Positions 1 to 64,000 of a stretch of DNA of 64,000 nucleotides are shown one piece after another. This DNA is from Eubacterium sp. 14-2 (GTDB taxonomy: Bacteria > Bacillota > Clostridia > Lachnospirales > Lachnospiraceae), in the NCBI RefSeq assembly GCF_000403845.2, contig NZ_KE159567.1:1868911-1932910 (forward strand), written 5' to 3'. The notes beneath the pieces are model-generated. The model was given only the letters and a program-made list of their open reading frames with translations. It was not told where the DNA came from and did not search any database. How positions within the stretch are numbered: position 1 is the stretch's first letter; the number at the start of each line of letters is the position of its first letter. The translations under genes were made by a program, and so were the position numbers.

Positions 1-2
1 AC

Positions 3-686
3 ATCGTTGTATTCAGTGAATTTTTAAATTTAAACGAATTGAATATTTTCCGCCGCCAGGGTCCTGAACTCTGCTGCGACTTTGTATTATCCGGCGGATA
101 TGAATTAAGTGAGCGTCAGATGATTGCATTTTTACCTGATGCTCTTTGTTATACCTGGAAATTTCCGGTTTCCTGTTTGAAAGTCACACCTGTAAATAAA
201 AAATTTGCAGAGGAACTGAGTCACCGGGATGTGCTTGGAAGCCTGATGAATCTGGGACTTGAGCGTTCCAGGCTGGGGGATATTCTGGTGGATGAACATG
301 CGATTTATGTATTCTGCCATGAAAAGAATGCAAAATACATTATGGAAGAACTTACCAGAATACGTCATACCACAGTTTGTACTAAACTGGCTGAACCAGG
401 GGAAATTTCCCTGGAGCCGAAAAAAGAATCCGGGGAGGGAATTATAACTTCCAACCGTCTGGACAGTATCATTGCATGTCTCTGTAAAATATCACGTTCT
501 CAGGCCAGCCAGTGGATTCGGGGCGGGCGGGTGTTCATCAATAACAGGGAAATTCTTCAGACCACTTATGAATGTAAAGAGCAGGAACTGATTTCCGTGC
601 GTTCCCTGGGGCGGTTCCGGTTTCTGGGCTGCAGGGGAGAGACACGGAAAGGACGTATGAAAATACAGTATGAAAAATATATCTGA
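3..686 (+). CDS. ylmH: YlmH family S4-domain RNA-binding protein (5' end outside window)
   Basis: The frame is open to the left edge of the window (codons for IVVFSEFLNLNEL precede the first possible internal start), so the true start lies upstream and only the last ~227 residues are seen. The N-terminal part matches the YlmH core and the last ~75 residues form an S4 RNA-binding domain (SRSQASQWIRGGRVFINN). YlmH proteins bind the ribosome, and in Bacillus YlmH has been linked to ribosome quality control and division-gene clusters. The stop lies 14 bp before the chosen aroB start, so the two are probably co-transcribed. Identification is from motif and length. Confidence 0.88.
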   Translation: MVVFSEFLNLNELNIFRRQGPELCCDFVLSGGYELSERQMIAFLPDALCYTWKFPVSCLKVTPVNKKFAEELSHRDVLGSLMNLGLERSRLGDILVDEHAIYVFCHEKNAKYIMEELTRIRHTTVCTKLAEPGEISLEPKKESGEGIITSNRLDSIIACLCKISRSQASQWIRGGRVFINNREILQTTYECKEQELISVRSLGRFRFLGCRGETRKGRMKIQYEKYI

Positions 687-700
687 ATTGAGGAATGATT

Positions 701-1792
701 ATGGGAAAAACAATAACAGTTTCTTATGAGGGAAAACCATGTTACAATATTGAAATTCAGCCGGACTTCAGTATGCTTGCGGAACAGTTAAAGGGACTTG
801 GATACGGCAGGAACCGGGCATGTATCATCACCGAATCCAATGTGGAAAAATGGTATCTGGAAGAGCTGAAATCACTTCTGGAGCCAGTTTTTTCCTGCTG
901 TACTTCTTTTTGTTTTCCGGCAGGAGAGGCCAGCAAGAATACAGATACCGTAGGAGCAGTTTACCGTCATCTGATTCAGAATTCCTTTGATCGTAAAGAT
1001 GTGTTAATCGCTCTGGGCGGCGGAGTGGTGGGAGATTTAACCGGGTTTGCGGCAGCCACATACCTGCGGGGCATTGATTTTGTACAGGTTCCCACTTCTC
1101 TGCTGGCACAGACGGACAGCAGTATTGGAGGAAAAACCGGAGTGAATTTTCAGCAGTATAAAAATATGGTAGGGGCCTTTTACATGCCGAAACTGGTCTA
1201 TATGAATATTTCTACCCTGAAAACATTACCGGAACGTCAGTTCACTGCAGGTATGGCGGAAATAATCAAACATGGATTTATCAAAGACCGCAATTATACG
1301 GATTTTATCCGCAGCCGCAGCCGGGAAATCCTGGCACAGGATTATTCTGTTATGGAGGAAATGATTTACAGAAGCTGCCGGATTAAAGGAGCTGTGGTGG
1401 AACGCGATCCAAAGGAACAGGGAGAACGCGCTTTGCTGAATTTTGGACATACCATTGGACATGCCATTGAAAAATTGTCGGATTTTTCCCTGTGCCATGG
1501 AGAATGTGTGGCCCTTGGCATGGTAAGCGCCGGTTATATCTCCTGTCTGAAAGGAACTGTTTCCCAGGAACAGCTGGAAGAACTGAAAACAATTCTGCAA
1601 AGCTGTGGATTACCCACATCTCTTGAGGGTTTTTCTCACAGCCCGGAAGAAATTCTGGCAGCTACAAAACTGGATAAAAAGATGGAGTCCGGAAAAATAA
1701 AATTCATCCTGCTGAACGCCCTGGGAGAATCTTATATCACGAAGGAACTGACAGATTCTGAAATTTTAGAAGGGATAAGATATATTTTATGA
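701..1792 (+). CDS. aroB: 3-dehydroquinate synthase
   Basis: Second step of the shikimate pathway: converts DAHP to 3-dehydroquinate using NAD+ and a divalent metal in the cytosol. The NAD-binding glycine motif GGGVVGDLTGF, the substrate loop PTSLLAQTDSSIGGKTG and the metal ligands in EIIKHGF, LNFGHTIGH and CHGECVALG are all present. Length (363 aa) is normal. An ATG at 695 is in frame, but the Shine-Dalgarno-like GAGGA at 689-693 sits too close to it and is well spaced for the ATG at 701, which I chose. The end overlaps lspA by 4 bp (ATGA), indicating translational coupling in a ylmH-aroB-lspA-rluD transcript. Confidence 0.96.
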   Translation: MGKTITVSYEGKPCYNIEIQPDFSMLAEQLKGLGYGRNRACIITESNVEKWYLEELKSLLEPVFSCCTSFCFPAGEASKNTDTVGAVYRHLIQNSFDRKDVLIALGGGVVGDLTGFAAATYLRGIDFVQVPTSLLAQTDSSIGGKTGVNFQQYKNMVGAFYMPKLVYMNISTLKTLPERQFTAGMAEIIKHGFIKDRNYTDFIRSRSREILAQDYSVMEEMIYRSCRIKGAVVERDPKEQGERALLNFGHTIGHAIEKLSDFSLCHGECVALGMVSAGYISCLKGTVSQEQLEELKTILQSCGLPTSLEGFSHSPEEILAATKLDKKMESGKIKFILLNALGESYITKELTDSEILEGIRYIL

Positions 1793-2328
1793 ATATAAAA
1801 AAGCGAAACAGTTGTATCATCTATGCAGTCAGTACCATTTTGCTGCTGATGCTGGATCAGATTACAAAATATCTGGCAGTCATCCATTTGAAGGACAGCA
1901 GTTCTCTTATACTGATTCCGGATGTTTTCCAGCTTCATTATCTGGAAAACCAGGGTGCGGCATTTGGCCTTATGCAGGGTCAGAAGCTGTGGTTTGTAAT
2001 CAGTACGCTGCTTATGCTTATGCTGATGGTTCTGGTATATTTCCGGATTCCCATGGATAAAAAGTATCGCTGGCTCCGGTTTATACTGGTTCTTTTAACC
2101 GCAGGGGCACTGGGAAATCTGATTGACCGGCTGCGGCTGAATTATGTAATAGATTTCTTTTATTTTGAACTGATTAACTTTCCGATTTTTAATGTGGCTG
2201 ACATCTATGTCACTGTGGGAATGGCGCTTTTGCTGATACTGGTTCTCTTTTATTATAAGGAAGAAGAACTGGAGGTGCTCTGGCCTTTCCGCAAAAGGAA
2301 ACATGAGCCAGAAGAAGGACAGGAGTAA
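1789..2328 (+). CDS. lspA: Lipoprotein signal peptidase (signal peptidase II)
   Basis: Membrane aspartyl protease that cleaves the signal peptide from diacylglyceryl-prolipoproteins. At 179 aa it has about four hydrophobic segments (about residues 10-30, 65-87, 95-112, 137-155). The family motifs are visible: MLDQITKY, NQGAAFG, GNLIDRL, VIDFF and FNVADIY. By analogy to characterised enzymes the catalytic pair would be D122 (VIDF) and D138 (VAD). A charged 20-residue tail (FRKRKHEPEEGQE) follows the last membrane segment. Start overlaps the aroB stop. Confidence 0.96.
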   Translation: MNIKKRNSCIIYAVSTILLLMLDQITKYLAVIHLKDSSSLILIPDVFQLHYLENQGAAFGLMQGQKLWFVISTLLMLMLMVLVYFRIPMDKKYRWLRFILVLLTAGALGNLIDRLRLNYVIDFFYFELINFPIFNVADIYVTVGMALLLILVLFYYKEEELEVLWPFRKRKHEPEEGQE

Positions 2329-2342
2329 CAGGAGGCAGAGCA

Positions 2343-3368
2343 GTGGAGGACTTTTTTTCTGAAAATACGGATGCAATATGGGAAGAGGAATTCGAAGGGG
2401 ATTTGCAGGAGAATCAGGCGCAGGACTCAGATCCGTTCCGGGAACAGGAACAGAGCAGCATACAGGAATATCAGGTAAATCCGGAGCAGAGCGGAGAGCG
2501 TCTGGACAAATTTCTCTCTGAAGTCTGTAAAGATTCCTCCCGTTCCTTTCTTCAGAAACTGATAAGAGAAGGCCAGGTTCTTGTTAATCAGAAATCTCAG
2601 AAATCCAATTACCGGGTGTCTGAAAAAGATCTGATACAGCTTACAGTTCCTCCGGCGCAGGAGCCGGAAATTCTTCCGGAACCGATTCCTCTGGATATTC
2701 TTTATGAGGACGCTGACCTTCTGGTGGTAAACAAGCCCAAAGGCATGGTGGTACATCCATCGGCAGGTCATAGCTCCGGCACTCTGGTAAATGCAGTGAT
2801 GTATCACTGCAGGGACAGCCTTTCCGGGATCAACGGCCATATACGGCCTGGTATTGTACACCGGATTGACATGGATACCACCGGAGCTCTGATTGTCTGC
2901 AAAAATGACAATGCCCATATCAGGATTGCAGAACAGATTAAGGAGCATTCTGTTACGAGGCGTTACCTTGGAATCGTAAAAGGAATTGTGAAACAGGATA
3001 CGGGTACCATTGAAACCACCATTGGCCGGCATCCCGTTGAACGCAAAAAAATGGCAGTTAATGTGGCAAATGGCAGGAGAGCAGTGACCCATTATCAGGT
3101 CCTGCAGCGCTTTTCAAAACACACTTATATGGAATTTAAGCTGGAAACAGGACGTACCCATCAGATTCGTGTTCATATGGCGGGCATGGGGCATCCTCTT
3201 CTGGGAGACAGTCTCTATGGAAACGGAAAGAACCCCTGGCACCTGCAGGGCCAGACACTGCATGCTGCAGTCATAGGATTCATTCATCCCACCACCGGAG
3301 CATATCTTGAAGTAACAGCTCCGCTGCCTGAGTATTTCAGGCAGCTTCTGGAGAAGAACCCTCTTTGA
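2343..3368 (+). CDS. RluD-type 23S rRNA pseudouridine synthase
   Basis: RluA/RluD-family enzyme converting uridine to pseudouridine in large-subunit rRNA. It has an S4 domain (about residues 50-110), then the catalytic domain with motif HRIDMDTTG, where D176 is the predicted nucleophile, and the GRTHQIRVH motif near the C-terminus. The start is a GTG; GGAGG at 2331-2335 gives 7-nt spacing. The protein carries an unusual acidic, Glu/Gln-rich N-terminal extension of about 45 residues before the S4 domain. The target uridines cannot be assigned, since a second RluA-family gene lies at 23997-24956. The lspA-rluD order is a common Firmicutes arrangement. Confidence 0.93.
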   Translation: MEDFFSENTDAIWEEEFEGDLQENQAQDSDPFREQEQSSIQEYQVNPEQSGERLDKFLSEVCKDSSRSFLQKLIREGQVLVNQKSQKSNYRVSEKDLIQLTVPPAQEPEILPEPIPLDILYEDADLLVVNKPKGMVVHPSAGHSSGTLVNAVMYHCRDSLSGINGHIRPGIVHRIDMDTTGALIVCKNDNAHIRIAEQIKEHSVTRRYLGIVKGIVKQDTGTIETTIGRHPVERKKMAVNVANGRRAVTHYQVLQRFSKHTYMEFKLETGRTHQIRVHMAGMGHPLLGDSLYGNGKNPWHLQGQTLHAAVIGFIHPTTGAYLEVTAPLPEYFRQLLEKNPL

Positions 3369-3375
3369 AACCGTA

Positions 3376-3404
3376 TATACATTTTGAAGGGACTGTGGTA
3401 TAAT
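3376..3404 (+). promoter_or_regulatory. Candidate sigma-A promoter with extended -10
   Basis: TGGTATAAT at 3396-3404 is a perfect extended -10. A weak -35 (TATACA, 3376-3381) lies 17 bp upstream. It directs transcription into the cytidylate-kinase-like gene through a leader of about 105 nt in which I see no known riboswitch. It separates this gene from the ylmH-aroB-lspA-rluD unit. Confidence 0.6.
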
Positions 3405-3517
3405 ATTTTTAAGGAGAGTCCTTTCTTTAACGAATCATCCGAGTTATGGGAAGGCTTCTGCTCAGGAAAAATGACATATCAGACTGATGACAGAACAGAT
3501 GGAAAGGTGGTATATGT

Positions 3518-4174
3518 ATGGAACAATTTGTAATTACCATTGGACGGGAATTTGGCAGCGGCGGTCTTGACGTAGGACGGATGCTCTCGGATAAATTAAA
3601 GGTAAAGTGCTATGACAAGGAATTACTTTCCATGGCTGCAAAAGAAAGCGGATTATGTCAGGAAATTTTTGAAAATCATGATGAAAAGCCAACCAGCAGT
3701 TTTCTCTATTCGCTGGTTATGGATACTTATTCTGTCAGCGGGTATGCCTCTGCACCTTTTCTGGATATGCCCCTGAATCATAAAGTTTTTCTGGCGCAGT
3801 TTGAAACCATTAAGAACCTTGCAAAAAAGGAATCCTGCATTATTGTGGGCCGCTGTGCAGATTATGCACTGGCTGAGCATCCAAACTGCATTAATGTTTT
3901 CATCCATGCAGATATGGAATTCCGCATTGACCATATTATGAAAACTTTCGACCTTTCAAGAGAAAAGGCCACGGATATGATTCATAAAACGGATAAGAAA
4001 CGTGCAAGTTACTATAACTATTATTCCAGTAAAAGATGGGGCGATTCCAGAAGCTATCATTTAACACTGGACAGCAGCCAGCTTGGACTTCAGGGTTGCG
4101 GTGAGATAATTCTGAACTATATGGATATTCGAAAAAAATACCAGAAGGAAGCTGCATCGGCGAAGCCGAATTAA
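3518..4174 (+). CDS. Cytidylate kinase-like family protein
   Basis: A 218-aa protein of the cytidylate-kinase-like P-loop family (AAA_26 type) common in Clostridia. Residues 5-16 (VITIGREFGSGG) correspond to the start of the kinase fold with a P-loop-like GREFGSGG; IIVGRCADYAL and the basic lid-like helix around FDLSREKATDMIHKTDKKR also fit. This family is distinct from canonical Cmk, and its substrate is not established, so no gene symbol is given. SD-like AAAGG lies ahead of the ATG. The last ten codons (KEAASAKPN) are encoded by the first copy of a direct repeat that continues past the stop, so the C-terminus may have been altered by repeat arrival. Confidence 0.85.
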   Translation: MEQFVITIGREFGSGGLDVGRMLSDKLKVKCYDKELLSMAAKESGLCQEIFENHDEKPTSSFLYSLVMDTYSVSGYASAPFLDMPLNHKVFLAQFETIKNLAKKESCIIVGRCADYALAEHPNCINVFIHADMEFRIDHIMKTFDLSREKATDMIHKTDKKRASYYNYYSSKRWGDSRSYHLTLDSSQLGLQGCGEIILNYMDIRKKYQKEAASAKPN

Positions 4175-4294
4175 AATGCAGCGACTGATATGCCGCCGAC
4201 GAAGGGAGGGGGCAATACAAAAAAGGAAGCTGCATCGGCGAAGCCGAATTAAAATGCAGGCGACGTCATGCCGCCGACGAAGAGGAGGGGCAAT
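4145..4294 (+). repeat. Two-copy direct repeat, 78-bp period, with internal hairpin
   Basis: Copy 1 (4145-4216) and copy 2 (4223-4294) are near-identical 72-bp units separated by a short A-rich linker. Each contains nested inverted arms: GCTGCAT ... ATGCAG outside and CGGC GAA GCCG inside, so each can fold as a hairpin, and each ends in a purine-rich GGAGGGGCAAT-like stretch. Copy 1 begins inside the cytidylate-kinase-like gene and contains its stop; copy 2 ends at the base before the stop codon of the convergent recombinase gene. It could act as a bidirectional terminator or be a mobile REP/MITE-like element. Confidence 0.85.
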
Positions 4295-5359
4295 TCAGTT
4301 ATCTTCCTGAAAGATACTTCCGGAAAATTTTCCTGCAAGTTTGCGGCGTTCATCGTCAATGGCTGCGTAGTGCTGGCGTGTTGTTTCGACGCTTTTATGG
4401 CCCAGTGCATCGGCTACCAGATAAATGTCGCCTGTTTCTTTATAAAGATTCGTCCCATAAGTGCTTCGCAGCTTGTGGGGCGTAATTTTTTTATTGATTT
4501 TTGCAGCGTCCGTATATTTCTTTACCAGTTTTTCCACAGCACGGGTAGTAAGCCGGCTGTATTTCAGAGAGAGAAACAGTGCATTTTCATGTTCCGGCAA
4601 GGCTTTTTCTGCTAAAATGGGACGTTCCAGTTCCAGATAATCCAGTAATGCATTGCTTACTTCCTCTCCAAAGTAAACCATGGACTCATTTCCGCCTTTT
4701 CGTACAACCCGCATACCATAATGTTTGAAACTCACATCATTGATATCCAGTCCCACGCATTCCGATACCCGAATGCCTGTTCCAAGCAGCAGAGTCAGAA
4801 TGGCAATATCCCGATATTTTGTTTTCTGGTGGGAGGCAAGCTGCTTCGCAGTGAGAGAACTTCCGTTTTCCACTGTGGAAATCAGTTCTGCAACTTCATC
4901 CTTGTCGAGACGGATAATATTTTCTTTATGCTTTTTCGGGGTTTCTATCATGGAAGGAGCATTTGTTTTGATAAATTCCTTTTTAAAATAGTAATTATAC
5001 ATGGTACGGATGGCCGAAAGTTTTCGGGACTTCCCTTTTTCACCATTGGTAACAGCCTGTCCGTCTCTTTTTTCGTAATAGGACAGGTAGGCCAGATATT
5101 CCTCAATATCTACCGGAGTCATTTCATCCAGTACGGATATGGGAATGTCATGCATGGGCATTCTGGCATATACGGGATTATTTTCCTGTATAAATTCAAA
5201 AAAAATACGAATATCATATCCATAAGATAATCTGGTTCTGGATGCTGTATTTCTGGTATCCAGGTACCGGAAAAAATCTCCGCAGAATTTTGGAAGTTCC
5301 TTTAACAGGCCCTGTAATTTTCGTTTGTTTTCCAGATTAATTTTTTCAACATAATCCAT
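4295..5359 (-). CDS. XerS-like tyrosine recombinase
   Basis: A 354-aa tyrosine site-specific recombinase. The catalytic set is complete: R197 (GTGIRVSE), K221 (RKGG), H295 and R298 (TPHKLR), H321 (ALGHKS) and Y331 (TRQHYA). An N-terminal SAM-like/core-binding domain spans about residues 20-135. Length, the long linker before the catalytic domain and the RKGG segment resemble the single-recombinase XerS type more than XerC/D (~300 aa). The flanking genes are core chromosomal genes (dtd, lexA), arguing for a resident chromosome-dimer resolvase-like role rather than a phage integrase. The ATG at 5357-5359 is preceded by AGGA. Function as the Xer enzyme is inferred. Confidence 0.85.
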   Translation of the reverse strand: MDYVEKINLENKRKLQGLLKELPKFCGDFFRYLDTRNTASRTRLSYGYDIRIFFEFIQENNPVYARMPMHDIPISVLDEMTPVDIEEYLAYLSYYEKRDGQAVTNGEKGKSRKLSAIRTMYNYYFKKEFIKTNAPSMIETPKKHKENIIRLDKDEVAELISTVENGSSLTAKQLASHQKTKYRDIAILTLLLGTGIRVSECVGLDINDVSFKHYGMRVVRKGGNESMVYFGEEVSNALLDYLELERPILAEKALPEHENALFLSLKYSRLTTRAVEKLVKKYTDAAKINKKITPHKLRSTYGTNLYKETGDIYLVADALGHKSVETTRQHYAAIDDERRKLAGKFSGSIFQEDN

Positions 5360-5425
5360 GAAAAAAATCCTTTCTTTTCCGTTCCTTCAAAAGCTGGGGA
5401 ATCCTGTGAGCAGTTTGCTTTTCTA

Positions 5426-5467
5426 ACATATCAGTTCGTAAAATCAACATTTCGCGAACTGATATGT
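5426..5467. repeat. 13-bp perfect inverted repeat, candidate recombinase site
   Basis: Arms ACATATCAGTTCG (5426-5438) and CGAACTGATATGT (5455-5467) are perfectly complementary, with a 16-bp spacer. The element overlaps the dtd stop codon and lies 67 bp upstream of the recombinase start. No T-tract follows in either direction, so it does not look like an intrinsic terminator. Its size and place next to a XerS-like gene make it a candidate binding or dif-like site, though the spacer is wider than in classical dif. Confidence 0.5.
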
Positions 5468-5928
5468 CGGGAAGCGCTGTGTACTATTTCTTCTGAATCC
5501 AGTAATATGGTAAAGGGTCCGTCGTTTAGCAGAGAAATTTTCATATCAGCGCCGAAGGCCCCGGTTTCCACTGCGGGAATCTGTTTTCTGCATTCAGAAA
5601 TAATGTATTCGTATAAATCTTCTGCCAGTTTTGGATGACCGGCTTTTGTAAAGGAAGGACGATTGCCTTTTTTACAGTCAGCATACAATGTAAACTGTGA
5701 AATTAATAATAATTCTCCGGAAATATCCTGGAGGGACAGATTTGTTTTCCCGTTTTCATCGCTGAAAATCCGCATTCCGATCAGTTTCCGAATCATCTTA
5801 TCTGCAATTTCACGGGTATCCTGATGGCTGATTCCGATAAATACCAGAAATCCGTTCCCAATTTTTCCAATTATTTCCTGTTCTACGGTTACCTGCGCTT
5901 CTGTGACGCGCTGAATCATAAATCGCAT
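5431..5928 (-). CDS. dtd: D-aminoacyl-tRNA deacylase
   Basis: Hydrolyses D-amino acids (and glycine) mischarged on tRNA. The family hallmarks are the N-terminus [15 protein letters not shown], the motif [17 protein letters not shown] and the cis-Gly-Pro motif [14 protein letters not shown] at 5926-5928 is chosen because GGAGG precedes it by 5 nt and the next residues match the family; the frame is open further upstream only from a TTG. At 165 aa it is longer than the usual ~149, owing to a C-terminal tail of about 20 residues ([16 protein letters not shown]), part of which is encoded by the inverted repeat at 5426-5467. Confidence 0.95.
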
Positions 5929-5967
5929 AAATGCCTCCAAAAATTTCAGTGTGTATATATCCTTTTT

Positions 5968-5996
5968 ATTATAGTCCTGTTAAATGAAAAACACAA
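5968..5996 (-). promoter_or_regulatory. Candidate promoter for dtd
   Basis: On the minus strand TATAAT (5968-5973) is preceded at 17 bp by TTGTGT (5991-5996). The -10 is perfect and the -35 weak. It lies about 40 bp upstream of the dtd start and would also serve the recombinase gene, since no terminator is seen between the two. Confidence 0.5.
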
Positions 5997-6054
5997 GAAA
6001 TTACATTGAATTTTATTCTGTTCCGGAAAGAAAAAGCTGAATGCCGGTACTTTT

Positions 6055-6435
6055 TTATGGCTGGAGATAATATGGTATAAGCAAAAACTTTCCCGCATGA
6101 ATCTCGTCGCCGCCAAGGCCGTTTAATGACTTAATCTCTCTCACATATTCCTGAACGCTGTCATAATCTTCCGTCATATATTCTGAAGCAATGCTCCAGA
6201 GACTGTCACCGGATTTAATTTCAATACTTGTATAGGATTTGAAACCGGTGTCTGCTTCTGCTGCTGCCGGCGTTTTCCGGTGAAACAGAAGAATTCCTGC
6301 AAAAATACAGCAGATAAGAATCATTCCTGTCAGAAACAGAGCCTTCTTATACTGATAAATTTTCATGAACTGACAAATTCTGATGTACAGATCAAATCTT
6401 TCTGATATCCCTTTATCTGTATTATGGTATCTCAT
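6055..6435 (-). CDS. YneA-like membrane-anchored LysM protein
   Basis: A 126-aa protein with a cytoplasmic N-terminus, one membrane segment (about residues 32-51, ALFLTGMILICCIFAGILLF) and an extracytoplasmic LysM domain (about 69-124; SIEIKSGDSLWSIASEYM ... IHAGKFLLIP) that would bind peptidoglycan. GGAGG lies 8 nt before the ATG. It is divergent from lexA across a region with LexA-box-like sites, as yneA is in Bacillus, where YneA is an SOS-induced division inhibitor. An SOS-controlled division-arrest role is therefore likely, but rests on context and architecture rather than close sequence match. Confidence 0.75.
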   Translation of the reverse strand: MRYHNTDKGISERFDLYIRICQFMKIYQYKKALFLTGMILICCIFAGILLFHRKTPAAAEADTGFKSYTSIEIKSGDSLWSIASEYMTEDYDSVQEYVREIKSLNGLGGDEIHAGKFLLIPYYLQP

Positions 6436-6451
6436 TGTATTTTCCTCCGGG

Positions 6452-6536
6452 CGAACATATTTTCAGAACGTTTGTTTACACTGATTATAAATTGCGAACA
6501 TACATTTGTCAAGAGAATTTGAGAACAAATTTTCGG
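6452..6536. promoter_or_regulatory. Cluster of LexA (SOS) box-like sites
   Basis: The Gram-positive LexA box has the core GAAC-N4-GTTC. The lexA/LysM intergenic region holds GAACATATTTTC (6453-6464), GAACGTTTGTTT (6466-6477) and GAACAAATTTTC (6523-6534), each one base off the core, and a weaker CGAACATACATTTG (6495-6508). They lie between the two starts, and the 6523 site is just upstream of the lexA -35, consistent with LexA repressing both genes. Confidence 0.65.
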
Positions 6537-6545
6537 AATATGTGT

Positions 6546-6574
6546 TTGCATTTCAGAGAAATGTGTGTTAAGAT
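6546..6574 (+). promoter_or_regulatory. Candidate lexA promoter
   Basis: TTGCAT (6546-6551), 17-bp spacer, TAAGAT (6569-6574). It ends 30 bp before the lexA ATG, and a LexA-box-like sequence ends 9 bp upstream of the -35, which fits autoregulation. Confidence 0.55.
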
Positions 6575-6604
6575 AAAAACAGTTAAAGTTTGGGAGGTAC
6601 GATT

Positions 6605-7222
6605 ATGGCATATGGTAAAATAAGTGAGAAACAGAAAGAAATCCTGGAATATATCAAGAGCGAAATTCTGAATCGGGGCTATCCGCCCGCAGTGCGTGAT
6701 ATCTGTGAAGCTGTTCATCTGAAGTCCACATCTTCTGTTCATTCTCATCTGGAAACACTGGAGAAGAATGGTTATATCCGGAGAGATCCCACCAAGCCAA
6801 GAGCGATTGAAATTATAGATGATACCTTTAATCTGGTGCGCCGTGAAGTGGTGAATGTGCCCCTTCTGGGACGTGTTGCTGCCGGACAGCCGCTGTTGGC
6901 AGTGGAGAATATTGAAGCCTATTTTCCCGTACCTTCGGAATATATGCCCAATGAGGAAAGTTTTATGCTTCGTGTAAAGGGAGAAAGCATGATAAATGCA
7001 GGCATTTTTGACGGTGATAATATTCTGGTCCAGCGTCAGTCCACTGCATCCAACGGGGATATGGTAGTTGCACTGGTGGATGATTCTGCCACTGTGAAAA
7101 CCTTTTATAAAGAGGACGGTTATTACCGCCTTCAGCCGGAGAATGATTCCATGGAGCCAATTATTGTAGAAGAATGCTCTATTCTTGGAAAGGTATTTGG
7201 AGTATTTCGTTTTTTTGAATAA
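6605..7222 (+). CDS. lexA: LexA repressor
   Basis: SOS repressor and self-cleaving serine protease, 205 aa. Residues 1-65 are the winged-helix DNA-binding domain. The cleavage bond is A93-G94 (GRVAAGQPLLA), and the catalytic dyad is S128 (KGESMINAG) and K165 (SATVKTF). The start ATG at 6605 follows GGGAGG with good spacing; the frame extends upstream only through a TTG that would place the SD inside the gene. It is convergent with the rsfS operon and divergent from the LysM gene, and probably represses itself and that gene. Confidence 0.98.
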   Translation: MAYGKISEKQKEILEYIKSEILNRGYPPAVRDICEAVHLKSTSSVHSHLETLEKNGYIRRDPTKPRAIEIIDDTFNLVRREVVNVPLLGRVAAGQPLLAVENIEAYFPVPSEYMPNEESFMLRVKGESMINAGIFDGDNILVQRQSTASNGDMVVALVDDSATVKTFYKEDGYYRLQPENDSMEPIIVEECSILGKVFGVFRFFE

Positions 7223-7250
7223 AAAAGAATGCGCATGGCGCATTCTTTTT
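7221..7250 (+). terminator. Intrinsic terminator after lexA (bidirectional)
   Basis: Stem GAATGCGC (7227-7234) / GCGCATTC (7238-7245), loop ATG, flanked by A6 on the left and T5 on the right, so it can work on both strands. It begins at the lexA stop codon. Nearly the same hairpin follows xpt at 46462-46486. Confidence 0.85.
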
Positions 7251-7251
7251 A

Positions 7252-7303
7252 TCTTACAGGAAAGACCCTGTCACGCTAATGTGTGAAAGTATTTCCCGTA
7301 AGA
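7252..7303. repeat. Dispersed palindromic intergenic repeat, copy 1
   Basis: Ends TCTTACAGGAAA (7252-7263) and TTTCCCGTAAGA (7292-7303) are inverted repeats (one G.C/A position differs) around a core containing GACCCTGTCACGC and GTGTGAAAGTA. A second copy lies at 17088-17141 with perfect 12-bp ends and a related core (GACACTTTCACGC...GGCAAGGTA). Both sit in intergenic DNA. Confidence 0.75.
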
Positions 7304-7306
7304 CAA

Positions 7307-7333
7307 AACTGTCCTGCTGCTGCAAGGACAGTT
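7307..7333 (-). terminator. Probable terminator of the rplU-rsfS operon
   Basis: AACTGTCCT (7307-7315) and AGGACAGTT (7325-7333) form a perfect 9-bp stem with a 9-nt loop. On the minus strand it is followed by TTGTCTT, a modest T-tract, 12 bp past the rsfS stop. Confidence 0.65.
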
Positions 7334-7344
7334 CCTTCTATATT

Positions 7345-7695
7345 TTATAAATCTTCTGCTGCAATCTTTTTGCCGTCTGTCCAGATTCGTTCCAGGTCAT
7401 AAAACAGACGATCCTCTTTGGAAAATACATGAACGATAATATCGCGGTAATCCATGAGAACCCAGCTGGAGCTGCGGTTGCCTTCGATTTGTTTCGGTGT
7501 ATGGCCGGCTTTGCCCAACTCTTCCTCTACAGCATCCACCATAGCCTGAATCTGGTTGACATTTCCTCCGGTTGCGATTACAAAGTAATCAGCCAGCGGA
7601 GAAATTTCGCTGATGTCAATTACGCGTACTTCTTCTGCCTTTTTTTCACTTAATGCATGGCAGGCAGCCTTTGCCATTTCACGGGAAATATCCAT
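7345..7695 (-). CDS. rsfS: Ribosomal silencing factor RsfS
   Basis: 116-aa RsfS/Iojap protein that binds L14 and blocks 30S-50S joining when nutrients run low. Family features include VIDISEISPLADYFVIATG and the C-terminal SSWVLMDYRDIIVHVFSKEDR. Start ATG at 7695 overlaps the yqeK stop by one base (TAATG), so translation is coupled. It is the last gene of the rplU operon, next to yqeK and nadD as in most Firmicutes. Confidence 0.97.
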   Translation of the reverse strand: MDISREMAKAACHALSEKKAEEVRVIDISEISPLADYFVIATGGNVNQIQAMVDAVEEELGKAGHTPKQIEGNRSSSWVLMDYRDIIVHVFSKEDRLFYDLERIWTDGKKIAAEDL

Positions 7696-8276
7696 TATAT
7701 GTCCTCCTGTTTTGCCTGATTTTTAAAATACTGATAAGCCTCTATGGTCATGGGATCAAGTTCACCGCCTTTTCTTTTCAGATAGTCCAGCGTATCGGAA
7801 AGGATTTTCAGCATGGTCCGGTCCAGATCTTCAAATGCCATTTTCCGTACTTCTTCCAGATGCGGCGCTTTGTCCCGGTTTGGTTCAATATAATCAGCAA
7901 TATAAATAATTTTGTCCAGCATGTTCATTTCCGGCGCTCCGGTTGTATGCACCTGAATGGCATGAAGGATATCTGCGTCTTCTGTTTCGTAGTATTTTTG
8001 CGCAAAAAGAGCTCCCAGCTTTGCATGAAGCAGAAAAGGACTTCTCTCCTCAGAAGGGGAAATGGGGATATCATATTTTTTGCACAGTTTAAATTTGTCC
8101 CGGTTGGAAACGCATTTTGCACAGTCGTGCAACAGTCCTGCATACATGGCCTGCTCCAGATCGGCATGGTATGCCATTGCCAGTGCTGCGGCGGTATACA
8201 TCACGCCAAGGGTGTGTGTGAACCGTTCCTTATCCAGTTCCTTTTTCAGTTTCTTCTCGATTTCCGTTCGTTTCAA
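7695..8276 (-). CDS. yqeK: YqeK, HD-domain diadenosine tetraphosphatase-like hydrolase
   Basis: HD-superfamily enzyme; YqeK proteins hydrolyse Ap4A symmetrically. Motifs: RFTHTLGVMYTA, the metal-binding GLLHDCAK, and EERSPFLLHAKLG. The frame is open up to an ATG at 8297, but no SD precedes it. A GGGGAGG lies 9 nt upstream of a TTG at 8276, which I prefer (193 aa). Either way the gene begins inside the 3' end of nadD and is translationally coupled to it. Confidence 0.93.
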   Translation of the reverse strand: MKRTEIEKKLKKELDKERFTHTLGVMYTAAALAMAYHADLEQAMYAGLLHDCAKCVSNRDKFKLCKKYDIPISPSEERSPFLLHAKLGALFAQKYYETEDADILHAIQVHTTGAPEMNMLDKIIYIADYIEPNRDKAPHLEEVRKMAFEDLDRTMLKILSDTLDYLKRKGGELDPMTIEAYQYFKNQAKQEDI

Positions 8277-8907
8277 CTTCTGCTTCCTCCCCTTCATATA
8301 AATGATGTTTTCTGATATAAGATTCTACTGTTTCCGGAACAAGATATCGGATGGTTCGGCCATACTGCAGTCTCCTGCGGATATCCTGAGAAGATACTTC
8401 CAGATTGGGAGTATCCAGCGGAAAAAATCTGTCCTGGTATTTTTCATTCAGGTATGCAATTTGCCGGAAAAATCCTTCTTCCTGCCTGTGTTTGCGGCAG
8501 GCCGCCAGAATACGGCAGCTTTTCAGGATTTCCTCTGGTTTCCGCCAAAGCTCAAAATCAAAGAGTGAATCTGCACCCAGAATGAAAAATAATTCCGCAT
8601 TTGTATAAGCTTCCTTTAATTTCTGCATGGTAACATAGGTGTAACTGGTTTCCTGAGATTCCACTTCCATCTTATTCAGTGAAAATACAGGGTTGTCGGC
8701 AATAGCCAGAGAGACCATCCGGCAGCGGTGAAGGGAATCGGTCACATACTGTTCCTGCTTGTGGGGGGAATGGCCTGTAGGCAGAAATAATACTTTTTCA
8801 AGATTGAACTGTTCTCTGGCATTTTCTGCAATCATCAGGTGGCCGTAATGGATGGGGTCAAAGGTTCCGCCCATAATCCCGATTCTTTGTACTGTGTTTT
8901 TTTTCAT
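8230..8907 (-). CDS. nadD: Nicotinate-nucleotide adenylyltransferase
   Basis: Transfers AMP from ATP to nicotinate mononucleotide in NAD synthesis. The nucleotidyltransferase motif GGTFDPIHYGHLMIAE and the C-terminal signature VSSQDIRRRL are present. At 225 aa it is about 20 residues longer than usual; the extra tail (EAEVETNGNREETEKGTG) overlaps the beginning of yqeK and looks like a consequence of that overlap. It sits in the conserved obgE-yhbY-nadD-yqeK-rsfS order. Confidence 0.96.
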   Translation of the reverse strand: MKKNTVQRIGIMGGTFDPIHYGHLMIAENAREQFNLEKVLFLPTGHSPHKQEQYVTDSLHRCRMVSLAIADNPVFSLNKMEVESQETSYTYVTMQKLKEAYTNAELFFILGADSLFDFELWRKPEEILKSCRILAACRKHRQEEGFFRQIAYLNEKYQDRFFPLDTPNLEVSSQDIRRRLQYGRTIRYLVPETVESYIRKHHLYEGEEAEVETNGNREETEKGTG

Positions 8908-8919
8908 AATACACCCCTG

Positions 8920-9216
8920 CTATTTCGGCAGTTGAATTTTCGGCTCCTTTTTTGCGGGACGGTATAATATAATTTTCTTTCCGATAACCTGGACCACCAG
9001 AGCGTGGGTGCGTTCTGCCAGGGTGTCAGCAATTTCATTGGGATTGTCGAAACAGTTTTTTAATACGGAGAGCTTTATCAGTTCTCTTTTTTCCAGTGCT
9101 TCGTCCACCGCAGTCACCATTTCCGGCGTCAGACTTGATTTGCCCACCTGAAAAATAGCATCTCTGCTGTTGGCCAGGCCTTTTAAATACGCGCGCTGCT
9201 TACTTGTAATATTCAT
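8920..9216 (-). CDS. yhbY: YhbY-type CRM-domain RNA-binding protein
   Basis: 98-aa single CRM domain protein associated with pre-50S ribosomes. Seen features: the N-terminal LTSKQRAYLKGLA-like start (ITSKQRAYLKGLANS), the GKSSLTPEMV loop and the ELIKLSVL segment. It lies 20 bp downstream of obgE and 12 bp ahead of nadD, in an established ribosome-assembly gene order. Confidence 0.95.
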   Translation of the reverse strand: MNITSKQRAYLKGLANSRDAIFQVGKSSLTPEMVTAVDEALEKRELIKLSVLKNCFDNPNEIADTLAERTHALVVQVIGKKIILYRPAKKEPKIQLPK

Positions 9217-9236
9217 GACATATCCTTTCTGAGGTC

Positions 9237-10523
9237 TTATTTGTAGTAATCAAATTCCAGTCCGTACATCCGTACGGTATCTCCTTCTGAAATTCCGGCT
9301 TTCTCCAGATCTTCCAGAATTCCCTGTTCCCGCAGAAATTTCTGGAAAAACAGAAATCCTTTTTCTGAATCAATGTTGGTATATCCAAGCATTTTTTCGA
9401 TTTTCGGACCTTCTACCACATAGACATCGTCTTCTTCACTGTATTCCACCGTATATGCTTCTTCCTGCAGCATGACGGTCTCAGGGAAGAACTCCTGCTC
9501 ATAGACGATGGGAGTATCATCCATACCGGAAAGAAGTTCATTTACATAGTACAGCAGTTCCTTTAATCCCTGCCCGCTGACAGCAGATATGGGAAAAACC
9601 CGGATTCCCTGGGATTCAAATTCTTCTTTTAATATGGGAATGGCACTTTCTGATTCATCATAGATGGCGTCTGTTTTATTTGCGGCAATGACCTGGGGCT
9701 TTTTTAACAGTTCCGGATTGTAGTTTTCCAGCTCCTGGTTGATGGCATAAATATCTGCCACAGGATCTCTTCCTTCGACAGAAGCGGCATCTACCATGTG
9801 AATCATAACTCTGGTACGTTCAATATGCTTCAGGAAAGCATGACCAAGCCCCACTCCTTTTGAAGCACCTTCAATTAATCCGGGAATATCTGCAATCACA
9901 AATCCTCCGGTGCCTTCCAGGTCTACCACGCCCAGATTGGGATTTAATGTGGTGAAATGATAATTTGCAATTTTGGGCCGGGCATTGGTTACTCTTGACA
10001 GCAGCGTGGATTTCCCCACATTTGGAAATCCTACCAGTCCCACATCTGCAATTACTTTCAGTTCCAGACGAACTTCCAACTCTATGCCGGGCTGTCCGGG
10101 CTGGGCGTATTTCGGCGCCTGCATGGTGGCAGTGGCAAAATGCTGGTTTCCAAGCCCCCCTCTTCCGCCTTTTAGAATAATCTGATGTTTGTTCTCTCCG
10201 GACATATCTGCAATTACCCTGTCGCTTTCCGCGTCACGGATAATGGTTCCGGCAGGTACTTTTACAATAAGATCCTCTCCGTTTTTTCCATGGCAGTTGC
10301 GTTTCTTACCGTCTTCTCCGTTTTCAGCCGCATATTTTCGTCTGTGTCTGAAATCGGTAAGGGTATTCAGACCTTCATCCACCTGAAAAATCAGGTTTCC
10401 TCCGTGGCCCCCGTCGCCTCCGTCAGGCCCGCCGTTGGGAACGTATTTTTCCCGCCGGAAAGAGACGTGTCCATCGCCGCCTTTCCCTGATTTTATTATT
10501 ATTTTTGCACTGTCTGCAAACAT
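9237..10523 (-). CDS. obgE: GTPase ObgE/CgtA
   Basis: Essential ribosome-assembly GTPase, 428 aa. The glycine-rich Obg fold occupies residues 1-158; the G domain follows with G1 GFPNVGKST, G3 DIPGLIEGA, G4 NKTD and G5 SAVSG; the C-terminal OCT domain covers about 345-428. It lies after rpmA, separated by a 113-bp spacer holding a hairpin, so its level may be tuned relative to L21/L27. Confidence 0.98.
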   Translation of the reverse strand: MFADSAKIIIKSGKGGDGHVSFRREKYVPNGGPDGGDGGHGGNLIFQVDEGLNTLTDFRHRRKYAAENGEDGKKRNCHGKNGEDLIVKVPAGTIIRDAESDRVIADMSGENKHQIILKGGRGGLGNQHFATATMQAPKYAQPGQPGIELEVRLELKVIADVGLVGFPNVGKSTLLSRVTNARPKIANYHFTTLNPNLGVVDLEGTGGFVIADIPGLIEGASKGVGLGHAFLKHIERTRVMIHMVDAASVEGRDPVADIYAINQELENYNPELLKKPQVIAANKTDAIYDESESAIPILKEEFESQGIRVFPISAVSGQGLKELLYYVNELLSGMDDTPIVYEQEFFPETVMLQEEAYTVEYSEEDDVYVVEGPKIEKMLGYTNIDSEKGFLFFQKFLREQGILEDLEKAGISEGDTVRMYGLEFDYYK

Positions 10524-10590
10524 GATTTATACCTCATAATTGTGATAAACAACTTTTCATTTTTAAGAAAAATTTTGGCCGAATGAAAAG

Positions 10591-10620
10591 AATAGACCCG
10601 GCTATTCAGTCGAGTCTATC
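10591..10620 (-). terminator. Hairpin between rpmA and obgE (possible attenuator)
   Basis: AATAGACCCG (10591-10600) pairs with CGAGTCTAT (10611-10619) with one mismatch. On the minus strand it is followed by CTTTTCATTC, a weak T-tract. It could partly terminate transcripts leaving rpmA and lower obgE expression, or mark an RNA processing site. Confidence 0.4.
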
Positions 10621-10636
10621 AGTCGTATCATGCAAT

Positions 10637-10930
10637 CTACTGTTCGTTGCCTGCTACTGGATATACGGAAGCCTGCTTTTTGTCTCTTCCTTTTCTTTCA
10701 AATCTCAGAACGCCGTCAACCTTGGCGAATAATGTATCATCTCCGCCCTTTCCAACATTCACTCCAGGGTGAATTCTGGTTCCGCGCTGTCTGTATAAAA
10801 TATTTCCAGCCTTAACAAACTGTCCGTCAGCTCTTTTTGCACCTAACCGTTTAGATTCGGAATCTCTGCCGTTCTTGGTAGAACCAACTCCCTTTTTATG
10901 AGCGAAAAACTGAAGATTCATATTCAACAT
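10637..10930 (-). CDS. rpmA: 50S ribosomal protein L27
   Basis: 97-aa L27 of the Firmicutes type, with an N-terminal extension ending in NLQFF ahead of [12 protein letters not shown]. In Firmicutes this extension is removed by Prp between FF and A so that the mature N-terminus can reach the peptidyl transferase centre. ATG at 10930 is used (GGAGG 8 nt upstream); an ATG three codons later would give the shorter MNLQFF form. prp lies immediately upstream in the operon. Confidence 0.98.
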
Positions 10931-10933
10931 GTT

Positions 10934-11263
10934 CTACACCTCCTCGAATGTAAGCGAAACATACTTTTTGCCGTAATTTTTCTGTATTCCCTGTAAACCC
11001 AAAACCAGTGAACGGAGCAACAGCAGGGAGTGTTCGGAATATCCCTCTTTCAGGGAAAAATCAATCAGTCCCGTATCGGCGTCTGTTACCAGCCGGAACC
11101 TGTCTGATACAAGCTGTTCCACAGAGTTGATGGTATTTATTACCAGAACTGAAACTGCGGCGCAGACAATATCCTCTCCTGAGACAGCGTATCCCGCATG
11201 CCCCATACAGCGAAATGCTGTGTAATCCTGTTCTCTGTTTTTATAAACCGTGATACAGATCAT
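10934..11263 (-). CDS. prp: Ribosomal-processing cysteine protease Prp
   Basis: 109-aa cysteine protease that trims the L27 N-terminus. The catalytic pair is visible at the family positions: H22 (MGHAGYA) and C34 (EDIVCAAVS). It is encoded between rplU and rpmA, 3 bp from its substrate gene rpmA, the standard L21-Prp-L27 arrangement. Confidence 0.95.
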   Translation of the reverse strand: MICITVYKNREQDYTAFRCMGHAGYAVSGEDIVCAAVSVLVINTINSVEQLVSDRFRLVTDADTGLIDFSLKEGYSEHSLLLLRSLVLGLQGIQKNYGKKYVSLTFEEV

Positions 11264-11277
11264 AATATTCCTGTCAC

Positions 11278-11583
11278 TTAACCATTAATCTTTTCAATCT
11301 TTACTTTGGTGAAGGACTGTCTGTGACCGTTCTTCTTGTGATAGCCGGTTTTTCTCTTATACTTGTAAACGATGACTTTTTTTCCTCTTCCGTTTTCCAC
11401 TACAGAAGCCTCAACTGTTGCATTTGCTGCGTCTGTTCCAACTTTTAAAGAACCGTCGTTTACTGCCAGTACATCGTCAAAAGTAACTTTCTCACCAGCT
11501 TCCAGACCAAGTTTTTCAATGGTAATGATATCGCCTTCGGATACTTTGTACTGTTTACCACCTGTTGCTATAATTGCGTACAT
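11278..11583 (-). CDS. rplU: 50S ribosomal protein L21
   Basis: 101-aa L21, beginning [14 protein letters not shown] and ending in the conserved [15 protein letters not shown] segment. ATG at 11581-11583 follows AGGAGGTG with ideal spacing; an upstream in-frame ATG at 11649 would add 22 residues with no family match and no SD. It is the first gene of the operon and has its own promoter. Confidence 0.98.
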
Positions 11584-11661
11584 ATGGCACCTCCTATTTA
11601 TCATTACTCGCCAGTTATGGTGCTGCAATTGCAGTCTTTTAAACCTCACTGTGCGGCATAC
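11584..11661 (-). promoter_or_regulatory. rplU 5' leader, possible L21 autoregulatory leader
   Basis: About 78 nt separate the inferred transcription start from the rplU ATG. The leader contains the palindrome CTGCAATTGCAG and a strong SD. Firmicutes rplU transcripts often carry an L21-responsive leader; position fits, but I cannot confirm the consensus structure by eye. Confidence 0.35.
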
Positions 11662-11667
11662 TCATAG

Positions 11668-11696
11668 AGAATAGCATAAAAACGATGACAAGTCAA
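11668..11696 (-). promoter_or_regulatory. Candidate rplU operon promoter
   Basis: On the minus strand TTGACT (11691-11696), 17-bp spacer, TATTCT (11668-11673). The -35 overlaps the stop codon of the upstream RNase G-like gene. It would drive the eight-gene rplU-rsfS unit. Confidence 0.6.
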
Positions 11697-12889
11697 TGGC
11701 TTTTTACCTGTTCTGCCAGAGATTTTTTCACTTTTTTCCGTGTTATTTCCACAAGGTTCAGTTTTGTCCGGTCCACTACCTGAACGGGAACGGAATCTGA
11801 GCGGACAGCGCTGCGCAGAGTCTGCATCAGCAGTTCCTGAGATTGGGTGGACTTCATATCAATGAAATCAATAATAATAATACCGGAAAGGTTGCGGAGC
11901 CTGAGCTGATGTGCAAGTTCTTCGGCAGCTTCCAGATTAATTTTAAGGTAATGTTCCTGCGCCTGTTTTCCGGAAATACTTTTTCCGGAATTTACGTCTA
12001 CTACCGTTAAGGCCTCTGTGGGCTGGATAATCAGGTAGCCTCCGGACTTCAGCCACACTTTTTCCTGAAGGGCCTCTTTCAGCCGGATATCAAGATGATA
12101 AAGTTTGTTCAGGCTTAACAGGTTATCTTCATAAAAGGTAAGTTTCTCTTTTTCTTCCGGCTGCATATGTTTAAGATAAAGGGCTGTTTTTTCAAAGAGT
12201 TCCGGATCATCGGTAATTACCTTTTCCAGTAAGGAGCGGTTCAGTCCCTGAAGGACATGGAGATATTCCGGCGTACTCTCTTTCAGACAGGAAAAAGTGG
12301 TGCGGCAGGGGGCAGTTTTCTTAAGATGTATAAATTCTTCCTTTAATTTTTGATACTCTTTTAAAATCTCCTGTCTGGAAGCAAATGCTGCATTTGTGCG
12401 TACAATAATACCATAATCACTGTTTTCCTCAAAAGTCAAATCCTGCTTTAATTCCTGCCTCTTTTTTTCGTCCAGTTTTCTGGAAATTCCGAGGGTGGTA
12501 TTCTCGCTGGTCAGAACAAGATAATTTCCGGTGAGATTCAGGTTGGTGGTAACTTTGGGTGGTTTGGATTTGCTGCTTTCCTGAGCTATCTGAACCACAA
12601 GTTCATCCCCCTGTACCAGCCTTGGGCTGTTGATTTTCTTTACATAAAGGGGCTGTTTCAGTTCTTCCAGCGGATAGTAACAGGGAATGCCCGGTGCAAT
12701 CTCGATGAAAGCGGCATTCAGATTTTTTACGATATTTTTCACTCGTCCCACATAAATATTTCCCAGAATACTCTGCTGCCCATCCGGTTCCAGATGAAGC
12801 TCCAGTATTTTTTTATCCTGATAAAGTGCAGTTGCAATATAAGTTCTGCTATTCCACTGCAGTCGGGTTATCAGTAATGTCGTTCCCAT
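11693..12889 (-). CDS. Ribonuclease E/G family protein, short form
   Basis: RNase G-like endonuclease or rRNA maturation enzyme, 398 aa. An S1 domain (GNIYVGRVKNIVKNLNAAFI) lies in the first 120 residues. Metal-binding aspartates occur in TVVDVNSG and IIIDFIDMK, and the core ends with VEITRKKVKKSLAEQ. E. coli RNase G is ~490 aa and carries a CPxC zinc-link after this point, absent here: the protein stops 6 residues later, so tetramerisation through zinc is not expected. ATG at 12889 is preceded by GAGGA. It overlaps the DUF2344 gene by 41 bp. Confidence 0.88.
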   Translation of the reverse strand: MGTTLLITRLQWNSRTYIATALYQDKKILELHLEPDGQQSILGNIYVGRVKNIVKNLNAAFIEIAPGIPCYYPLEELKQPLYVKKINSPRLVQGDELVVQIAQESSKSKPPKVTTNLNLTGNYLVLTSENTTLGISRKLDEKKRQELKQDLTFEENSDYGIIVRTNAAFASRQEILKEYQKLKEEFIHLKKTAPCRTTFSCLKESTPEYLHVLQGLNRSLLEKVITDDPELFEKTALYLKHMQPEEKEKLTFYEDNLLSLNKLYHLDIRLKEALQEKVWLKSGGYLIIQPTEALTVVDVNSGKSISGKQAQEHYLKINLEAAEELAHQLRLRNLSGIIIIDFIDMKSTQSQELLMQTLRSAVRSDSVPVQVVDRTKLNLVEITRKKVKKSLAEQVKSH

Positions 12890-13742
12890 AAATAATGTCC
12901 TCGCCCAGTTCTCCCAGCGTTAAAAATTCCGGAAATGCTGTCTTTTTTTCCGCATGGGACTGCTTTAACTGTTTCAGGTAATTTTCATATGCTTTCCGCT
13001 CCTGTTCCCCTTTTACAGGAATTTCCTCCGATTTTGCATAAACTTCAAGGCGGTGTACCTGAAAGCTCAGAGGTTCGTAATCCAGGCCGCAGAATCTGCA
13101 GAAGGCTTCCAGTACAAGTTCCGGTTTGATATTGTCGCTGCTTCCGGTGCATACCTTCAGGAAAATTCCCAGGTGGCCGGCGGGAGACTCTTTCAGATCC
13201 GGGTATTCTTCTCTGAGGTTTACCCCCTTCATCTCATAGATTAAGGGCTTTAAGTTTAACTCCATCCGGCTTTTTTTTGTCTGTTTGGTAATCAGGATTT
13301 CCGGCTGCTTTTCATAGAAATCATGAATCTGTGATTTTAAGTTTTCCAGGGAGGAAAAAAGAGCGTTATGTTCCTCTCTGGCGTATACCAGATAATCGGC
13401 GGCCGCCACAAGGGACATGGAGGTTTTGGCTGTATCCGGCAGTTTTCTGTATTCCAGAACAGAGATGCCTTCCACCATTGCACGGTTTAAATTTTCCAGG
13501 GATTCCCGGCTGGATTTGGAGGACTTTACTGCGATATCAAAATATTCACCGTCGCTGGTAACTCCCAGGCCCAGGGGCGCTGCAAAGGACATAATCTGAT
13601 GAGGGCTGTAGCCTTCGGAATAGGCAATGTCAATCCCTGCCCGCCGGATGGCTTTCTGGAAATAACGCATCATATCCAGATGTCCCACAAATTTCATGAC
13701 TCCGTATTTCTGAAACTTAATTCTGATGTTCAAAGCAGACAC
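12849..13742 (-). CDS. TIGR03936-type (DUF2344) radical SAM-linked protein
   Basis: 297-aa protein of the DUF2344 family, which is regularly encoded beside or fused to TIGR03960 radical SAM proteins, as here (26-bp overlap). Recognisable segments are IRIKFQKYGVMKFVGHLDMM near the N-terminus and GYSPHQIMSFAAPLGLGV. Function is unknown; the fixed pairing and the downstream RNase G suggest an RNA or ribosome modification role, which is inference only. Confidence 0.88.
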   Translation of the reverse strand: MSALNIRIKFQKYGVMKFVGHLDMMRYFQKAIRRAGIDIAYSEGYSPHQIMSFAAPLGLGVTSDGEYFDIAVKSSKSSRESLENLNRAMVEGISVLEYRKLPDTAKTSMSLVAAADYLVYAREEHNALFSSLENLKSQIHDFYEKQPEILITKQTKKSRMELNLKPLIYEMKGVNLREEYPDLKESPAGHLGIFLKVCTGSSDNIKPELVLEAFCRFCGLDYEPLSFQVHRLEVYAKSEEIPVKGEQERKAYENYLKQLKQSHAEKKTAFPEFLTLGELGEDIIYGNDITDNPTAVE

Positions 13743-15579
13743 CTCCTTTCCATGCGGCAGCGCCGCAGCCGCTGCACTGCTGTCTGCAGTTTGGCGTCAC
13801 TTCCCCTGTCTGCGCCCGTTCCCACTCTTTTTTCAAAAATTCCTTTGAAACGCCGCAGTCGATAAAATCCCAGGGCAGGATTTCTTCGGTATTTCTGGTG
13901 CGCAGGTTATAAAAATCAATGGAAATGCCGCATTCCTCAAAGGCTTCCATCCATTTCTGACTGTCAAAAAATTCACTCCAGGCATCGAAAATACAGCCTT
14001 TCTCATAGGCCTTTAACAGAACCTGTCCCACTCTCCGGTCTCCTCTGGCAAATACCCCTTCCAGCACAGTAACGTCAGCTTCATGCCAGTTGTACTTTAA
14101 GCTCTTCCGGTTCAGCTGTTCCTTTACCTCGTCATTGACTGTTCTGGCACAGGCCAGATAATCTTCCTGTTTCAGCATGGGCGCCCATTGAAAAGGCGTA
14201 AAGGGCTTCGGCACAAAAAAGGAAGTGCTGATGGTAATCTGGCATTTGCCTTTGCGCCGGTCTTTTGGTATTTCATAATATTGCCGGGCAATTTTATCTG
14301 CAAGTCTGGGGATTTCCTTTCGGTCTTCTTCCGTTTCGGTGGGCAGACCCAGCATGAAGTATAATTTCACCTTCTGCCATCCTCCAGTAAAAGCAAGACC
14401 TGCCCCTTCCAGAATCACTTCTTCGGTGAGGCCTTTGTTAATTACATTTCTCAGCCTCTGAGAGCCTGCTTCCGGTGCAAAGGTCAGGCTGCTTTTTCGA
14501 ATATCCTGAACCTTATTCATAACTTCCAGAGAAAATGCGTCAATCCGCAGGGAAGGCAGGGAAATATTGACGCCCTGTTCTCTGACGTCCATCAGATAAC
14601 GGATCAGTTCAGGGAGATGGCTGTAGTCACTGGAACTTAACGAACTTAAAGAGATTTCTTCATGTCCGGTGCTTTGAAGCATTTCACGGGCGCATTCCTT
14701 TAACATATTCACGTCCCGTTCTCTGGTGGGACGGTAAATCATACCTGCCTGACAGAACCGGCAGCCCCGGATACAGCCCCGCTGGATTTCCAGTACCACC
14801 CGGTCCTGGGTTGCTTTTAAGAAAGGAACCAGAGGCTTACGGGGATAATGGGTGTGGCTTAAATCCATCTGAATTTCTTTTTTCACAGTGGCGGGAACAT
14901 CTTCATATTTTGGACAGAATTTTGAAATGGTTCCGTCCGCTCCGTATTCTGTCTGATAAAGGGAAGGCACATAGATTCCCGGCAGACGGCTGGCGGCGCG
15001 CAAAAATTCCCGGCGGCCTTTGCCCTGGGATTTGATGGATTTGTATAAATCAAACAGGTCGTCGTAACGTGTTTCCCCTTCTCCAATGTAAAACAGGTCA
15101 AAGAAATCTGCCAGCGGTTCCGGATTATACGTGCAGGGGCCGCCGCCGATTACAATGGGATGTTCTCCGGTACGGTTTTCTGCCAGAAAGGGAATCTGGC
15201 TTAAATCCAGAATCTGCAGAATATTGGTGTAACACATTTCATACTGTATGGTAATACCAAGAAAATCCATGTTTCGGACCGGTGACTGGGTTTCCAGTGT
15301 AAACAGCGGAATCTGCTGTTCTTTCATGATTTTGTGCAGATCGCTCCAGGGAGAATAGACCCGCTCGCAGTATACGTCCTCCCGTCTGTTAAACATATCG
15401 TACAAAATCTGGATGCCCAGGTGGGACATGCCGATTTCGTATACATCCGGAAAACACATGGCAAAACGGATGGCCGCGGCTTTTGGATTTTTTCTGACCA
15501 TATTGACTTCGTTGCCGATGTATCGGGCAGGTTTGTCAATGTTCATCAGTATTTCATCGCTCAGTGCTAATTGTCTCAT
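13717..15579 (-). CDS. TIGR03960 family B12-binding radical SAM protein
   Basis: 620-aa radical SAM enzyme. An N-terminal cobalamin-binding-like domain (about residues 20-190; FPDVYEIGMSHLGIQILYD) precedes the radical SAM core with the CxxxCxxC cluster in GCIRGCRFCQAG (about residue 270) and EISLSSLSSSDY. The C-terminus ends in a Cys-rich NCRQQCSGCGA. The reaction is not established. It heads the three-gene unit with DUF2344 and RNase G, and has its own promoter. Confidence 0.9.
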   Translation of the reverse strand: MRQLALSDEILMNIDKPARYIGNEVNMVRKNPKAAAIRFAMCFPDVYEIGMSHLGIQILYDMFNRREDVYCERVYSPWSDLHKIMKEQQIPLFTLETQSPVRNMDFLGITIQYEMCYTNILQILDLSQIPFLAENRTGEHPIVIGGGPCTYNPEPLADFFDLFYIGEGETRYDDLFDLYKSIKSQGKGRREFLRAASRLPGIYVPSLYQTEYGADGTISKFCPKYEDVPATVKKEIQMDLSHTHYPRKPLVPFLKATQDRVVLEIQRGCIRGCRFCQAGMIYRPTRERDVNMLKECAREMLQSTGHEEISLSSLSSSDYSHLPELIRYLMDVREQGVNISLPSLRIDAFSLEVMNKVQDIRKSSLTFAPEAGSQRLRNVINKGLTEEVILEGAGLAFTGGWQKVKLYFMLGLPTETEEDRKEIPRLADKIARQYYEIPKDRRKGKCQITISTSFFVPKPFTPFQWAPMLKQEDYLACARTVNDEVKEQLNRKSLKYNWHEADVTVLEGVFARGDRRVGQVLLKAYEKGCIFDAWSEFFDSQKWMEAFEECGISIDFYNLRTRNTEEILPWDFIDCGVSKEFLKKEWERAQTGEVTPNCRQQCSGCGAAAWKGGVCFEHQN

Positions 15580-15616
15580 ATTTTTTCATTCCTTTTCAGA
15601 GTATGTCACTCAGACC

Positions 15617-15645
15617 ATTATAGCAATCCCCTTTCCTTTTCGCAA
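15617..15645 (-). promoter_or_regulatory. Candidate promoter for the radical SAM-DUF2344-rng unit
   Basis: Minus-strand TTGCGA (15640-15645), 17-bp spacer and TATAAT (15617-15622) preceded by TGC, giving a perfect extended -10. It lies about 40 bp upstream of the start at 15579. The -35 sits in a region of imperfect dyad (CCTTTTCGCAACAGAAAAG). Confidence 0.6.
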
Positions 15646-15682
15646 CAGAAAAGTCCGGGGGCTTAGCGATATTATCTGCTTT

Positions 15683-16018
15683 TTATCTGGATTCGGAAGG
15701 CATTTTTTCCATACCGACATGGAAAACCTCTTCCAGTTCCTCCAGCGGAAGGGGGTTCCATTCCAGCTGTTTCCAGACATCCTGAGTCTTATATTGCTGA
15801 AAAGTAATCTGTTTCCGGTCGCAATAGACAAAAGCCGCAAAAATCAGGACAGCTATCATGGTCCGCAGGCCAAGACTGGAAAAATGAATTTCTTCCTGCC
15901 GTTCTTCTCCCGCTGGGGCGCCTTTTCTCCTGTCCGAATCCTCCCGGTAAAAAGATTCCCGGATTCGGTTCACATAGTCTCTTCGTTCTGCAACAGTTTC
16001 ATTCATAGATTTTGTCAT
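15683..16018 (-). CDS. Hypothetical single-pass membrane protein
   Basis: 111-aa protein I do not recognise. A charged N-terminal half (YVNRIRESFYREDSDRRKG) precedes one hydrophobic segment (about residues 49-65, LRTMIAVLIFAAFVYCD) and a short acidic C-terminal region (LPLEELEEVFHVGMEKMP). No SD is obvious at the chosen ATG (GAGAAGCC lies nearby). It lies between the radical SAM operon and the DUF6179-like gene, on the same strand as both. An overlapping plus-strand open frame exists, but base composition and context favour this strand. Confidence 0.6.
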   Translation of the reverse strand: MTKSMNETVAERRDYVNRIRESFYREDSDRRKGAPAGEERQEEIHFSSLGLRTMIAVLIFAAFVYCDRKQITFQQYKTQDVWKQLEWNPLPLEELEEVFHVGMEKMPSESR

Positions 16019-16082
16019 GGCTTCTCCTGAAAAACTCTTTGTTACAGTTTAGTTGAAAACCACTGGAAAAATACATGTTTTT

Positions 16083-16898
16083 TCAGAATTGTCCGTTTTT
16101 TATCCGTACAGCTGCGTCTCTCACATGGCATTTCAGATATTCCACAATATCTGAATCATTCTGCCAGTATGTTTCTGCAAATTTTACCGTGACTTTTTCC
16201 AGTTGTGCCGCCAGTTCATCGTAAGTCAGGGATTCGCACATGGCTTTCGTCTGACGACGTTCGGATTCGGTAAATCCTGCTGTATCCAGGGGTTTTTTCA
16301 GCATAATATGGACCATCAGGTTTAAAAATATGGGATTCCCCAGATTTTCCATGCTGTCTTCGGAGTTTCCGAAAGAATCTTCCAGTACCGTTCTGATATA
16401 GGAGGGCTCCAGCTCCTGTAAAAAGCGCTGTTCCTGATAAAGGATTTTCAGATATTTGTATACCGCATCCACACCTGAATATGCGCTGAGATCTGCAGGA
16501 ACGGGATAATCCAGCATGATAATCGTATCCATGGGGGCATATTTCATATCATACCATTTCAGAAATTCCGGGATTCCCTTTAATATGGTATCCTGCAGGC
16601 AGATATTTCCGTACCACCGGAAGAAAGGTGTCAGGGAATTATAGAGCTTTCGCAGAGCTTCTGCTTTTTCTCTCACGAGACGACAGCCATGCTCATAAGC
16701 CTCTCTGGCTGTGATATGGTTTGCCATAAGCGTTCCGGTTCCGGCAGTTTCGTATTCCCGGATACAGTACAGCACAGCTTCCATCAGCTGCTCTGCTCTT
16801 TCATAGGTGACAGAGGTACTCTCAAAGCCTGTATACTGTCCTGCCAGTTCTGCCACAATTGGAATCAGCTCTTCCATTTCAAAATTTAATCTGCACAT
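16083..16898 (-). CDS. Conserved hypothetical protein, probably DUF6179 family
   Basis: 271-aa, mostly helical-looking soluble protein with no signal peptide or membrane segment. Segments such as YERAEQLMEAVLYCIREYE and FFRWYGNICLQDTILKGIPE resemble what I recall of DUF6179, a Clostridia family encoded next to DUF6323; I cannot verify this without a search. GGAG lies 7 nt before the ATG. It is downstream of the DUF6323-like gene (250-bp gap filled with repeats and hairpins). No function is known. Confidence 0.75.
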   Translation of the reverse strand: MCRLNFEMEELIPIVAELAGQYTGFESTSVTYERAEQLMEAVLYCIREYETAGTGTLMANHITAREAYEHGCRLVREKAEALRKLYNSLTPFFRWYGNICLQDTILKGIPEFLKWYDMKYAPMDTIIMLDYPVPADLSAYSGVDAVYKYLKILYQEQRFLQELEPSYIRTVLEDSFGNSEDSMENLGNPIFLNLMVHIMLKKPLDTAGFTESERRQTKAMCESLTYDELAAQLEKVTVKFAETYWQNDSDIVEYLKCHVRDAAVRIKNGQF

Positions 16899-16962
16899 AA
16901 TTTTTCTCCATTCATTGATAAAACAGTTAAACAGATAGTTTTTATATTCTGATTCGAGAACA

Positions 16963-17010
16963 AAGTGGGCAAGCCCACTTCAACTCCCCTAACCCCTCAC
17001 TCATGAGGGG
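16963..17010. repeat. Two adjacent intergenic hairpins
   Basis: AAGTGGGC (16963-16970) / GCCCACTT (16973-16980), then CCCCTCA (16993-16999) / TGAGGGG (17004-17010), both perfect. Neither is followed by a clear T-tract. They lie between the DUF6323-like and DUF6179-like genes and could reduce read-through or be remnants of mobile intergenic repeats. Confidence 0.6.
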
Positions 17011-17020
17011 CTTGCACATT

Positions 17021-17079
17021 TTGCCGCGCCGAGCACAATTGCGAAGCAATATTTTACCTCTTGTGCGAGTGCGCATATT
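17021..17079. repeat. Dispersed intergenic repeat, copy A
   Basis: A ~59-bp stretch beginning TTGCCGCGCCGAGCAC and ending GTGCGCATATT aligns with 17915-17970 (TTGCTGCGCCGGGTGC ... GTGTGCATAAT), with a shared ATATTTT in the middle. Both copies are intergenic, flank the DUF6323-like gene at a distance and lie in the same orientation. Confidence 0.6.
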
Positions 17080-17087
17080 ATTTTTTG

Positions 17088-17141
17088 TCTTATAGGAAAG
17101 ACACTTTCACGCTTTGGCGTGGCAAGGTATTTCCTATAAGA
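17088..17141. repeat. Dispersed palindromic intergenic repeat, copy 2
   Basis: Perfect 12-bp inverted ends TCTTATAGGAAA (17088-17099) and TTTCCTATAAGA (17130-17141) enclose a 30-bp core with TTTCACGCTTTGGCGTGGCAA, itself partly palindromic. It matches the element at 7252-7303 in ends and core layout. It ends 7 bp before the DUF6323-like stop codon. Confidence 0.8.
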
Positions 17142-17148
17142 TAAAATA

Positions 17149-17700
17149 TCAGGAAAGAAGACTGTACAGTGTGTCCAGATATACTTCTCTGTCCCAGCGC
17201 TGTACTTCGTCGAACTGCTGATACTCTCCATAACCGTCGCTTTTTTCGTATCCATGGTAACCTGCCCGGACAGCCTGAGCAAAGACATTCAGGCAGGTGC
17301 CTTCCAGGTACTCCAGATCCCCGGAACAGACAGTTTCAAACTGTTCTTTCATGAAATGGAGAAGTTCTGTGTCAGTAATCTCATCCAGCATTTCGTTTTT
17401 ACACTGATAAAAGATTTCCTGCAGGTGAATGAGTGTGTCGGTGTAATTATCTGCTGTAATATAGTCGGAGTCACAGAATTCATAAATGATTTTCGGAAGG
17501 ATGCTGCCGGATAATTCCACGCGTTTCTGCTCTTTCAGGGTCTGTTTCTGTTCCGTGACTAGCAGTTCCACCTCTTCCTGTGTCAGTGTAAGGCCAAATT
17601 TTTCCGTATACTGATTGGTTTCCAGTACCTGTGATATCTGCATTTTTCTGCCTGATTCCATGAAATATTCCATCAGGTTCCGTTTACTGTTATGATCCAT
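17149..17700 (-). CDS. Conserved hypothetical protein, probably DUF6323 family
   Basis: 183-aa soluble, Glu-rich, helical-looking protein. Segments TLTQEEVELLVTEQKQTLKE, IIYEFCDSDYIT and LIHLQEIFYQCKNE match my memory of the DUF6323 family, found in Clostridia next to DUF6179; this needs a profile search. AAGGAGG lies just upstream of the ATG. A promoter and a palindromic operator-like element precede it. No catalytic motif is evident. Confidence 0.75.
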   Translation of the reverse strand: MDHNSKRNLMEYFMESGRKMQISQVLETNQYTEKFGLTLTQEEVELLVTEQKQTLKEQKRVELSGSILPKIIYEFCDSDYITADNYTDTLIHLQEIFYQCKNEMLDEITDTELLHFMKEQFETVCSGDLEYLEGTCLNVFAQAVRAGYHGYEKSDGYGEYQQFDEVQRWDREVYLDTLYSLLS

Positions 17701-17732
17701 GGCAGTTCCTCCTTGTCAGCTGATGGGTAATA

Positions 17733-17755
17733 TGTTCACAAGTGCCCTGTGAACA
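17733..17755. promoter_or_regulatory. Operator-like palindrome for the DUF6323-like gene
   Basis: TGTTCACA (17733-17740) and TGTGAACA (17748-17755) are perfect inverted arms with a 7-bp spacer. It lies just downstream of the inferred transcription start (about 17761), the usual place for a repressor site. The regulator is unknown. Confidence 0.55.
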
Positions 17756-17767
17756 GTAACGTGGTAT

Positions 17768-17796
17768 AATATAACATGGATATTTTGTCATCTCAA
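17768..17796 (-). promoter_or_regulatory. Candidate promoter for the DUF6323-like gene
   Basis: Minus-strand TTGAGA (17791-17796), 17-bp spacer, TATATT (17768-17773); each box is one base from consensus. Distance to the ATG is about 68 bp. Confidence 0.6.
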
Positions 17797-17874
17797 GTCT
17801 GGAAAAAAACGTATTTTTGTGGTATAATAAAGCAAAGAAAGAGGCAATGAACAGGAGAGAAAAAACGATAATCC

Positions 17875-17916
17875 AAAGTGGCCGGTTCCCTCAGTCTGGA
17901 GGGAACCGGCCACTTT
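17875..17916 (-). terminator. 17-bp perfect hairpin downstream of hisIE
   Basis: Arms at 17875-17891 and 17900-17916 are perfectly complementary over 17 bp (GC-rich core GGCCGGTTCCC), loop of 8 nt. Read on the minus strand, T6 follows 9 nt after the stem, so it can serve as the his-operon terminator with a displaced T-tract. On the plus strand an extended -10 box lies ~50 bp upstream. Confidence 0.6.
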
Positions 17917-17970
17917 GCTGCGCCGGGTGCGGTTACGCAGTGATATTTTCCATGCACAAGTGTGCATAAT
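17915..17970. repeat. Dispersed intergenic repeat, copy B
   Basis: Counterpart of 17021-17079: begins TTGCTGCGCCGGGTGC, shares ATATTTT in the middle and ends GTGTGCATAAT. Its right part contains TGCACAAGTGTGCA, an imperfect dyad. It sits between hisIE and the strong hairpin. Confidence 0.6.
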
Positions 17971-18007
17971 TTTCTTTAAGTCAGTCAGGTTCCATGGTTT
18001 CGGACTT

Positions 18008-19288
18008 CTAGCGCTGGTTCAGCTCTTCTACAATATCTTCCCAGGTTACTTCTTTTTCCACCATCAGTACCATCATGTGATACAGTAAATCTGAAATTTC
18101 GTATTTAATCTCTTCTTTTTCCGGATTTTTTGCTGCAATGACAATTTCTGTAGCTTCCTCTCCCACTTTTTTCAGGATCTTGTCAATCCCCTTGTCGAAC
18201 AGGTAATTGGTATAGGAACCCTCTTTAGGATGAGCTTTACGGTCCTGAATGACCTCATAGACCTCTTCAAATATTCTCAGAGGATTTTTGGTGGTAAACT
18301 CCTTTTTGACAAGTTCCTGGAAAAAGCAGGTCGTATTACCTGTATGGCAGGCTGCTCCTACCTGAGAGACCTTCGCCAGAAGAGTGTCTTTGTCACAGTC
18401 AATGGTCAGGGATTTTACATACTGATAATGGCCGGAAGTTTCTCCTTTAATCCAGAGTTCTTTCCTGCTTCTGCTGTAGTAGGTCATTTTGCCAAGAGAC
18501 AGGGTGGTATTAAAAGATTCCTCATTCATATAGGCCATCATCAGCACTTCCGCTGTCCGGTAGTCCTGGACGATTACCGGAAGGAGCCCGTCGCTGTTCA
18601 GCTTAAATTCAGACCAGTCCATGGAGGATTCAAATTTTTTGGTTTCGATTCCCTCTGCAGCCAGGGTCTGTTTCAGTTCTGTGATATAGGTGTCGGGATT
18701 GCTGATATAATCTCCGCCGATTCCTGTGACACAGTCTTTTTTCAGAATTTCCACCCAGTGGTCTTTGTTGTAACCTTCCACAAGGACACTGAAAGGAAGG
18801 TCTGTAATATTTTCCAGAGATTCAATAATGTTTTCATTCAGTACAACCAGTTTGTGAACATGTTCTTCTACTTCTTTTTTATGTTTAAACATTAAATCCA
18901 CGTTTTCCATGGAAATCAGCAGTTTTTCCCGGCCAAACCGCTGAGCGGCGTCCTCTGCAAGCTGGACTGTTTCATATCTGGAACTGTCTAAAATAGTTCC
19001 TCTGCAGCCAGCATAAAGTAATTTCTTAATGTCTTCCAGTCTTGTAATGGTTCCGGCTCCGTAAATGGGAATTTCCACAAGCCGGCTCAGCTCTTTTATG
19101 GTGTGGAGGTTGGTATCATGCTCTTCGTCTGTTTCTGACAAATCAAAGATGTAAAGTTTATCCACACCGCTGTCGTTATATATTCTGGCCAGTTTTTTCC
19201 AGTCCCCGGCACATTCCGGATTTTTTTTCCCTTTGACTGCCATGCCGTTTTTCAGGTACATGGTGGCAATCAGGTTCTTATGTTCCAT
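18008..19288 (-). CDS. hisIE: HisIE with an N-terminal degenerate HisA/HisF-like barrel
   Basis: 426-aa fusion. Residues 5-212 align with the HisA/HisF (beta-alpha)8 barrel ([35 protein letters not shown]), but both catalytic aspartates are replaced: the first by Y11, the second by E128. Residues 224-325 are phosphoribosyl-AMP cyclohydrolase (HisI), with zinc and active-site motifs [24 protein letters not shown] and [12 protein letters not shown]. Residues 337-424 are phosphoribosyl-ATP pyrophosphatase (His[24 protein letters not shown]). HisIE therefore looks active (steps 2 and 3), while the barrel looks like a pseudoenzyme. It is last in the his operon. ATG at 19288 follows GGTGA. Confidence 0.92.
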
Positions 19289-19296
19289 ATCTTCAC

Positions 19297-19890
19297 CTAT
19301 AAACTACCTTTCGTTGACATAATATCTTTAATTCTTGGGTCTCTTGAGGTGGCTTCATCCAGCGCTCTTCCGAAAGACTTAAACAGCCCTTCGATCATGT
19401 GATGGTTGTTGGAGCCGTTTAAGAGCTTCATGTGCAGGTTCATGCCTGCGCTGTAGGAAATGGCATAAAAGAATTCCCGGACCATTTCTGTTTCCATATA
19501 GCCTACCCGTTCTGCGGTAAATTCGCCTTCAAAAGAAAAATACGGTCTTCCGCTTAAATCTATGGCGCAGAGTACCAGCGTTTCGTCCATGGGCAGGATG
19601 CAGCTTCCGTAGCGTCTGATTCCCCTTTTGTCCCTCAGTGCAATCCGTATGGCGTTTCCCAGCACAATCCCCGTGTCCTCAATGGTATGGTGGGTATCCA
19701 CAATCAGATCGCCGGTAACCTGAACTCTCAGGTCAAAAAAACCATGGCGGGCAAATCCATCCAGCATGTGGTCGAAAAAACCGATTCCCGTGTTCAGCTG
19801 GGTAGTTCCGCTGCCATCCAGGTTCAGGTTCAGACTGATATCTGTTTCTTTTGTTTTCCGGTGCTGTTTGGCAGTTCTGTCTCCAGGCAT
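19297..19890 (-). CDS. hisB: Imidazoleglycerol-phosphate dehydratase
   Basis: 197-aa monofunctional HisB dehydrating IGP to imidazole acetol phosphate. Two manganese-binding His clusters are visible: [13 protein letters not shown] with [10 protein letters not shown], and [25 protein letters not shown] at 19890 follows AAAGGAG. It lies between hisD and hisIE. Confidence 0.97.
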
Positions 19891-19929
19891 AACATTCTCC
19901 TTTTTGTATTCATCAGAAATGAATTTATT

Positions 19930-21222
19930 TTAATCCTCAAACCTTACTTTAATCGAATTTGCGTGCGCCGTCAACTGTTCCGAGGCAGCAAATTGTACAA
20001 TATCTCTGTAAATCGGTTCCAGCGCCTCTCTGGAATATGAGATAATACTGGATTTTTTGATAAAATCATCCACACCCAGAGGAGAGAAAAATTTTGCTGT
20101 GCCATTGGTGGGCAGCACGTGATTGGGCCCGGCAAAATAGTCGCCCAGAGGTTCGCTGGCGTAGTCGCCCAGGAAAATGGCTCCGGCGTTTTTGATCTTC
20201 ATCATGGTTTCAAAGGGATTGGCTGTTAAAATTTCCAGGTGTTCGGAAGCTATCTCACTGGCGGTTTCCACAGCATCTTCCATGGTTTCCGCAACCAGGA
20301 TATATCCATAATTTTCCAGGGATTTTTCAATAATTTCTTTTCTGGAAAGAACGGCGGTAAAGCTGTCCACTTCACGGGAAACCTGTTTGGCCAGTGCTTC
20401 ACTGGTGGTAATCAGGATGGCGCTGGCCAGTTCGTCGTGCTCTGCCTGAGATAACAAATCAGCAGCCACATACCGGGGATTGGCCGTTTCGTCTGCCAGA
20501 ACAAGGATTTCGCTGGGGCCGGCGATGGAATCAATGCTTACATGGCCGAATACTGCTTTTTTGGCCAGAGCCACATAAATATTGCCAGGTCCCACAATTT
20601 TGTCCACTTTTGGTATGGATTCTGTACCAAAGGCCAGGGCCGCCACAGCCTGGGCTCCGCCTGTTTTGTATATTTCATCCGCACCTGCCAGGTCTGCGGC
20701 TGCCAGGGTGGCAGGATTGACCTTTCCGTCCCGGTTACAGGGGGTTGTCATCACAATTTTTTCCACTCCTGCTACTTTTGCCGGAATGATATTCATAAGA
20801 ACAGAAGAGGGATAGGCTGCTTTTCCTCCCGGTACATATACGCCCACACGGGAGATGGCTGTTACTTTCTGTCCCAGCAGTACCCCGTCCGGCCGGCTGT
20901 CAAACCAGCTGTACTGTTTCTGTTTTTCGTGATAGGCCCGGATATTTTCCAACGCTTTTTTCATTACGTCCAGAAGTTTTGCATCTGTGAGACCATAGGC
21001 TTCTTCAATTTCTTCTTTTGTTACCCGGATATTTTCCGGAGTAAGATCTGCGCCGTCAAACTGTTTTGTATATGCAAACAGCGCTTCATCCTTTTTCTCA
21101 CGCACCTGAGCAATAATCTCACTGACTTTTGCTTCGTATTGCTGATAGTTGTTGGGACTTCGCTTTAACAAATCTTCCAGAAGATTTGTTTTTGTATCAT
21201 CTGTTAATTTTAATATTCTCAT
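19930..21222 (-). CDS. hisD: Histidinol dehydrogenase
   Basis: 430-aa zinc enzyme making the last two oxidations from histidinol to histidine with NAD+. Motifs: GVYVPGGKAAYPSSVLM, IVGPGNIYVALAKK, SIAGPSEILVLAD, LLSQAEHDELASAIL and GPNHVLPTNGTAKFFSPLGV. SD GGAGG precedes the ATG. A 198-bp AT-rich spacer with tandem repeats separates it from hisG upstream. Confidence 0.98.
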   Translation of the reverse strand: MRILKLTDDTKTNLLEDLLKRSPNNYQQYEAKVSEIIAQVREKKDEALFAYTKQFDGADLTPENIRVTKEEIEEAYGLTDAKLLDVMKKALENIRAYHEKQKQYSWFDSRPDGVLLGQKVTAISRVGVYVPGGKAAYPSSVLMNIIPAKVAGVEKIVMTTPCNRDGKVNPATLAAADLAGADEIYKTGGAQAVAALAFGTESIPKVDKIVGPGNIYVALAKKAVFGHVSIDSIAGPSEILVLADETANPRYVAADLLSQAEHDELASAILITTSEALAKQVSREVDSFTAVLSRKEIIEKSLENYGYILVAETMEDAVETASEIASEHLEILTANPFETMMKIKNAGAIFLGDYASEPLGDYFAGPNHVLPTNGTAKFFSPLGVDDFIKKSSIISYSREALEPIYRDIVQFAASEQLTAHANSIKVRFED

Positions 21223-21338
21223 TAATATTCCTCCCTGACACCCTGTACAGAAGCAATCTTATAAAAGTTAATTCTGAATTATATAAAAAACAATCTGCGG
21301 TAAAAATAAAAAATCAAGTCTGTATTCTATATATACTG

Positions 21339-21424
21339 TTAAAATATGGATTAATATTATGAATTTCATGTTAAAACATAAATTAATATTATGAACTTCA
21401 TGTTAAAATATAAATTGATATTAT
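21339..21424. repeat. Tandem 32-bp repeat inside the his operon (2.7 copies)
   Basis: Copy 1 21339-21370, copy 2 21371-21402, partial copy 3 21403-21424. Each starts TTAAAAYATRRATT and carries ATATTAT; copies 1 and 2 end with TTCATG. The array is extremely AT-rich and the third copy runs into the hisG stop codon. It has no spacers and is not a CRISPR array. Confidence 0.85.
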
Positions 21425-22074
21425 AAAACCTCTTTTAAATCCTGAATTAATCGTGTGATTCGTTCATGTTCCATTTTCATGCTGACCTGATTTACCACCA
21501 TTCTCGCAGAGAGAGGACATACCTCCTCCAGCACATGCAGGCCATTTTCCCGCAGGGTGGAACCCGTCTCCACAATGTCTACAATAACTTCGGACAGTCC
21601 TACGATCGGGGCAAGTTCAATGGAACCGTTTAGCTTGATAATTTCCACCGTCTGGTGTTTTCTGTTGTAAAAATAATTTTTGGCAATTCTGGGATATTTG
21701 GTGGCAACGCGAATCAGCTCATGATGTTTCAGAAGTTCTTCTGCTTCTTTTGGTCCGCAGACGCACATCCTGCATTTGCCAAATCCAAGGTCCAGCACTT
21801 CATAAATGTTTCGGGCTTCTTCCAGAATGGTGTCTTTTCCCACAATTCCAATATCTGCCGCTCCGTATTCCACATAGGTGGGCACATCGGGGCCTTTGGC
21901 CAGAAAGAATTTCAGTTTCAGTTCTTCATTGACAAAAATCAGTTTCCGGGTATCTTTGTCTTTCATTTCCTGGCAGGTAATCCCTGTTTTTTCAAAGGCG
22001 GCCAGCGCCTGCTTTGCCAGTCTGCCTTTTCCCAGTGCAAAGGTTAAATATCTCTGTTCCTCTATGGTATCCAT
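21421..22074 (-). CDS. hisG: ATP phosphoribosyltransferase, short form
   Basis: 217-aa catalytic subunit of the first histidine-pathway enzyme (ATP + PRPP). It is the short HisG that lacks the C-terminal regulatory domain and needs HisZ, encoded directly upstream. Motifs: TFALGKGRLAKQ, GAADIGIVGKD and the PRPP-binding VDIVETGSTLRENGL. Confidence 0.97.
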   Translation of the reverse strand: MDTIEEQRYLTFALGKGRLAKQALAAFEKTGITCQEMKDKDTRKLIFVNEELKLKFFLAKGPDVPTYVEYGAADIGIVGKDTILEEARNIYEVLDLGFGKCRMCVCGPKEAEELLKHHELIRVATKYPRIAKNYFYNRKHQTVEIIKLNGSIELAPIVGLSEVIVDIVETGSTLRENGLHVLEEVCPLSARMVVNQVSMKMEHERITRLIQDLKEVL

Positions 22075-22121
22075 GTTATATCCTTTCTCTTTACATTTCA
22101 GTCAATATGGAAACGGGCCCC

Positions 22122-23309
22122 TTAACACAGAAACTGAATCTTTGTCATATTCATGCGTCTGGCATAGGACTGATAATCTTTTTGTGTTTTTGTTTCCTGC
22201 CATTTGACAAGGGAAACCTGATGTCCCTGTTCCCGCATAATAATTGCCTGCCGGATGGCTTCTTCCTGTTTCTGTTCCTGATACACCAGGAGAATTCCAT
22301 TGTGGCTGACAGGAATCTCTGTTTTCTGACGGGATAATGCGGCCAGAAGCTGGTCCACTGCCACTGCAAATCCGATGGCTGGGGCATTTTTTCCGAAAAA
22401 GGTGAGCAGTTTGTCATAACGTCCGCCCTTTGCCACCGGTTCCCCGCTTCCGAACGTGTAGCCGGAAAAAATGATTCCGGTATAATAGTGATAGGTACTC
22501 AGCATACCGGGCTCAATGGAAACATATTTTTCCACGTCGTAATACTTTAATACCTGGGTCAGTTCTTCCAGATGTTCCAGTGCATGGAGAATCACCGGAT
22601 AAGGGGCAGACAGTTTTTTTGCCCGCAGCAGCAGTTCTTCTGACATACAGGTATTTCCCAGCATGGAAAACAGTTCCCGCAAATCTTCCGGTAAATGAAG
22701 GGCGTCCAGAAGTTCTTCCACACCGAAAAAATTCTTATTGGATATGAGTTCCACCAGTTCCTGTTCGGTTTCTTCTTCCAGGCCTGCGGCCTCGGCCAGT
22801 CCCCGGAAAAAGTCCACATGGCCCACTCCAATCTGAAATTCCTGCAGACCTGCCACTTTCAGCGCGTTTACCACAAGGGCAAGAATTTCTCCGTCGGCAG
22901 CTACGGAATTATCGCCGATTAACTCTGCTCCGGACTGGGTGGTTTCTTTCAGCCTGCCCTGATAGCTGCTGTTGTTGATAAAGGTATTTCCCATATAACA
23001 GAGGCGGACCGGAAATTCTTCGTCTCCGTAGTATTTTGCCGCACATCTTGCGACAGAGGGGGTAATATCCGGACGGAGCACCAGTGTATTGCCCTCCCGG
23101 TCAAAAAATTTATATAAATCTCTGGAAGGTGTTGTTCCGATTTCCTGGCTGAAAATATCAAAAAATTCAAAAGTCGGAGTTTCTATGGTATGATATCCGT
23201 ACTTTTTCAGCAGTTCATGGAGGTTATTCTGTAAAACCTGTTTTCGTGCGCATTCACTGCTGTAAATATCCCGCACTCCTTCCGGGGTATGTAATAATTT
23301 CTGTCTCAT
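22122..23309 (-). CDS. hisZ: ATP phosphoribosyltransferase regulatory subunit
   Basis: 395-aa HisRS-like paralogue that activates and gives histidine feedback to short HisG. HisRS-like segments: LHTPEGVRDIYSSECA, RPDITPSVARC and GGRYDKLLTFFG. ATG at 23309 is chosen since AAAGGA lies 6 nt upstream; the ATG at 23324 would place that SD inside the coding region. First gene of the his operon. Confidence 0.95.
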   Translation of the reverse strand: MRQKLLHTPEGVRDIYSSECARKQVLQNNLHELLKKYGYHTIETPTFEFFDIFSQEIGTTPSRDLYKFFDREGNTLVLRPDITPSVARCAAKYYGDEEFPVRLCYMGNTFINNSSYQGRLKETTQSGAELIGDNSVAADGEILALVVNALKVAGLQEFQIGVGHVDFFRGLAEAAGLEEETEQELVELISNKNFFGVEELLDALHLPEDLRELFSMLGNTCMSEELLLRAKKLSAPYPVILHALEHLEELTQVLKYYDVEKYVSIEPGMLSTYHYYTGIIFSGYTFGSGEPVAKGGRYDKLLTFFGKNAPAIGFAVAVDQLLAALSRQKTEIPVSHNGILLVYQEQKQEEAIRQAIIMREQGHQVSLVKWQETKTQKDYQSYARRMNMTKIQFLC

Positions 23310-23388
23310 AATCTGTCCTTTCATCTGTATATGGAAATCTTCCTGTTTCTGAAGCTGATTCAGCAGATTCCATGATATACCGGCACTT

Positions 23389-23409
23389 TAGTATGCTACC
23401 ATGCTACCA
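23389..23409 (-). promoter_or_regulatory. Candidate his operon operator (tandem ATGCTACC)
   Basis: ATGCTACC occurs twice head-to-tail at 23393-23400 and 23401-23408, preceded by TAGT so that TAGTATGCTA is also an imperfect palindrome. The block starts about 9 bp downstream of the inferred transcription start. I see no T-box or terminator-antiterminator here, so a DNA-binding repressor is the simplest reading. Its identity (for instance a TrpR/YerC-like HisR) is a guess. Confidence 0.45.
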
Positions 23410-23424
23410 CGATAAAACAATAAT

Positions 23425-23453
23425 ATTATATAAGAAATCTGTATTTTTGTCAA
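23425..23453 (-). promoter_or_regulatory. Histidine operon promoter (perfect consensus)
   Basis: Minus-strand TTGACA (23448-23453), exactly 17 bp, TATAAT (23425-23430). The -35 overlaps the recU stop codon (23450-23452). The leader to hisZ is about 110 nt. Confidence 0.85.
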
Positions 23454-23983
23454 CTTCGTTTTTCCAGGTCCTGCTGCATCAGCTCCAGATAAGGCACCAG
23501 GATTCCGCCTTTGGAAGAGAGGAAAAAATCCGGTTCCAGTTCCTCGTAGCGAAAACTTTTTCTTCCTCCTGCTTCGGCCCGATTCCAGAATTCCATGAGT
23601 TTTTTGTGGCGCAGATAATAAAATTCATTTCTGTGTGAGTAAAAAATCAGCAGAAAGGAAATTCCTTTCTGGCCCTCAAACTCTTCCATAAACCGAATCT
23701 GATGGGAATGGATGTTCTGCAGGGGAAAGGTATCGGTATGGCATTCCTTTGCGTCAAAGCATACCGGGATTCCCTGTACTGCTCCGATATAGTCCACGGT
23801 ACTTTTCTGATCAAAATAGGCCAGGGTAATGTGCCGGCTGTCTTTGTCAATCCGAACAGGTGTGATCGGGGTGGGGACTTTCTGGATAAGGGCCAGTCCG
23901 TGTTCCGCATATTTTTCATTGGTAAGATTGATAAATTCTTCCAGAGTGGAACCGCGCAGGCCCCTGGAGTTCCATGTTGCCAT
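23450..23983 (-). CDS. recU: Holliday junction resolvase RecU
   Basis: 177-aa Gram-positive resolvase that cuts four-way junctions with RuvAB and modulates RecA. Family motifs: NSRGLRGSTLEEFIN, PTPITPVRI, the nuclease core STVDYIGAVQGIPVCFDAKE, and the stalk-side HQIRFMEEF...GISFLLIFY. It follows an RluA-family gene by 13 bp; its 3' end contains the his promoter -35. Confidence 0.93.
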   Translation of the reverse strand: MATWNSRGLRGSTLEEFINLTNEKYAEHGLALIQKVPTPITPVRIDKDSRHITLAYFDQKSTVDYIGAVQGIPVCFDAKECHTDTFPLQNIHSHQIRFMEEFEGQKGISFLLIFYSHRNEFYYLRHKKLMEFWNRAEAGGRKSFRYEELEPDFFLSSKGGILVPYLELMQQDLEKRS

Positions 23984-23996
23984 AATAGCTTCTCCC

Positions 23997-24956
23997 TTAT
24001 CTGTGTGTTCTGAGGAAGTCGAGTGTTTTTTGGAAAATTCCGCTGACCGGTGCTTCCAGTGTTCTGCCGTCCGCCAGTTTTATCAGGGAGGCATGGAGCA
24101 GCTGGGACTGGATGCCAAGTTCCCGATATCCCCAGGTATTGATATGTTTATCTCCGTATTTGTGATCTCCCAGTACCGGATACCCCAGGGCGGCCAGATG
24201 GGCCCGGATCTGATGGGAACGTCCGGTAATCAGGCGTACGTTCAGGAGGGTAAAATCTCCCTGCTGTTCCACGGTAAAAGTTTCCACCGGCATACAGGCT
24301 GTCTGGATATGTTTGCTGCCGGGAACTTCTGTTTGGGTTACTTTTACCTGGTTTCGGATTTCATCTTTTGACAGCCATCCTTCCAGCAAACGTGATTCGG
24401 AAATTTTTCCCTTCACAAGGCAGAGATAATATTTTTCCGCAGAGCGGCTCTGTAACTGTGCTCCCAGTTCCTGCAGGCCTTTCAGGCTCTTTCCGGCAAT
24501 CAGGAGGCCGGAAGTATTTCGGTCCAGACGGTTGCAGACAGAAGGCCGGAAGGTTTTTAACTCCTCTTCTGTCAGCTCCTGTTTTCCCAGCAGATAGCCA
24601 ATGATATATTCATTGGCGGAAATATCCGAGTGTTTTCCTTTCTGGGAAAGCATTCCCGCCGGTTTGTTGATGGCCAGGATATTTTCATCTTCATAAATAA
24701 TGTCCAGCGAAATCCGGGGATAGGTTCTGGCCGGGGCTTTTGAAAATTTTGTCCAGGTTTCCTCAGACAGAAATAATTTAACCTCATCTCCCAGTTGGAG
24801 TTTCTCGGAGCCGTCTGCTTTTTTGCCGTTGAGGGTAATATTTTTTTTCCGGAGCATTTTATAAATAAAACTTCCAGGGGCCTGAGACAGGAGTTTTTTC
24901 AGGTATTTATCCAGACGCTGATTTTTCTCGTTGTTTCCGATCTGAAATTCTTTCAT
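23997..24956 (-). CDS. RluA/RluC-type pseudouridine synthase
   Basis: 319-aa enzyme: S4 domain at residues 10-65 (QRLDKYLKKLLSQAP ... KNITLNGKK), catalytic motif CNRLDRNTSG with predicted nucleophile D145 (the usual His before RLD is Asn), and LITGRSHQIRAHL at the C-terminus. Probably modifies 23S rRNA; exact sites cannot be assigned. It overlaps the YgiQ gene stop by 4 bp. Confidence 0.92.
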   Translation of the reverse strand: MKEFQIGNNEKNQRLDKYLKKLLSQAPGSFIYKMLRKKNITLNGKKADGSEKLQLGDEVKLFLSEETWTKFSKAPARTYPRISLDIIYEDENILAINKPAGMLSQKGKHSDISANEYIIGYLLGKQELTEEELKTFRPSVCNRLDRNTSGLLIAGKSLKGLQELGAQLQSRSAEKYYLCLVKGKISESRLLEGWLSKDEIRNQVKVTQTEVPGSKHIQTACMPVETFTVEQQGDFTLLNVRLITGRSHQIRAHLAALGYPVLGDHKYGDKHINTWGYRELGIQSQLLHASLIKLADGRTLEAPVSGIFQKTLDFLRTHR

Positions 24957-26860
24957 GTTTTTTTCTCCTGCTTTCTGCTTTTGTGTATCGTTCGGATGGT
25001 TCCGGTATTCTTGTGTGTTCTCTTTTTGGATTTGCCCTGCTTTCCATCTTTGTGTTCTGACAGTTTCCGGGGTTTTATCAGGCAGTTTTTTGCGAAACCA
25101 ATCAAATCCTGCCTGCCGGTTTTTACCAGTGCTTCTCTGACCAGATCATGGTTTTTCGGGTCCCGGTACTGTATCAGCGCCCGCTGCATGGCTTTTTCAT
25201 GAGGATTACGGGCGACATACACCGGTTCCATGGTACAGGGATTCAGTCCTGTGTAATACATGCAGGTGGAAATGGTGGAGGGCGTCGGGTAGAAGTCCTG
25301 TACCTGTTCCGGCATATAGTTAAGTTCCCGGAGAAATTCTGCCAGCTCCACAGCCTCCTTCAGGGTGGAACCAGGATGGGAAGACATAAGATAAGGTACC
25401 AGATACTGGTCTTTTTTCAGGTTCCGGTTCATATTCTCGTATTCCCGGACAAACCTGCGGTACACAGCTGCTTTGGGTTTTCCCATATACTGCAGTACCT
25501 GGTCAGAAATATGTTCCGGCGCCACCTTCAGCTGTCCGCTTACGTGATACTGACACAGTTCTTTCAGAAAAGTACGGTCAGAATCTGCCAGCAGATAGTC
25601 AAAACGGATTCCGGAACGGATGAATACCTTTTTCACACCGGGAAGATTCCGGAGTTTCCGAAGCAGAGAAAGGTAATCTCTGTGGTCTGCTTTCAGGTTC
25701 CTGCAGGGTTCCGGGAACAGGCATTGTCTGCCGGTACATACCCCTTTTGTCAGCTGCTTTTCGCAGGCGGGAAAACGGAAATTGGCGGTGGGTCCGCCCA
25801 CATCATGGATATATCCCTTAAAATCTCTGTCTTTTATCAGAAGTTCTGCCTCACTGAGCAGTGATTCTTGGCTTCTGGACTGGATAATCCGTCCCTGATG
25901 GAACGTCAGGGCACAGAAATTACAGCCGCCAAAACAGCCGCGGTTGCTGGTAAGGCTGAATTTTACTTCTGCGATGGCAGGTACTCCCCCTGCTTTCTCA
26001 TAAGAGGGATGGTATGTGCGCATATAGGGCAGCGCATAGACGTCGTCCATTTCCTGTCTGCTCAGAGGAAGGGCCGGAGGATTCTGTACCACGTATACCT
26101 GATTGGGGTATTCTTCCACCAGACGTCTGCCCGAAAAGGGATCTGTATTGGAATACTGCAGGTAAAAACTCCTGGCATAAACCTTTTTATCCTGTGCGGT
26201 TTTTTCAAATTCCGGCAGGAATACCGCGTCGTAGATGTCTTCTTTTTTCCTGGTTTTGTATACCGTACCATTTACAAAGGTAATCTGTTCCGGGGGCAGT
26301 CCGCTGTCCAGTGCTTCTGCCAGCGCCAGGATACTGTGTTCTCCCATGCCGTACATCAGAATGTCTGCGCCGCTGTCCAGAAGAATGGAACGTCTGATTT
26401 TATTGCTCCAATAATCGTAGTGGGCCAGCCTGCGCAGGCTGGCTTCCACGCCGCCGATTAAAACAGGTGTTTTTTTATAAGTCTGGCGGATCAGATTTCC
26501 ATAGACAATGGTGGCATAATCCGGCCGCTTTCCCATAATTCCGCCAGGGGTAAAGGCATCCTGGTTACGGCGGTGCCTGGAGACACTGTAATGGTTTACC
26601 ATGGAATCCATGTTTCCGCCGCTTATAAGGAAAGCCAGTCTCGGTTCTCCGTAGATGGCAATGCTGTCTTTCTTTTTCCAGTCCGGCTGGGAAATTATGC
26701 CCACGGTGTATCCGTGGGCTTCCAGCAGACGGCTGATAATAGCATGTCCAAAAGAGGGATGATCCACATAGGCGTCTCCGATTACATATACAAAATCAAA
26801 CTGTGCAATTCCCCGCTTTTGCATATCTTCTCTGCAAACTGGTAAAAAGTCCCGTTCCAT
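24953..26860 (-). CDS. YgiQ family radical SAM protein
   Basis: 635-aa radical SAM protein of the YgiQ family; function not established. The N-terminal domain (DFVYVIGDAYVDHPSFGHAI) precedes the radical SAM core with CxxxCxxC in NRGCFGGCNFCALTFHQGR; a Cys-rich stretch CEKQLTKGVCTGRQCLFPEPC follows, and PTPSTISTCMYYTG is typical of the family. ATG at 26860 follows AGGAG by 5 nt; an upstream in-frame ATG (26938) would overlap the HAD gene and lacks family similarity. The basic tail (KQGKSKKRTHKN) is low complexity. Confidence 0.93.
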   Translation of the reverse strand: MERDFLPVCREDMQKRGIAQFDFVYVIGDAYVDHPSFGHAIISRLLEAHGYTVGIISQPDWKKKDSIAIYGEPRLAFLISGGNMDSMVNHYSVSRHRRNQDAFTPGGIMGKRPDYATIVYGNLIRQTYKKTPVLIGGVEASLRRLAHYDYWSNKIRRSILLDSGADILMYGMGEHSILALAEALDSGLPPEQITFVNGTVYKTRKKEDIYDAVFLPEFEKTAQDKKVYARSFYLQYSNTDPFSGRRLVEEYPNQVYVVQNPPALPLSRQEMDDVYALPYMRTYHPSYEKAGGVPAIAEVKFSLTSNRGCFGGCNFCALTFHQGRIIQSRSQESLLSEAELLIKDRDFKGYIHDVGGPTANFRFPACEKQLTKGVCTGRQCLFPEPCRNLKADHRDYLSLLRKLRNLPGVKKVFIRSGIRFDYLLADSDRTFLKELCQYHVSGQLKVAPEHISDQVLQYMGKPKAAVYRRFVREYENMNRNLKKDQYLVPYLMSSHPGSTLKEAVELAEFLRELNYMPEQVQDFYPTPSTISTCMYYTGLNPCTMEPVYVARNPHEKAMQRALIQYRDPKNHDLVREALVKTGRQDLIGFAKNCLIKPRKLSEHKDGKQGKSKKRTHKNTGTIRTIHKSRKQEKKT

Positions 26861-26873
26861 GCTGTCTCCTGTT

Positions 26874-27569
26874 CTATGCATCCAGTGCAGCCATGAAAAT
26901 GCCCGGTTCTGCTTCCTGGGATGGTGAAAAAATGTCATAATAACTGTGGATATAATAATCTGCCAGAGCCTGTTTTTCCTGTCTCTGGGCAGATGAAAAT
27001 TTATCTTCTACGGCACATACCCGCATTCCGGCATTTTTTCCTGCCATAATTCCCATGGGTACGTCTTCAAATACCAGACAGTGCTCCGGTTTTACTCCCA
27101 GACGTTCTGCCGCTTCCAGATACACGTCCGGCGCAGGTTTTCCGTGTTTTACCTCGCAGGCTGTGACGATCTCCTGAATATAACGGTCAAGATGGAGGGA
27201 TTTTGCTACTGCAGCCACCAGTTCTCTGGAATTGCTGGTGGCGATACCGGCAGAAATTCCCTGCTTTTTACAGTGTTTCAGAAATTCTTCCGCGCCGGGT
27301 TTGAAGGGTACCTCATATGTATATTTCTCAATGGCCATCCGGTTCCATATTTCCTTTAATTCCTCCACACTCTCGGAGAGATGAAATAATTCTCTGGTGT
27401 AAACAGCGGTCTCCGTAAAACTCATTCCTTCAATATCGTGCTGGTAGGTTTCCGGCAGAGTAAGTCCGCGCTGTTCTAAAAATTCCACGTCTATATCGTG
27501 CCACAGCCACATGGAATCCACCAGGGTTCCGTCCAGGTCGAATATTACGGATCGTATATTTTTTAACAT
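26874..27569 (-). CDS. HAD-superfamily phosphatase (beta-phosphoglucomutase-like)
   Basis: 231-aa HAD subfamily I hydrolase: motif I DLDGTLVDSMWLW with the nucleophile Asp, motif II IATSNS, Lys in VKHGKPAPDVYLEAA and motif IV FEDVPMGIMAGKNAG. The cap is helical, as in beta-PGM/YqaB-like enzymes. Substrate is unknown. ATG at 27569 follows AAGGAG by 9 nt; the reading frame is open upstream but without a better start. Confidence 0.9.
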   Translation of the reverse strand: MLKNIRSVIFDLDGTLVDSMWLWHDIDVEFLEQRGLTLPETYQHDIEGMSFTETAVYTRELFHLSESVEELKEIWNRMAIEKYTYEVPFKPGAEEFLKHCKKQGISAGIATSNSRELVAAVAKSLHLDRYIQEIVTACEVKHGKPAPDVYLEAAERLGVKPEHCLVFEDVPMGIMAGKNAGMRVCAVEDKFSSAQRQEKQALADYYIHSYYDIFSPSQEAEPGIFMAALDA

Positions 27570-27582
27570 AGTGTTGTTCTCC

Positions 27583-28461
27583 TTAAGGTCGTCCGGGCCG
27601 GCAGGAACATCCGATTCCAAGGCCTCCCTGACCGATATGGCAGGAAACGCCCATGGAAAGGTTATCGCACAATACTTCCATACCCGGAAAGGCTTCCCGG
27701 ATTTCTTTCAGCCATTCTTCCGTAGCTTCTTCTGAGGCGCTGGAGGCTGCCAGCAGATATACTTCGCCTTTTTCCTGCCACTCCCGGAATGTGGTTTCCA
27801 GATCATGCTGCATGGCCTCAATCATGGCTTTTTTTGCTCTGGCTGTCCCGTGGCATTTCTTAAAGGTATCCAGGGTTCCCACGTCAAATTTCAGTACCGG
27901 TTTGATGTTCAGCACAGTGCCAAGGGCCGCTGTGGCCGGAGAAATCCTTCCGCCCCTCTTTAAGTGCTCCAGTGTCTCCACACCCACATAGATAACCATT
28001 TTATCTCTGGATGCTTCCAGAATTTCTTTGATTTCCGGCGGGGTATAGCCCTCTTCAATAAGTTCCAGTGCATCAAGTACGGAGCGGTGCAGGGCTGTGG
28101 AAACCCTTCCGTTGTCTACCACAAAGATTTTTCCGTTATAGGGTTCTTCCTGAGCCAGTCCAAGGGCTGCTCCGCAGGAGCCGCTCAGTCCGCTGCTGAT
28201 GGGAATGTACAGAATCTGTTCGTATCGTTCAAGGCCTTTATCCCATAATTTCATAACTTCCGCCGGGGAAGGCTGAGAAGTGGAAACTTCACTGCCGGAG
28301 TCCAGTTTCCGAAAAAATTCTTCTCTGGACAGGTTCACATCCTCGTAATAGCATGTATCGTCAAAATAAAAAGGCATGGGCAGTACCATAATACCAAGTT
28401 CTTCTGCCTGTTTTTGCGTAATTCCGCTGTGGCTGTCTGTGATTACTCCAATTTTTTTCAT
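27583..28461 (-). CDS. DegV family fatty-acid-binding protein
   Basis: 292-aa DegV protein. The family binds fatty acids and, as FakB, presents them to the FakA kinase. Signatures: KKIGVITDSHSGIT, YIPISSGLSGSCGAA, RGGRISPATAALG and IKPVLKFDVG. ATG at 28461 follows AGGAGG. Because no fakA is in the window, its lipid partner is unknown. Its 3' end abuts the HAD gene by 13 bp. Confidence 0.92.
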   Translation of the reverse strand: MKKIGVITDSHSGITQKQAEELGIMVLPMPFYFDDTCYYEDVNLSREEFFRKLDSGSEVSTSQPSPAEVMKLWDKGLERYEQILYIPISSGLSGSCGAALGLAQEEPYNGKIFVVDNGRVSTALHRSVLDALELIEEGYTPPEIKEILEASRDKMVIYVGVETLEHLKRGGRISPATAALGTVLNIKPVLKFDVGTLDTFKKCHGTARAKKAMIEAMQHDLETTFREWQEKGEVYLLAASSASEEATEEWLKEIREAFPGMEVLCDNLSMGVSCHIGQGGLGIGCSCRPGRP

Positions 28462-28481
28462 GACTTCCTCCTGTTTCCGGA

Positions 28482-29222
28482 TCATCCTTTCCGGGATGGT
28501 CCTGTGTGTTCGGTGATTGTCTGCAATTCTTCCGGGGTCAGCAGACGATATTCCCCAGGCAGCAGAGAATCGTCCAGTTCCAGGCTGCCCATGGAAATAC
28601 GTTTTAAATACAGCACCTTTTTTCCTACTGCTTCAAACATGCGTTTGACCTGATGAAATTTCCCTTCGGTGATGGTCAGGGTAATCCTGGAAATTTCCGG
28701 GTGATTTTCAGGCAGAAGATTCAGCTCTGCCGGCCGGGTAAGCCTGGCTTCTCCTATGTCCAGGCCCTGAGAAAACTGCTCTACATCGTCTTCTGTCACA
28801 TGGCCTGAAACTTCGGCGTAGTAGGTTTTCGGCACATGTTTTCCAGGTGCGAGCAGGTTATGGGCCAGTGTGCCATCGTTGGTAATCAGAAGCAGCCCTT
28901 CCGTGTCAAGATCCAGCCTGCCCACAGGAAACAGGCCTTTTCTGCGATTTTTTGGAAAATAGTCCAGAACTGTTTTGTGGATCCTGTCTGTCACTGCGCT
29001 GACACAGCCGCCTGGCTTGTAAAACAGGTAATATTCATATCTGGTGTAACCGATGTCCTGTCCCTGAAATGATACCGTATCCGTGTCCGGTGTTATCTTC
29101 TGTTCCGGTCCTGTGGGACGGTTTCCGTTTACCAGAATCTGTTTTTTTCGTATGTATTGTTTTACCTGGTTGCGGGATCCGATTCCCATGTCGGCAAGAT
29201 ATTTGTCCAGTCTGATCTCCAT
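28482..29222 (-). CDS. RsuA/RluB-type pseudouridine synthase
   Basis: 246-aa enzyme: S4 domain (residues 1-50, IRLDKYLADMGIGSRNQVKQ) and catalytic motif GRLDLDTEGLLLITNDG, plus EGKFHQVKRMF. It best resembles the RsuA subgroup (16S rRNA position 516) but RluB-like 23S targets cannot be excluded. It overlaps the degV frame end only slightly and is probably co-transcribed. Confidence 0.92.
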   Translation of the reverse strand: MEIRLDKYLADMGIGSRNQVKQYIRKKQILVNGNRPTGPEQKITPDTDTVSFQGQDIGYTRYEYYLFYKPGGCVSAVTDRIHKTVLDYFPKNRRKGLFPVGRLDLDTEGLLLITNDGTLAHNLLAPGKHVPKTYYAEVSGHVTEDDVEQFSQGLDIGEARLTRPAELNLLPENHPEISRITLTITEGKFHQVKRMFEAVGKKVLYLKRISMGSLELDDSLLPGEYRLLTPEELQTITEHTGPSRKG

Positions 29223-29307
29223 GGCGGTTCCTTTCTGTTTCTCTGATGAAGAACTTTTAAATTCCGGTAAAAGAACAGGTTTTATTACAGTCAGGGAGCA
29301 GAAATTA

Positions 29308-30147
29308 TCATGAAAACTGATAATTCAGACGTTTTTCCTCTAACCACTTTAAAATCCAGTAGGGGTTAATGCTGAGTTCCGTGCCTGTCTCCCCGTCAAT
29401 GTAAATACCCATGTGAAGATGGACCGGGAATTTGCCCACGGTGCCCTCTTCTTCCCCATAGCCGCTGTCTCCCATAAAGCCCAGAAGTTCTCCGGCTTTT
29501 ATTTCGTCCCCTTCCTGAAAGTCTCTGGCATAATCATGGAGATGTGCATAATAGAAATAACCGCCGTGGGGAGAACGGATTCCAATCCGGTACCCTCCAA
29601 GTTTCAGCCATCCGATTTTTTCCACTACTCCGTCTGTCATGCTGATTATGGGATAGTGTCCCCGCTGATTACAGGAGGCCATAATGTCCGTTCCTTCGTG
29701 GCCCCGGTCTCCGCCGAAATTCCGGTCAAACATCCAGGAATTTTCAAAGGAGGTGGTCAGGGAACTGTCCTGTGCTGACAGAGGAACAGGAAAATATTTT
29801 ACATCTTCCCAGACAGCCTGTTCGGCCTGTTTCAGCGCCTGGATTTTCTGAGGCTGATATTCATACAGAAGGTTTAAATAATCTTCCAGTTCACTCTGTT
29901 TCTTTTTTTCTGTAAAAAGATAACCCAGCAGATAATCGTAACGGGTGTAATCCGTATCTTTCTCAAACTTGCAGAAGGCCTCGTACTGTTCCGGGGGAAC
30001 CTTCTGCTGCCGCAGGAGTTCTCTGGTATCTTCTGCCACCAGGAGGTGGGTAATCTTCGCAACCTGCCGGATCTGTTCGGTCAGGACCGTAATCAGGCAG
30101 ACCATTGCTGTAAGAATCAGTAACCATATACATACCTGCTTTTTCAT
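29308..30147 (-). CDS. M23 family metallopeptidase, membrane-anchored
   Basis: 279-aa peptidoglycan-endopeptidase-like protein. N-terminal membrane anchor or signal (residues 4-23, QVCIWLLILTAMVCLITVLT), a helical middle and a LytM domain with zinc motifs HEGTD and HLHMG. The catalytic-site set (H...D, HxH) looks complete, so it may be active in cell-wall remodelling rather than a degenerate activator. No other cell-wall gene adjoins it; pepD is just upstream. Confidence 0.9.
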   Translation of the reverse strand: MKKQVCIWLLILTAMVCLITVLTEQIRQVAKITHLLVAEDTRELLRQQKVPPEQYEAFCKFEKDTDYTRYDYLLGYLFTEKKKQSELEDYLNLLYEYQPQKIQALKQAEQAVWEDVKYFPVPLSAQDSSLTTSFENSWMFDRNFGGDRGHEGTDIMASCNQRGHYPIISMTDGVVEKIGWLKLGGYRIGIRSPHGGYFYYAHLHDYARDFQEGDEIKAGELLGFMGDSGYGEEEGTVGKFPVHLHMGIYIDGETGTELSINPYWILKWLEEKRLNYQFS

Positions 30148-30165
30148 AATCTTCCTTTATGGGTA

Positions 30166-31617
30166 TTATTTGGAGCGTTTCAGGAATTCCAGGAGCAGTT
30201 TCCACACTTTTTCCGTGGAGGAAATGCTTAACCTTTCTTTTGGCGTGTGGATATCAAAATTGTCGGGGCCAAAGGAAATACAGTCCAGGTTCTCTATTTT
30301 ACCGGAAAAAATACCGCATTCCAGTCCTGCATGGATAGCCTGAATCTTTGGTTCTTTCTGAAATAATTCCCGGTAGACGTCTGCCATCCGTTCACGCATG
30401 GGAGAGTCTGCCCGATATTCCCAGGCCGGGTAATCACCGCTTATGGTGACTTCTCCTCCCAGAAATTCTGTTAAAAAGGTCAGCCGGTCTGTGACTTCAT
30501 ATTTTCTGCTGGTAACGCTGCTTCGCACAGAAAAGCACAGAGAAAAAGTGTCTTTTTCCAGTTTCATAATACCGGGATTCAGGGAAGTTTCCACCAGTCC
30601 TTCCAGTTCCGGGCTCATATGCTGTACGCCCCAGGGCATGGTACGGAGGAAAAACAGCACTTTGGTCAGAGAAGCGGCGTCCAGAACTTCTGTCTGTTTT
30701 TTTACCGGCTCGCTGCAAAGAACGCTGACCTGTCGGTCAGAACTGCGGTATTCATGACGAAGCACTTCCTGCCAGGAGGAAACCAGTGATTCCGGGTTGG
30801 GCCCTTTCCAGTCTTCCGGTATAAGAATGGTACATACAGCCTCCCGCGGAATGGCATTGTCTTTTAACCCGCCTTCCAGTGTTTCCAGATAAAAGGGAAG
30901 TTCTTCCCGTATTCCCTTTAAAATTCTCCCAAGGAGCACAGCGGCATTTCCCCGCTCTTTGTGGATTTCACTGCCGGAATGTCCGCCCTGCAGTCCTGTT
31001 ACTCTGATTTCATAAAGGGTTCCCTGTACCTGCTGCCGGGATATGGGAAGTATGCAGTCTGCCTGAAGGCCTCCTGCACATCCGGTAAGAAAGATGCCTT
31101 CTTCATCGGAGTCAATATTCAGAAGTTTTTTTCCTTTCAGCATGGAAAGATCAATGGCTTCTGCACCCAGCATACCCACTTCTTCGTCTACGGTAATGAC
31201 GATTTCCAGAGGCGGATGGGGCAGCGTATCATCTTCCAGAATGGCAAAGGCATAAGCCAGAGCGATTCCGTCGTCTCCGCCCAGGGTGGTTCCCTCTGCT
31301 TTCAGGAAATCTCCCTCCACATACAGCCGCAGGCCTTCTTTTTCAAAATCAATGTCCACATGGTTTTCTTTTTCACATACCATATCCATATGGCCCTGTA
31401 TGATAATGGGATCGGACGTTTCATAACCTTCGGAACCGTCTTTGAACATAATCACGTTATTGCTGTCATCCTGTATCCATCTCAGACCATGCTCTCTGGC
31501 AAAAGATACACAGTAATCACTGATGGCTTTTGTATTTCCGGAGCCATGGGGAATCTGGCAGATTTCTTCAAAATATGCAAAAACTCTTTCTGGTTTCAGC
31601 TTTTCACAAACTCTCAT
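30166..31617 (-). CDS. pepD: Aminoacyl-histidine dipeptidase (M20C)
   Basis: 483-aa zinc dipeptidase cleaving Xaa-His dipeptides. The metal-binding motifs are IIQGHMDMVCEKE, GGDDGIALAYA, TVDEEVGMLGAEAI and, at the C-terminus, IHAGLECGIFSGK. Start ATG at 31617 follows GGAGG. It is divergent from the ylbJ-like gene with only 50 bp between. Confidence 0.95.
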   Translation of the reverse strand: MRVCEKLKPERVFAYFEEICQIPHGSGNTKAISDYCVSFAREHGLRWIQDDSNNVIMFKDGSEGYETSDPIIIQGHMDMVCEKENHVDIDFEKEGLRLYVEGDFLKAEGTTLGGDDGIALAYAFAILEDDTLPHPPLEIVITVDEEVGMLGAEAIDLSMLKGKKLLNIDSDEEGIFLTGCAGGLQADCILPISRQQVQGTLYEIRVTGLQGGHSGSEIHKERGNAAVLLGRILKGIREELPFYLETLEGGLKDNAIPREAVCTILIPEDWKGPNPESLVSSWQEVLRHEYRSSDRQVSVLCSEPVKKQTEVLDAASLTKVLFFLRTMPWGVQHMSPELEGLVETSLNPGIMKLEKDTFSLCFSVRSSVTSRKYEVTDRLTFLTEFLGGEVTISGDYPAWEYRADSPMRERMADVYRELFQKEPKIQAIHAGLECGIFSGKIENLDCISFGPDNFDIHTPKERLSISSTEKVWKLLLEFLKRSK

Positions 31618-31667
31618 ATTCGCCTCCTGCTTTGGTATATTTATTTTATTGGTTCATAGAATAAACT

Positions 31668-32585
31668 ATGAAAAAAATCATGTACATTATTATTCTGACC
31701 GGATTTTTATTTTACATTTTAATATTTCCCCAGGAATCGGTAAGCGCTGCGGCGCTGGGGTTGAACCTGTGGTATGAAAAGATGCTGCCGACTCTGCTGC
31801 CCTTTTCCATTCTGTCCTATCTGGTGATTCATTCCGGCATACTGGACGGATTTACGCTTATGCTGCACAGAGTTCTGAAACATCTGTTTCCGGTAAGCAG
31901 CGCCGGTATTTATCCGCTGGTGGCCGGACTGCTGTTTGGATTTCCCATGGGCAGCAAAATCACCTCGGAGCTGGTTCTTGCAGGAAAAATAACCAGGGAG
32001 GAGGGACAGCGTCTCTTCTGTGTCTGCAACAACATCAGTCCCATGTTTATCAGCAGCTTTATCTTAAATGACTGTCTGGGAAGACCGGATTTAAGAACGA
32101 CGAGTTATCTGATTCTGTACGGGCCGCCGCTGATTCTCTATATGCTTATGAACAGCCGCCGCAGTTTTACCTCTCCTGTGAATGGTAATTTTCCAAAAAA
32201 AACGACATCCATGAGCTTTCAAATCATAGATGCCGGCATTATGAACGGATTTGAAACATTGGCAAAACTGGGAGGCTACATTATGCTCTTTGCCATCCTG
32301 GCACAGATGACCATGCTGCTGCCCCTGTCAAATCCGGTTTTAAAATGCATCTTCATTGGATTTACGGAAATTACCAACGGAATTTCCTGTACAGCAGAAC
32401 AGAATATGACGATTCAGACAGCATATCCTCTGATGATGGCATTTACCGCGTTCGGCGGTCTTTCCGGCTTTGCCCAGACGGCTTCCATGGTAAAAGGAAC
32501 CGGATTTTCCATGGTTCCCTATGTCCGGATGAAACTTTTCGGAACAGTTACTGCATTTATTCTGGCCTTCCTGTTTGTCCGCTAA
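31668..32585 (+). CDS. YlbJ-like nucleoside-recognition membrane protein
   Basis: 305-aa integral membrane protein with about seven hydrophobic segments and the gate/nucleoside-recognition features LLFGFPMGSKITSELV and CNNISPMFISSFIL. YlbJ is a sporulation membrane protein in Bacillus, where it lies beside ylbH (rsmD) and ylbI (coaD); both homologues are found here at 33215-34262, supporting the assignment. It is shorter than Bacillus YlbJ (~400 aa). No SD is evident at the ATG, so the start is uncertain (next ATG at 31680). It converges with the coiled-coil gene, 3 bp apart. Confidence 0.78.
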   Translation: MKKIMYIIILTGFLFYILIFPQESVSAAALGLNLWYEKMLPTLLPFSILSYLVIHSGILDGFTLMLHRVLKHLFPVSSAGIYPLVAGLLFGFPMGSKITSELVLAGKITREEGQRLFCVCNNISPMFISSFILNDCLGRPDLRTTSYLILYGPPLILYMLMNSRRSFTSPVNGNFPKKTTSMSFQIIDAGIMNGFETLAKLGGYIMLFAILAQMTMLLPLSNPVLKCIFIGFTEITNGISCTAEQNMTIQTAYPLMMAFTAFGGLSGFAQTASMVKGTGFSMVPYVRMKLFGTVTAFILAFLFVR

Positions 32586-32588
32586 GGG

Positions 32589-33194
32589 TTATATTTCTGT
32601 AACCTGAAGTTCCGGAACAGATTCGTTTTCACTGGTTCCGGAATCCGGATCTCCACCTGCCGGCGACAGCTCGATACGGTTGGTATTCACCACAGTGTAG
32701 CATTCCTGCAGGGAATTTAAAAGGTTGTCTGTCCGGGCTCTGGTACTGTCTATGGCGTGTCCGATAATGCTTTCCAGGCCTTTTAAAATATCGTCCGTGT
32801 ACTGGATGGCTCCCATACGGATATTATTTGCATCATTTGTGGCGTTATCCAGAATTTCCTGTGCCTGGTTGGTGGCAATTAATACCACCTCATTGGCCTG
32901 GGCATATGCCTGCTGCATAATTTCGTGTTCACTGACCAGTTCCGTGGTATGTACTTCTGCCTGAGCGATAATGGCATCAGCCTTGGCCTGTGCGTCTGCC
33001 AGAATCGCTTCTTTATTACTGATCATTCTCTGATAACGTTTAATCTCATCGGGCATTCTTCTGCGGAGTTCTGATAACAAATCTTCGATTTCATCTTTGT
33101 CCACCACAATTCTGCTGTTGGAAAAAGGCTGGTATTTACAGTTTTCGATATAGTCTTCTATTTCGTCGATAATCTGCTCAATTTTGTTACTCAT
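32589..33194 (-). CDS. Coiled-coil protein of unknown function next to coaD
   Basis: 201-aa, highly charged protein with a long Ala/Glu-rich helical region (about residues 55-130, e.g. NKEAILADAQAKADAIIAQA) typical of coiled coils; such proteins get loose ATPase-subunit names in annotation, which is not evidence of function. The N-terminus IEQIIDEIEDYIENCKYQPF and the hinge VVDKDEIEDLLSELRRRMPD are reminiscent of DivIVA-type scaffolds. The tail is acidic and low complexity. No membrane segment. It follows coaD closely. Confidence 0.75.
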   Translation of the reverse strand: MSNKIEQIIDEIEDYIENCKYQPFSNSRIVVDKDEIEDLLSELRRRMPDEIKRYQRMISNKEAILADAQAKADAIIAQAEVHTTELVSEHEIMQQAYAQANEVVLIATNQAQEILDNATNDANNIRMGAIQYTDDILKGLESIIGHAIDSTRARTDNLLNSLQECYTVVNTNRIELSPAGGDPDSGTSENESVPELQVTEI

Positions 33195-33214
33195 ATATGT
33201 AACGCTCCTTACAT

Positions 33215-33691
33215 TCAGCTATATTTTGCATAAATTCTGTCTATAAGCTGCTCCGGTACAAAATGAGAAATATCTCCCCCGTAAGAAGCAACTTCCTTCA
33301 CGATGGTAGAGCTCAGATAGGCATATTCCAGACTGGTAGTTAAAAATACCGTGTCAATCCGGGAATTTACAATACGGTTGGTCTGGGCAATCTGAAGTTC
33401 ATATTCAAAATCAGTGACAGCCCTGAGACCTCGGACAATAATGGAAGCATCTGCTTCCCTGGCGTAATCAATCAGAAGACCGTTAAAGGATGTAATTCTG
33501 ATATTTGGAATATGGCCTGTAATCTCTTCTAACATACTAACACGTTCCTGTACAGAAAACAATGGATTTTTTGCACTATTGATTAAAACTGCCACCACCA
33601 GCTCATCCACAATCTGCGCAGAACGTTCTATCATATCAATGTGTCCAAAGGTTGCCGGGTCAAAACTGCCCGGATAAATTGCTCTTTTCAT
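33215..33691 (-). CDS. coaD: Pantetheine-phosphate adenylyltransferase
   Basis: 158-aa penultimate enzyme of CoA synthesis. Nucleotidyltransferase motif [16 protein letters not shown] at the N-terminus and the signature [16 protein letters not shown] at the C-terminus. It lies 19 bp after rsmD, the conserved rsmD-coaD pair. Confidence 0.97.
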
Positions 33692-33710
33692 CTGTTTCCC
33701 CCGTAGCTTC

Positions 33711-34262
33711 TTACATCAACCGCAGAAATACATGTTTGTTGGTTTTGTAAGTTTTTTCCTTTGTAATGGTATAGCCCATGGATTCTGCCCAGGAAAAGTC
33801 CGTATCCAGAGCTGCTTCCACTACAATCAGTGATGACTCAGTAATCAGCGATGATTCTCCCAGAGCCTGCAAAACGTCTTTTTCCAGATGTTTTCTGTAT
33901 GGCGGGTCCAGGAATACAAGGTCAAAATGTTCTCTGCCCTCCAGCCATCGGATTGCTGAAATGACATCCTTTACCAACAGCGTGCACTGGTCTGTAAATC
34001 TGGTAAACCGTATATTTTCCTCAATACAGGAGGCTGCCTTTTTATTGTTTTCCACGAAAACCGCCGCCTGAGCTCCCCGGCTGACGGCTTCCAGGCCCAT
34101 CTGTCCGCTTCCGGCAAACAGATCCAGAAACCTGCTGCCCGGAAGTTCCGGGTTCAGCATATTAAATAAGGTTTCCTTGATTCGGTCTGATGTGGGCCTT
34201 GTCTCCATGCCGGAAAGGGTTTTCAGGGGAAGGCTCCGGGCGCTTCCTGCTATGATTCTCAT
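33711..34262 (-). CDS. rsmD: 16S rRNA (guanine(966)-N2)-methyltransferase RsmD
   Basis: 183-aa SAM-dependent methyltransferase. Motifs: [12 protein letters not shown] at the N-terminus, [18 protein letters not shown] loop [14 protein letters not shown] and catalytic DPPY in [13 protein letters not shown] overlaps the cinA stop by 4 bp. Confidence 0.96.
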
Positions 34263-35506
34263 TTTTTCACCTCGTTTAAAATTGCTTTTCGAAGAAGGGT
34301 CAGTGCGCTTGCCACAGAATATTCCCTGATTTTGCTGCGGCTTCCGCTGAACAGATTTTTTTCGGTATAAACTGTTCCCTTACAGCAGCAGCTGATATAG
34401 ACCAGTCCTGCCGGTTTTTCAGCAGTACCGCCTTCCGGTCCTGCAATACCGGTTACGGCCACGCAGATATCTGCCCCTGCCGCTTTCCGTCCGCCTCTGG
34501 CCATTTCCTCTGCAGTTTCAGGGCTGACAGCCCCGTGGTTCTTTAACGTATTATGGGAAACACCCAGCAGTTTTTCCTTGGCCTCATTGGAATAGGTAAT
34601 ATAGCCTTCTTTGAAGTTTTCCGAGATGCCGGAAACATTCACCAGCCTTCCTGCCAGCAGTCCCCCGGTACAGGATTCTGCTGTGGTAATGGTGAGGTGG
34701 TGTTCCTTCAGCAGTTCTGCTATGGCCTGTTCCAGGGTTACCTGGGGATCGTCTGTGTAAATCAGATCTCCGAACCGCTGTTTCAGGGCGTCTTCCACCG
34801 GCGCAATCAGGTCAAAGGCCGCTTCTTCTGTCACTGCTTTTGCAGTAATACGCAGATGTACTTCTCCCGTTTTGGCGTAAGGTGCCACTGTGGGATTTTT
34901 CTGTGCGTCAATTAAATCCAGTATCTTTGTCTCTGCCGCGCTTTCTCCTATGCCGCAGAACTTGACCATTCTGGAGCAGATCACTTCCGGCTGCAGGCTG
35001 CGCAGCCAGGGATATACCTGTTCTTCAAACATGGGGATCAGCTCGTTTGGCGGTCCCGGAAGAAGAATCATGCAGGTATTTTCATCTTCCATAATGATGC
35101 CGGGGGCGGTACCGTTGCTGTTATACAGCACCTTGCAGCCTTCCGGTACCAATGCCTGTTTCCAGTTGTTTTCCGTAATTTCATGTCCTCTTTTTTCCAG
35201 AAATTCCCGGATTTCCTGTCTGGCTCTTGCATCCTCCACCAGTTTTTTGCCCATAACTTCTGCAGCGGTCTCTTTGGTCAGGTCATCTCTGGTAGGGCCG
35301 AGCCCTCCGCACAGGATAATCACATCGGAACGTTCTTTTGCTGTGTGAAGCAGCTGTTCCAGACGTCCGGCATTATCGCCCACCACGCTCTGATAATACA
35401 TGGAAAGCCCCAGCATGGCGCACTGTTCCGAAAGGAAAGCGCCGTTGGTATTTACGATATTTCCCAGAAGTAATTCTGTTCCCACGCATATTAATTCTAC
35501 TGTCAT
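34259..35506 (-). CDS. cinA: CinA, competence/damage-inducible protein (NMN deamidase domain)
   Basis: 415-aa two-domain protein. N-terminal molybdopterin-binding-like domain (GTELLLGNIVNTNG, LCGGLGPTRDDLTKE) and C-terminal PncC-type nicotinamide-nucleotide amidohydrolase domain (TTAESCTGGLLAGRL; ICVAVTGIAGPEGGT). The C-domain likely recycles NMN; the full-length form occurs with competence or repair genes in Firmicutes, but no recA follows it here. Confidence 0.95.
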   Translation of the reverse strand: MTVELICVGTELLLGNIVNTNGAFLSEQCAMLGLSMYYQSVVGDNAGRLEQLLHTAKERSDVIILCGGLGPTRDDLTKETAAEVMGKKLVEDARARQEIREFLEKRGHEITENNWKQALVPEGCKVLYNSNGTAPGIIMEDENTCMILLPGPPNELIPMFEEQVYPWLRSLQPEVICSRMVKFCGIGESAAETKILDLIDAQKNPTVAPYAKTGEVHLRITAKAVTEEAAFDLIAPVEDALKQRFGDLIYTDDPQVTLEQAIAELLKEHHLTITTAESCTGGLLAGRLVNVSGISENFKEGYITYSNEAKEKLLGVSHNTLKNHGAVSPETAEEMARGGRKAAGADICVAVTGIAGPEGGTAEKPAGLVYISCCCKGTVYTEKNLFSGSRSKIREYSVASALTLLRKAILNEVKK

Positions 35507-35606
35507 TGTCCTTCATCCTTTTCTCTGAAAATCACAGCAAATAAAAATCATTGGCTGTAAACAGTTATTGTTTTGTTACGATACATACGTTTCGTAAACA
35601 GTAACA

Positions 35607-36149
35607 TTATTTTTGCTCTTTCAGAACGTCTTTATTCTTGACAATATAATCAATTAAGGACACAAGGGTCAGAATCAGCGCAATATAAGTGATGATGGCT
35701 GCGCAAATCCGGTAAATATCATTGTCATAATTTAAAATCAGCATTACGATCATAATCATCTGAAAGGTGGTTTTGAATTTTCCCCAGTAACTTGCCGCAA
35801 TTACGATTCCGTTGTCGGAGGCTACCAGACGGAATCCGCTGATGATAAATTCCCGGCTGATAATGATAATGGAAATCCAGGCTGCAAGGCTTCCGTTTGC
35901 AGTCAGGCAGATCAATGCAGACGCTACCAGAAGTTTATCAGCCAGAGGGTCCATAAATTTCCCGAAATTTGTCACCAAATCATATTTTCTTGCAATTTTT
36001 CCATCCATCAGGTCTGTCAGACTGGCAATGATAAACAGTACAACGGATGCATACATGCCTGCCTCGCCCAGACCGGGAACCAGCATGCAGATTACAAAAG
36101 GCACAATCAGAATCATTCGTAAAATCGTTAATTTGTTTGGTAAGTTCAT
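35607..36149 (-). CDS. pgsA: CDP-diacylglycerol-glycerol-3-phosphate 3-phosphatidyltransferase
   Basis: 180-aa integral membrane enzyme making phosphatidylglycerolphosphate. The CDP-alcohol phosphotransferase motif is present in two parts, SLTDLMDGKIARK and FGKFMDPLADK. Four to five hydrophobic segments. ATG overlaps the rimO stop by 4 bp, and the 100-bp gap to cinA holds a small dyad (TTACGA ... TCGTAA, about 35575-35597). Confidence 0.95.
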   Translation of the reverse strand: MNLPNKLTILRMILIVPFVICMLVPGLGEAGMYASVVLFIIASLTDLMDGKIARKYDLVTNFGKFMDPLADKLLVASALICLTANGSLAAWISIIIISREFIISGFRLVASDNGIVIAASYWGKFKTTFQMIMIVMLILNYDNDIYRICAAIITYIALILTLVSLIDYIVKNKDVLKEQK

Positions 36150-37471
36150 ACAATCACCTCTCCTGTTAAATCATATTCATGTGCTCCGGTCACCTTTACT
36201 TTCACAAAGTCTCCGGTCATCAGTGTTTCCTCCGTATTGATAAAGATGTAGCCGTCAATCTCCGGTGCGTCCCGGTAAGTCCTGCCGATGCAGACGTTTT
36301 CTCCCTCCACTTTTCCCTCGATCATGACCCACAGTTCCTGCCCTTTCATTTCTTCATTTTTGTCAAAAATGATTTCTTCCTGCAGTTCCATAATATCTTC
36401 TTTCCAGATGGATTTCTGATATTCTTCTACCTGATCCGGAAATTCTGCCGCTGGTGTATTCTCTTCCTGGGAATAGGAAAATGCACCCAGCCGGTCAAAT
36501 TCCATTTCATTGAGAAAATACATGAGTTCTTCGTGCATTTCCTGGGTTTCACCCGGAAATCCGGCAATCAGGGTAGTGCGGAGTGTAATGTCAGGAATTT
36601 CCGCTCTCAGATGTGCCAGTTTTTCCGTAAGTTCTTCTCTGGTGGTTTTCCGACCCATTCGTTTCAGGACTGCATTGCTGATATGCTGGATGGGCATATC
36701 CAGATAATGGCAGACCTTTTTATTTCTCTTTATGGACTGAATCAGTTCTTCGTAAATTTCTTCCGGATAACAGTACATAATACGAATCCACTGGATACCT
36801 GAAATCCTGTTCAGTTCATCCAGAAGGATGTGCAATGATTTTTTTCCATATAAATCCAGGCCGTATAAAGTGGTTTCCTGGGCCACCAGAATCAGTTCCT
36901 TTACTCCCTGAGCGGCAAGTTCCCTGGCCTGGGTCAGCAGTTCTTCCATGGGTACGCTGCGATAGCGGCCCCGGATCTTTGGAATAATACAGTAAGTGCA
37001 GTTTTTATTGCAGCCTTCTGCGATTTTCAGATGGGCATAATGCCCGCCGGTGGTCAGAAAACGTTTTCCGGAAGAGAAAGGGGGATTTTCCAGAGGCTGG
37101 TAAGACTCGTATTTTTTCCCTTTCAGCACCTCTTCCACAGCCGCTGCAATTTTTTCGCCGGAACCGGTGCCCAGCACTGCGTCCACCTGGGGAATTTCGT
37201 GCATAATTTCCTTCCGGTACCGTTCTGCCAGGCAGCCTGTTACCAGCAGGGCCTGACAGGTTCCCGCGTCTTTATATTCCGCCAGTTCCAGAATGGTATT
37301 GATACTTTCTTCTTTTGCGTCATTGATAAAGCAGCAGCTGTTAATGATAATCACTTCTGCCTGTTCTTCCTCATCAGTAAAAGTATGGCCGGCTTCTCTC
37401 AGCGTTCCTATCATATACTCTGTATCTACCAGGTTTTTATCACATCCCAGAGAAACAAATAAAATTCTCAT
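36146..37471 (-). CDS. rimO: Ribosomal protein S12 methylthiotransferase RimO
   Basis: 441-aa radical SAM methylthiotransferase modifying an Asp of S12. N-terminal cluster domain (VSLGCDKNLVDTEYM, NSCCFINDAKEES), radical SAM cluster GCNKNCTYCIIPKIRG, and a C-terminal TRAM domain. RimO rather than MiaB is supported by LGCDKNLVD and ASC-like spacing. ATG at 37471 follows GGAG by 6 nt; the frame extends 40 codons further without similarity. Confidence 0.96.
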   Translation of the reverse strand: MRILFVSLGCDKNLVDTEYMIGTLREAGHTFTDEEEQAEVIIINSCCFINDAKEESINTILELAEYKDAGTCQALLVTGCLAERYRKEIMHEIPQVDAVLGTGSGEKIAAAVEEVLKGKKYESYQPLENPPFSSGKRFLTTGGHYAHLKIAEGCNKNCTYCIIPKIRGRYRSVPMEELLTQARELAAQGVKELILVAQETTLYGLDLYGKKSLHILLDELNRISGIQWIRIMYCYPEEIYEELIQSIKRNKKVCHYLDMPIQHISNAVLKRMGRKTTREELTEKLAHLRAEIPDITLRTTLIAGFPGETQEMHEELMYFLNEMEFDRLGAFSYSQEENTPAAEFPDQVEEYQKSIWKEDIMELQEEIIFDKNEEMKGQELWVMIEGKVEGENVCIGRTYRDAPEIDGYIFINTEETLMTGDFVKVKVTGAHEYDLTGEVIV

Positions 37472-37497
37472 GTTCTTCTCCATTTCCTTTATAAAGA

Positions 37498-37537
37498 TTA
37501 CCACACCATTCTGTCGTCTGACAGAACAATGTGGTAA
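37498..37537 (-). terminator. Hairpin between rpoZ and rimO
   Basis: TTACCACA (37498-37505) pairs with TGTGGTAA (37530-37537), with an inner TCTGTC/GACAGA stem. On the minus strand it is followed by TCTTTATAA, a weak T-tract. It may partly terminate gmk-rpoZ transcripts before rimO. Confidence 0.5.
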
Positions 37538-37553
37538 CTTTGCCGGAGCGTAT

Positions 37554-37811
37554 TCAGACTTCTGAATCCTCACTGTCTTCTTCGCCCACAATTTTCACCT
37601 TACTGCTGTATAATTCCTCCACCGCAATGGAAAAAGGTTTTTTATTGGAAGGGTTGTCAATCAGCGGGTCTTCCCCTCCGATAATCTGCCTTGCTCTTTT
37701 TGCGGTTGCAAGTACAATGGAGTAACGACTGTTTACTACCGGTTCCTCTCCAATCTCAACGTTGCTGTTTACCACTTTCATTAAGTCTGTGTAAGACGGA
37801 TGCAGCATCAT
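37554..37811 (-). CDS. rpoZ: RNA polymerase subunit omega
   Basis: 85-aa omega subunit: MLHPSYTDLMKVV, the RNA-polymerase contact NSRYSIVLATAKRARQI and the C-terminal PFSIAVEELYSSKVKI. ATG at 37811 follows AAAGGAG by 9 nt. It begins just past the gmk stop (4-bp gap), the usual gmk-rpoZ pair. Confidence 0.95.
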   Translation of the reverse strand: MMLHPSYTDLMKVVNSNVEIGEEPVVNSRYSIVLATAKRARQIIGGEDPLIDNPSNKKPFSIAVEELYSSKVKIVGEEDSEDSEV

Positions 37812-37815
37812 AATA

Positions 37816-38460
37816 TCATTCTCCTTTCGCAAAGCCTTTTAACTCAGCCCTGATTTTTTCAATCAATTCATGGTTTCCGGCCACACGGGCATGTTCGTTC
37901 TGTATGATGGTGTGTACCTGTTCCACACATTCATCCAGATTATCGTTGATTACCAGGTAGTCGTATGCTTCCACTCCCTGGGCTTCCTGCCAGGCACGGC
38001 TTAAACGGGAACGGATTACTTCTTCTGTCTCCGTTCCTCTTTCTGTCAGCCTGTTCTTCAGTTCTTCCCCGTTTGGAGGCGTTACAAACAGCAGTAACGT
38101 GTCGGGATGGGCTTCTCTGACTTTCAGGGCGCCCTGAATCTCGATTTCGAGAATGACGTCTTTCCCCTGGTCAAGCTGCTGCCTCACATATGCTTCAGGT
38201 GTTCCGTAATAATGGTTTACATACTGTGCGTATTCTAACAGTGCGTGATTTTCTATCATGGCCAGAAATTCTTCTTCTGACACGAAGAAATACTCTTTTC
38301 CATGGCTTTCTCCCGGTCTGGGAGTCCTGGTAGTGGCTGAAATACTCAGTGCGTAGGTATCCGGATACTTTTCCAGAAGCTGCTTCATAATAGTTCCTTT
38401 TCCGGAGCCGGAGAATCCGGATACCACAGTCAAAATGCCTGTTTTCCTGCTTCTTTTCAT
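37816..38460 (-). CDS. gmk: Guanylate kinase
   Basis: 214-aa GMP kinase: P-loop VSGFSGSGKGT, the GMP-binding TTRTPRPGESHGKEYFFVS and LEIEIQGA. ATG at 38460 is used (AAAGGA 10 nt upstream); the frame also contains a TTG at 38469, too near the SD. It is 15 bp downstream of yicC, with no remA between them, unlike many Clostridia. Confidence 0.97.
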   Translation of the reverse strand: MKRSRKTGILTVVSGFSGSGKGTIMKQLLEKYPDTYALSISATTRTPRPGESHGKEYFFVSEEEFLAMIENHALLEYAQYVNHYYGTPEAYVRQQLDQGKDVILEIEIQGALKVREAHPDTLLLFVTPPNGEELKNRLTERGTETEEVIRSRLSRAWQEAQGVEAYDYLVINDNLDECVEQVHTIIQNEHARVAGNHELIEKIRAELKGFAKGE

Positions 38461-38475
38461 TACATGCAATTCCTT

Positions 38476-39354
38476 TTATTCTATGTTCTGAATCTGCTCC
38501 CGTACTTTTTCAATATCTGTTTTCAGATTGATGGCGATGTCGGAAACAGTCAGGTCGTTGGCTTTGGAAAGAATGGTATTCGCTTCCCGGTTCATTTCCT
38601 GGGCAATAAAATCCAGTTTTCTTCCCACGCTTCCGCCTTCTGTCAGTGTATCTCTGGTGCTGCTGATATGGCTTTTCAGACGAACTGTTTCTTCATCCGT
38701 ACAGATTCGGTCTGCAAAAATGGTGACTTCCGTAAGAATTCTGTTTTCGTCTATCTGAGCATCAGACATCAGCTCTCGGATTTTATCCGTCAGTTTCTGC
38801 CGGTGTTCGGTGAGAATTTCCGGGGAACGCTGTTCAATCTGTTCCACATATTCAGACATCAGTTCCAGCTTCCTGAGTAAATCTTCTTTTAACAGTTCTC
38901 CCTCCCGAACGCGGGCTGCCACAAACTGCCGGGCAGCTTCTGTGACGGCCTGTTCCAGCAGTTTCCACAGTTCTTCTTCATCCATTGCCTGAGCTTCCAT
39001 GGTGAGGACTTCCGGGTATCGGGAAAGTTCTCCGGCACTCAGATCACAGGGCAGAGAGAAAGCATCTCCCATCTGCCGGATGTATTCCACGTACTTTTCT
39101 GCCAGCTCCTGGTTATATTTTAGAGAAATCTGGTTTTCCGTGCAGTCTTCACAGGTAACATAAACATCCACTTTTCCCCGCTGGATATGTTTTTTCAGGA
39201 GATTGCGGATATTATTTTCAAAAAAATTCATTTTCCGCGGCATCTTGACAGTAAGATCCAGATACCGGTGATTTACCGACTTTATCTCTACCGTAACCCT
39301 GTGGGCCTCGTCTGCAAGCTCGCAGCGTCCAAAGCCGGTCATGCTTTTTATCAT
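38476..39354 (-). CDS. yicC: YicC family endoribonuclease-like protein
   Basis: 292-aa YicC protein beginning MIKSMTGFGRCE with conserved KSVNHRYLDLTVKMP and the C-terminal GRKLDFIAQEMNREANTI. YicC proteins have been linked to RNA degradation and stationary phase. AGGAGG precedes the ATG. First gene of the yicC-gmk-rpoZ unit. Confidence 0.95.
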   Translation of the reverse strand: MIKSMTGFGRCELADEAHRVTVEIKSVNHRYLDLTVKMPRKMNFFENNIRNLLKKHIQRGKVDVYVTCEDCTENQISLKYNQELAEKYVEYIRQMGDAFSLPCDLSAGELSRYPEVLTMEAQAMDEEELWKLLEQAVTEAARQFVAARVREGELLKEDLLRKLELMSEYVEQIEQRSPEILTEHRQKLTDKIRELMSDAQIDENRILTEVTIFADRICTDEETVRLKSHISSTRDTLTEGGSVGRKLDFIAQEMNREANTILSKANDLTVSDIAINLKTDIEKVREQIQNIE

Positions 39355-39424
39355 AAGAGCCTCCTGTATGCATAGATGAATGTATTATAAAACAATTCCC
39401 ATAATTAGTCAATCAGGATTCTTT

Positions 39425-42400
39425 TTATTTCATATTTCCATGGAGCTGCTGCAGGGACCGTACCTCACTGCTGCCATGTTTTTTCAGAGAAAGAATTCCG
39501 CTGACGGTGGCTTTTGCTGCTGCCATGGTAGTCATGTAGGGAATTTTTTTCTTAATGGCGGCTTTTCTCAGGTAACTGTCATCCGTTTTCCGCTCCTGGC
39601 CAATGGGCGTGTTGATAATTAAATCAATTTTGCCGTTGGTAATCAGATCCAGCATATTTGGTCTGCCCTCCTGAAGTTTATGAACCATATCTGCTTCAAT
39701 GCCTGCTTCCCGAATGAGCCTGCAGGTATTTTTGGAGGCGATAATATGAAATCCTGCTTCTGCAAATTTTCCTGCGATGTCCACTACCTCCGGCTTATCC
39801 CGGTCACTGACGGAAATCAGCACGGTTCCTTCCAGGGGGAGTTTCATCTGAGCAGCTTCCTGAGCTTTGAAAAATGCTTCTCCGTAGGATTCGGAAAGCC
39901 CCAGGACTTCTCCTGTAGAACGCATTTCCGGTCCTAATACCGGGTCCACTTCCTGGAACATGTTAAAGGGGAAAACCGATTCCTTTACACCGTAATAGCC
40001 GGTTTTTGTTTCTTTCAGTTCCGGTACCGGAGAGGAATTTCCGGTCAGTTCTGCAGTTACTATGTCGATGGCCAGGGGTACCATGCGGATATTGCATACC
40101 TTGGACACCAGAGGTACGGTTCGGGATGCTCTTGGGTTGGCCTCCAGTACGAACACTTTTCCGTTTTCAATGGCGTACTGCATGTTCATCAGTCCCTGTA
40201 CATGCATTTCTTCTGCGATTTTCCGTGTATATTCCTTAATGGTTGCCACATTTTCTTCTGAAATATGTCTGGATGGAATAATGCAGGCGGAGTCACCGGA
40301 ATGTACCCCGGCCAGCTCGATATGTTCCATTACTGCCGGTACAAAGGCGTGTGTTCCGTCACTGATGGCGTCTGCTTCGCATTCCGTTGCATGTCCCAGA
40401 AAACGGTCAATCAGAATGGGCCTGTCGGGAGTTACGCCCACAGCGGCGTTCATATAGCCTTCCATGCTGTCGGCATCGTATACCACTTCCATACCGCGTC
40501 CGCCCAGCACATAAGAAGGACGCACCATAACAGGATAACCGATTTTTTCTGCAATGTGCAGCGCTTCCTCCACATTGACTGCCATTCCGGATTCCGGCAT
40601 GGGAATTTCCAGTTTATCCATCATGGCCCGGAACAGATCCCGGTCTTCTGCCAGATCTATCACAGAGGGGGCGGTGCCCAGAATCTTCACACCGTTTTTC
40701 TCCAGATCTGCCGCCAGGTTCAGAGGAGTCTGGCCGCCAAACTGGGCAATTACGCCTGCCGGTTTTTCTTTTTTGTAGATACTCAGCACATCCTCCAGAG
40801 TCAGCGGTTCAAAATAGAGTTTGTCGGAGGTGTCGTAATCGGTAGAAACAGTTTCCGGGTTACAGTTTACAATAATGGTTTCAAATCCCAGTTTTTTCAA
40901 TGCCAGAGAGGCATGGACACAACAGTAATCAAATTCGATCCCCTGTCCAATCCGGTTGGGGCCGCCGCCCAGTATCATGATTTTGGGTTTCCCTTCTGAA
41001 ACGGGGTTTTTATCTTCTGCGTTGTAGGTGGAGTAATAGTAGGCGTTGTCTTTGGTTCCGCTGACATGTACGCCTTCCCATGCTTCTTCCACACCCAGGG
41101 AAATTCGTTTTTCCCGGATGTCCGCCTCCGGTATTTCTAAAATCTGGCTTAAATATTTATCTGAAAATCCATGTTTTTTGGCATTAATCAAAGCGTGGTC
41201 AGAAGGAAGACAGCCTTTTTCTGCTGCCAGGGCTTCTTCTTCCTCTGCCAGTTCTTTCATCTGCTCCAGAAAATAATGTTTTACTTTGGTGATTTCGTGA
41301 ATTTCCTCGGGTGTGGCTCCTTTCCGCAATGCTTCATAAATAATGAAATACCGCTCGCTGGAGGGAGTAATCAGGAGTTTTAATAAATCTTCTTTTGATT
41401 TTTTGTCAAAGTCTCTGGCGTGTCCCAGGCCGTAGCGGCCGGTTTCCAGACTGCGGATGGCTTTCTGGAAGGCTTCTTTAAAAGTCTTTCCAATGCTCAT
41501 GACTTCTCCCACTGCACGCATCTGGGTGCCCAGCTTATCTTCCACGCCCTTGAATTTTTCAAAAGCCCAGCGGGCAAATTTGATTACCACATAATCTCCG
41601 TCCGGCACGTATTTATCCAGTGTGCCGTATTTTCCGCAGGGAATATCCGAAAGGGTCAGCCCCGTGGCCAGCATGGCAGATACCAGTGCGATGGGGAATC
41701 CGGTGGCTTTGGAGGCCAGTGCGGAGGACCGGGAGGTTCTGGGATTGATTTCAATTACAATATCCCGGTCTGTTTTGGGATCATGGGCCCATTGTACATT
41801 GGTGCCGCCGATAACCTGAATGGATTCCACAATTTTATAGGATTTTTCCTGCAGCCGTTTCTGTACTTCTTCGGATATGGTGAGCATGGGGGCGGAACAG
41901 AAAGAATCTCCCGTATGCACGCCAAGGGGGTCAATATTTTCAATAAAGCATACGGTAATCATGTTGTTGTCCGCATCCCGGACTACTTCCAGTTCCAGTT
42001 CTTCCCAGCCCAGAATGGATTCTTCCACCAGTACCTGTCCAACAAGACTGGCCTGAAGTCCTCTTGCACAGACGGTTTTCAGTTCTTCCACATTGTATAC
42101 AAGACCGCCTCCTGCGCCGCCCATGGTATAGGCCGGACGCAGGACCACCGGATATCCCAGTTTGTCTGCAATTTCCATGGCTTCTTCCACAGAGTAGGCT
42201 ACTTCGCTTCTTGCCATCTCAATGCCAAGGCTGTCCATGGTTTTTTTAAATTCTATCCGGTCTTCGCCTCGTTCAATGGCATCCACCTGTACGCCGATCA
42301 CCTGCACATTGTATTTGTCCAGAACTCCTGTTTTGGCAAGTTCTGAACATAAATTAAGACCCGACTGCCCGCCAAGGTTTGGCAGCAATGCATCCGGTCT

Positions 42401-42643
42401 CTCTTTTGCAATAATCTGTTCCATTCGTTCTGCATTCAAAGGTTCAATATAAGTAACATCGGCAGTTTCCGGGTCTGTCATAATGGTGGCAGGATTGGAA
42501 TTTACCAATACGATTTCATAACCCAAACTTCTCAGTGCCTTACACGCCTGTGTACCGGAATAGTCAAATTCACATGCCTGTCCAATGACAATGGGACCGG
42601 AACCGATAATCAGCACTTTGTGGATATCTTTTCTCTGAGACAT
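39425..42643 (-). CDS. carB: Carbamoyl-phosphate synthase large subunit
   Basis: 1072-aa ATP-dependent enzyme making carbamoyl phosphate for pyrimidines and arginine. Two ATP-grasp halves are seen: residues 1-401 (IGSGPIVIGQACEFDYSG, RPAYTMGGAGGG) and about 555-930 (ILGGGPNRIGQGIEFDYCC, RPSYVLGGRGM), with an oligomerisation linker and an MGS-like allosteric domain at the C-terminus. carA, its glutaminase partner, is not adjacent. It is transcribed alone from its own promoter. Confidence 0.98.
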   Translation of the reverse strand: MSQRKDIHKVLIIGSGPIVIGQACEFDYSGTQACKALRSLGYEIVLVNSNPATIMTDPETADVTYIEPLNAERMEQIIAKERPDALLPNLGGQSGLNLCSELAKTGVLDKYNVQVIGVQVDAIERGEDRIEFKKTMDSLGIEMARSEVAYSVEEAMEIADKLGYPVVLRPAYTMGGAGGGLVYNVEELKTVCARGLQASLVGQVLVEESILGWEELELEVVRDADNNMITVCFIENIDPLGVHTGDSFCSAPMLTISEEVQKRLQEKSYKIVESIQVIGGTNVQWAHDPKTDRDIVIEINPRTSRSSALASKATGFPIALVSAMLATGLTLSDIPCGKYGTLDKYVPDGDYVVIKFARWAFEKFKGVEDKLGTQMRAVGEVMSIGKTFKEAFQKAIRSLETGRYGLGHARDFDKKSKEDLLKLLITPSSERYFIIYEALRKGATPEEIHEITKVKHYFLEQMKELAEEEEALAAEKGCLPSDHALINAKKHGFSDKYLSQILEIPEADIREKRISLGVEEAWEGVHVSGTKDNAYYYSTYNAEDKNPVSEGKPKIMILGGGPNRIGQGIEFDYCCVHASLALKKLGFETIIVNCNPETVSTDYDTSDKLYFEPLTLEDVLSIYKKEKPAGVIAQFGGQTPLNLAADLEKNGVKILGTAPSVIDLAEDRDLFRAMMDKLEIPMPESGMAVNVEEALHIAEKIGYPVMVRPSYVLGGRGMEVVYDADSMEGYMNAAVGVTPDRPILIDRFLGHATECEADAISDGTHAFVPAVMEHIELAGVHSGDSACIIPSRHISEENVATIKEYTRKIAEEMHVQGLMNMQYAIENGKVFVLEANPRASRTVPLVSKVCNIRMVPLAIDIVTAELTGNSSPVPELKETKTGYYGVKESVFPFNMFQEVDPVLGPEMRSTGEVLGLSESYGEAFFKAQEAAQMKLPLEGTVLISVSDRDKPEVVDIAGKFAEAGFHIIASKNTCRLIREAGIEADMVHKLQEGRPNMLDLITNGKIDLIINTPIGQERKTDDSYLRKAAIKKKIPYMTTMAAAKATVSGILSLKKHGSSEVRSLQQLHGNMK

Positions 42644-42699
42644 TCTTGTTCCTCCTGTCTGTAACGACTACTTTTGTTGACGATATTTCTCAGTAAACT

Positions 42700-42728
42700 A
42701 TTATACAGGAAAATCTTTCAGGTAGCAA
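42700..42728 (-). promoter_or_regulatory. Candidate carB promoter
   Basis: Minus-strand TTGCTA (42723-42728), 17-bp spacer, TATAAT (42700-42705). About 60 bp upstream of the ATG; AGGAGG precedes the start. Confidence 0.6.
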
Positions 42729-42764
42729 CGGGAAAGTTTATTTCCGTTTAAAATGCAGGCCTGA

Positions 42765-42801
42765 TTCATACAGACAATGATGGCCCCATTGTCTGTATGA
42801 A
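42765..42801. terminator. 15-bp perfect hairpin downstream of the chemotaxis receptor gene
   Basis: TTCATACAGACAATG (42765-42779) pairs perfectly with CATTGTCTGTATGAA (42787-42801), loop ATGGCCC. There is no clear T-tract on either strand. Placed 30 bp beyond the receptor stop, it may stop or protect that transcript. Confidence 0.5.
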
Positions 42802-42830
42802 CGAAAAATATGGTATTGCAAAGATTTCTT

Positions 42831-44923
42831 CTATATTTTAAACTTTGTCATTTCCTGTTTCATTTCCTGAGAAACTTCTGATAAATTTTCAATACACATG
42901 GCTACTTTGGCAATGCCTTTTACCTGCTCCTCTATGGATTCTGCCACCTGTTCGGTAAATCCTGCTGTGTTTGCGGAGATATTCTGTATTCTTTCTACAG
43001 CACACACCACTGTACGGTCACACTGATGCATTTTTTCCACAAGTTCTTCCATGCTGCTGACGGATTCTTTTGTCTGTTCTGCCAGCATACGGAAATCTGC
43101 AAAGGTTCCCTGTACCTGTTTTGCCGCCTGAGTCTGTCCATCCACACCTGCACGGATAGAGTCGATATTTGCAACAACATCAGAGATTTCACTGCACAGT
43201 TCTGCAATGATTTTTTCTATGTCATCAGTTGCTGCCGACGAATCTGCCGCAAGTCTTCCGACGAATCTGCCGCAAGTCTTCCGATGGATTCTGCCACTAC
43301 GGAAAAGCCTTTGCCATGCTCTCCTGCACGTGCAGCTTCCACAGAGGCATTCAGGGCAAGCAGTTCTGTCTGAGAAGAGATATGGTTGATTGTATTTAAG
43401 ATTCCTGAAATCTTCTGAGACTGGTCTTCCAGTGCCATAATCTTATCATAGGCATCCGCCATTCCCCTGGAAGCCTCCCTGTTCTGTTTCTGAAGTTTTG
43501 CAACATCTTCAATTCCCTTTTCACTGGAAACAATGGTATTGTGTGCATTTTCCAGAAGGAGTCTGCTCTTTTCCCGTAAATGCTCAAAATTCGCGCCTAA
43601 CAGTTCTTCCTGTATGAGGACTTCCTTCACATCTTCATCCTGTGCCTGTGAGCCGTCCAGTATTTCCCGGACTGCCTGGCTGGTTTTCTCTATATCTGTT
43701 TCAATTTGTTTTAAATGTCCGGCACTTTCCACAACTTCTCCGGCAATCACCGCATTTTTCCTCAGAATCCCCGATATTTTTTCTGTCATTTTATTAAAAA
43801 TTTTTGACAATACGCCGATTTCATTCTTATTGTTTTCTTCTGCCTGAACAGTAAAATCACCATCCGAAGCGTTTTGAATCAGTTCAGTAACAGACACAAT
43901 CGGACTGGTCAGTCTGCGTGCCAGCAATGCAGTCACCAAAATTGCGGCTGCGATAATAAAAAGAGCCACTGCTGCCGCAACTGCAATCATTCGATATACC
44001 GGAGCCATTACTGATTTTTCTTTATAAAGAGTTATCACAGACCAGGTATCAGATGCCCCTTTGAGCGGGACAGATGCATAGCTTACAATGTAATCTTCGC
44101 CTTCATTTGTAATTTTGCCGCTTCCGGTATTTCCTGCCATAACCTCTGTGATGATTTTCTGATAATCCTCGGAAATCGTTATGGCCTGTTCCTCGGTTAC
44201 AATATTGCCTTCCGGGTCAACCATGGGCTGTCCGTTCTTATCTTTACCGGAAACAGTTTTCGTCATCTGTTTATAATTGTAAAGTTCTTTTGTCTGGGTG
44301 CTGTCCGGATGGGCCACCACAACGCCTTCTCCGTCAATAACAAAGGAATACTCTCCATGTTCCGTATCGGAAAATTCTTCTGTCAGACTCTGCAGGTAAT
44401 CCAGTTTTAAATCCACTGCAAAAATTCCGGTAAACATATTTTCCCGATACATGGGAAAAAAGATGGAAGCGCATGGCATTCCGGTATTTACGGAATAATA
44501 AGATTTCGAGATAAACGGTTTCTGTTCTTCCACAGTCTGCTGAAACCACCATCTGCCGGAACGGTCTGCCAGTTCACCTGAAGATCGGCCTGTCTGCATG
44601 CCGTCTGTTCCCTGTATGTAAAGAAGTTCCAGATAAGAATTACGTCTGACGCAATCTTCAAGAATCGGTGTCTGTATATCAGTTTCCATGGTGAGAATAC
44701 TGGGATTAACAGATAATTCTTCTGTAATTCCATAGGCACCGTCCAAAAACATGGCAATCTCTCCGGATACCAGCTGAGACTTGTCCTGGCTCCTGCCGTA
44801 TATCTGCCTTTCATAGGATTTTACAAAAATAGTTACAACAATTCCTGTTAAACATAATGCCAGTACACATACAATCAGTATCATAGGCAAAAGAAGCTGC
44901 TTAAAAATACTTGTCTTTTTCAT
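42831..44923 (-). pseudogene. Methyl-accepting chemotaxis protein, frameshifted by a 23-bp duplication
   Basis: The N-terminal frame (44923 to about 43217) has TM1 ([20 protein letters not shown]), a dCache-like sensor ([14 protein letters not shown] ... [16 protein letters not shown]), TM2 ([19 protein letters not shown]), HAMP and most of the signalling hairpin ([20 protein letters not shown]). It stops after [20 protein letters not shown]. The remainder, MDGQTQAAKQ...MTKFKI, is in another frame down to 42831. The cause is an exact 23-bp tandem duplication (43237-43259 and 43260-43282). Removing one copy joins the frames as [20 protein letters not shown], giving a 689-aa receptor. ATG at 44923 follows AGGAGG. 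Confidence 0.88.
43237..43282. repeat. Exact 23-bp tandem duplication within the receptor gene
   Basis: Both units begin GACGAATCTGCCGC and end AAGTCTTCC, with no mismatch. Twenty-three is not a multiple of three, so the second unit shifts the frame. It lies in the region encoding the tip side of the cytoplasmic hairpin. Confidence 0.95.
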
Positions 44924-44964
44924 TGGGATATCCTCCTGGTCACGCATTGACAACGTCATATATT

Positions 44965-44993
44965 ATTATACACACTCCCCCGCCAAATTACAA
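44965..44993 (-). promoter_or_regulatory. Candidate promoter for the chemotaxis receptor gene
   Basis: Minus-strand TTGTAA (44988-44993), 17-bp spacer, TATAAT (44965-44970), 42 bp upstream of the ATG. I see no sigma-28 pattern, although many chemotaxis genes use it. Confidence 0.5.
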
Positions 44994-45123
44994 TCATTCC
45001 ACACGTTGCTTTTGTGGTTTTATTCTTCCAAAATAACCAGCTTGTTGGGGAAGCATTCTGCACGCACACTGCACCGCTTCATATCCATCTTTCCCTGTTA
45101 AAATATATTCCATCAGACAACAC

Positions 45124-45153
45124 ACCCCATGGAAGCACACACTTCCATGGGGT
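45124..45153. terminator. 12-bp perfect hairpin downstream of rlmH
   Basis: ACCCCATGGAAG (45124-45135) and CTTCCATGGGGT (45142-45153) with a 6-nt loop. No immediate T-tract on the minus strand, where rlmH would need it; a T-rich run (TTATTTTTTAATTTTT) lies about 18 bp further on the plus side. Confidence 0.5.
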
Positions 45154-45203
45154 TAAATACGATTCTTATTTTTTAATTTTTACTAACATACGTTCTTTTT
45201 TAC

Positions 45204-45683
45204 CTACTTGTGATATGGCTGCTTCATAAGAATACGATAGCTCCGATAAATCTGTTCCAGCAGAATCACCCGCATCAGCTGATGAGGAAATGTCATTTTT
45301 GAAAAGCTCAGCAGGTAATCCGCTCGTTTCAGAACCTGGTCTGCCAGTCCCAGGGAACCGCCGATGACAAATATGATGTGACTGGTTCCGGATACTCCCA
45401 GACTTTCCAGTTTTTCAGAAAGTTCCACAGAATCCAGCATCTTTCCTTCGATTGCCAGTGCACAGATCCAGGCGTCCTCACGGAAATGCTTCATAAGTCT
45501 CTGGCCTTCTTTTTCTTTTATCTGGATTTCTTCAGCGGCACTGGCATGGTCCGGCGTTTTCTCATCAGCCACTTCAATGATTTCCAGCTTGCAGTACCGG
45601 CCAAGGCGTTTCTGAAATTCCAGAATGGCCTGCCGGTAAAAATTTTCCTTAATTTTTCCTACTGCTATCAGAGTTATTTTCAC
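45204..45683 (-). CDS. rlmH: 23S rRNA (pseudouridine(1915)-N3)-methyltransferase RlmH
   Basis: 159-aa SPOUT methyltransferase: N-terminus MKITLIAVGKIKE, SAM loop FVIGGSLGLADQVL and C-terminal SKMTFPHQLMRVILLEQIYR. Divergent from xpt. Usually a stand-alone gene, as here. Confidence 0.97.
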   Translation of the reverse strand: MKITLIAVGKIKENFYRQAILEFQKRLGRYCKLEIIEVADEKTPDHASAAEEIQIKEKEGQRLMKHFREDAWICALAIEGKMLDSVELSEKLESLGVSGTSHIIFVIGGSLGLADQVLKRADYLLSFSKMTFPHQLMRVILLEQIYRSYRILMKQPYHK

Positions 45684-45701
45684 GTTATGCTCTCCTTTTT
45701 G

Positions 45702-45730
45702 TTGTAATATAGCGCTTTTTCCTTTATAAT
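45702..45730 (+). promoter_or_regulatory. Candidate xpt promoter
   Basis: TTGTAA (45702-45707), 17-bp spacer, TATAAT (45725-45730). The leader to the xpt ATG is about 75 nt. I looked for a guanine riboswitch and see none. Confidence 0.5.
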
Positions 45731-45812
45731 ATATTCTGAGCTTCGAATTTTCAAAGAATCCATATAAATTACCCAGTACATACAGATACTAATTTTCAGA
45801 GGTGAACTTATT

Positions 45813-46385
45813 ATGAAATTATTGGAAGAAAAAATCAGACAGGACGGTATTGCCGTAAATGAACATATTTTAAAAGTGGACAGTTTTATCAATCATCAGG
45901 TAGATCCGGCGTTAATGCAGGAAATGGGAAAAGAAATCGCAGAACATTTTAAGGACAGAGGCATTACCAAAGTTGCCACCATCGAAAGTTCCGGAATTGC
46001 TCCGGCCATTATGACTTCCCTTGCTCTGGGGGTTCCCATGGTAATCCTGAAAAAACAGCCTTCCAAGATTCTGAATCAGGATTTATACCAGACTGTGGTG
46101 ACTTCATTTACCAAAGAGACGAATTATGAACTGACTCTCTCCAAAAAATATATTACAGCTGACGACCATGTGCTCCTTGTGGATGATTTTCTGGCAAACG
46201 GAGAAGCGGCTACCGCTGCAATCCGGCTGATACGCATGTCCCATGCCACCATTGCCGGACTGGGCGTTCTGATCGAGAAATCTTTCCAGCCTGGCCGGGA
46301 AAAACTCACAGCACAGGGAATTGAAGTCCATGCGCTGGCCCGCATTGCAAAAATGGCAGAAAATTATATTGAATTTAAAGCGTAA
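45813..46385 (+). CDS. xpt: Xanthine phosphoribosyltransferase
   Basis: 190-aa purine salvage enzyme converting xanthine and PRPP to XMP. Begins [12 protein letters not shown], ends AENYIEF, with the PRPP-binding loop [18 protein letters not shown] and [22 protein letters not shown] precedes the ATG. No pbuX permease follows; it is a single gene with a terminator. Confidence 0.95.
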
Positions 46386-46461
46386 TCTTTACCGGTTTGA
46401 AAAACAATGATGCGCAGCTCGCGGGGTTGATGTTTATTGCTGCGCAATCCGCTCGCGCGGA

Positions 46462-46486
46462 GAATGCGCATAGCGCATTCTTTTTT
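46462..46486 (+). terminator. Intrinsic terminator after xpt (same family as after lexA)
   Basis: GAATGCGC (46462-46469) / GCGCATTC (46473-46480), loop ATA, then T6. Identical stem to 7227-7245. The DNA just left of it (GATGCGCAGCTCGCGG ... GCTGCGCAATCCGCTCGCG, about 46411-46459) is also GC-rich and partly self-complementary. Confidence 0.85.
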
Positions 46487-46576
46487 ATACAGATCAGCCG
46501 GTTTTCTTTCCTTTAGGAAAAATCTCATGTGTTCTGTTTCTGCCTGTTCTGAATTTGTCACAGAGTTCTGAGCCGG

Positions 46577-46909
46577 CTATTTCTTTTTTCCGCCAATCAG
46601 GCTTTTCAGCTTCAGGGCCTTGTCAATATTTCCATCTACTTTCAGTTTTTTTAAGGTCACTGCAAGAATAGGGTCCAGTTTTCCCTGTGCAATTTTAATC
46701 AGATTTTCCGCTGAACAGGTAAACATGGCATCTCTGTCATGGTAGTCATAAGGCTCCACGTACAATTTACCTTCTTTTACCTCCACATAAAAAATCCCTT
46801 CTGCTTCTCCTGTGATGTTAAACTGATAAGCCAGATGTTCCGTGATATTGCTTACATCTGCATCCATAAAAGTTTCTTTTACCTTTGAAAAAAATTCTTC
46901 ATACGTCAT
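46577..46909 (-). CDS. SCP2 sterol-binding-domain protein
   Basis: 110-aa SCP2-fold protein with the typical FNITGEAEGIFYVEVKEGKL, AMFTCSAENLIKIAQGKLDP and LKKLKVDGNIDKALKLKSLI ending. Single-domain bacterial SCP2 proteins bind lipids; role unknown. SD GGAGG-like (AGGAGG across the polC end) precedes the ATG, and it follows polC by 11 bp. Confidence 0.88.
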   Translation of the reverse strand: MTYEEFFSKVKETFMDADVSNITEHLAYQFNITGEAEGIFYVEVKEGKLYVEPYDYHDRDAMFTCSAENLIKIAQGKLDPILAVTLKKLKVDGNIDKALKLKSLIGGKKK

Positions 46910-46920
46910 AATTTACCTCC

Positions 46921-49900
46921 TTATGAGAAATGATCAAATAATGAAAGCTGATTGGATTCCGGCAGATTTCCAAGAATTCCCAGATCTCCCATCAGATCAA
47001 TCACTGTTTTGGATACTTTGGTGCGCTGGCGGAAGTCATCTTTCGACAGGAAAGGCCCGTCTTTGGCTGCTTCCACCACTGCTTCCGCCGCCTTGTCACC
47101 CAGCCCTTCAATACTGTCCAGAGCAGGCATCAGCTTTCCGTCTACAATCTGGAAAATGTGGGCCTGTGCGGAAAACAGATCCAGAGGCAGGAATTCAAAA
47201 CCTCTGGCATACATTTCCTGTACAATCTTCATATCTTTTACGGTGTCCTGTTCCTTTTTGGTCAGAGAATCTTTTCTGCGCTCAAAATCCGCCATAAAAT
47301 ATTCCAGTTTTTCTTTTCCCTGACACATCAGTTCATAGCTGAAAGAAGTGGCCCGGATACTGAAAAACGCTGCGTAATAGGCCAGGGGATAAAAAATCTT
47401 GCAGTAGGCAATCCTCCATGCCATCATAACATAAGCTGCTGCATGGGCTTTGGGGAACATGTACTTGATTTTCTTACAGGACCAGATATACCAGTCCGGC
47501 ACATTATGTTCTGTCATGGCCTGTTCCCAGTCCGGTTTCAGGCCTTTGCCTTTGCGGACACTTTCCATAATGGTGAAACTCAGCTCGCTTTCCATTCCCA
47601 TACCAATCAGGTAGGTCATAATATCGTCACGGGTACAGATTGCTGTGGAAATGGTTGCCTTTTTTTCCTGGATTAAGGTCTGGGCGTTTCCAAGCCATAC
47701 GTCTGTTCCGTGGGACAGGCCGGAAATCCGTACCAGGTCGGAAAAAGACTGGGGGTTAGTGTCAATCAGCATCTGGATAACAAATTCCGTACCAAATTCC
47801 GGAATTCCAAGGGAACCCAGCTGGCAGCCGCCGATATCCTCCGGTGTAATGCCAAGGGCCTGAGTATTCTGAAACAGAGACATGACATTTTTGTCATCCA
47901 GAGGAATTTTCCTGGCGTCAATGCCGGTCAGATCCTCCAGCATACGAATCATGGTAGGATCGTCGTGTCCCAGTATATCAAGTTTCAGCAGGTTGTGGTC
48001 AATGGAATGGTAATCAAAATGGGTGGTCACAATATCGGTGGACATATCATTGGCAGGATGCTGTATCGGGGTAAAGGAATGAATTTCTTCCCCCAGAGGA
48101 AGCACAATAATTCCTCCAGGATGCTGTCCGGTGGTACGCCGGATGCCCACACATCCCTGGACAATCCGGTCGATTTCACAGTTTCGCTTCCGCACGCCGC
48201 GTTCTTCGTAATAATTTCGGATATATCCGAATGCCGTTTTGTCAGCCAGTGTTCCAATGGTTCCGGCCCGGTAAGTCTGGCCATACCCGAAAATCACTTC
48301 ACAGTAGGCATGGGCCTTGCTCTGGTACTCTCCGGAGAAATTCAGGTCAATATCCGGTTCTTTATTTCCCTTAAATCCCAGAAATGTTTCAAAAGGAATA
48401 TCGAACCCTTCTTTCATCAGAGGTTCATTGCATACCGGGCAGTTTTTGTCCGGCATGTCGCAGCCGGCCCGTCCGGCATCGGCATATGTTCTGACTTCTT
48501 CTGATTCAAAATCACAGTAATGGCATTTTTTGCAGTAATAGTGGGGAGCAAGTGGGTTTACCTCGGTAATTCCCGCCATGGTTGCCACAAAAGACGATCC
48601 CACGGAGCCACGGGAACCCACAAGATAGCCGTCCTCATTGGACTTCCACACCAGTTTCTGGGCAATGATATACATCACCGCATATCCATTGGATATGATG
48701 GAATTTAATTCACGCTCCAGACGTTCCTGTACAATGGGCGGAAGCTCTTCCCCGTAAATTTCATGGGCCTTATTGTAACAGATATCCCGGAGCATCTGGT
48801 CAGAATTTTCAATCACAGGGGGGCATTTGTCCGGACGCACCGGAGAAATTTTTTCGCACATGTCGGCAATACGGTTTGGATTGGTAATGACAACTTCTTC
48901 CGCTTTTTCACTGCCCAGATAATCGAATTCCGCCAACATTTCCTCTGTGGTGCGCAGGTACAGGGGCGCCTGATTGTCTGCGTCTTTAAAGCCCTTGCCT
49001 GCCATAATAATCCGGCGGTATACCTCGTCCTCCGGGTCCAGAAAATGTACATCGCAGGTTGCCACCACCGGTTTGTGAAATTCTTCGCCCAGCGTTACAA
49101 TTCTGCGGTTGATATCTCTTAATTCCTCTTCAGAAGCAACTGCCGGTTCTTCTCCGCGCAGCATAAATTCATTATTTCCCAGAGGCTGGATTTCCAGATA
49201 ATCGTAAAAGCGCACAAGCCTTGCGATTTCTTCTTCAGAACGTCCCCGCAGTATGGCCTGATACAGTTCTCCCGCTTCACAGGCGGAGCCAATCAGAAGT
49301 CCTTCCCGGTATTTGAGAAATTCGCTTTTGGGAATCCTTGGCTGCCGGTGGAAATAAGTCAGGTGGGCTGCCGATACCAGACGATACAGGTTAATCCTTC
49401 CGGTATCATTGGCGGCCAGAATAATGGCATGATGGCTGGGGAGCTTTCTGATGTTTTCCACAGAGGTACTGCCCAGTGCGTTTACATCTTCTAACGTGGA
49501 AATTCCCCGCTCTTTCAGCATTTCTGCAAATTTTACAAAAATTTCAGCAGTACAGGCTGCATCATCCACGGCCCGATGGTGATTTTCCAGAGAAATTTTC
49601 AGAGCCTTTGCCACGGTATCCAGCTTGAAACGATTCAGATGAGGCAGCAGTACCCGCGCCAGTGCCACCGTATCAATTACCGTATATTCACAGGGAAGTT
49701 TCTGGCGCTGGCAGTTTTTACTGATAAAACTCATATCGAATCCGGCGTTGTGGGCAACCATAATGGCACCCCGGCAGAATTCCAGAAATTCCGGCAATGC
49801 TTTTTCTATGACAGGCGCATTTAATACCATGTCGTCTCTGATTCCGGTCAGTTCCTCAATTTTAAAGGGAATGGGTACCTGTGGATTTACGAAAGTGGAA

Positions 49901-51399
49901 AACCGTTCCGCAATCTTCCCGCCGGATACCTTTACAGCGCCGATTTCTATAATTCGATTGTTTATGGGAGAAAATCCGGTGGTCTCCAGATCAAATACCA
50001 CATAGGTATCGTCCAGGTCCTGGCCTTTTGGATTTTCCACAATCTGCTTTAAATCATCCACCAGATAGGCTTCCACGCCGTAAATTATTTTGAAATCATC
50101 TTCCGGAGAAACGGCATGGTTGGCATCCGGGAAAGACTGCACATCACCGTGATCTGTAATGGCAATGGCTTTATGGCCCCATTTCATGGCTCGTCTGATA
50201 ATATCTTTCACTTCAGAGACGCCGTCCATATCACTCATTTTTGTATGGCAGTGGAGTTCCACCCGTTTCTGAGGGCTGGTGTCCATACGAATTGAAGTGA
50301 AATCCGGTATTTTTTTGATTCCCACAACGGAGCCAATGGTCAGTTCACCGTCAAATCTGTCAATGGTGGTAATACCTTTGATTTTCAGGAAAGCTCCCTT
50401 TTTCACCTCTGAGGTAATATCGGGCACCGCTTCATTTTTTGAAAACATTTTTACCATGATGGTATCGGTAAAATCTGTAATGGAAAAGAGAATAATGGTC
50501 TTTTCATTACGGATTTCCCTGGTATCCAGACTCAGCACCTTTCCCCGGACAACTACTTCACCCATCTCTCCCGCAATCTGTTCAATGGTAATTATTTCAT
50601 CTTCAAAATCACGTCCGTATATTACATCCGGGTTGTCCGATTTCTTAAATCCGCCATAGGAATTTCCTTTTCTTCCTGATGGAACATTTCCGGAAAAACT
50701 TTCTTTTTTCTTTAGGACAGAAGATTTTTTTACGCCGGGTTCGGCAGGTTTCTGCCGGGATTCCGGTACAGACTCCGGCAGGTTTGTTTCCGGGGAATGG
50801 GACAGGGCTGCAGATTCCCGGGCAGCATGGTTAAGGATATGTTCCACCTGGTTTTGAATCTGTAAATCACTGTTTTTCCGGTGTTTTTTCGCTTCCGGAT
50901 TCCGATAATCCACCTGGATATCCACGCTCAGCCCGCAGCGCTCACAGATGATTTTTTCCAGAATTTCCACGATTTCTTCTGATTTCTGTCTTGCAATGAC
51001 GGAATCTTCAAAAACAAGATGCATCTTCTGTTCTTCCGGAAATTCCATTCTGGCCATGCGCAGTATATTGTATTCTAACAGGCTGTAAGAGCGGAATTCT
51101 TCCAGAATACTTTCACGGTAAACATCCATCAGCTTTCTGGGACTGTACTGACCGGAAAGCCGGAATGTCTCAATGATTTTTATGGTAAGCTCATGGTTTG
51201 GAAAAAGCTGTTTGCGAATGTCTGATTCCAGGCGGTAAATATTGGATTTTCCAATGAGCCTGCTGCTGAGAAGATAAACCCGAAGCCGGTCTCTCCGGTG
51301 GTTGGAAGAAACTTTTGTGACTTCCACTCCTGTCATGAGTTTTTCCATTTCTGAGGGAACCTTTAAATCCGGAAACACATCAAAAAACAGCTTGCTCAT
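46921..51399 (-). CDS. polC: DNA polymerase III PolC-type alpha subunit
   Basis: 1492-aa replicative polymerase of low-GC Gram-positives. An N-terminal region (1-250) leads to an OB fold (about 275-365), then a PHP domain starting ELHCHTKMSDMDG (381) interrupted by the 3'-5' exonuclease (about 465-630, FDLETTGFSP). The zinc-finger-like CKKCHYCDFE...CPVC, palm motif EPDIDLNFSG and C-terminal helix-hairpin-helix (SIEGLGDKAAEAVVEA) follow. It has the standard length. The exonuclease acid residues appear intact. Lies 2 bp after ispG. Confidence 0.98.
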   Translation of the reverse strand: MSKLFFDVFPDLKVPSEMEKLMTGVEVTKVSSNHRRDRLRVYLLSSRLIGKSNIYRLESDIRKQLFPNHELTIKIIETFRLSGQYSPRKLMDVYRESILEEFRSYSLLEYNILRMARMEFPEEQKMHLVFEDSVIARQKSEEIVEILEKIICERCGLSVDIQVDYRNPEAKKHRKNSDLQIQNQVEHILNHAARESAALSHSPETNLPESVPESRQKPAEPGVKKSSVLKKKESFSGNVPSGRKGNSYGGFKKSDNPDVIYGRDFEDEIITIEQIAGEMGEVVVRGKVLSLDTREIRNEKTIILFSITDFTDTIMVKMFSKNEAVPDITSEVKKGAFLKIKGITTIDRFDGELTIGSVVGIKKIPDFTSIRMDTSPQKRVELHCHTKMSDMDGVSEVKDIIRRAMKWGHKAIAITDHGDVQSFPDANHAVSPEDDFKIIYGVEAYLVDDLKQIVENPKGQDLDDTYVVFDLETTGFSPINNRIIEIGAVKVSGGKIAERFSTFVNPQVPIPFKIEELTGIRDDMVLNAPVIEKALPEFLEFCRGAIMVAHNAGFDMSFISKNCQRQKLPCEYTVIDTVALARVLLPHLNRFKLDTVAKALKISLENHHRAVDDAACTAEIFVKFAEMLKERGISTLEDVNALGSTSVENIRKLPSHHAIILAANDTGRINLYRLVSAAHLTYFHRQPRIPKSEFLKYREGLLIGSACEAGELYQAILRGRSEEEIARLVRFYDYLEIQPLGNNEFMLRGEEPAVASEEELRDINRRIVTLGEEFHKPVVATCDVHFLDPEDEVYRRIIMAGKGFKDADNQAPLYLRTTEEMLAEFDYLGSEKAEEVVITNPNRIADMCEKISPVRPDKCPPVIENSDQMLRDICYNKAHEIYGEELPPIVQERLERELNSIISNGYAVMYIIAQKLVWKSNEDGYLVGSRGSVGSSFVATMAGITEVNPLAPHYYCKKCHYCDFESEEVRTYADAGRAGCDMPDKNCPVCNEPLMKEGFDIPFETFLGFKGNKEPDIDLNFSGEYQSKAHAYCEVIFGYGQTYRAGTIGTLADKTAFGYIRNYYEERGVRKRNCEIDRIVQGCVGIRRTTGQHPGGIIVLPLGEEIHSFTPIQHPANDMSTDIVTTHFDYHSIDHNLLKLDILGHDDPTMIRMLEDLTGIDARKIPLDDKNVMSLFQNTQALGITPEDIGGCQLGSLGIPEFGTEFVIQMLIDTNPQSFSDLVRISGLSHGTDVWLGNAQTLIQEKKATISTAICTRDDIMTYLIGMGMESELSFTIMESVRKGKGLKPDWEQAMTEHNVPDWYIWSCKKIKYMFPKAHAAAYVMMAWRIAYCKIFYPLAYYAAFFSIRATSFSYELMCQGKEKLEYFMADFERRKDSLTKKEQDTVKDMKIVQEMYARGFEFLPLDLFSAQAHIFQIVDGKLMPALDSIEGLGDKAAEAVVEAAKDGPFLSKDDFRQRTKVSKTVIDLMGDLGILGNLPESNQLSLFDHFS

Positions 51400-51401
51400 A
51401 T

Positions 51402-52469
51402 TTATTCACTCCAATGCAGTAATTCATCCCGGAGAGCCAAAAGCAGCTCCTCTTCTTTTACTTTTTTTATGATTTCTCCATGTTTGATGATGAGGCCTTC
51501 TCCAATCCCTCCGGCGATTCCGATATCTGCTTCTCTGGCCTCTCCGGGCCCATTTACCACGCAGCCCATCACAGCCACTTTCAGGTCCAGAGGAATGTCG
51601 CTGACCATGTTTTCCACCTGATTTGCCAGTGAAATCAAATCAATCTGGGTCCTTCCGCAGGTGGGGCAGGAAACTACTTCAATGCCGCCTTTTCGCAATC
51701 CAAGGGTCCGCAGAATAATTTTAGCGGATTTGATTTCTTCCAGTGGATCGCCGGTAAGAGATACCCGAATGGTATCGCCGATGCCCTGGCTAAGTATCAG
51801 GCCCAGCCCCAGGGCAGATTTGATATTTCCGCTGGTTATGGTACCGGATTCCGTAATTCCCACATGAAGGGGATAATCCGTCCGTTCTGCAATCAGTTCG
51901 TGGGCACGGACGCACATCAGTACATCGGAAGATTTGATGCTGATTACCAGGTTGTCATATCCCAGATTTTCCACCATATGCACTTTATCCAGTGCGCTTT
52001 CCACAATGCCTTCCGCTGTTACACCGTGATATTTTTCCACCAGCTCTTTTTCCAGAGAACCGCTGTTGACACCGATACGGATAGGAATATTCCGTTCTTT
52101 CGCCACATCAATTACTGCCCGAATCCGTTCTCCGGAACCGATATTTCCGGGATTGATACGGATTTTGTCAGCCCCGTGTTCCATGGCTGCAATGGCCAGA
52201 CGATAATCAAAGTGAATGTCGGCCACCAGAGGAATGGTGATTCCCTTTTTGATTTCTGCCAGAGCTTCTGCGGCTTCCATGGTGGGCACCGCACATCTGA
52301 TTATTTCACATCCTGCGGCTGTGAGACGCTGAATCTGTGCAATGGTTCCTTTGATATCTTCTGTTCTGGTATTTGTCATGGACTGAATCAGAATGGGATT
52401 CTTTCCACCGATTGCCTTATTTCCAATGGTGATTTCTCTGGTCTGTTTTCGAATGACAGTTTCGTTCAT
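51402..52469 (-). CDS. ispG: 4-hydroxy-3-methylbut-2-enyl-diphosphate synthase
   Basis: 355-aa [4Fe-4S] enzyme of the MEP isoprenoid pathway. TIM-barrel half (IQSMTNTRTEDI, DIHFDYRLAI) and C-terminal cluster domain with CPTCGRTQ and GCVVNGPGEA cysteines. Together with dxr, uppS and rseP it forms the isoprenoid/envelope operon running into polC. Confidence 0.98.
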   Translation of the reverse strand: MNETVIRKQTREITIGNKAIGGKNPILIQSMTNTRTEDIKGTIAQIQRLTAAGCEIIRCAVPTMEAAEALAEIKKGITIPLVADIHFDYRLAIAAMEHGADKIRINPGNIGSGERIRAVIDVAKERNIPIRIGVNSGSLEKELVEKYHGVTAEGIVESALDKVHMVENLGYDNLVISIKSSDVLMCVRAHELIAERTDYPLHVGITESGTITSGNIKSALGLGLILSQGIGDTIRVSLTGDPLEEIKSAKIILRTLGLRKGGIEVVSCPTCGRTQIDLISLANQVENMVSDIPLDLKVAVMGCVVNGPGEAREADIGIAGGIGEGLIIKHGEIIKKVKEEELLLALRDELLHWSE

Positions 52470-52522
52470 AATTGCTCTCCTCTGATGTCTGTTCGTACAG
52501 GAATCTCAGAAAAATTTCTGTA

Positions 52523-53560
52523 TTACAGCAGATTTTTAATGTCGTTGAACATAACAAATATCATCAACGCCATCAATGCCATAAGCCCCACAAAATGCAC
52601 CATGCCTTCTTTTTCCGGCGAAATTTTCTTTCTGCGGATGGCCTCAATTACCAGAAATACCAGCCGGCCTCCATCCAGTGCGGGAATGGGCAGAAGATTC
52701 ATGATTCCAAGGTTTGCAGACAGGAAAATGGAAAAGTTCACCATGCTCAGTATGGCCTGCCCGGTTCCCCCGTAAGTCTGGTTGTTATCATAGGTATCTC
52801 CCATCATTTTTACAAGTCCCACCGGGCCGGACAGATCTTTCATTCCCACTTTGCCGGTAAACAGCATACGGAGACTTTCCAGTGTATTCCAGATCCAGTA
52901 CCGTACTTCGTAAAAACTGTTCTGCACTACCTGGAATACCGTTCCTTTTTCCCGGTCCAGGGGCCGGCCGCTGAGACCAATCAGTTCTCTGCCGGATTCT
53001 TCGTCCAGTTTGGGAGATAAAGTTACCTCATAACGTTTTCCGTCCCGCTCATAGACCAGATCTACTTCTTCTCCCGGATGGAATCCGGAATACAGGCTGA
53101 CTTCCCGGTAAAAATGGGTGCGGTGGCCGTTCATGGAAATGATTTCATCTCCTGCCTGGAGGCCTGCCTCTTCTGCGGGAAATCCTTCCATAACGCCGGA
53201 CAGTACCGGCCGGTCATATCCTATGATTCCCACTACGATCAATGCGAATATCCATGCCATGATAAAGTTAAAAACAGGTCCTGCCGCCACTACGCTGATT
53301 CGGGCCAGAACGGATTTGCTGTTGAAAGATTTTTCATCCTGGCTTTCTCCGTCTTCCCCCTCCATCATACAGGCTCCACCAAAAGGCAGCAGTTTCAGGG
53401 AATATTTCGTTTCTCCTCTGGTAAATCCTGCCAGTGTGGGCCCCATGCCAAGACAGAATTCGTTGACTCTGATTCCGTTCCATTTAGCCAGCAGGAAATG
53501 GCCCAGTTCATGGAATAAAATAATAATACTGAAAATGATAATTGCGATTATGATATTCAT
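52523..53560 (-). CDS. rseP: RIP metalloprotease RseP
   Basis: 345-aa site-2 protease. Zinc motif HELGHF (about residues 17-22) in TM1, one PDZ domain (about 115-190), the second active-site motif NLLPIPALDGGRLVF and four membrane segments. It cleaves transmembrane anti-sigma factors and signal-peptide remnants. It follows dxr by 1 bp and leads to ispG (53-bp gap). Confidence 0.96.
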   Translation of the reverse strand: MNIIIAIIIFSIIILFHELGHFLLAKWNGIRVNEFCLGMGPTLAGFTRGETKYSLKLLPFGGACMMEGEDGESQDEKSFNSKSVLARISVVAAGPVFNFIMAWIFALIVVGIIGYDRPVLSGVMEGFPAEEAGLQAGDEIISMNGHRTHFYREVSLYSGFHPGEEVDLVYERDGKRYEVTLSPKLDEESGRELIGLSGRPLDREKGTVFQVVQNSFYEVRYWIWNTLESLRMLFTGKVGMKDLSGPVGLVKMMGDTYDNNQTYGGTGQAILSMVNFSIFLSANLGIMNLLPIPALDGGRLVFLVIEAIRRKKISPEKEGMVHFVGLMALMALMIFVMFNDIKNLL

Positions 53561-53561
53561 A

Positions 53562-54710
53562 TTACCACCTGCTCTCTATCAGCGCATACGCTTCTGCTTC
53601 CGTTGCGAGAATTTCTTCCACGGAAGGATTCTCTGCAAATCTACATTGTTCCATACAGATACCTATGAGTTCCGGAATTTCCGGAAAAGAAATTTTTCGC
53701 TCTAAAAACAGAGCCACTGCCTTTTCATTTGCCGCGTTGTAGGCGGTGGGCAGATTTCCTCCGCGCTCCATGGCCTGAAAAGCCAGTTTCAGGCCGGGAA
53801 ATGTCTCCATATCCGGCTTTTCAAAGGTGAGGCCGGAAAGCTGATAAAAATCAAGACGTTTTCCGGATAAATTTCTGCGTTGGGGATAATATAAAGCGTA
53901 CTGGATGGGCAGATGCATATCCGGAGTTCCAAGCTGTGCCAGCACTGCACCATCTTTATATTCCACCATGGAATGAATAATACTCTGGGGGTGTACCACT
54001 ACCTGAATCTGTTCCGGTTCCACATCAAAGAGCCATTTTGCCTCCATAACCTCCAGTCCTTTGTTTACCATGGTGGCAGAGTCAATGGTAATCTTTTTCC
54101 CCATGGACCAGTTGGGATGCTTCAATGCATCCTCCACCCGCATCTGTTTCAGTTCTTCACGCTTTTTTCCCCGGAATGGTCCGCCGGAGGCTGTCAGAAG
54201 AATTTTGTGAATTTCATTTCCATGTTCCCGTTCTCCGTTCATGGACTGAAAAATGGCACTGTGTTCACTGTCCACCGGAAGAATGGAGACATGTTTTTCC
54301 CTGGCCAGGGGCATGATAATATGGCCGGCTGTCACCAGTGTCTCTTTATTGGCAAGGGCAATTATTTTTCCGGCTTCAATAGCCGCAATGGTGGGCCGGA
54401 TTCCCAGCATTCCCACAATGGCTGTGACCAAAATTTCTGTTCCGGGCATTGTGGCTATTTCCAGAAGCCCCTCCATACCGGATACAATTCTGACGGGAAG
54501 GTCTTTCACCAGTTCTCTTAAGGAACGGGCGTCTGCTTCCCCCCAGAGAGCGGCTACTTCCGGAGAAAATTCCCGAATCTGTGCTTCCAGACACCGGATA
54601 TTTTTCCCGGCGGCCAGTGCTGTCACCTGAATATCTTTCTGCTCCCGGACAATGTCAAGGGTCTGCGTCCCTATGGAACCGGTGGAGCCTAATATTGCAA
54701 TTTTTTTCAT
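53562..54710 (-). CDS. dxr: 1-deoxy-D-xylulose-5-phosphate reductoisomerase
   Basis: 382-aa NADPH enzyme making MEP. NADPH motif ILGSTGSIGTQTLD, metal/substrate site VDSEHSAIFQ and ASGGPFRG, and VVHPQSIIHSMVEYKDG. SD AGGTAG-like ahead of the ATG. Downstream of cdsA. Confidence 0.98.
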   Translation of the reverse strand: MKKIAILGSTGSIGTQTLDIVREQKDIQVTALAAGKNIRCLEAQIREFSPEVAALWGEADARSLRELVKDLPVRIVSGMEGLLEIATMPGTEILVTAIVGMLGIRPTIAAIEAGKIIALANKETLVTAGHIIMPLAREKHVSILPVDSEHSAIFQSMNGEREHGNEIHKILLTASGGPFRGKKREELKQMRVEDALKHPNWSMGKKITIDSATMVNKGLEVMEAKWLFDVEPEQIQVVVHPQSIIHSMVEYKDGAVLAQLGTPDMHLPIQYALYYPQRRNLSGKRLDFYQLSGLTFEKPDMETFPGLKLAFQAMERGGNLPTAYNAANEKAVALFLERKISFPEIPELIGICMEQCRFAENPSVEEILATEAEAYALIESRW

Positions 54711-54736
54711 AAACTACCTCTTTCACCTGGCAATCT

Positions 54737-55537
54737 TTATATCAGAAACCGCGCCATATAATAAATAATGGGAGCGGTAAAAATAACGCTGTCAAAACGG
54801 TCCAGAATACCTCCATGTCCCGGAATCAGCTTTCCATAGTCTTTAATCTCATAATTGCGTTTCACAGCAGAAGCTGCCAGGTCTCCAATCATGGAAATCA
54901 GGCCGCCCACAGCGGTAATTCCGGCCAGAATAAAAATATGTGCCGAGGAAAGCTGCATCTGCTCCTGAAATACTTTGCCGTACAGGAGGGTAAGCAGGAT
55001 GGTTCCCACAATGCCGCCTGCTGCCCCTTCTATGGATTTCTTCGGACTCAGTTTCGGCGCCATTTTATGTGTTCCAATCAGCACTCCCACACAGTAAGCA
55101 CAGGTGTCGCATCCCCAGGAACAGAGGAAAATCAGCCAGACAATATAGGCCCCTGCCGGAAGTTCCCTGGTCTGGTAAATACAGGATAACATTACCGCGA
55201 CGTAAAATACCCCGATAAATCCGGCAAACACCTGACTGGCCTGGTATTTTGGAAATGAAAAAACATAAACTGCCATCAGCAGAATCAGAAGCCCCAGGAC
55301 AAATACGTCCAATTCCGGAATAAAGGGGAAATACAAATCCAGGTAATAGAGAAGCACTGCTGCGTATCCCACCAGCCCCAGAAGGGATTTTTCCATATGA
55401 AATACCCGGTAAAGCTCATATAATCCAATCAGTGAAACAGCTGTAAGTCCCAGAAGCAATACGGTTCCCCCTGTAATAATAAGGCCAAGTGCGGCAATTA
55501 CCAGAATGATTCCACTCAACAACCGTGTTTTAAACAC
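54737..55537 (-). CDS. cdsA: Phosphatidate cytidylyltransferase
   Basis: 266-aa membrane enzyme producing CDP-diacylglycerol. Signature KDYGKLIPGHGGILDRFDS near the C-terminus; eight hydrophobic segments. Start overlaps uppS by 8 bp. Its product feeds pgsA, encoded at 35607-36149. Confidence 0.97.
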   Translation of the reverse strand: MFKTRLLSGIILVIAALGLIITGGTVLLLGLTAVSLIGLYELYRVFHMEKSLLGLVGYAAVLLYYLDLYFPFIPELDVFVLGLLILLMAVYVFSFPKYQASQVFAGFIGVFYVAVMLSCIYQTRELPAGAYIVWLIFLCSWGCDTCAYCVGVLIGTHKMAPKLSPKKSIEGAAGGIVGTILLTLLYGKVFQEQMQLSSAHIFILAGITAVGGLISMIGDLAASAVKRNYEIKDYGKLIPGHGGILDRFDSVIFTAPIIYYMARFLI

Positions 55538-56282
55538 CTTCTGTTCCTCCTTTATCTGTTTTTGCAGGTTTGGATACAGGATCTGTCACACCGCCGAAAC
55601 GTCTGTCTCTTTTATTATAGTCCTGAACAGCTTTTTCTAATTCCTTTTTTGTAAAATCAGGCCAGGCCACATCTGTGAAATAGAGTTCACTGTATGCAAG
55701 CTGCCAGAGGAGATAATTCGAAAGCCGCAGTTCCCCGCTGGTGCGAATCAGTAAATCCGGAGCGGGAATGCCTCTGGTATCCAGATAATTTTCAAACATT
55801 TTTTCATCCAGATCCTTTAAGTCAAATTTTCCCTCTCCATAATCTGACAGCATCTGCTTCATTCCCCGCAGCATTTCATCCCGGCTGCCGTAATTGATGG
55901 CAATCTGAAAATTCAGTCCGTCCTGATTTGCAGAAAATTCTTCCAGTCTGTGAATACTCTCCTGCAAATCCGGTTCCAGTCTGGAAATATCTCCGATAAC
56001 TCTTACACGCATGTGATTTTTTTCTGCAGTTTTCATGCAGTTTTTCATATAATTTCGCAGCAGCTTCATCAGGGCACCTACTTCATCTTTGGGACGGCTC
56101 CAGTTTTCTGTTGAAAATGCATAAACAGTCAGATATTTGATACCCATATTCCAGGCTTCCCGGCAGATGGTTTCCACATTTTTGGCTCCCTGAGTGTGTC
56201 CGTAATTTCTGGGCATGCCATGCTGCTTTGCCCATCTTCCATTTCCGTCCAGAATAATTGCTACATGTTGTGGAACCTCCAT
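55530..56282 (-). CDS. uppS: Isoprenyl transferase (undecaprenyl diphosphate synthase)
   Basis: 250-aa cis-prenyltransferase making the cell-wall lipid carrier. Motifs VAIILDGNGRWAKQHG, YAFSTENW and LIRTSGELRLSNYLL. GGAGG precedes the ATG. It starts downstream of the frr terminator, so it probably has its own promoter or read-through. Confidence 0.97.
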   Translation of the reverse strand: MEVPQHVAIILDGNGRWAKQHGMPRNYGHTQGAKNVETICREAWNMGIKYLTVYAFSTENWSRPKDEVGALMKLLRNYMKNCMKTAEKNHMRVRVIGDISRLEPDLQESIHRLEEFSANQDGLNFQIAINYGSRDEMLRGMKQMLSDYGEGKFDLKDLDEKMFENYLDTRGIPAPDLLIRTSGELRLSNYLLWQLAYSELYFTDVAWPDFTKKELEKAVQDYNKRDRRFGGVTDPVSKPAKTDKGGTEGV

Positions 56283-56339
56283 AATTACCTCCTATACGCT
56301 TTATCCTTACAGGAAAGTCATGTACTTTACACTTCACAG

Positions 56340-56374
56340 AAAAAAGAGTTCGCCTGCGAACTCTCTCGCAGGCG
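56340..56374 (-). terminator. Intrinsic terminator after frr
   Basis: CGCCTGCGA (56351-56359) / TCGCAGGCG (56366-56374), 6-nt loop, with T6 on the minus strand from 56345 to 56340. It begins 4 bp beyond the frr stop and separates frr from uppS. Confidence 0.85.
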
Positions 56375-56377
56375 GAT

Positions 56378-56932
56378 TTATACTGTAAGAATTTCTTTTG
56401 ATTTTTCTTCTACTGCTTTATCAATATCAGCCACATATTTGTCTGTCAGTTTCTGAACTTTTTCTTCCAGTTCTTTGATTTCATCTTCTGAAATATCGCT
56501 GGATTTGCCTGATTTTTTCAGAAAATCATTAGCATCTCTGCGGATATTGCGAACAGCAACTTTTGCGGCCTCACCTTTTTTCTTCACATCTTTTGCCAGT
56601 TCTTTTCTTCGTTCCTCTGTCAGTTCAGGAAATGTAAGACGAATCACCTTACCGTCATTGGAAGGGTTGATTCCCAGGTCAGACGTAAGAATCGCTTTTT
56701 CAATTACACGCACCATATTTGCTTCCCAGGGCTGAATCAGAAGCATTCTTGGCTCCGGAACTGAAATATTTGCCACCTGCTGAAGACCGGTAGGCGTTCC
56801 GTAATAATCCACCTTCAGCTTATCCAGCACATGAGGATTGGCGCGGCCTGCACGAACAGAACCAAATTCCTTCAGCAGATTATCAAAAGATTTCTGCATT
56901 TTATTGTTGTACTGCTGTAACCTTTCATCCAT
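56378..56932 (-). CDS. frr: Ribosome recycling factor
   Basis: 184-aa RRF. Begins MDERLQQYNNKMQKS, contains FGSVRAGRANPHVLDKLKVD, GKVIRLTFPELTEERRKEL and a C-terminal helical bundle. pyrH is 23 bp upstream, as usual. Confidence 0.98.
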   Translation of the reverse strand: MDERLQQYNNKMQKSFDNLLKEFGSVRAGRANPHVLDKLKVDYYGTPTGLQQVANISVPEPRMLLIQPWEANMVRVIEKAILTSDLGINPSNDGKVIRLTFPELTEERRKELAKDVKKKGEAAKVAVRNIRRDANDFLKKSGKSSDISEDEIKELEEKVQKLTDKYVADIDKAVEEKSKEILTV

Positions 56933-56955
56933 ATAAGAACCCTCCCAATTTTATG

Positions 56956-57651
56956 CTATACTGTAACTTTTGTACCGGAAAACTCCCCACTGATTGCTTT
57001 TACAATGCTGTTTTCCTCATTTAAACTGAAAATATACATAGGCATTTTATTTTCCATACACATGATGGATGCTGTCAGATCTATCACAGCAAGCTGCCGG
57101 TCAATCACTTCCTGAATAGAAATTTCATCATATTTTACAGCAGCAGGATTGATCTTCGGGTCGCTGTCATATACACCGTCAATGGCCTTTGCAAGGAAAA
57201 TTCCCTCTGCCTCAATTTCAACGGCACGCAGTACGGTAGCGGTATCCGTTGAAAAATAAGGATGCCCGGTTCCGCCTGCAAAAAAGCAGACCATTCCTTT
57301 TGAAAAATATTTACCGGCTCTGTCTTTGGAAAACAGTTTCGTAAAAGCGCCGCAGGTAAAAGGTGTCAGAACCTGTGTCATAATTCCCACAGAGCGGAAA
57401 ATTTCAGACACGTAAATACAGTTCATCACTGTGGCCAGCATACCGATCTGATCTGCTTTGGTGCGGTCGATATTTTCACTGGTTCTTCCCCGCCAGAAAT
57501 TGCCGCCGCCAATCACGATTCCCACTTCTGTGCCGCAATCCACCAGTTGTTTTACCTGTTTTGCCACTACCATAACAGTAGCTTCATCAAATCCGGTATG
57601 TTTGTCACCGGCCAGTGCTTCCCCGCTTAACTTTAATAATATTCTCTTCAT
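56956..57651 (-). CDS. pyrH: UMP kinase
   Basis: 231-aa amino-acid-kinase-fold enzyme. KRILLKLSGEALAG, GIVIGGGNFWRG and FFAGGTGHPYFSTDTA present. Preceded 12 bp by a bactofilin gene rather than rpsB-tsf, the common neighbours of pyrH-frr. Confidence 0.98.
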   Translation of the reverse strand: MKRILLKLSGEALAGDKHTGFDEATVMVVAKQVKQLVDCGTEVGIVIGGGNFWRGRTSENIDRTKADQIGMLATVMNCIYVSEIFRSVGIMTQVLTPFTCGAFTKLFSKDRAGKYFSKGMVCFFAGGTGHPYFSTDTATVLRAVEIEAEGIFLAKAIDGVYDSDPKINPAAVKYDEISIQEVIDRQLAVIDLTASIMCMENKMPMYIFSLNEENSIVKAISGEFSGTKVTV

Positions 57652-57663
57652 CGGATGCCTTCC

Positions 57664-58566
57664 TTATTTTTTTTCAAAAAAAGTCTCCATATCCACATCT
57701 GCATAACACTGAGAGCAGAAACCTTCGATTACCGCACCGTTGTTAATCTGTACGGAACGTGATTTGATATTGCCCATTACAACTGCAGAGGTATCTACAA
57801 CAACGGGTCCCTGTACGTCAATATCACCTTTAATAGCGCCTGCAATTACAGCGCTGCTTGCTGTAATATTTCCAACTACTACGGAGCCAAGGCCAATCTT
57901 AACAGTTCCGCTGGTGGAAATCTCTCCCTCCACTTTTGCAGCGTCTGCGAAAAATTCAGATGCTTCTGCATTTCCTTTGAGGCTTCCGGTAATTGTTACT
58001 TTGCCGTTGCAGCGGACATTTCCGTCAATTTTTCCTCTCAGTTCAAAGGAACCGATAGATTCCAGATCACCTTTCAGAGATGTTCCCTCTGTGATTACCG
58101 TTACTTCATCTGATATCTCATCTGACAGAGAACCAATGCCTTTTGATTCTGCAATTAATTCTTCTGCTCCGTTTACAGCATTTACTACATTTTCTTCTTT
58201 CACAGCTTCTGTACTCACAATCGTTTCCTCCTTATGTTCCGGCTTCTCTGCTACTGCAGGTTTCTGCTTTACTGTTTCTTTCTGTTTTTCCTGAATTGCT
58301 TCCTGTATGGCGGGGGCTGGTACCTCGGCAGGTTTTTCCACCGGGGGAACAACAGGCTTTTCTGACCGTCTGGCTGCAGTTTCATCTACTTTTTCAAACA
58401 GGCCCTCTAATTTTTTTAATTCAGACTGTACGTCCACTTCCTGTTCCAGAGTATTCACCACCAGATCCGGCTGTTCAGGAACCGTTGCTTTTAACTCTTC
58501 TTCTCCCGGAAGCAGTTCGTTTACTGCCTGAGATAAGTCATCTTTAAATTCCTTAAAAAAGCTCAT
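57664..58566 (-). CDS. Bactofilin-like polymer-forming protein
   Basis: 300-aa protein. Residues about 155-285 are a bactofilin beta-helix (EGTSLKGDLESIGSFELRGK, VKIGLGSVVVGNI, IKGDIDVQGPVVVD). Residues 1-150 are acidic, low complexity and Pro/Glu/Lys-rich, much longer than usual bactofilins. Bactofilins form membrane-associated filaments that locally organise cell-wall enzymes. The neighbour upstream is a membrane-anchored polysaccharide deacetylase, and a wall link is plausible. A Cys pair (GFCSQCYAD) lies near the C-terminus. Confidence 0.9.
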   Translation of the reverse strand: MSFFKEFKDDLSQAVNELLPGEEELKATVPEQPDLVVNTLEQEVDVQSELKKLEGLFEKVDETAARRSEKPVVPPVEKPAEVPAPAIQEAIQEKQKETVKQKPAVAEKPEHKEETIVSTEAVKEENVVNAVNGAEELIAESKGIGSLSDEISDEVTVITEGTSLKGDLESIGSFELRGKIDGNVRCNGKVTITGSLKGNAEASEFFADAAKVEGEISTSGTVKIGLGSVVVGNITASSAVIAGAIKGDIDVQGPVVVDTSAVVMGNIKSRSVQINNGAVIEGFCSQCYADVDMETFFEKK

Positions 58567-58589
58567 ATATGTACCTCCATAAATTATTG

Positions 58590-59534
58590 TTAATCAACGC
58601 TGTCAGCAGGTATCTGCTGTATGGGCGTTGTATTTTCGTCAATGGGGAGCAGTTCTGCACCCATTTCCTTCAGCTGGTCGATCATCGGCGCCAGCGCCTC
58701 CACGGTACCGGATTTTGCAGATGAATCATGCATCAGCACGATGGATGTCTCATATCTTCCCACATCATTCATAACATTCTGCACCAGTTCTTCCGGTGTA
58801 TAGGCATGACTGGTAGCGTCTCCGCTGGCCACATTCCAGTCATAATAGGTAATCCCTTTTTCTTTCAGGAAACGGATAAATTCTTTCATATCCGTATTGC
58901 TCACCTGATTGCTGCTTCCTCCCGGAAAGCGCAGAATCTCCGGTGTGACTCCCGTAACTTCTGCCAGATAGGACTGCAGATGTGCCATATCTTCTGAAAA
59001 TGCTTCCAGAGATTCGTAAATTACATTATATTTATGTGAAAAAGAATGCATTCCCAGCGTATGCCCCTCAGCTACAATCCGCTGGTACAGTTCTTTTGAT
59101 TCCCCGTCTTCCTGTCCAATTACAAAAAAAGTTGCCTTGACATTTTTCTCTTTCAGGATATCCAGTATCCGGGCGGTACTTTCGCTTGGGCCGTCGTCAA
59201 AAGTCAGGTAAACCTTCTGTGTCTGACCTTCCTTCAGCAGATTATCTTCTTCCGCCCCGTTCTTTACCGTGTCCAGAGTTTCCGCATTTTCTTTTGGAGA
59301 AGCTGCGCTTTTTTCCTGCTGGTTTTCCATAACCTGCTCCACGGAAATCACGGACTTTGCAAGCTCGTCCAGTCTGTCTTCCATATGAAGCAGTTTAACA
59401 AACAGGGTAACCGTCAATATGCTCGTTGTTAAAATCCAGATTACGATTCCTGTAACAATCGTCGACTTTATTTTTTTAATTCGTTTTCGTCTTAACTGCT
59501 GCTCACGCAATCCACTGGCTGCATTCTCTTCCAT
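58590..59534 (-). CDS. Membrane-anchored polysaccharide deacetylase
   Basis: 314-aa NodB-family protein. A cytoplasmic basic N-terminus (RRKRIKKIK), one membrane segment (about residues 26-48), a coiled-coil-like stalk and the deacetylase domain with YLTFDDGPSES, HTLGMHSFSHKY, ILRFPGGSSN and VLMHDSS. Metal and catalytic residues look complete, so it may deacetylate peptidoglycan or another wall glycan. First gene of the unit ending at frr. Confidence 0.93.
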   Translation of the reverse strand: MEENAASGLREQQLRRKRIKKIKSTIVTGIVIWILTTSILTVTLFVKLLHMEDRLDELAKSVISVEQVMENQQEKSAASPKENAETLDTVKNGAEEDNLLKEGQTQKVYLTFDDGPSESTARILDILKEKNVKATFFVIGQEDGESKELYQRIVAEGHTLGMHSFSHKYNVIYESLEAFSEDMAHLQSYLAEVTGVTPEILRFPGGSSNQVSNTDMKEFIRFLKEKGITYYDWNVASGDATSHAYTPEELVQNVMNDVGRYETSIVLMHDSSAKSGTVEALAPMIDQLKEMGAELLPIDENTTPIQQIPADSVD

Positions 59535-59728
59535 GTACGGACCTCCCCGGTATTTTAAGCATCGCTATAAGTTATTGTAACACATTTTTCAAAAATTACA
59601 TTAAAAATATGCGAAAAAATAGAAGTTTTTTTTTGTATATTTGATATAATATCCAGAATATACAACTTATATTCTATGCATTTTCAGAAAAAAACAGAAT
59701 CTTTTTCTGAAATATTAAAATTCCTTTT

Positions 59729-62700
59729 TTAATTGCGTCCATTTTCCTTTGGAGCCAGCCATTTTTTCAATGTTTCCATTAACTGGCGGATGTCCAGGGG
59801 TTTTGCCAGGTGTGCATTCATGCCCGCTTTCCTGGCGTTCTGGATATCTTCCATAAAGGCATTGGCAGTCATGGCTATGACAGGAACACTTTGCTGCCGC
59901 TGTTTTTCCAGCTCACGTATGGCCTTTGTGGCCTCATATCCATCCATAACCGGCATCTGAATATCCATAAATATCAGGTCATAATATCCTTCCGGTCTGG
60001 AACTTACCAGATCTGTCGCTTCTTTTCCGTTTTCAGCGCATTCAATTGTCACACCTGTTGCTCCGATGATTTCTTCTGCGATTTCACGGTTCAGTTCATT
60101 GTCTTCTACCAGCAGAATCCGTTTTTCCTCAAAATGAATCTGTTCTGTTTCAACAGTATGTTCCGTTTCGCTGCCTGGAAGGAATTTTTTCAGGGCATAT
60201 ACCAGTCTGGAACGGAACAGGGGCTTTGAAATAAATCCGTTTACCCCTGCTTCCTTTGCTTCTGCTTCGATTTCAGACCAGTCGTAGGAGGAAAGAATAA
60301 TGACCGGTACTTCCGGTCCCACCAGACTCCGGATAGCCCGTGTGGTTTCAATTCCGTCCATCCCCGGCATTTTCCAGTCCATAATCACTGCAAAATAATC
60401 ATCATCCCGCTGATGGGCATTTTCCACTCTTAACACTGCATCGGCACCGGAGCAGACACTTTCTCCCCGCATACCGATATTTTTCAGCATGACGCAGGTA
60501 TGTTCGCAGATGTCCGGATCATCATCTACCACCAGTATGGATAAGTCTTCCAGTTCTGCCACAGATTCCAGTTCCCTGTCCTGAAGTCTGAGAAAAATGG
60601 TGACGGTAATGCGGGTGCCCTGATTCAGTTCACTTTCCACATGAATAGTGCCGTTCATCATATGTACAATACTCTGGGTAATTGCCATTCCAAGGCCGGT
60701 ACCCTGTATTTTGCTGACTCTGGAGTCTTCTGCCCGTTCAAAGGGCTCAAACAGCTTCGGAATAAATTCCGGAGCCATACCGATTCCGGTATCCTCAAAA
60801 ATAAATTCATAACAGCCTGCGCTGCTCACAGTGGATTTCCGCTCACGGATATGAAGCGTTACCCTGCCCCCTTCCGGTGTATATTTGATGGCGTTGGAAA
60901 GAAGGTTCATAAATACCTGCTGCAGCCGCAGGGTGTCTCCCACAACTTCTTCGTGCTGCAGAGACCTGATATCCACTTTGATTTCCTGAGATTTTTCTGT
61001 CAGGTTGGGTTTTATCACTTCCAGGATATTCTGAATAATATCGGAAAGATTAAATTCTTCTTCATTCAGTGAAATATTTCCGTTTTCCACTTTTGACATA
61101 TCCAGAACTTCATTAATCAGATTCAGAAGGAGTTTTCCGGAAGAGGAAATTTTTCCCAGACAGTCCTGAATCCTGTCCCTGTCGTCCAGATGGGTTCCCG
61201 CAATGGCTGTCATTCCAATAATGGCATTCAGAGGCGTTCGGATATCATGGGACATTCTGGATAAAAACTGGCTTTTGGCTTCATTGGCACGATTGGCTGC
61301 TTCACAGGCCTCCATAATGGCTTCCCGGCTTTTCTGTTCCCGTTCCAGGGTTTCCAGTTCTTTCCGTTTCCGGGCATCCACATTTTTGGTAAACAGAAGC
61401 ATTCTTTTACTGTTGTCTCTGACGACCGTACGCAGAGTGAGGGAAATCCATTCGTAACTGCCTTCTTCGTTCTGAATCAGCAGTTCACTGTAATTTTCCC
61501 CGGTCTGAGTACGCAGACGTTCCAGATTCATCATCAGGAGATATTCTTCTCTGGAATCCGGATGTATAAGATGCTGAAGATTTTCCTGTACCATATCAGT
61601 GAAATGCCGGGCGTATTTTTTTCTTGAAACTTCTTTTCCGTCAAAAATTACCCGGTAAACAGTATCGTGCTCTAGACCGATTTCAAAAATGGAATCATAG
61701 GAATCGGAAATTGCATATCCCAGCAGGGCATTATCGTACTGACGTTTCAGGGCGCGGCGCTTTTCGCCGGTAATATCCAGAAAATTGATGGTGACATATT
61801 CCGGTATATTGTTTTTGCAGGAAACCAGATTGATTTCCAGGCGGTTCCATACAGGATGGTTCTGTTCTTTTCTGACACAGCGAAATTCTGTCTCAATATG
61901 GCTGTTTCTGGGACTTAACTGCCTGATCAGATATTCGGGATCTACAAATTTGCTCACTTTTCCTCTGTCTTCAAACGCCACCTGTGTTTCGATATAGTGA
62001 TAAATCACATCCGTGTAATCGCCTCGTTTGGGAATCATGCTTTTTAAATGTCCGGGTATCCGGACTGCATAGTAAGTGTTTGAACGGAGATTTACATAAT
62101 GAATGCCCGTATAGGAATTACTCAGAGAATTGATAGCCAGACGGTTGATTCTCAGTTCTTCCAGATTATTCTGGTTTTCCCGCTGAACTTCTTTGACTTC
62201 ATGAATATCGTGCATGGTGCCTACAATTCTGATGGCACGGCCATTTTCAAATACTTTCTTTCCGAATACCCGGTACCAGCGGACGCCTTCCTCTGTTTTG
62301 AGCTGAATCTCCATATTGTCTTCCATACTGCCTGTGAAGAGTTTTTTCAGTTTGGAAACGTCTTCTGCCCGGACAGATTCCCCGGCGATTACCTTGTTCC
62401 GGTAATCTGCAATAATTTCCTGTCTGGTATGTTTATTGCCATAACTATCTGTATAAGGCATATACATAATCAGACAGTCTTTTGTCATATCGTATTCATA
62501 CAGAATATCCGCGCTGCTTTCCAGAGCAAGCTGGTAGACTTCCCGCTCCTGCCGAAGCTGCAGTTCCAGTTCTTTTTTTTCTGTAATGTCCGTCATGGTA
62601 CGCTGAATCACCGGATTCTGATTTTGATCCAGTTTCAGCAGCTTTGAACTGGCAGATATCCAACGGCTGTCTCCGGATTTACTTTTGGCCTGATACTCAA

Positions 62701-62986
62701 ATTTTACCATATCCCCAGGTTTTCCCAGAGAATTTGTCAGAGACAGGATTTTGGGTTTGTCCTCATCTGACACATGGCTTGCCACTCCGTAAAAACCATC
62801 ATTTACACACTCCTGTACTGTCTCATAGTCCAGCATATGCAATGCTGCCTGATTCATGGACAATATTTCACAATCGTTCCCATTTTTTACCACGTAGCGG
62901 ATAATTCCGAATTCAATAGTATCATAAATACTTTCCAGTAACATCTCCTGTTCCCGGATTTTGTTCTCACGCGCCCTGTCATCCAT
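59729..62986 (-). CDS. Soluble PAS-containing hybrid histidine kinase with two receiver domains
   Basis: 1085-aa protein. Several PAS/PAC-like modules fill residues 1-560, with no membrane segment. The HisKA H-box follows with phosphorylatable H580 (SRMSHDIRTPLNAIIGM), then HATPase_c (N box FMNLLSNAIKYTPEGG; G boxes DTGIGMAPE, GTGLGMAI), then two receivers with D870 (MDWKMPGMDG) and D1008 (MDIQMPVMDG). No output domain or Hpt domain is present, so a separate phosphotransfer partner or a non-transcriptional output is expected. GGAG lies 7 nt before the ATG. Preceded by an independent promoter. Confidence 0.92.
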   Translation of the reverse strand: MDDRARENKIREQEMLLESIYDTIEFGIIRYVVKNGNDCEILSMNQAALHMLDYETVQECVNDGFYGVASHVSDEDKPKILSLTNSLGKPGDMVKFEYQAKSKSGDSRWISASSKLLKLDQNQNPVIQRTMTDITEKKELELQLRQEREVYQLALESSADILYEYDMTKDCLIMYMPYTDSYGNKHTRQEIIADYRNKVIAGESVRAEDVSKLKKLFTGSMEDNMEIQLKTEEGVRWYRVFGKKVFENGRAIRIVGTMHDIHEVKEVQRENQNNLEELRINRLAINSLSNSYTGIHYVNLRSNTYYAVRIPGHLKSMIPKRGDYTDVIYHYIETQVAFEDRGKVSKFVDPEYLIRQLSPRNSHIETEFRCVRKEQNHPVWNRLEINLVSCKNNIPEYVTINFLDITGEKRRALKRQYDNALLGYAISDSYDSIFEIGLEHDTVYRVIFDGKEVSRKKYARHFTDMVQENLQHLIHPDSREEYLLMMNLERLRTQTGENYSELLIQNEEGSYEWISLTLRTVVRDNSKRMLLFTKNVDARKRKELETLEREQKSREAIMEACEAANRANEAKSQFLSRMSHDIRTPLNAIIGMTAIAGTHLDDRDRIQDCLGKISSSGKLLLNLINEVLDMSKVENGNISLNEEEFNLSDIIQNILEVIKPNLTEKSQEIKVDIRSLQHEEVVGDTLRLQQVFMNLLSNAIKYTPEGGRVTLHIRERKSTVSSAGCYEFIFEDTGIGMAPEFIPKLFEPFERAEDSRVSKIQGTGLGMAITQSIVHMMNGTIHVESELNQGTRITVTIFLRLQDRELESVAELEDLSILVVDDDPDICEHTCVMLKNIGMRGESVCSGADAVLRVENAHQRDDDYFAVIMDWKMPGMDGIETTRAIRSLVGPEVPVIILSSYDWSEIEAEAKEAGVNGFISKPLFRSRLVYALKKFLPGSETEHTVETEQIHFEEKRILLVEDNELNREIAEEIIGATGVTIECAENGKEATDLVSSRPEGYYDLIFMDIQMPVMDGYEATKAIRELEKQRQQSVPVIAMTANAFMEDIQNARKAGMNAHLAKPLDIRQLMETLKKWLAPKENGRN

Positions 62987-63060
62987 AAAACTGCTCCTCT
63001 GTTCGGCTGAAACTGCGGCATTTTCTTTTACTGCCTGTATTGATTTTTAACATTTCCTTT

Positions 63061-63090
63061 ATTATAACCCTTTCAGCGGCAGAAAAGCAA
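63061..63090 (-). promoter_or_regulatory. Candidate promoter for the hybrid kinase
   Basis: Minus-strand TATAAT (63061-63066) with TTGCTT 18 bp upstream (63085-63090); about 75 nt from the ATG. Confidence 0.45.
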
Positions 63091-63120
63091 TAAAAAAAGA
63101 ATCCTGAAAAGCAGGATTCT
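63091..63120 (-). terminator. Terminator downstream of the 125-aa unknown gene
   Basis: AGAATCCTG (63098-63106) / CAGGATTCT (63112-63120), loop AAAAG, followed on the minus strand by T7 (63098-63092). It lies directly before the promoter for the hybrid kinase. Confidence 0.85.
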
Positions 63121-63143
63121 CTTTCCGATGTTATGTGCATATT

Positions 63144-63521
63144 TTACTTTTTCGTATCGCTCTTCGGTTCAGCTGCGGCGGTTCCGATGGTTTTAGGTCT
63201 GCCTCTGCCCGGCTGTCGTTTCTTTTTCAGCGCTTCCATCCGCTCCCTGTGGTTTTCATCCACAATACGCCTGATTTTGGCGAGACGCTCAGCTTCTGCC
63301 TGTTCCAGTTCTTCCCGTTTTTTCTGAGCCAGCTTCCGGCATTCCTCCTGCAGGTTTGTATCTTCCAGTACAAGGAATTTTTCAAAAGCAATGGGAAAAG
63401 CGAAAATTTTGGGCTGCTCTGTCCCGAAAAACTGCACCCGTATTTTGAGGGCAGTTTCTTCCACAATTTTTCCTGTGCCAAATTTGTCATGGGAAACGGT
63501 TTCGTTGACTAATGATTTCAT
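63144..63521 (-). CDS. Hypothetical protein with a basic coiled-coil tail
   Basis: 125-aa protein I do not recognise by name. The first ~60 residues form a beta-rich part (ETVSHDKFGTGKIVEETALK) reminiscent of small SH3/Tudor-like RNA- or polymerase-binding modules, and the rest is a charged helix (KKREELEQAEAERLAKIRR) ending in a basic KKKRQPGRGRPKT AT-hook-like motif. ATG at 63521 is used (GGGG lies 10 nt ahead); an ATG 10 codons upstream lacks an SD. DNA or RNA binding is plausible but unproven. Confidence 0.7.
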   Translation of the reverse strand: MKSLVNETVSHDKFGTGKIVEETALKIRVQFFGTEQPKIFAFPIAFEKFLVLEDTNLQEECRKLAQKKREELEQAEAERLAKIRRIVDENHRERMEALKKKRQPGRGRPKTIGTAAAEPKSDTKK

Positions 63522-63576
63522 CCTGATCACCCCTTGTCTGATTTTAGTCATCTGTTACAGCAGATTTTATGGTACT

Positions 63577-63605
63577 ATTTTACCATTTTTTTCGGTTTTT
63601 GTCAG
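63577..63605 (-). promoter_or_regulatory. Candidate promoter for the 125-aa unknown gene
   Basis: Minus-strand CTGACA (63600-63605), 17-bp spacer, TAAAAT (63577-63582); each is one base off consensus. 56 bp upstream of the ATG. Confidence 0.55.
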
Positions 63606-63709
63606 GAATTTTATGGAAAAAATTTATTTTCAGTAAAAAGTACAAGGGACAGATAGACTGTTTTTGTGCATTTTTAACGATAAATCTCCGGATTTTGCAA
63701 TAAGGCAAT

Positions 63710-63739
63710 CATGGGACCTGTCAGAAGACAGGCCCCATG
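63710..63739 (-). terminator. Hairpin downstream of the copper-chaperone-like gene
   Basis: CATGGGACCTGTC (63710-63722) pairs with GACAGGCCCCATG (63727-63739) with one mismatch, loop AGAA. The T-tract on the minus strand is weak (ATTGCCTTATTGC). Confidence 0.6.
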
Positions 63740-63767
63740 GCACCAGATTAGCAGGAAAAGCTGCTGA

Positions 63768-63977
63768 TTACTGTAAGGAAATTACTTTATAATCTTTTTC
63801 TTCCACTGCTTTTATCAGCGCTTCGTCTGAAACGGTTCCGGTCAGTATTATGACTGCCGTACCAGACTCATGACTTACTTTTGCCTCTGATACTTCCGGA
63901 AATGCTTCCAGACATTTCTTTACGGCTGCTTCGCAGTGTCCGCACATCATTCCCTCGATTTTCATTGTCTTTTCCAT
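63768..63977 (-). CDS. CopZ-like heavy-metal-associated domain protein
   Basis: 69-aa single HMA domain with the copper-binding GMMCGHCEAAVKK motif and a ferredoxin-like beta-alpha-beta pattern. The family shuttles Cu(I) to CopA ATPases; no CopA is visible before the window edge. GGAGG precedes the ATG. Copper is likely, but other soft metals are possible. Confidence 0.92.
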   Translation of the reverse strand: MEKTMKIEGMMCGHCEAAVKKCLEAFPEVSEAKVSHESGTAVIILTGTVSDEALIKAVEEKDYKVISLQ

Positions 63978-64000
63978 GTTCTGTTCCTCCTTTATATTTC

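Follow-up and report, generated by a model that had tools for sequence, protein, structure and literature searches.

A histidine operon of Eubacterium sp. 14-2 ends in a gene whose product has a predicted HisF-like (beta-alpha)8 barrel N-terminal to HisI and HisE. There is strong evidence that this barrel is a pseudoenzyme, called pseudo-HisF here. The reading that we favour, with some reserve, is that it is a HisE-docking helper derived from the operon's own HisF. A helper of HisE is probable because, among the relatives sampled, one outer surface of the barrel is kept and because the barrel comes and goes with HisE. The window is the whole stretch of 64,000 nucleotides that was analysed.

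The fusion gene and its operon

The minus-strand frame of the gene is open from its ATG start, and frame 1 of the plus strand over the same positions is interrupted by stops (Table 1). Three Pfam domains were found above cut-off in the product, His_biosynth at residues 6-130 (E 1.4e-17), PRA-CH at residues 250-323 (E 8.9e-35) and PRA-PH at residues 341-426 (E 3.5e-22), and the barrel-HisI-HisE fusion first read in a preliminary description of this DNA is thus real. The NCBIfam HisIE model (NF002747) covers residues 226-426 with 273.3 bits, for a cut-off of 187. Models for barrel proteins stay below theirs: WbuZ (74.9 bits) and AglZ/HisF2 (58.6 bits) fall far short, HisF gives 56.2 bits for a cut-off of 294.55, and HisA gives 40.9 bits for a cut-off of 228.95, the Asp pair being missing as well. 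The pseudo-HisF domain is hidden because the NCBIfam models would label the gene as plain HisIE.

The HisI and HisE domains retain their motifs, as had been stated. Indeed, 53 of their columns show conservation of at least 95% in each of two sets, 59 fused proteins and 30 barrel-free HisIE. These columns include D297-C-D-x-D301, C314-H315, C321, E377-E378, E381 and D400, which we take to be metal or catalytic motifs. By NCBIfam, the operon is ordered hisZ-hisG-hisD-hisB-fusion gene, with the fusion gene last and 8 bases from hisB. Rfam gave no match at gathering scores in the region 17000-24500. Downstream of the operon, the minus-strand ORFs 17149-17700 (183 aa) and 16083-16898 (271 aa) had no NCBIfam match at 1e-10.

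Table 1. Features of the fusion gene and its operon, in positions of the window.
Feature	Positions	Strand	Basis
Pseudo-HisF-HisI-HisE fusion gene, 426 aa	18008..19288	-	ORF, Pfam and NCBIfam
N-terminal pseudo-HisF barrel, residues 1-214, predicted complete (beta-alpha)8	18647..19288	-	AlphaFold2, Foldseek to HisF
Y11 codon (position of HisF catalytic Asp11)	19256..19258	-	alignment with 25 HisF
E128 codon (position of HisF catalytic Asp130)	18905..18907	-	alignment with 25 HisF
alpha3 stripe, residues 83-94 (R83 E85 D86 K88 K89 Y92 G94)	19007..19042	-	family alignments
alpha4 stripe, residues 113-119 (R117 F118 G119)	18932..18952	-	family alignments
HisI (PRA-CH) domain, residues 226-330	18299..18613	-	Pfam, NCBIfam, conserved columns
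HisE (PRA-PH) domain, residues 340-426	18011..18271	-	Pfam, NCBIfam, conserved columns
hisB, upstream in operon	19297..19890	-	NCBIfam
hisD	19930..21222	-	NCBIfam
hisG	21421..22074	-	NCBIfam
hisZ, regulatory subunit	22122..23324	-	NCBIfam
Terminator-like hairpin and T run 3' of the gene	17860..17917	-	by eye from sequence, no terminator program

Fold and lost catalysis of the barrel

AlphaFold2, given 55 aligned relatives, predicted a complete N-terminal (beta-alpha)8 barrel (mean pLDDT 89.2 and pTM 0.69 for the whole protein). In Foldseek, the predicted barrel matched the HisF structures 4evz_A, 1thf and 1gpw_A with TM-scores by target length of 0.74, 0.71 and 0.75, and the back part of the protein matched the HisIE structures 6j2l and 7bgn. 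The HisF fold extends along the whole length of the barrel in this model; sequence profiles recognise it only over about residues 1-130, a few of them to 146-151.

The catalytic positions were read from an alignment of 54 barrels with 25 HisF, 6 HisF fusions and 28 HisA. Y11 aligns with HisF D11 and E128 with HisF D130, just as first described. Asp11 is kept in 0/54 barrels (Y in 23, F in 8, N in 8, G in 6, others, and one gap), Asp130 in 11/54 (one gap), and the two are never found together. Among the controls, D11 is present in 25/25 HisF and D130 in 23/25, and the pair is intact in 6/6 HisF fusions. The HisF-conserved residues D98, K99 and Q123 are R96, G97 and E121 in the window protein; across the barrels, D98 is kept in 1/54 and K99 in 12/54. 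Two phosphate-loop glycines are retained in 35/54 and 44/54 barrels.

In the source genome (completeness 99.93%), the fusion protein is the single PRA-CH match and, within the window range, the fusion gene is the sole PF00977 match. On another contig, a HisF of 385.4 bits (cut-off 294.55) adjoins a HisH of 234.2 bits, above its curated cut-off. A eukaryote-type HisA (TIGR02129, 264 aa) is also found elsewhere, with 303.4 bits for a cut-off of 229.3, and no canonical HisA was found above cut-off in this genome. The preliminary description had placed hisA, hisF and hisH outside the operon and had read the barrel as a possible pseudoenzyme, naming as checks a structure prediction, an alignment with HisA and HisF, and a search for intact hisA and hisF in the genome. 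The prediction and the alignment gave a complete HisF-like barrel with the Asp pair lost, and both genes are present elsewhere, so that the two claims stand. Since HisF and a HisA of eukaryote type are encoded at other loci, neither of these two functions requires the barrel here, and the HisF-HisH pair together with this HisA therefore makes it a pseudo-HisF.

The remaining PF00977 matches of the source genome are weak, apart from an AglZ/HisF2 gene that accompanies WbuX and a second HisH. At this locus (contig 1 of the source genome, 482500-490500), the WbuX amidotransferase, second HisH and AglZ/HisF2 genes are adjacent, and the ORFs around them are presumably glycosyltransferase-like. We take the ORF downstream of the eukaryote-type hisA to resemble glutamine synthetase, with a dapF-like ORF further on. 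Roseburia genomes have been described with the same layout, hisF-hisH lying apart and hisA with glutamine synthetase, in layout passages that name no barrel (PMC7478625).

It is very improbable, more so than any other reading considered here, that the barrel is a working enzyme, whether HisF, HisA or a new activity. Its predicted fold and many of its phosphate-loop glycines are kept, the source genome has no canonical HisA above cut-off, and no HisF above cut-off was found in six of the tabulated genomes with a barrel (G034, G068, G089, G096, G165 and G175, completeness 67-99%; G165 and G175 are also without HisA above cut-off). However, Asp11 is lost throughout and the two Asp never occur together, the source genome holds HisF, HisH and eukaryote-type HisA elsewhere, and HisF is above cut-off in 132/150 family genomes, the six being part of the 18 that lack it. 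As the family shows free variation at the catalytic positions, the new activity that had been proposed is unlikely, although polar top-face residues are kept in the window's subclade.

These polar residues would fit a regulatory pseudoenzyme that binds a phosphorylated pathway metabolite in a top-face pocket and tunes HisIE. Among the 55 proteins of the subclade, D49, H57 and G79 are invariant and S51, D54, E56, N101, S126, D131 and K135 are at least 90% conserved, most of these residues falling where strands 2-5 of the predicted secondary structure end, or immediately after. Moreover, HisZ of the same operon is itself a regulatory subunit. Across the family, however, the residues vary (D49 in 40/54, N101 in 26/55 and S126 in 14/56), and shortening has left six barrels with 134-175 aa. 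We judge this regulatory role to be unlikely.

Distribution, conserved stripe and coupling to HisE

A strong barrel match was obtained in 27/29 genomes of the window's genus, the two without it being 63% and 82% complete. In a Lachnospiraceae sample of 150 genomes, one per genus, PRA-CH was found in 137, in frames of more than 400 aa for 104 of the 137 by manual count of the list. The barrel is present in 107 of the 129 family genomes tabulated, one per genus; the PRA-CH genomes G190-G192, G194, G196, G198 and G200 are missing from the table, and L053, where a contig end cuts HisI, was dropped. In a class-wide profile search of 391 genomes, 15/16 own-family genomes matched the barrel at E <=3.7e-40, and the best match outside the family, 1.8e-33, was at the level of HisF.

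The barrel evolves fast: its median pairwise identity is 28%, whereas HisI reaches 64% and HisE 71% (57 proteins thinned from 77), and six genera have it shortened to 134-175 aa. Both facts would suit a fusion leftover, that is, a spacer without a specific role. Among same-genus pairs, the median dN/dS, rough because dS is about 1.1, is 0.09 for the barrel (15 pairs), 0.037 for HisI (13) and 0.031 for HisE (13), which indicates in rough terms that purifying selection acts on the barrel in this genus. This value and the retention of a surface stripe in most of the 54 barrels argue against a leftover, which we consider improbable and place below the regulatory role.

This stripe, on alpha3/alpha4, is the most conserved part of the barrel. 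Helix periodicity would put it on the outer side of the two predicted helices (residues 84-92 and 107-118 in the AlphaFold2 secondary structure). Among the 54 barrels, 5 from the window's genus and the rest from 49 other genera, E85 is found in 53, D86 in 52, K88 in 52, K89 in 50, Y92 in 51, G94 in 54, R117 in 49, F118 in 53, G119 in 54 and R83 in 42. The same residue occurs among the 25 HisF in 0 (R83), 5 (K88), 6 (K89), 0 (Y92) and 9 (R117), and R83 and Y92 are absent from all 25 HisF and 28 HisA. Many HisF also have E85, D86, G94, F118 and G119. Only R83, K89 and Y92 are clearly new, since HisF frequently has a basic residue at 88 and at 117 (18/25 each, including 13 R at 88 and 9 K at 117). 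All 6 shortened barrels keep R83, E85, D86, K88, K89, Y92, G94, R117, F118 and G119. In 80 loci leaning to near relatives, the stripe is kept by the way they were selected; it is not counted as evidence because the motif ED[VI]KKx[LIF]Y[AT] was used to fetch them.

According to passages of PMC8115485, the alpha3/alpha4 side is where HisF meets HisH, and D98 of HisF faces HisH. The stripe thus lies on the HisH-facing side, and in some genomes hisA is directly upstream, as might be expected if the barrel were a scaffold for passing ProFAR on to HisA or for docking HisH. The stripe was nevertheless rejected as a HisH site on the near-complete loss of D98 and the replacement of K99 in most barrels; in addition, the barrel co-occurs with both types of HisA, and the stripe follows HisE. 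Such a scaffold is about as improbable as a leftover, or slightly more so. The channelling of ProFAR to HisA that had been suggested found no support: the barrel occurs both with canonical operonic HisA (L287, L288) and with the distant eukaryote-type HisA, and nothing was seen linking its conserved surface to HisA. The scaffold idea is plausible and partly right, although what the barrel proved to be coupled with is HisE in cis and not HisA.

This coupling was tabulated from 151 proteins, taken from the 129 PRA-CH family genomes and 22 other members of the genus. Five proteins of another HisI lineage (L054-L056, L063 and L064) were excluded, leaving 146. A stripe was called broken when at least 3/10 positions were changed, with R/K tolerated at 83 and 117, D/E at 86 and K/R at 89, and HisE was called decayed at 8 or more of 43 columns; both cut-offs were fixed after the first cases had been seen. 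L038, L041 and L042, with HisA before HisI, and L084, with 51 residues and no barrel match, were assigned manually to the class without a barrel. In 123/146 proteins the stripe is kept and HisE intact, and barrel and HisE are both absent in 17/146, 3 of which are HisA-HisI fusions. The stripe is broken with HisE absent in 1/146 (L048) and with HisE decayed in 2/146 (L035 and L339); it is kept with HisE decayed by scoring in 2/146 (L058 and L052), and one protein is cut by a contig end. An intact HisE with the barrel absent or the stripe broken was found in 0/146 proteins of this HisI lineage. In the other lineage, left uncounted, three family genomes have barrel-free HisIE with HisE (L054-L056), and L063 and L064 are HisI alone.

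The exceptional proteins are informative one by one. L048 is a barrel-HisI without HisE and has 6/10 stripe positions changed. In L035, from the window's genus, HisE has 18 departures, including E377 and E378, HisI has 2/49, and 5/10 stripe positions are changed. L339, fetched among 60 added PRA-CH stretches after the HisE-coupling idea had been written down, has 14/43 HisE columns decayed, 2/49 HisI departures and 5/10 stripe positions changed, and retains K88, Y92, R117, F118 and G119. In L051, HisI is ruined (21/49 departures), HisE has 4/43, and the stripe is kept except for K89R. L052 has HisI and HisE decaying and a partly decayed stripe (R83T, K89R, Y92H, E113T and R117K). The genomes of L051 and L052 have no HisF or HisA above cut-off, and these two are cases of a dying pathway with the fusion gene still in frame. 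HisE of L058 has a frameshift, the rest being readable in another frame, L027 has 2 stripe changes with HisE intact, and L057, in the group without barrel and HisE, is divergent, with 22/49 HisI departures. A tie of the stripe to HisI was rejected on L035, L339, L048 and L051. In these sequences, the barrel and its stripe co-vary with the presence and integrity of HisE and not with HisI, a relation that is correlational.

Stand-alone HisI proteins (113-170 aa, L299-L310) share M268 and Y270 with the fused proteins in 12/12; all 12 are without barrel or HisE in frame, no HisE match turned up in the flanks that were fetched with them, and 10/12 have hisB in the flank. In L038, L041 and L042, a HisA with its Asp pair intact is fused to HisI (355-382 aa) in place of pseudo-HisF, with no in-frame HisE. 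The joint absence of barrel and HisE in the 17 proteins could reflect gene replacement. The HisI and HisE residues specific to fused proteins were rejected as a contact map: the HisA-HisI fusions share most of the HisI ones without having the barrel, and this use fails because it is confounded by kinship. On a HisI tree, the barrel/stripe and HisE traits agree in 133/133 rows (143 rows thinned, L051, L052 and L057 omitted, and L058 scored as HisE intact). This tree is poorly resolved; the best tree has 15 changes per trait, of which strong branches require only 2, and significance is out of reach with 2 independent supported pairs.

Barrel and HisE flank HisI and are gained and lost together, and therefore point to a shared job. 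The alpha3/alpha4 stripe would dock HisE, either in cis or across a dimer, and docking would stabilise HisE or keep it close to HisI for the handover of PR-AMP from the one to the other. In Acinetobacter HisIE, PR-AMP is passed by proximity and not through a tunnel, according to passages of PMC10242683, and this transfer is a step that a HisE dock could help.

Origin of the barrel and comparison with known systems

In a tree of HisA and HisF, the barrels form one clade on the HisF side (SH-aLRT 96), beside HisF and not within it. The clade holds 49 barrels out of 54, since the 5 shortest were left out, and the tree was made by a quick method, is midpoint-rooted and has several long branches. 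An origin from HisA was rejected on this placement; it is also disfavoured by Foldseek, where the barrel matches among the best 50 rows are HisF or HisF-derived proteins.

In 28/30 outgroup loci of the phylum, read manually, a HisF-like ORF adjoins barrel-free HisIE, and in most of them a HisA-like ORF precedes the HisF-like one. Other families have HisF-HisI or HisF-HisIE fusions of 377-394 aa (L181, L182, L185 and L186), 410 aa (L184) and 461-470 aa (L183 and L281-L283), and the Asp pair is intact in the six that were aligned (L181-L186). Apart from most others, HisI of the window's lineage groups with the HisF-HisI fusions L181, L182, L185 and L186, the HisA-HisI fusions and L270 (94/93). 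L270 is a HisIE without barrel from another family, and its place on this side of the tree, like that of the barrels beside HisF, counts against the favoured reading. For the HisI tree the alignment is short, rows were thinned at 75% identity, and the added set omits L040, L043, L047, L051 and L052, some of which re-enter as thinned rows. A hisA gene lies directly before the fusion, where such an origin would put it, in 2/85 loci (L287 and L288) of a sample leaning to near relatives. On the gene order, the Asp-intact fusions of other families and the HisI tree, the barrel probably descends from the operonic HisF via a HisF-HisI(E) fusion. The operon's own hisF would have been fused to hisI(E) in the family ancestor while hisH left, and a hisH-hisF pair elsewhere would have taken over the cyclase work, freeing the fused barrel from catalysis.

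Of the 150 family genomes, 104 have a eukaryote-type HisA above cut-off and 31 a canonical one, and the two were found together in none when the lists were compared by eye; this is a clean replacement within the family. Five genomes with eukaryote-type HisA (L292-L296) keep a HisA-like gene directly before the fusion, with 203-228 bits, below cut-off. The first catalytic Asp is lost in 5/5 of these genes (H, N, N, H and H), as against 0/25 readable HisA controls (3 more being gapped), and the second is kept in 4/5. An operonic pseudo-HisA next to pseudo-HisF looks like the same replacement in progress. Pseudo-HisF might even be an obligate, cis-built subunit helping HisE, in which a dead pathway enzyme has become the docking or control domain of an earlier step, accompanied in some genera by the operonic pseudo-HisA and parallel to the N-terminal domain of fungal HIS4. 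We put this forward only tentatively, as doubtful and well short of probable, if above any of the alternatives weighed earlier.

Compared with HisF, a model (beta-alpha)8 enzyme, the barrel is alike in its fold over the whole length and in an N-terminal half recognisable by sequence; unlike HisF, it has lost Asp11 and Asp130, has D98 and K99 replaced, has no adjoining HisH and scores 56.2 bits where 294.55 are required. Residues 226-426 are alike to HisIE (NF002747; 6j2l, 7bgn), with the conserved residues kept, but the fusion has about 215 extra N-terminal residues. In bacterial HisF-HisI(E) and archaeal HisA/F-HisIE fusions the barrel is N-terminal to HisI(E), as here, whereas the six fusions aligned have an intact Asp pair. 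HisZ is a helper or regulatory subunit of HisG. Like pseudo-HisF, it is a relative of an enzyme (HisRS) kept in the same operon (205 bits with hisS, for a cut-off of 286.75); unlike pseudo-HisF, it is a separate protein with a different fold and partner.

Fusions of hisF-hisI-hisE (PMC9413887) and of HisA/F-HisIE (PMC11237513) are mentioned in the literature, and the fusion passages of these two papers do not mention a dead barrel. In our literature search, within open-licence PMC, no description of HisIE with an inactive barrel came up. The yeast HIS4 N-terminal domain gave about 4 bits against the barrel, out of the expected register and with one approximate sequence, which gives no support to homology. 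The conserved pseudo-HisF domain is a variant of the known HisF-HisIE fusion, and most likely a helper of HisE. It offers a natural experiment within one family, in which a barrel without chemistry has its predicted fold kept and its stripe fixed, and has been shortened in at least six genera, and a case, open to testing, in which one enzyme would have become a helper domain for a second enzyme of its pathway. Finally, fungal HIS4 likewise has a poorly conserved N-terminal extension before HisIE, unexplained in 2007 and suggested to be structural in passages of PMC1963479, and the fusion protein provides a bacterial system for the role of such HisIE extensions.
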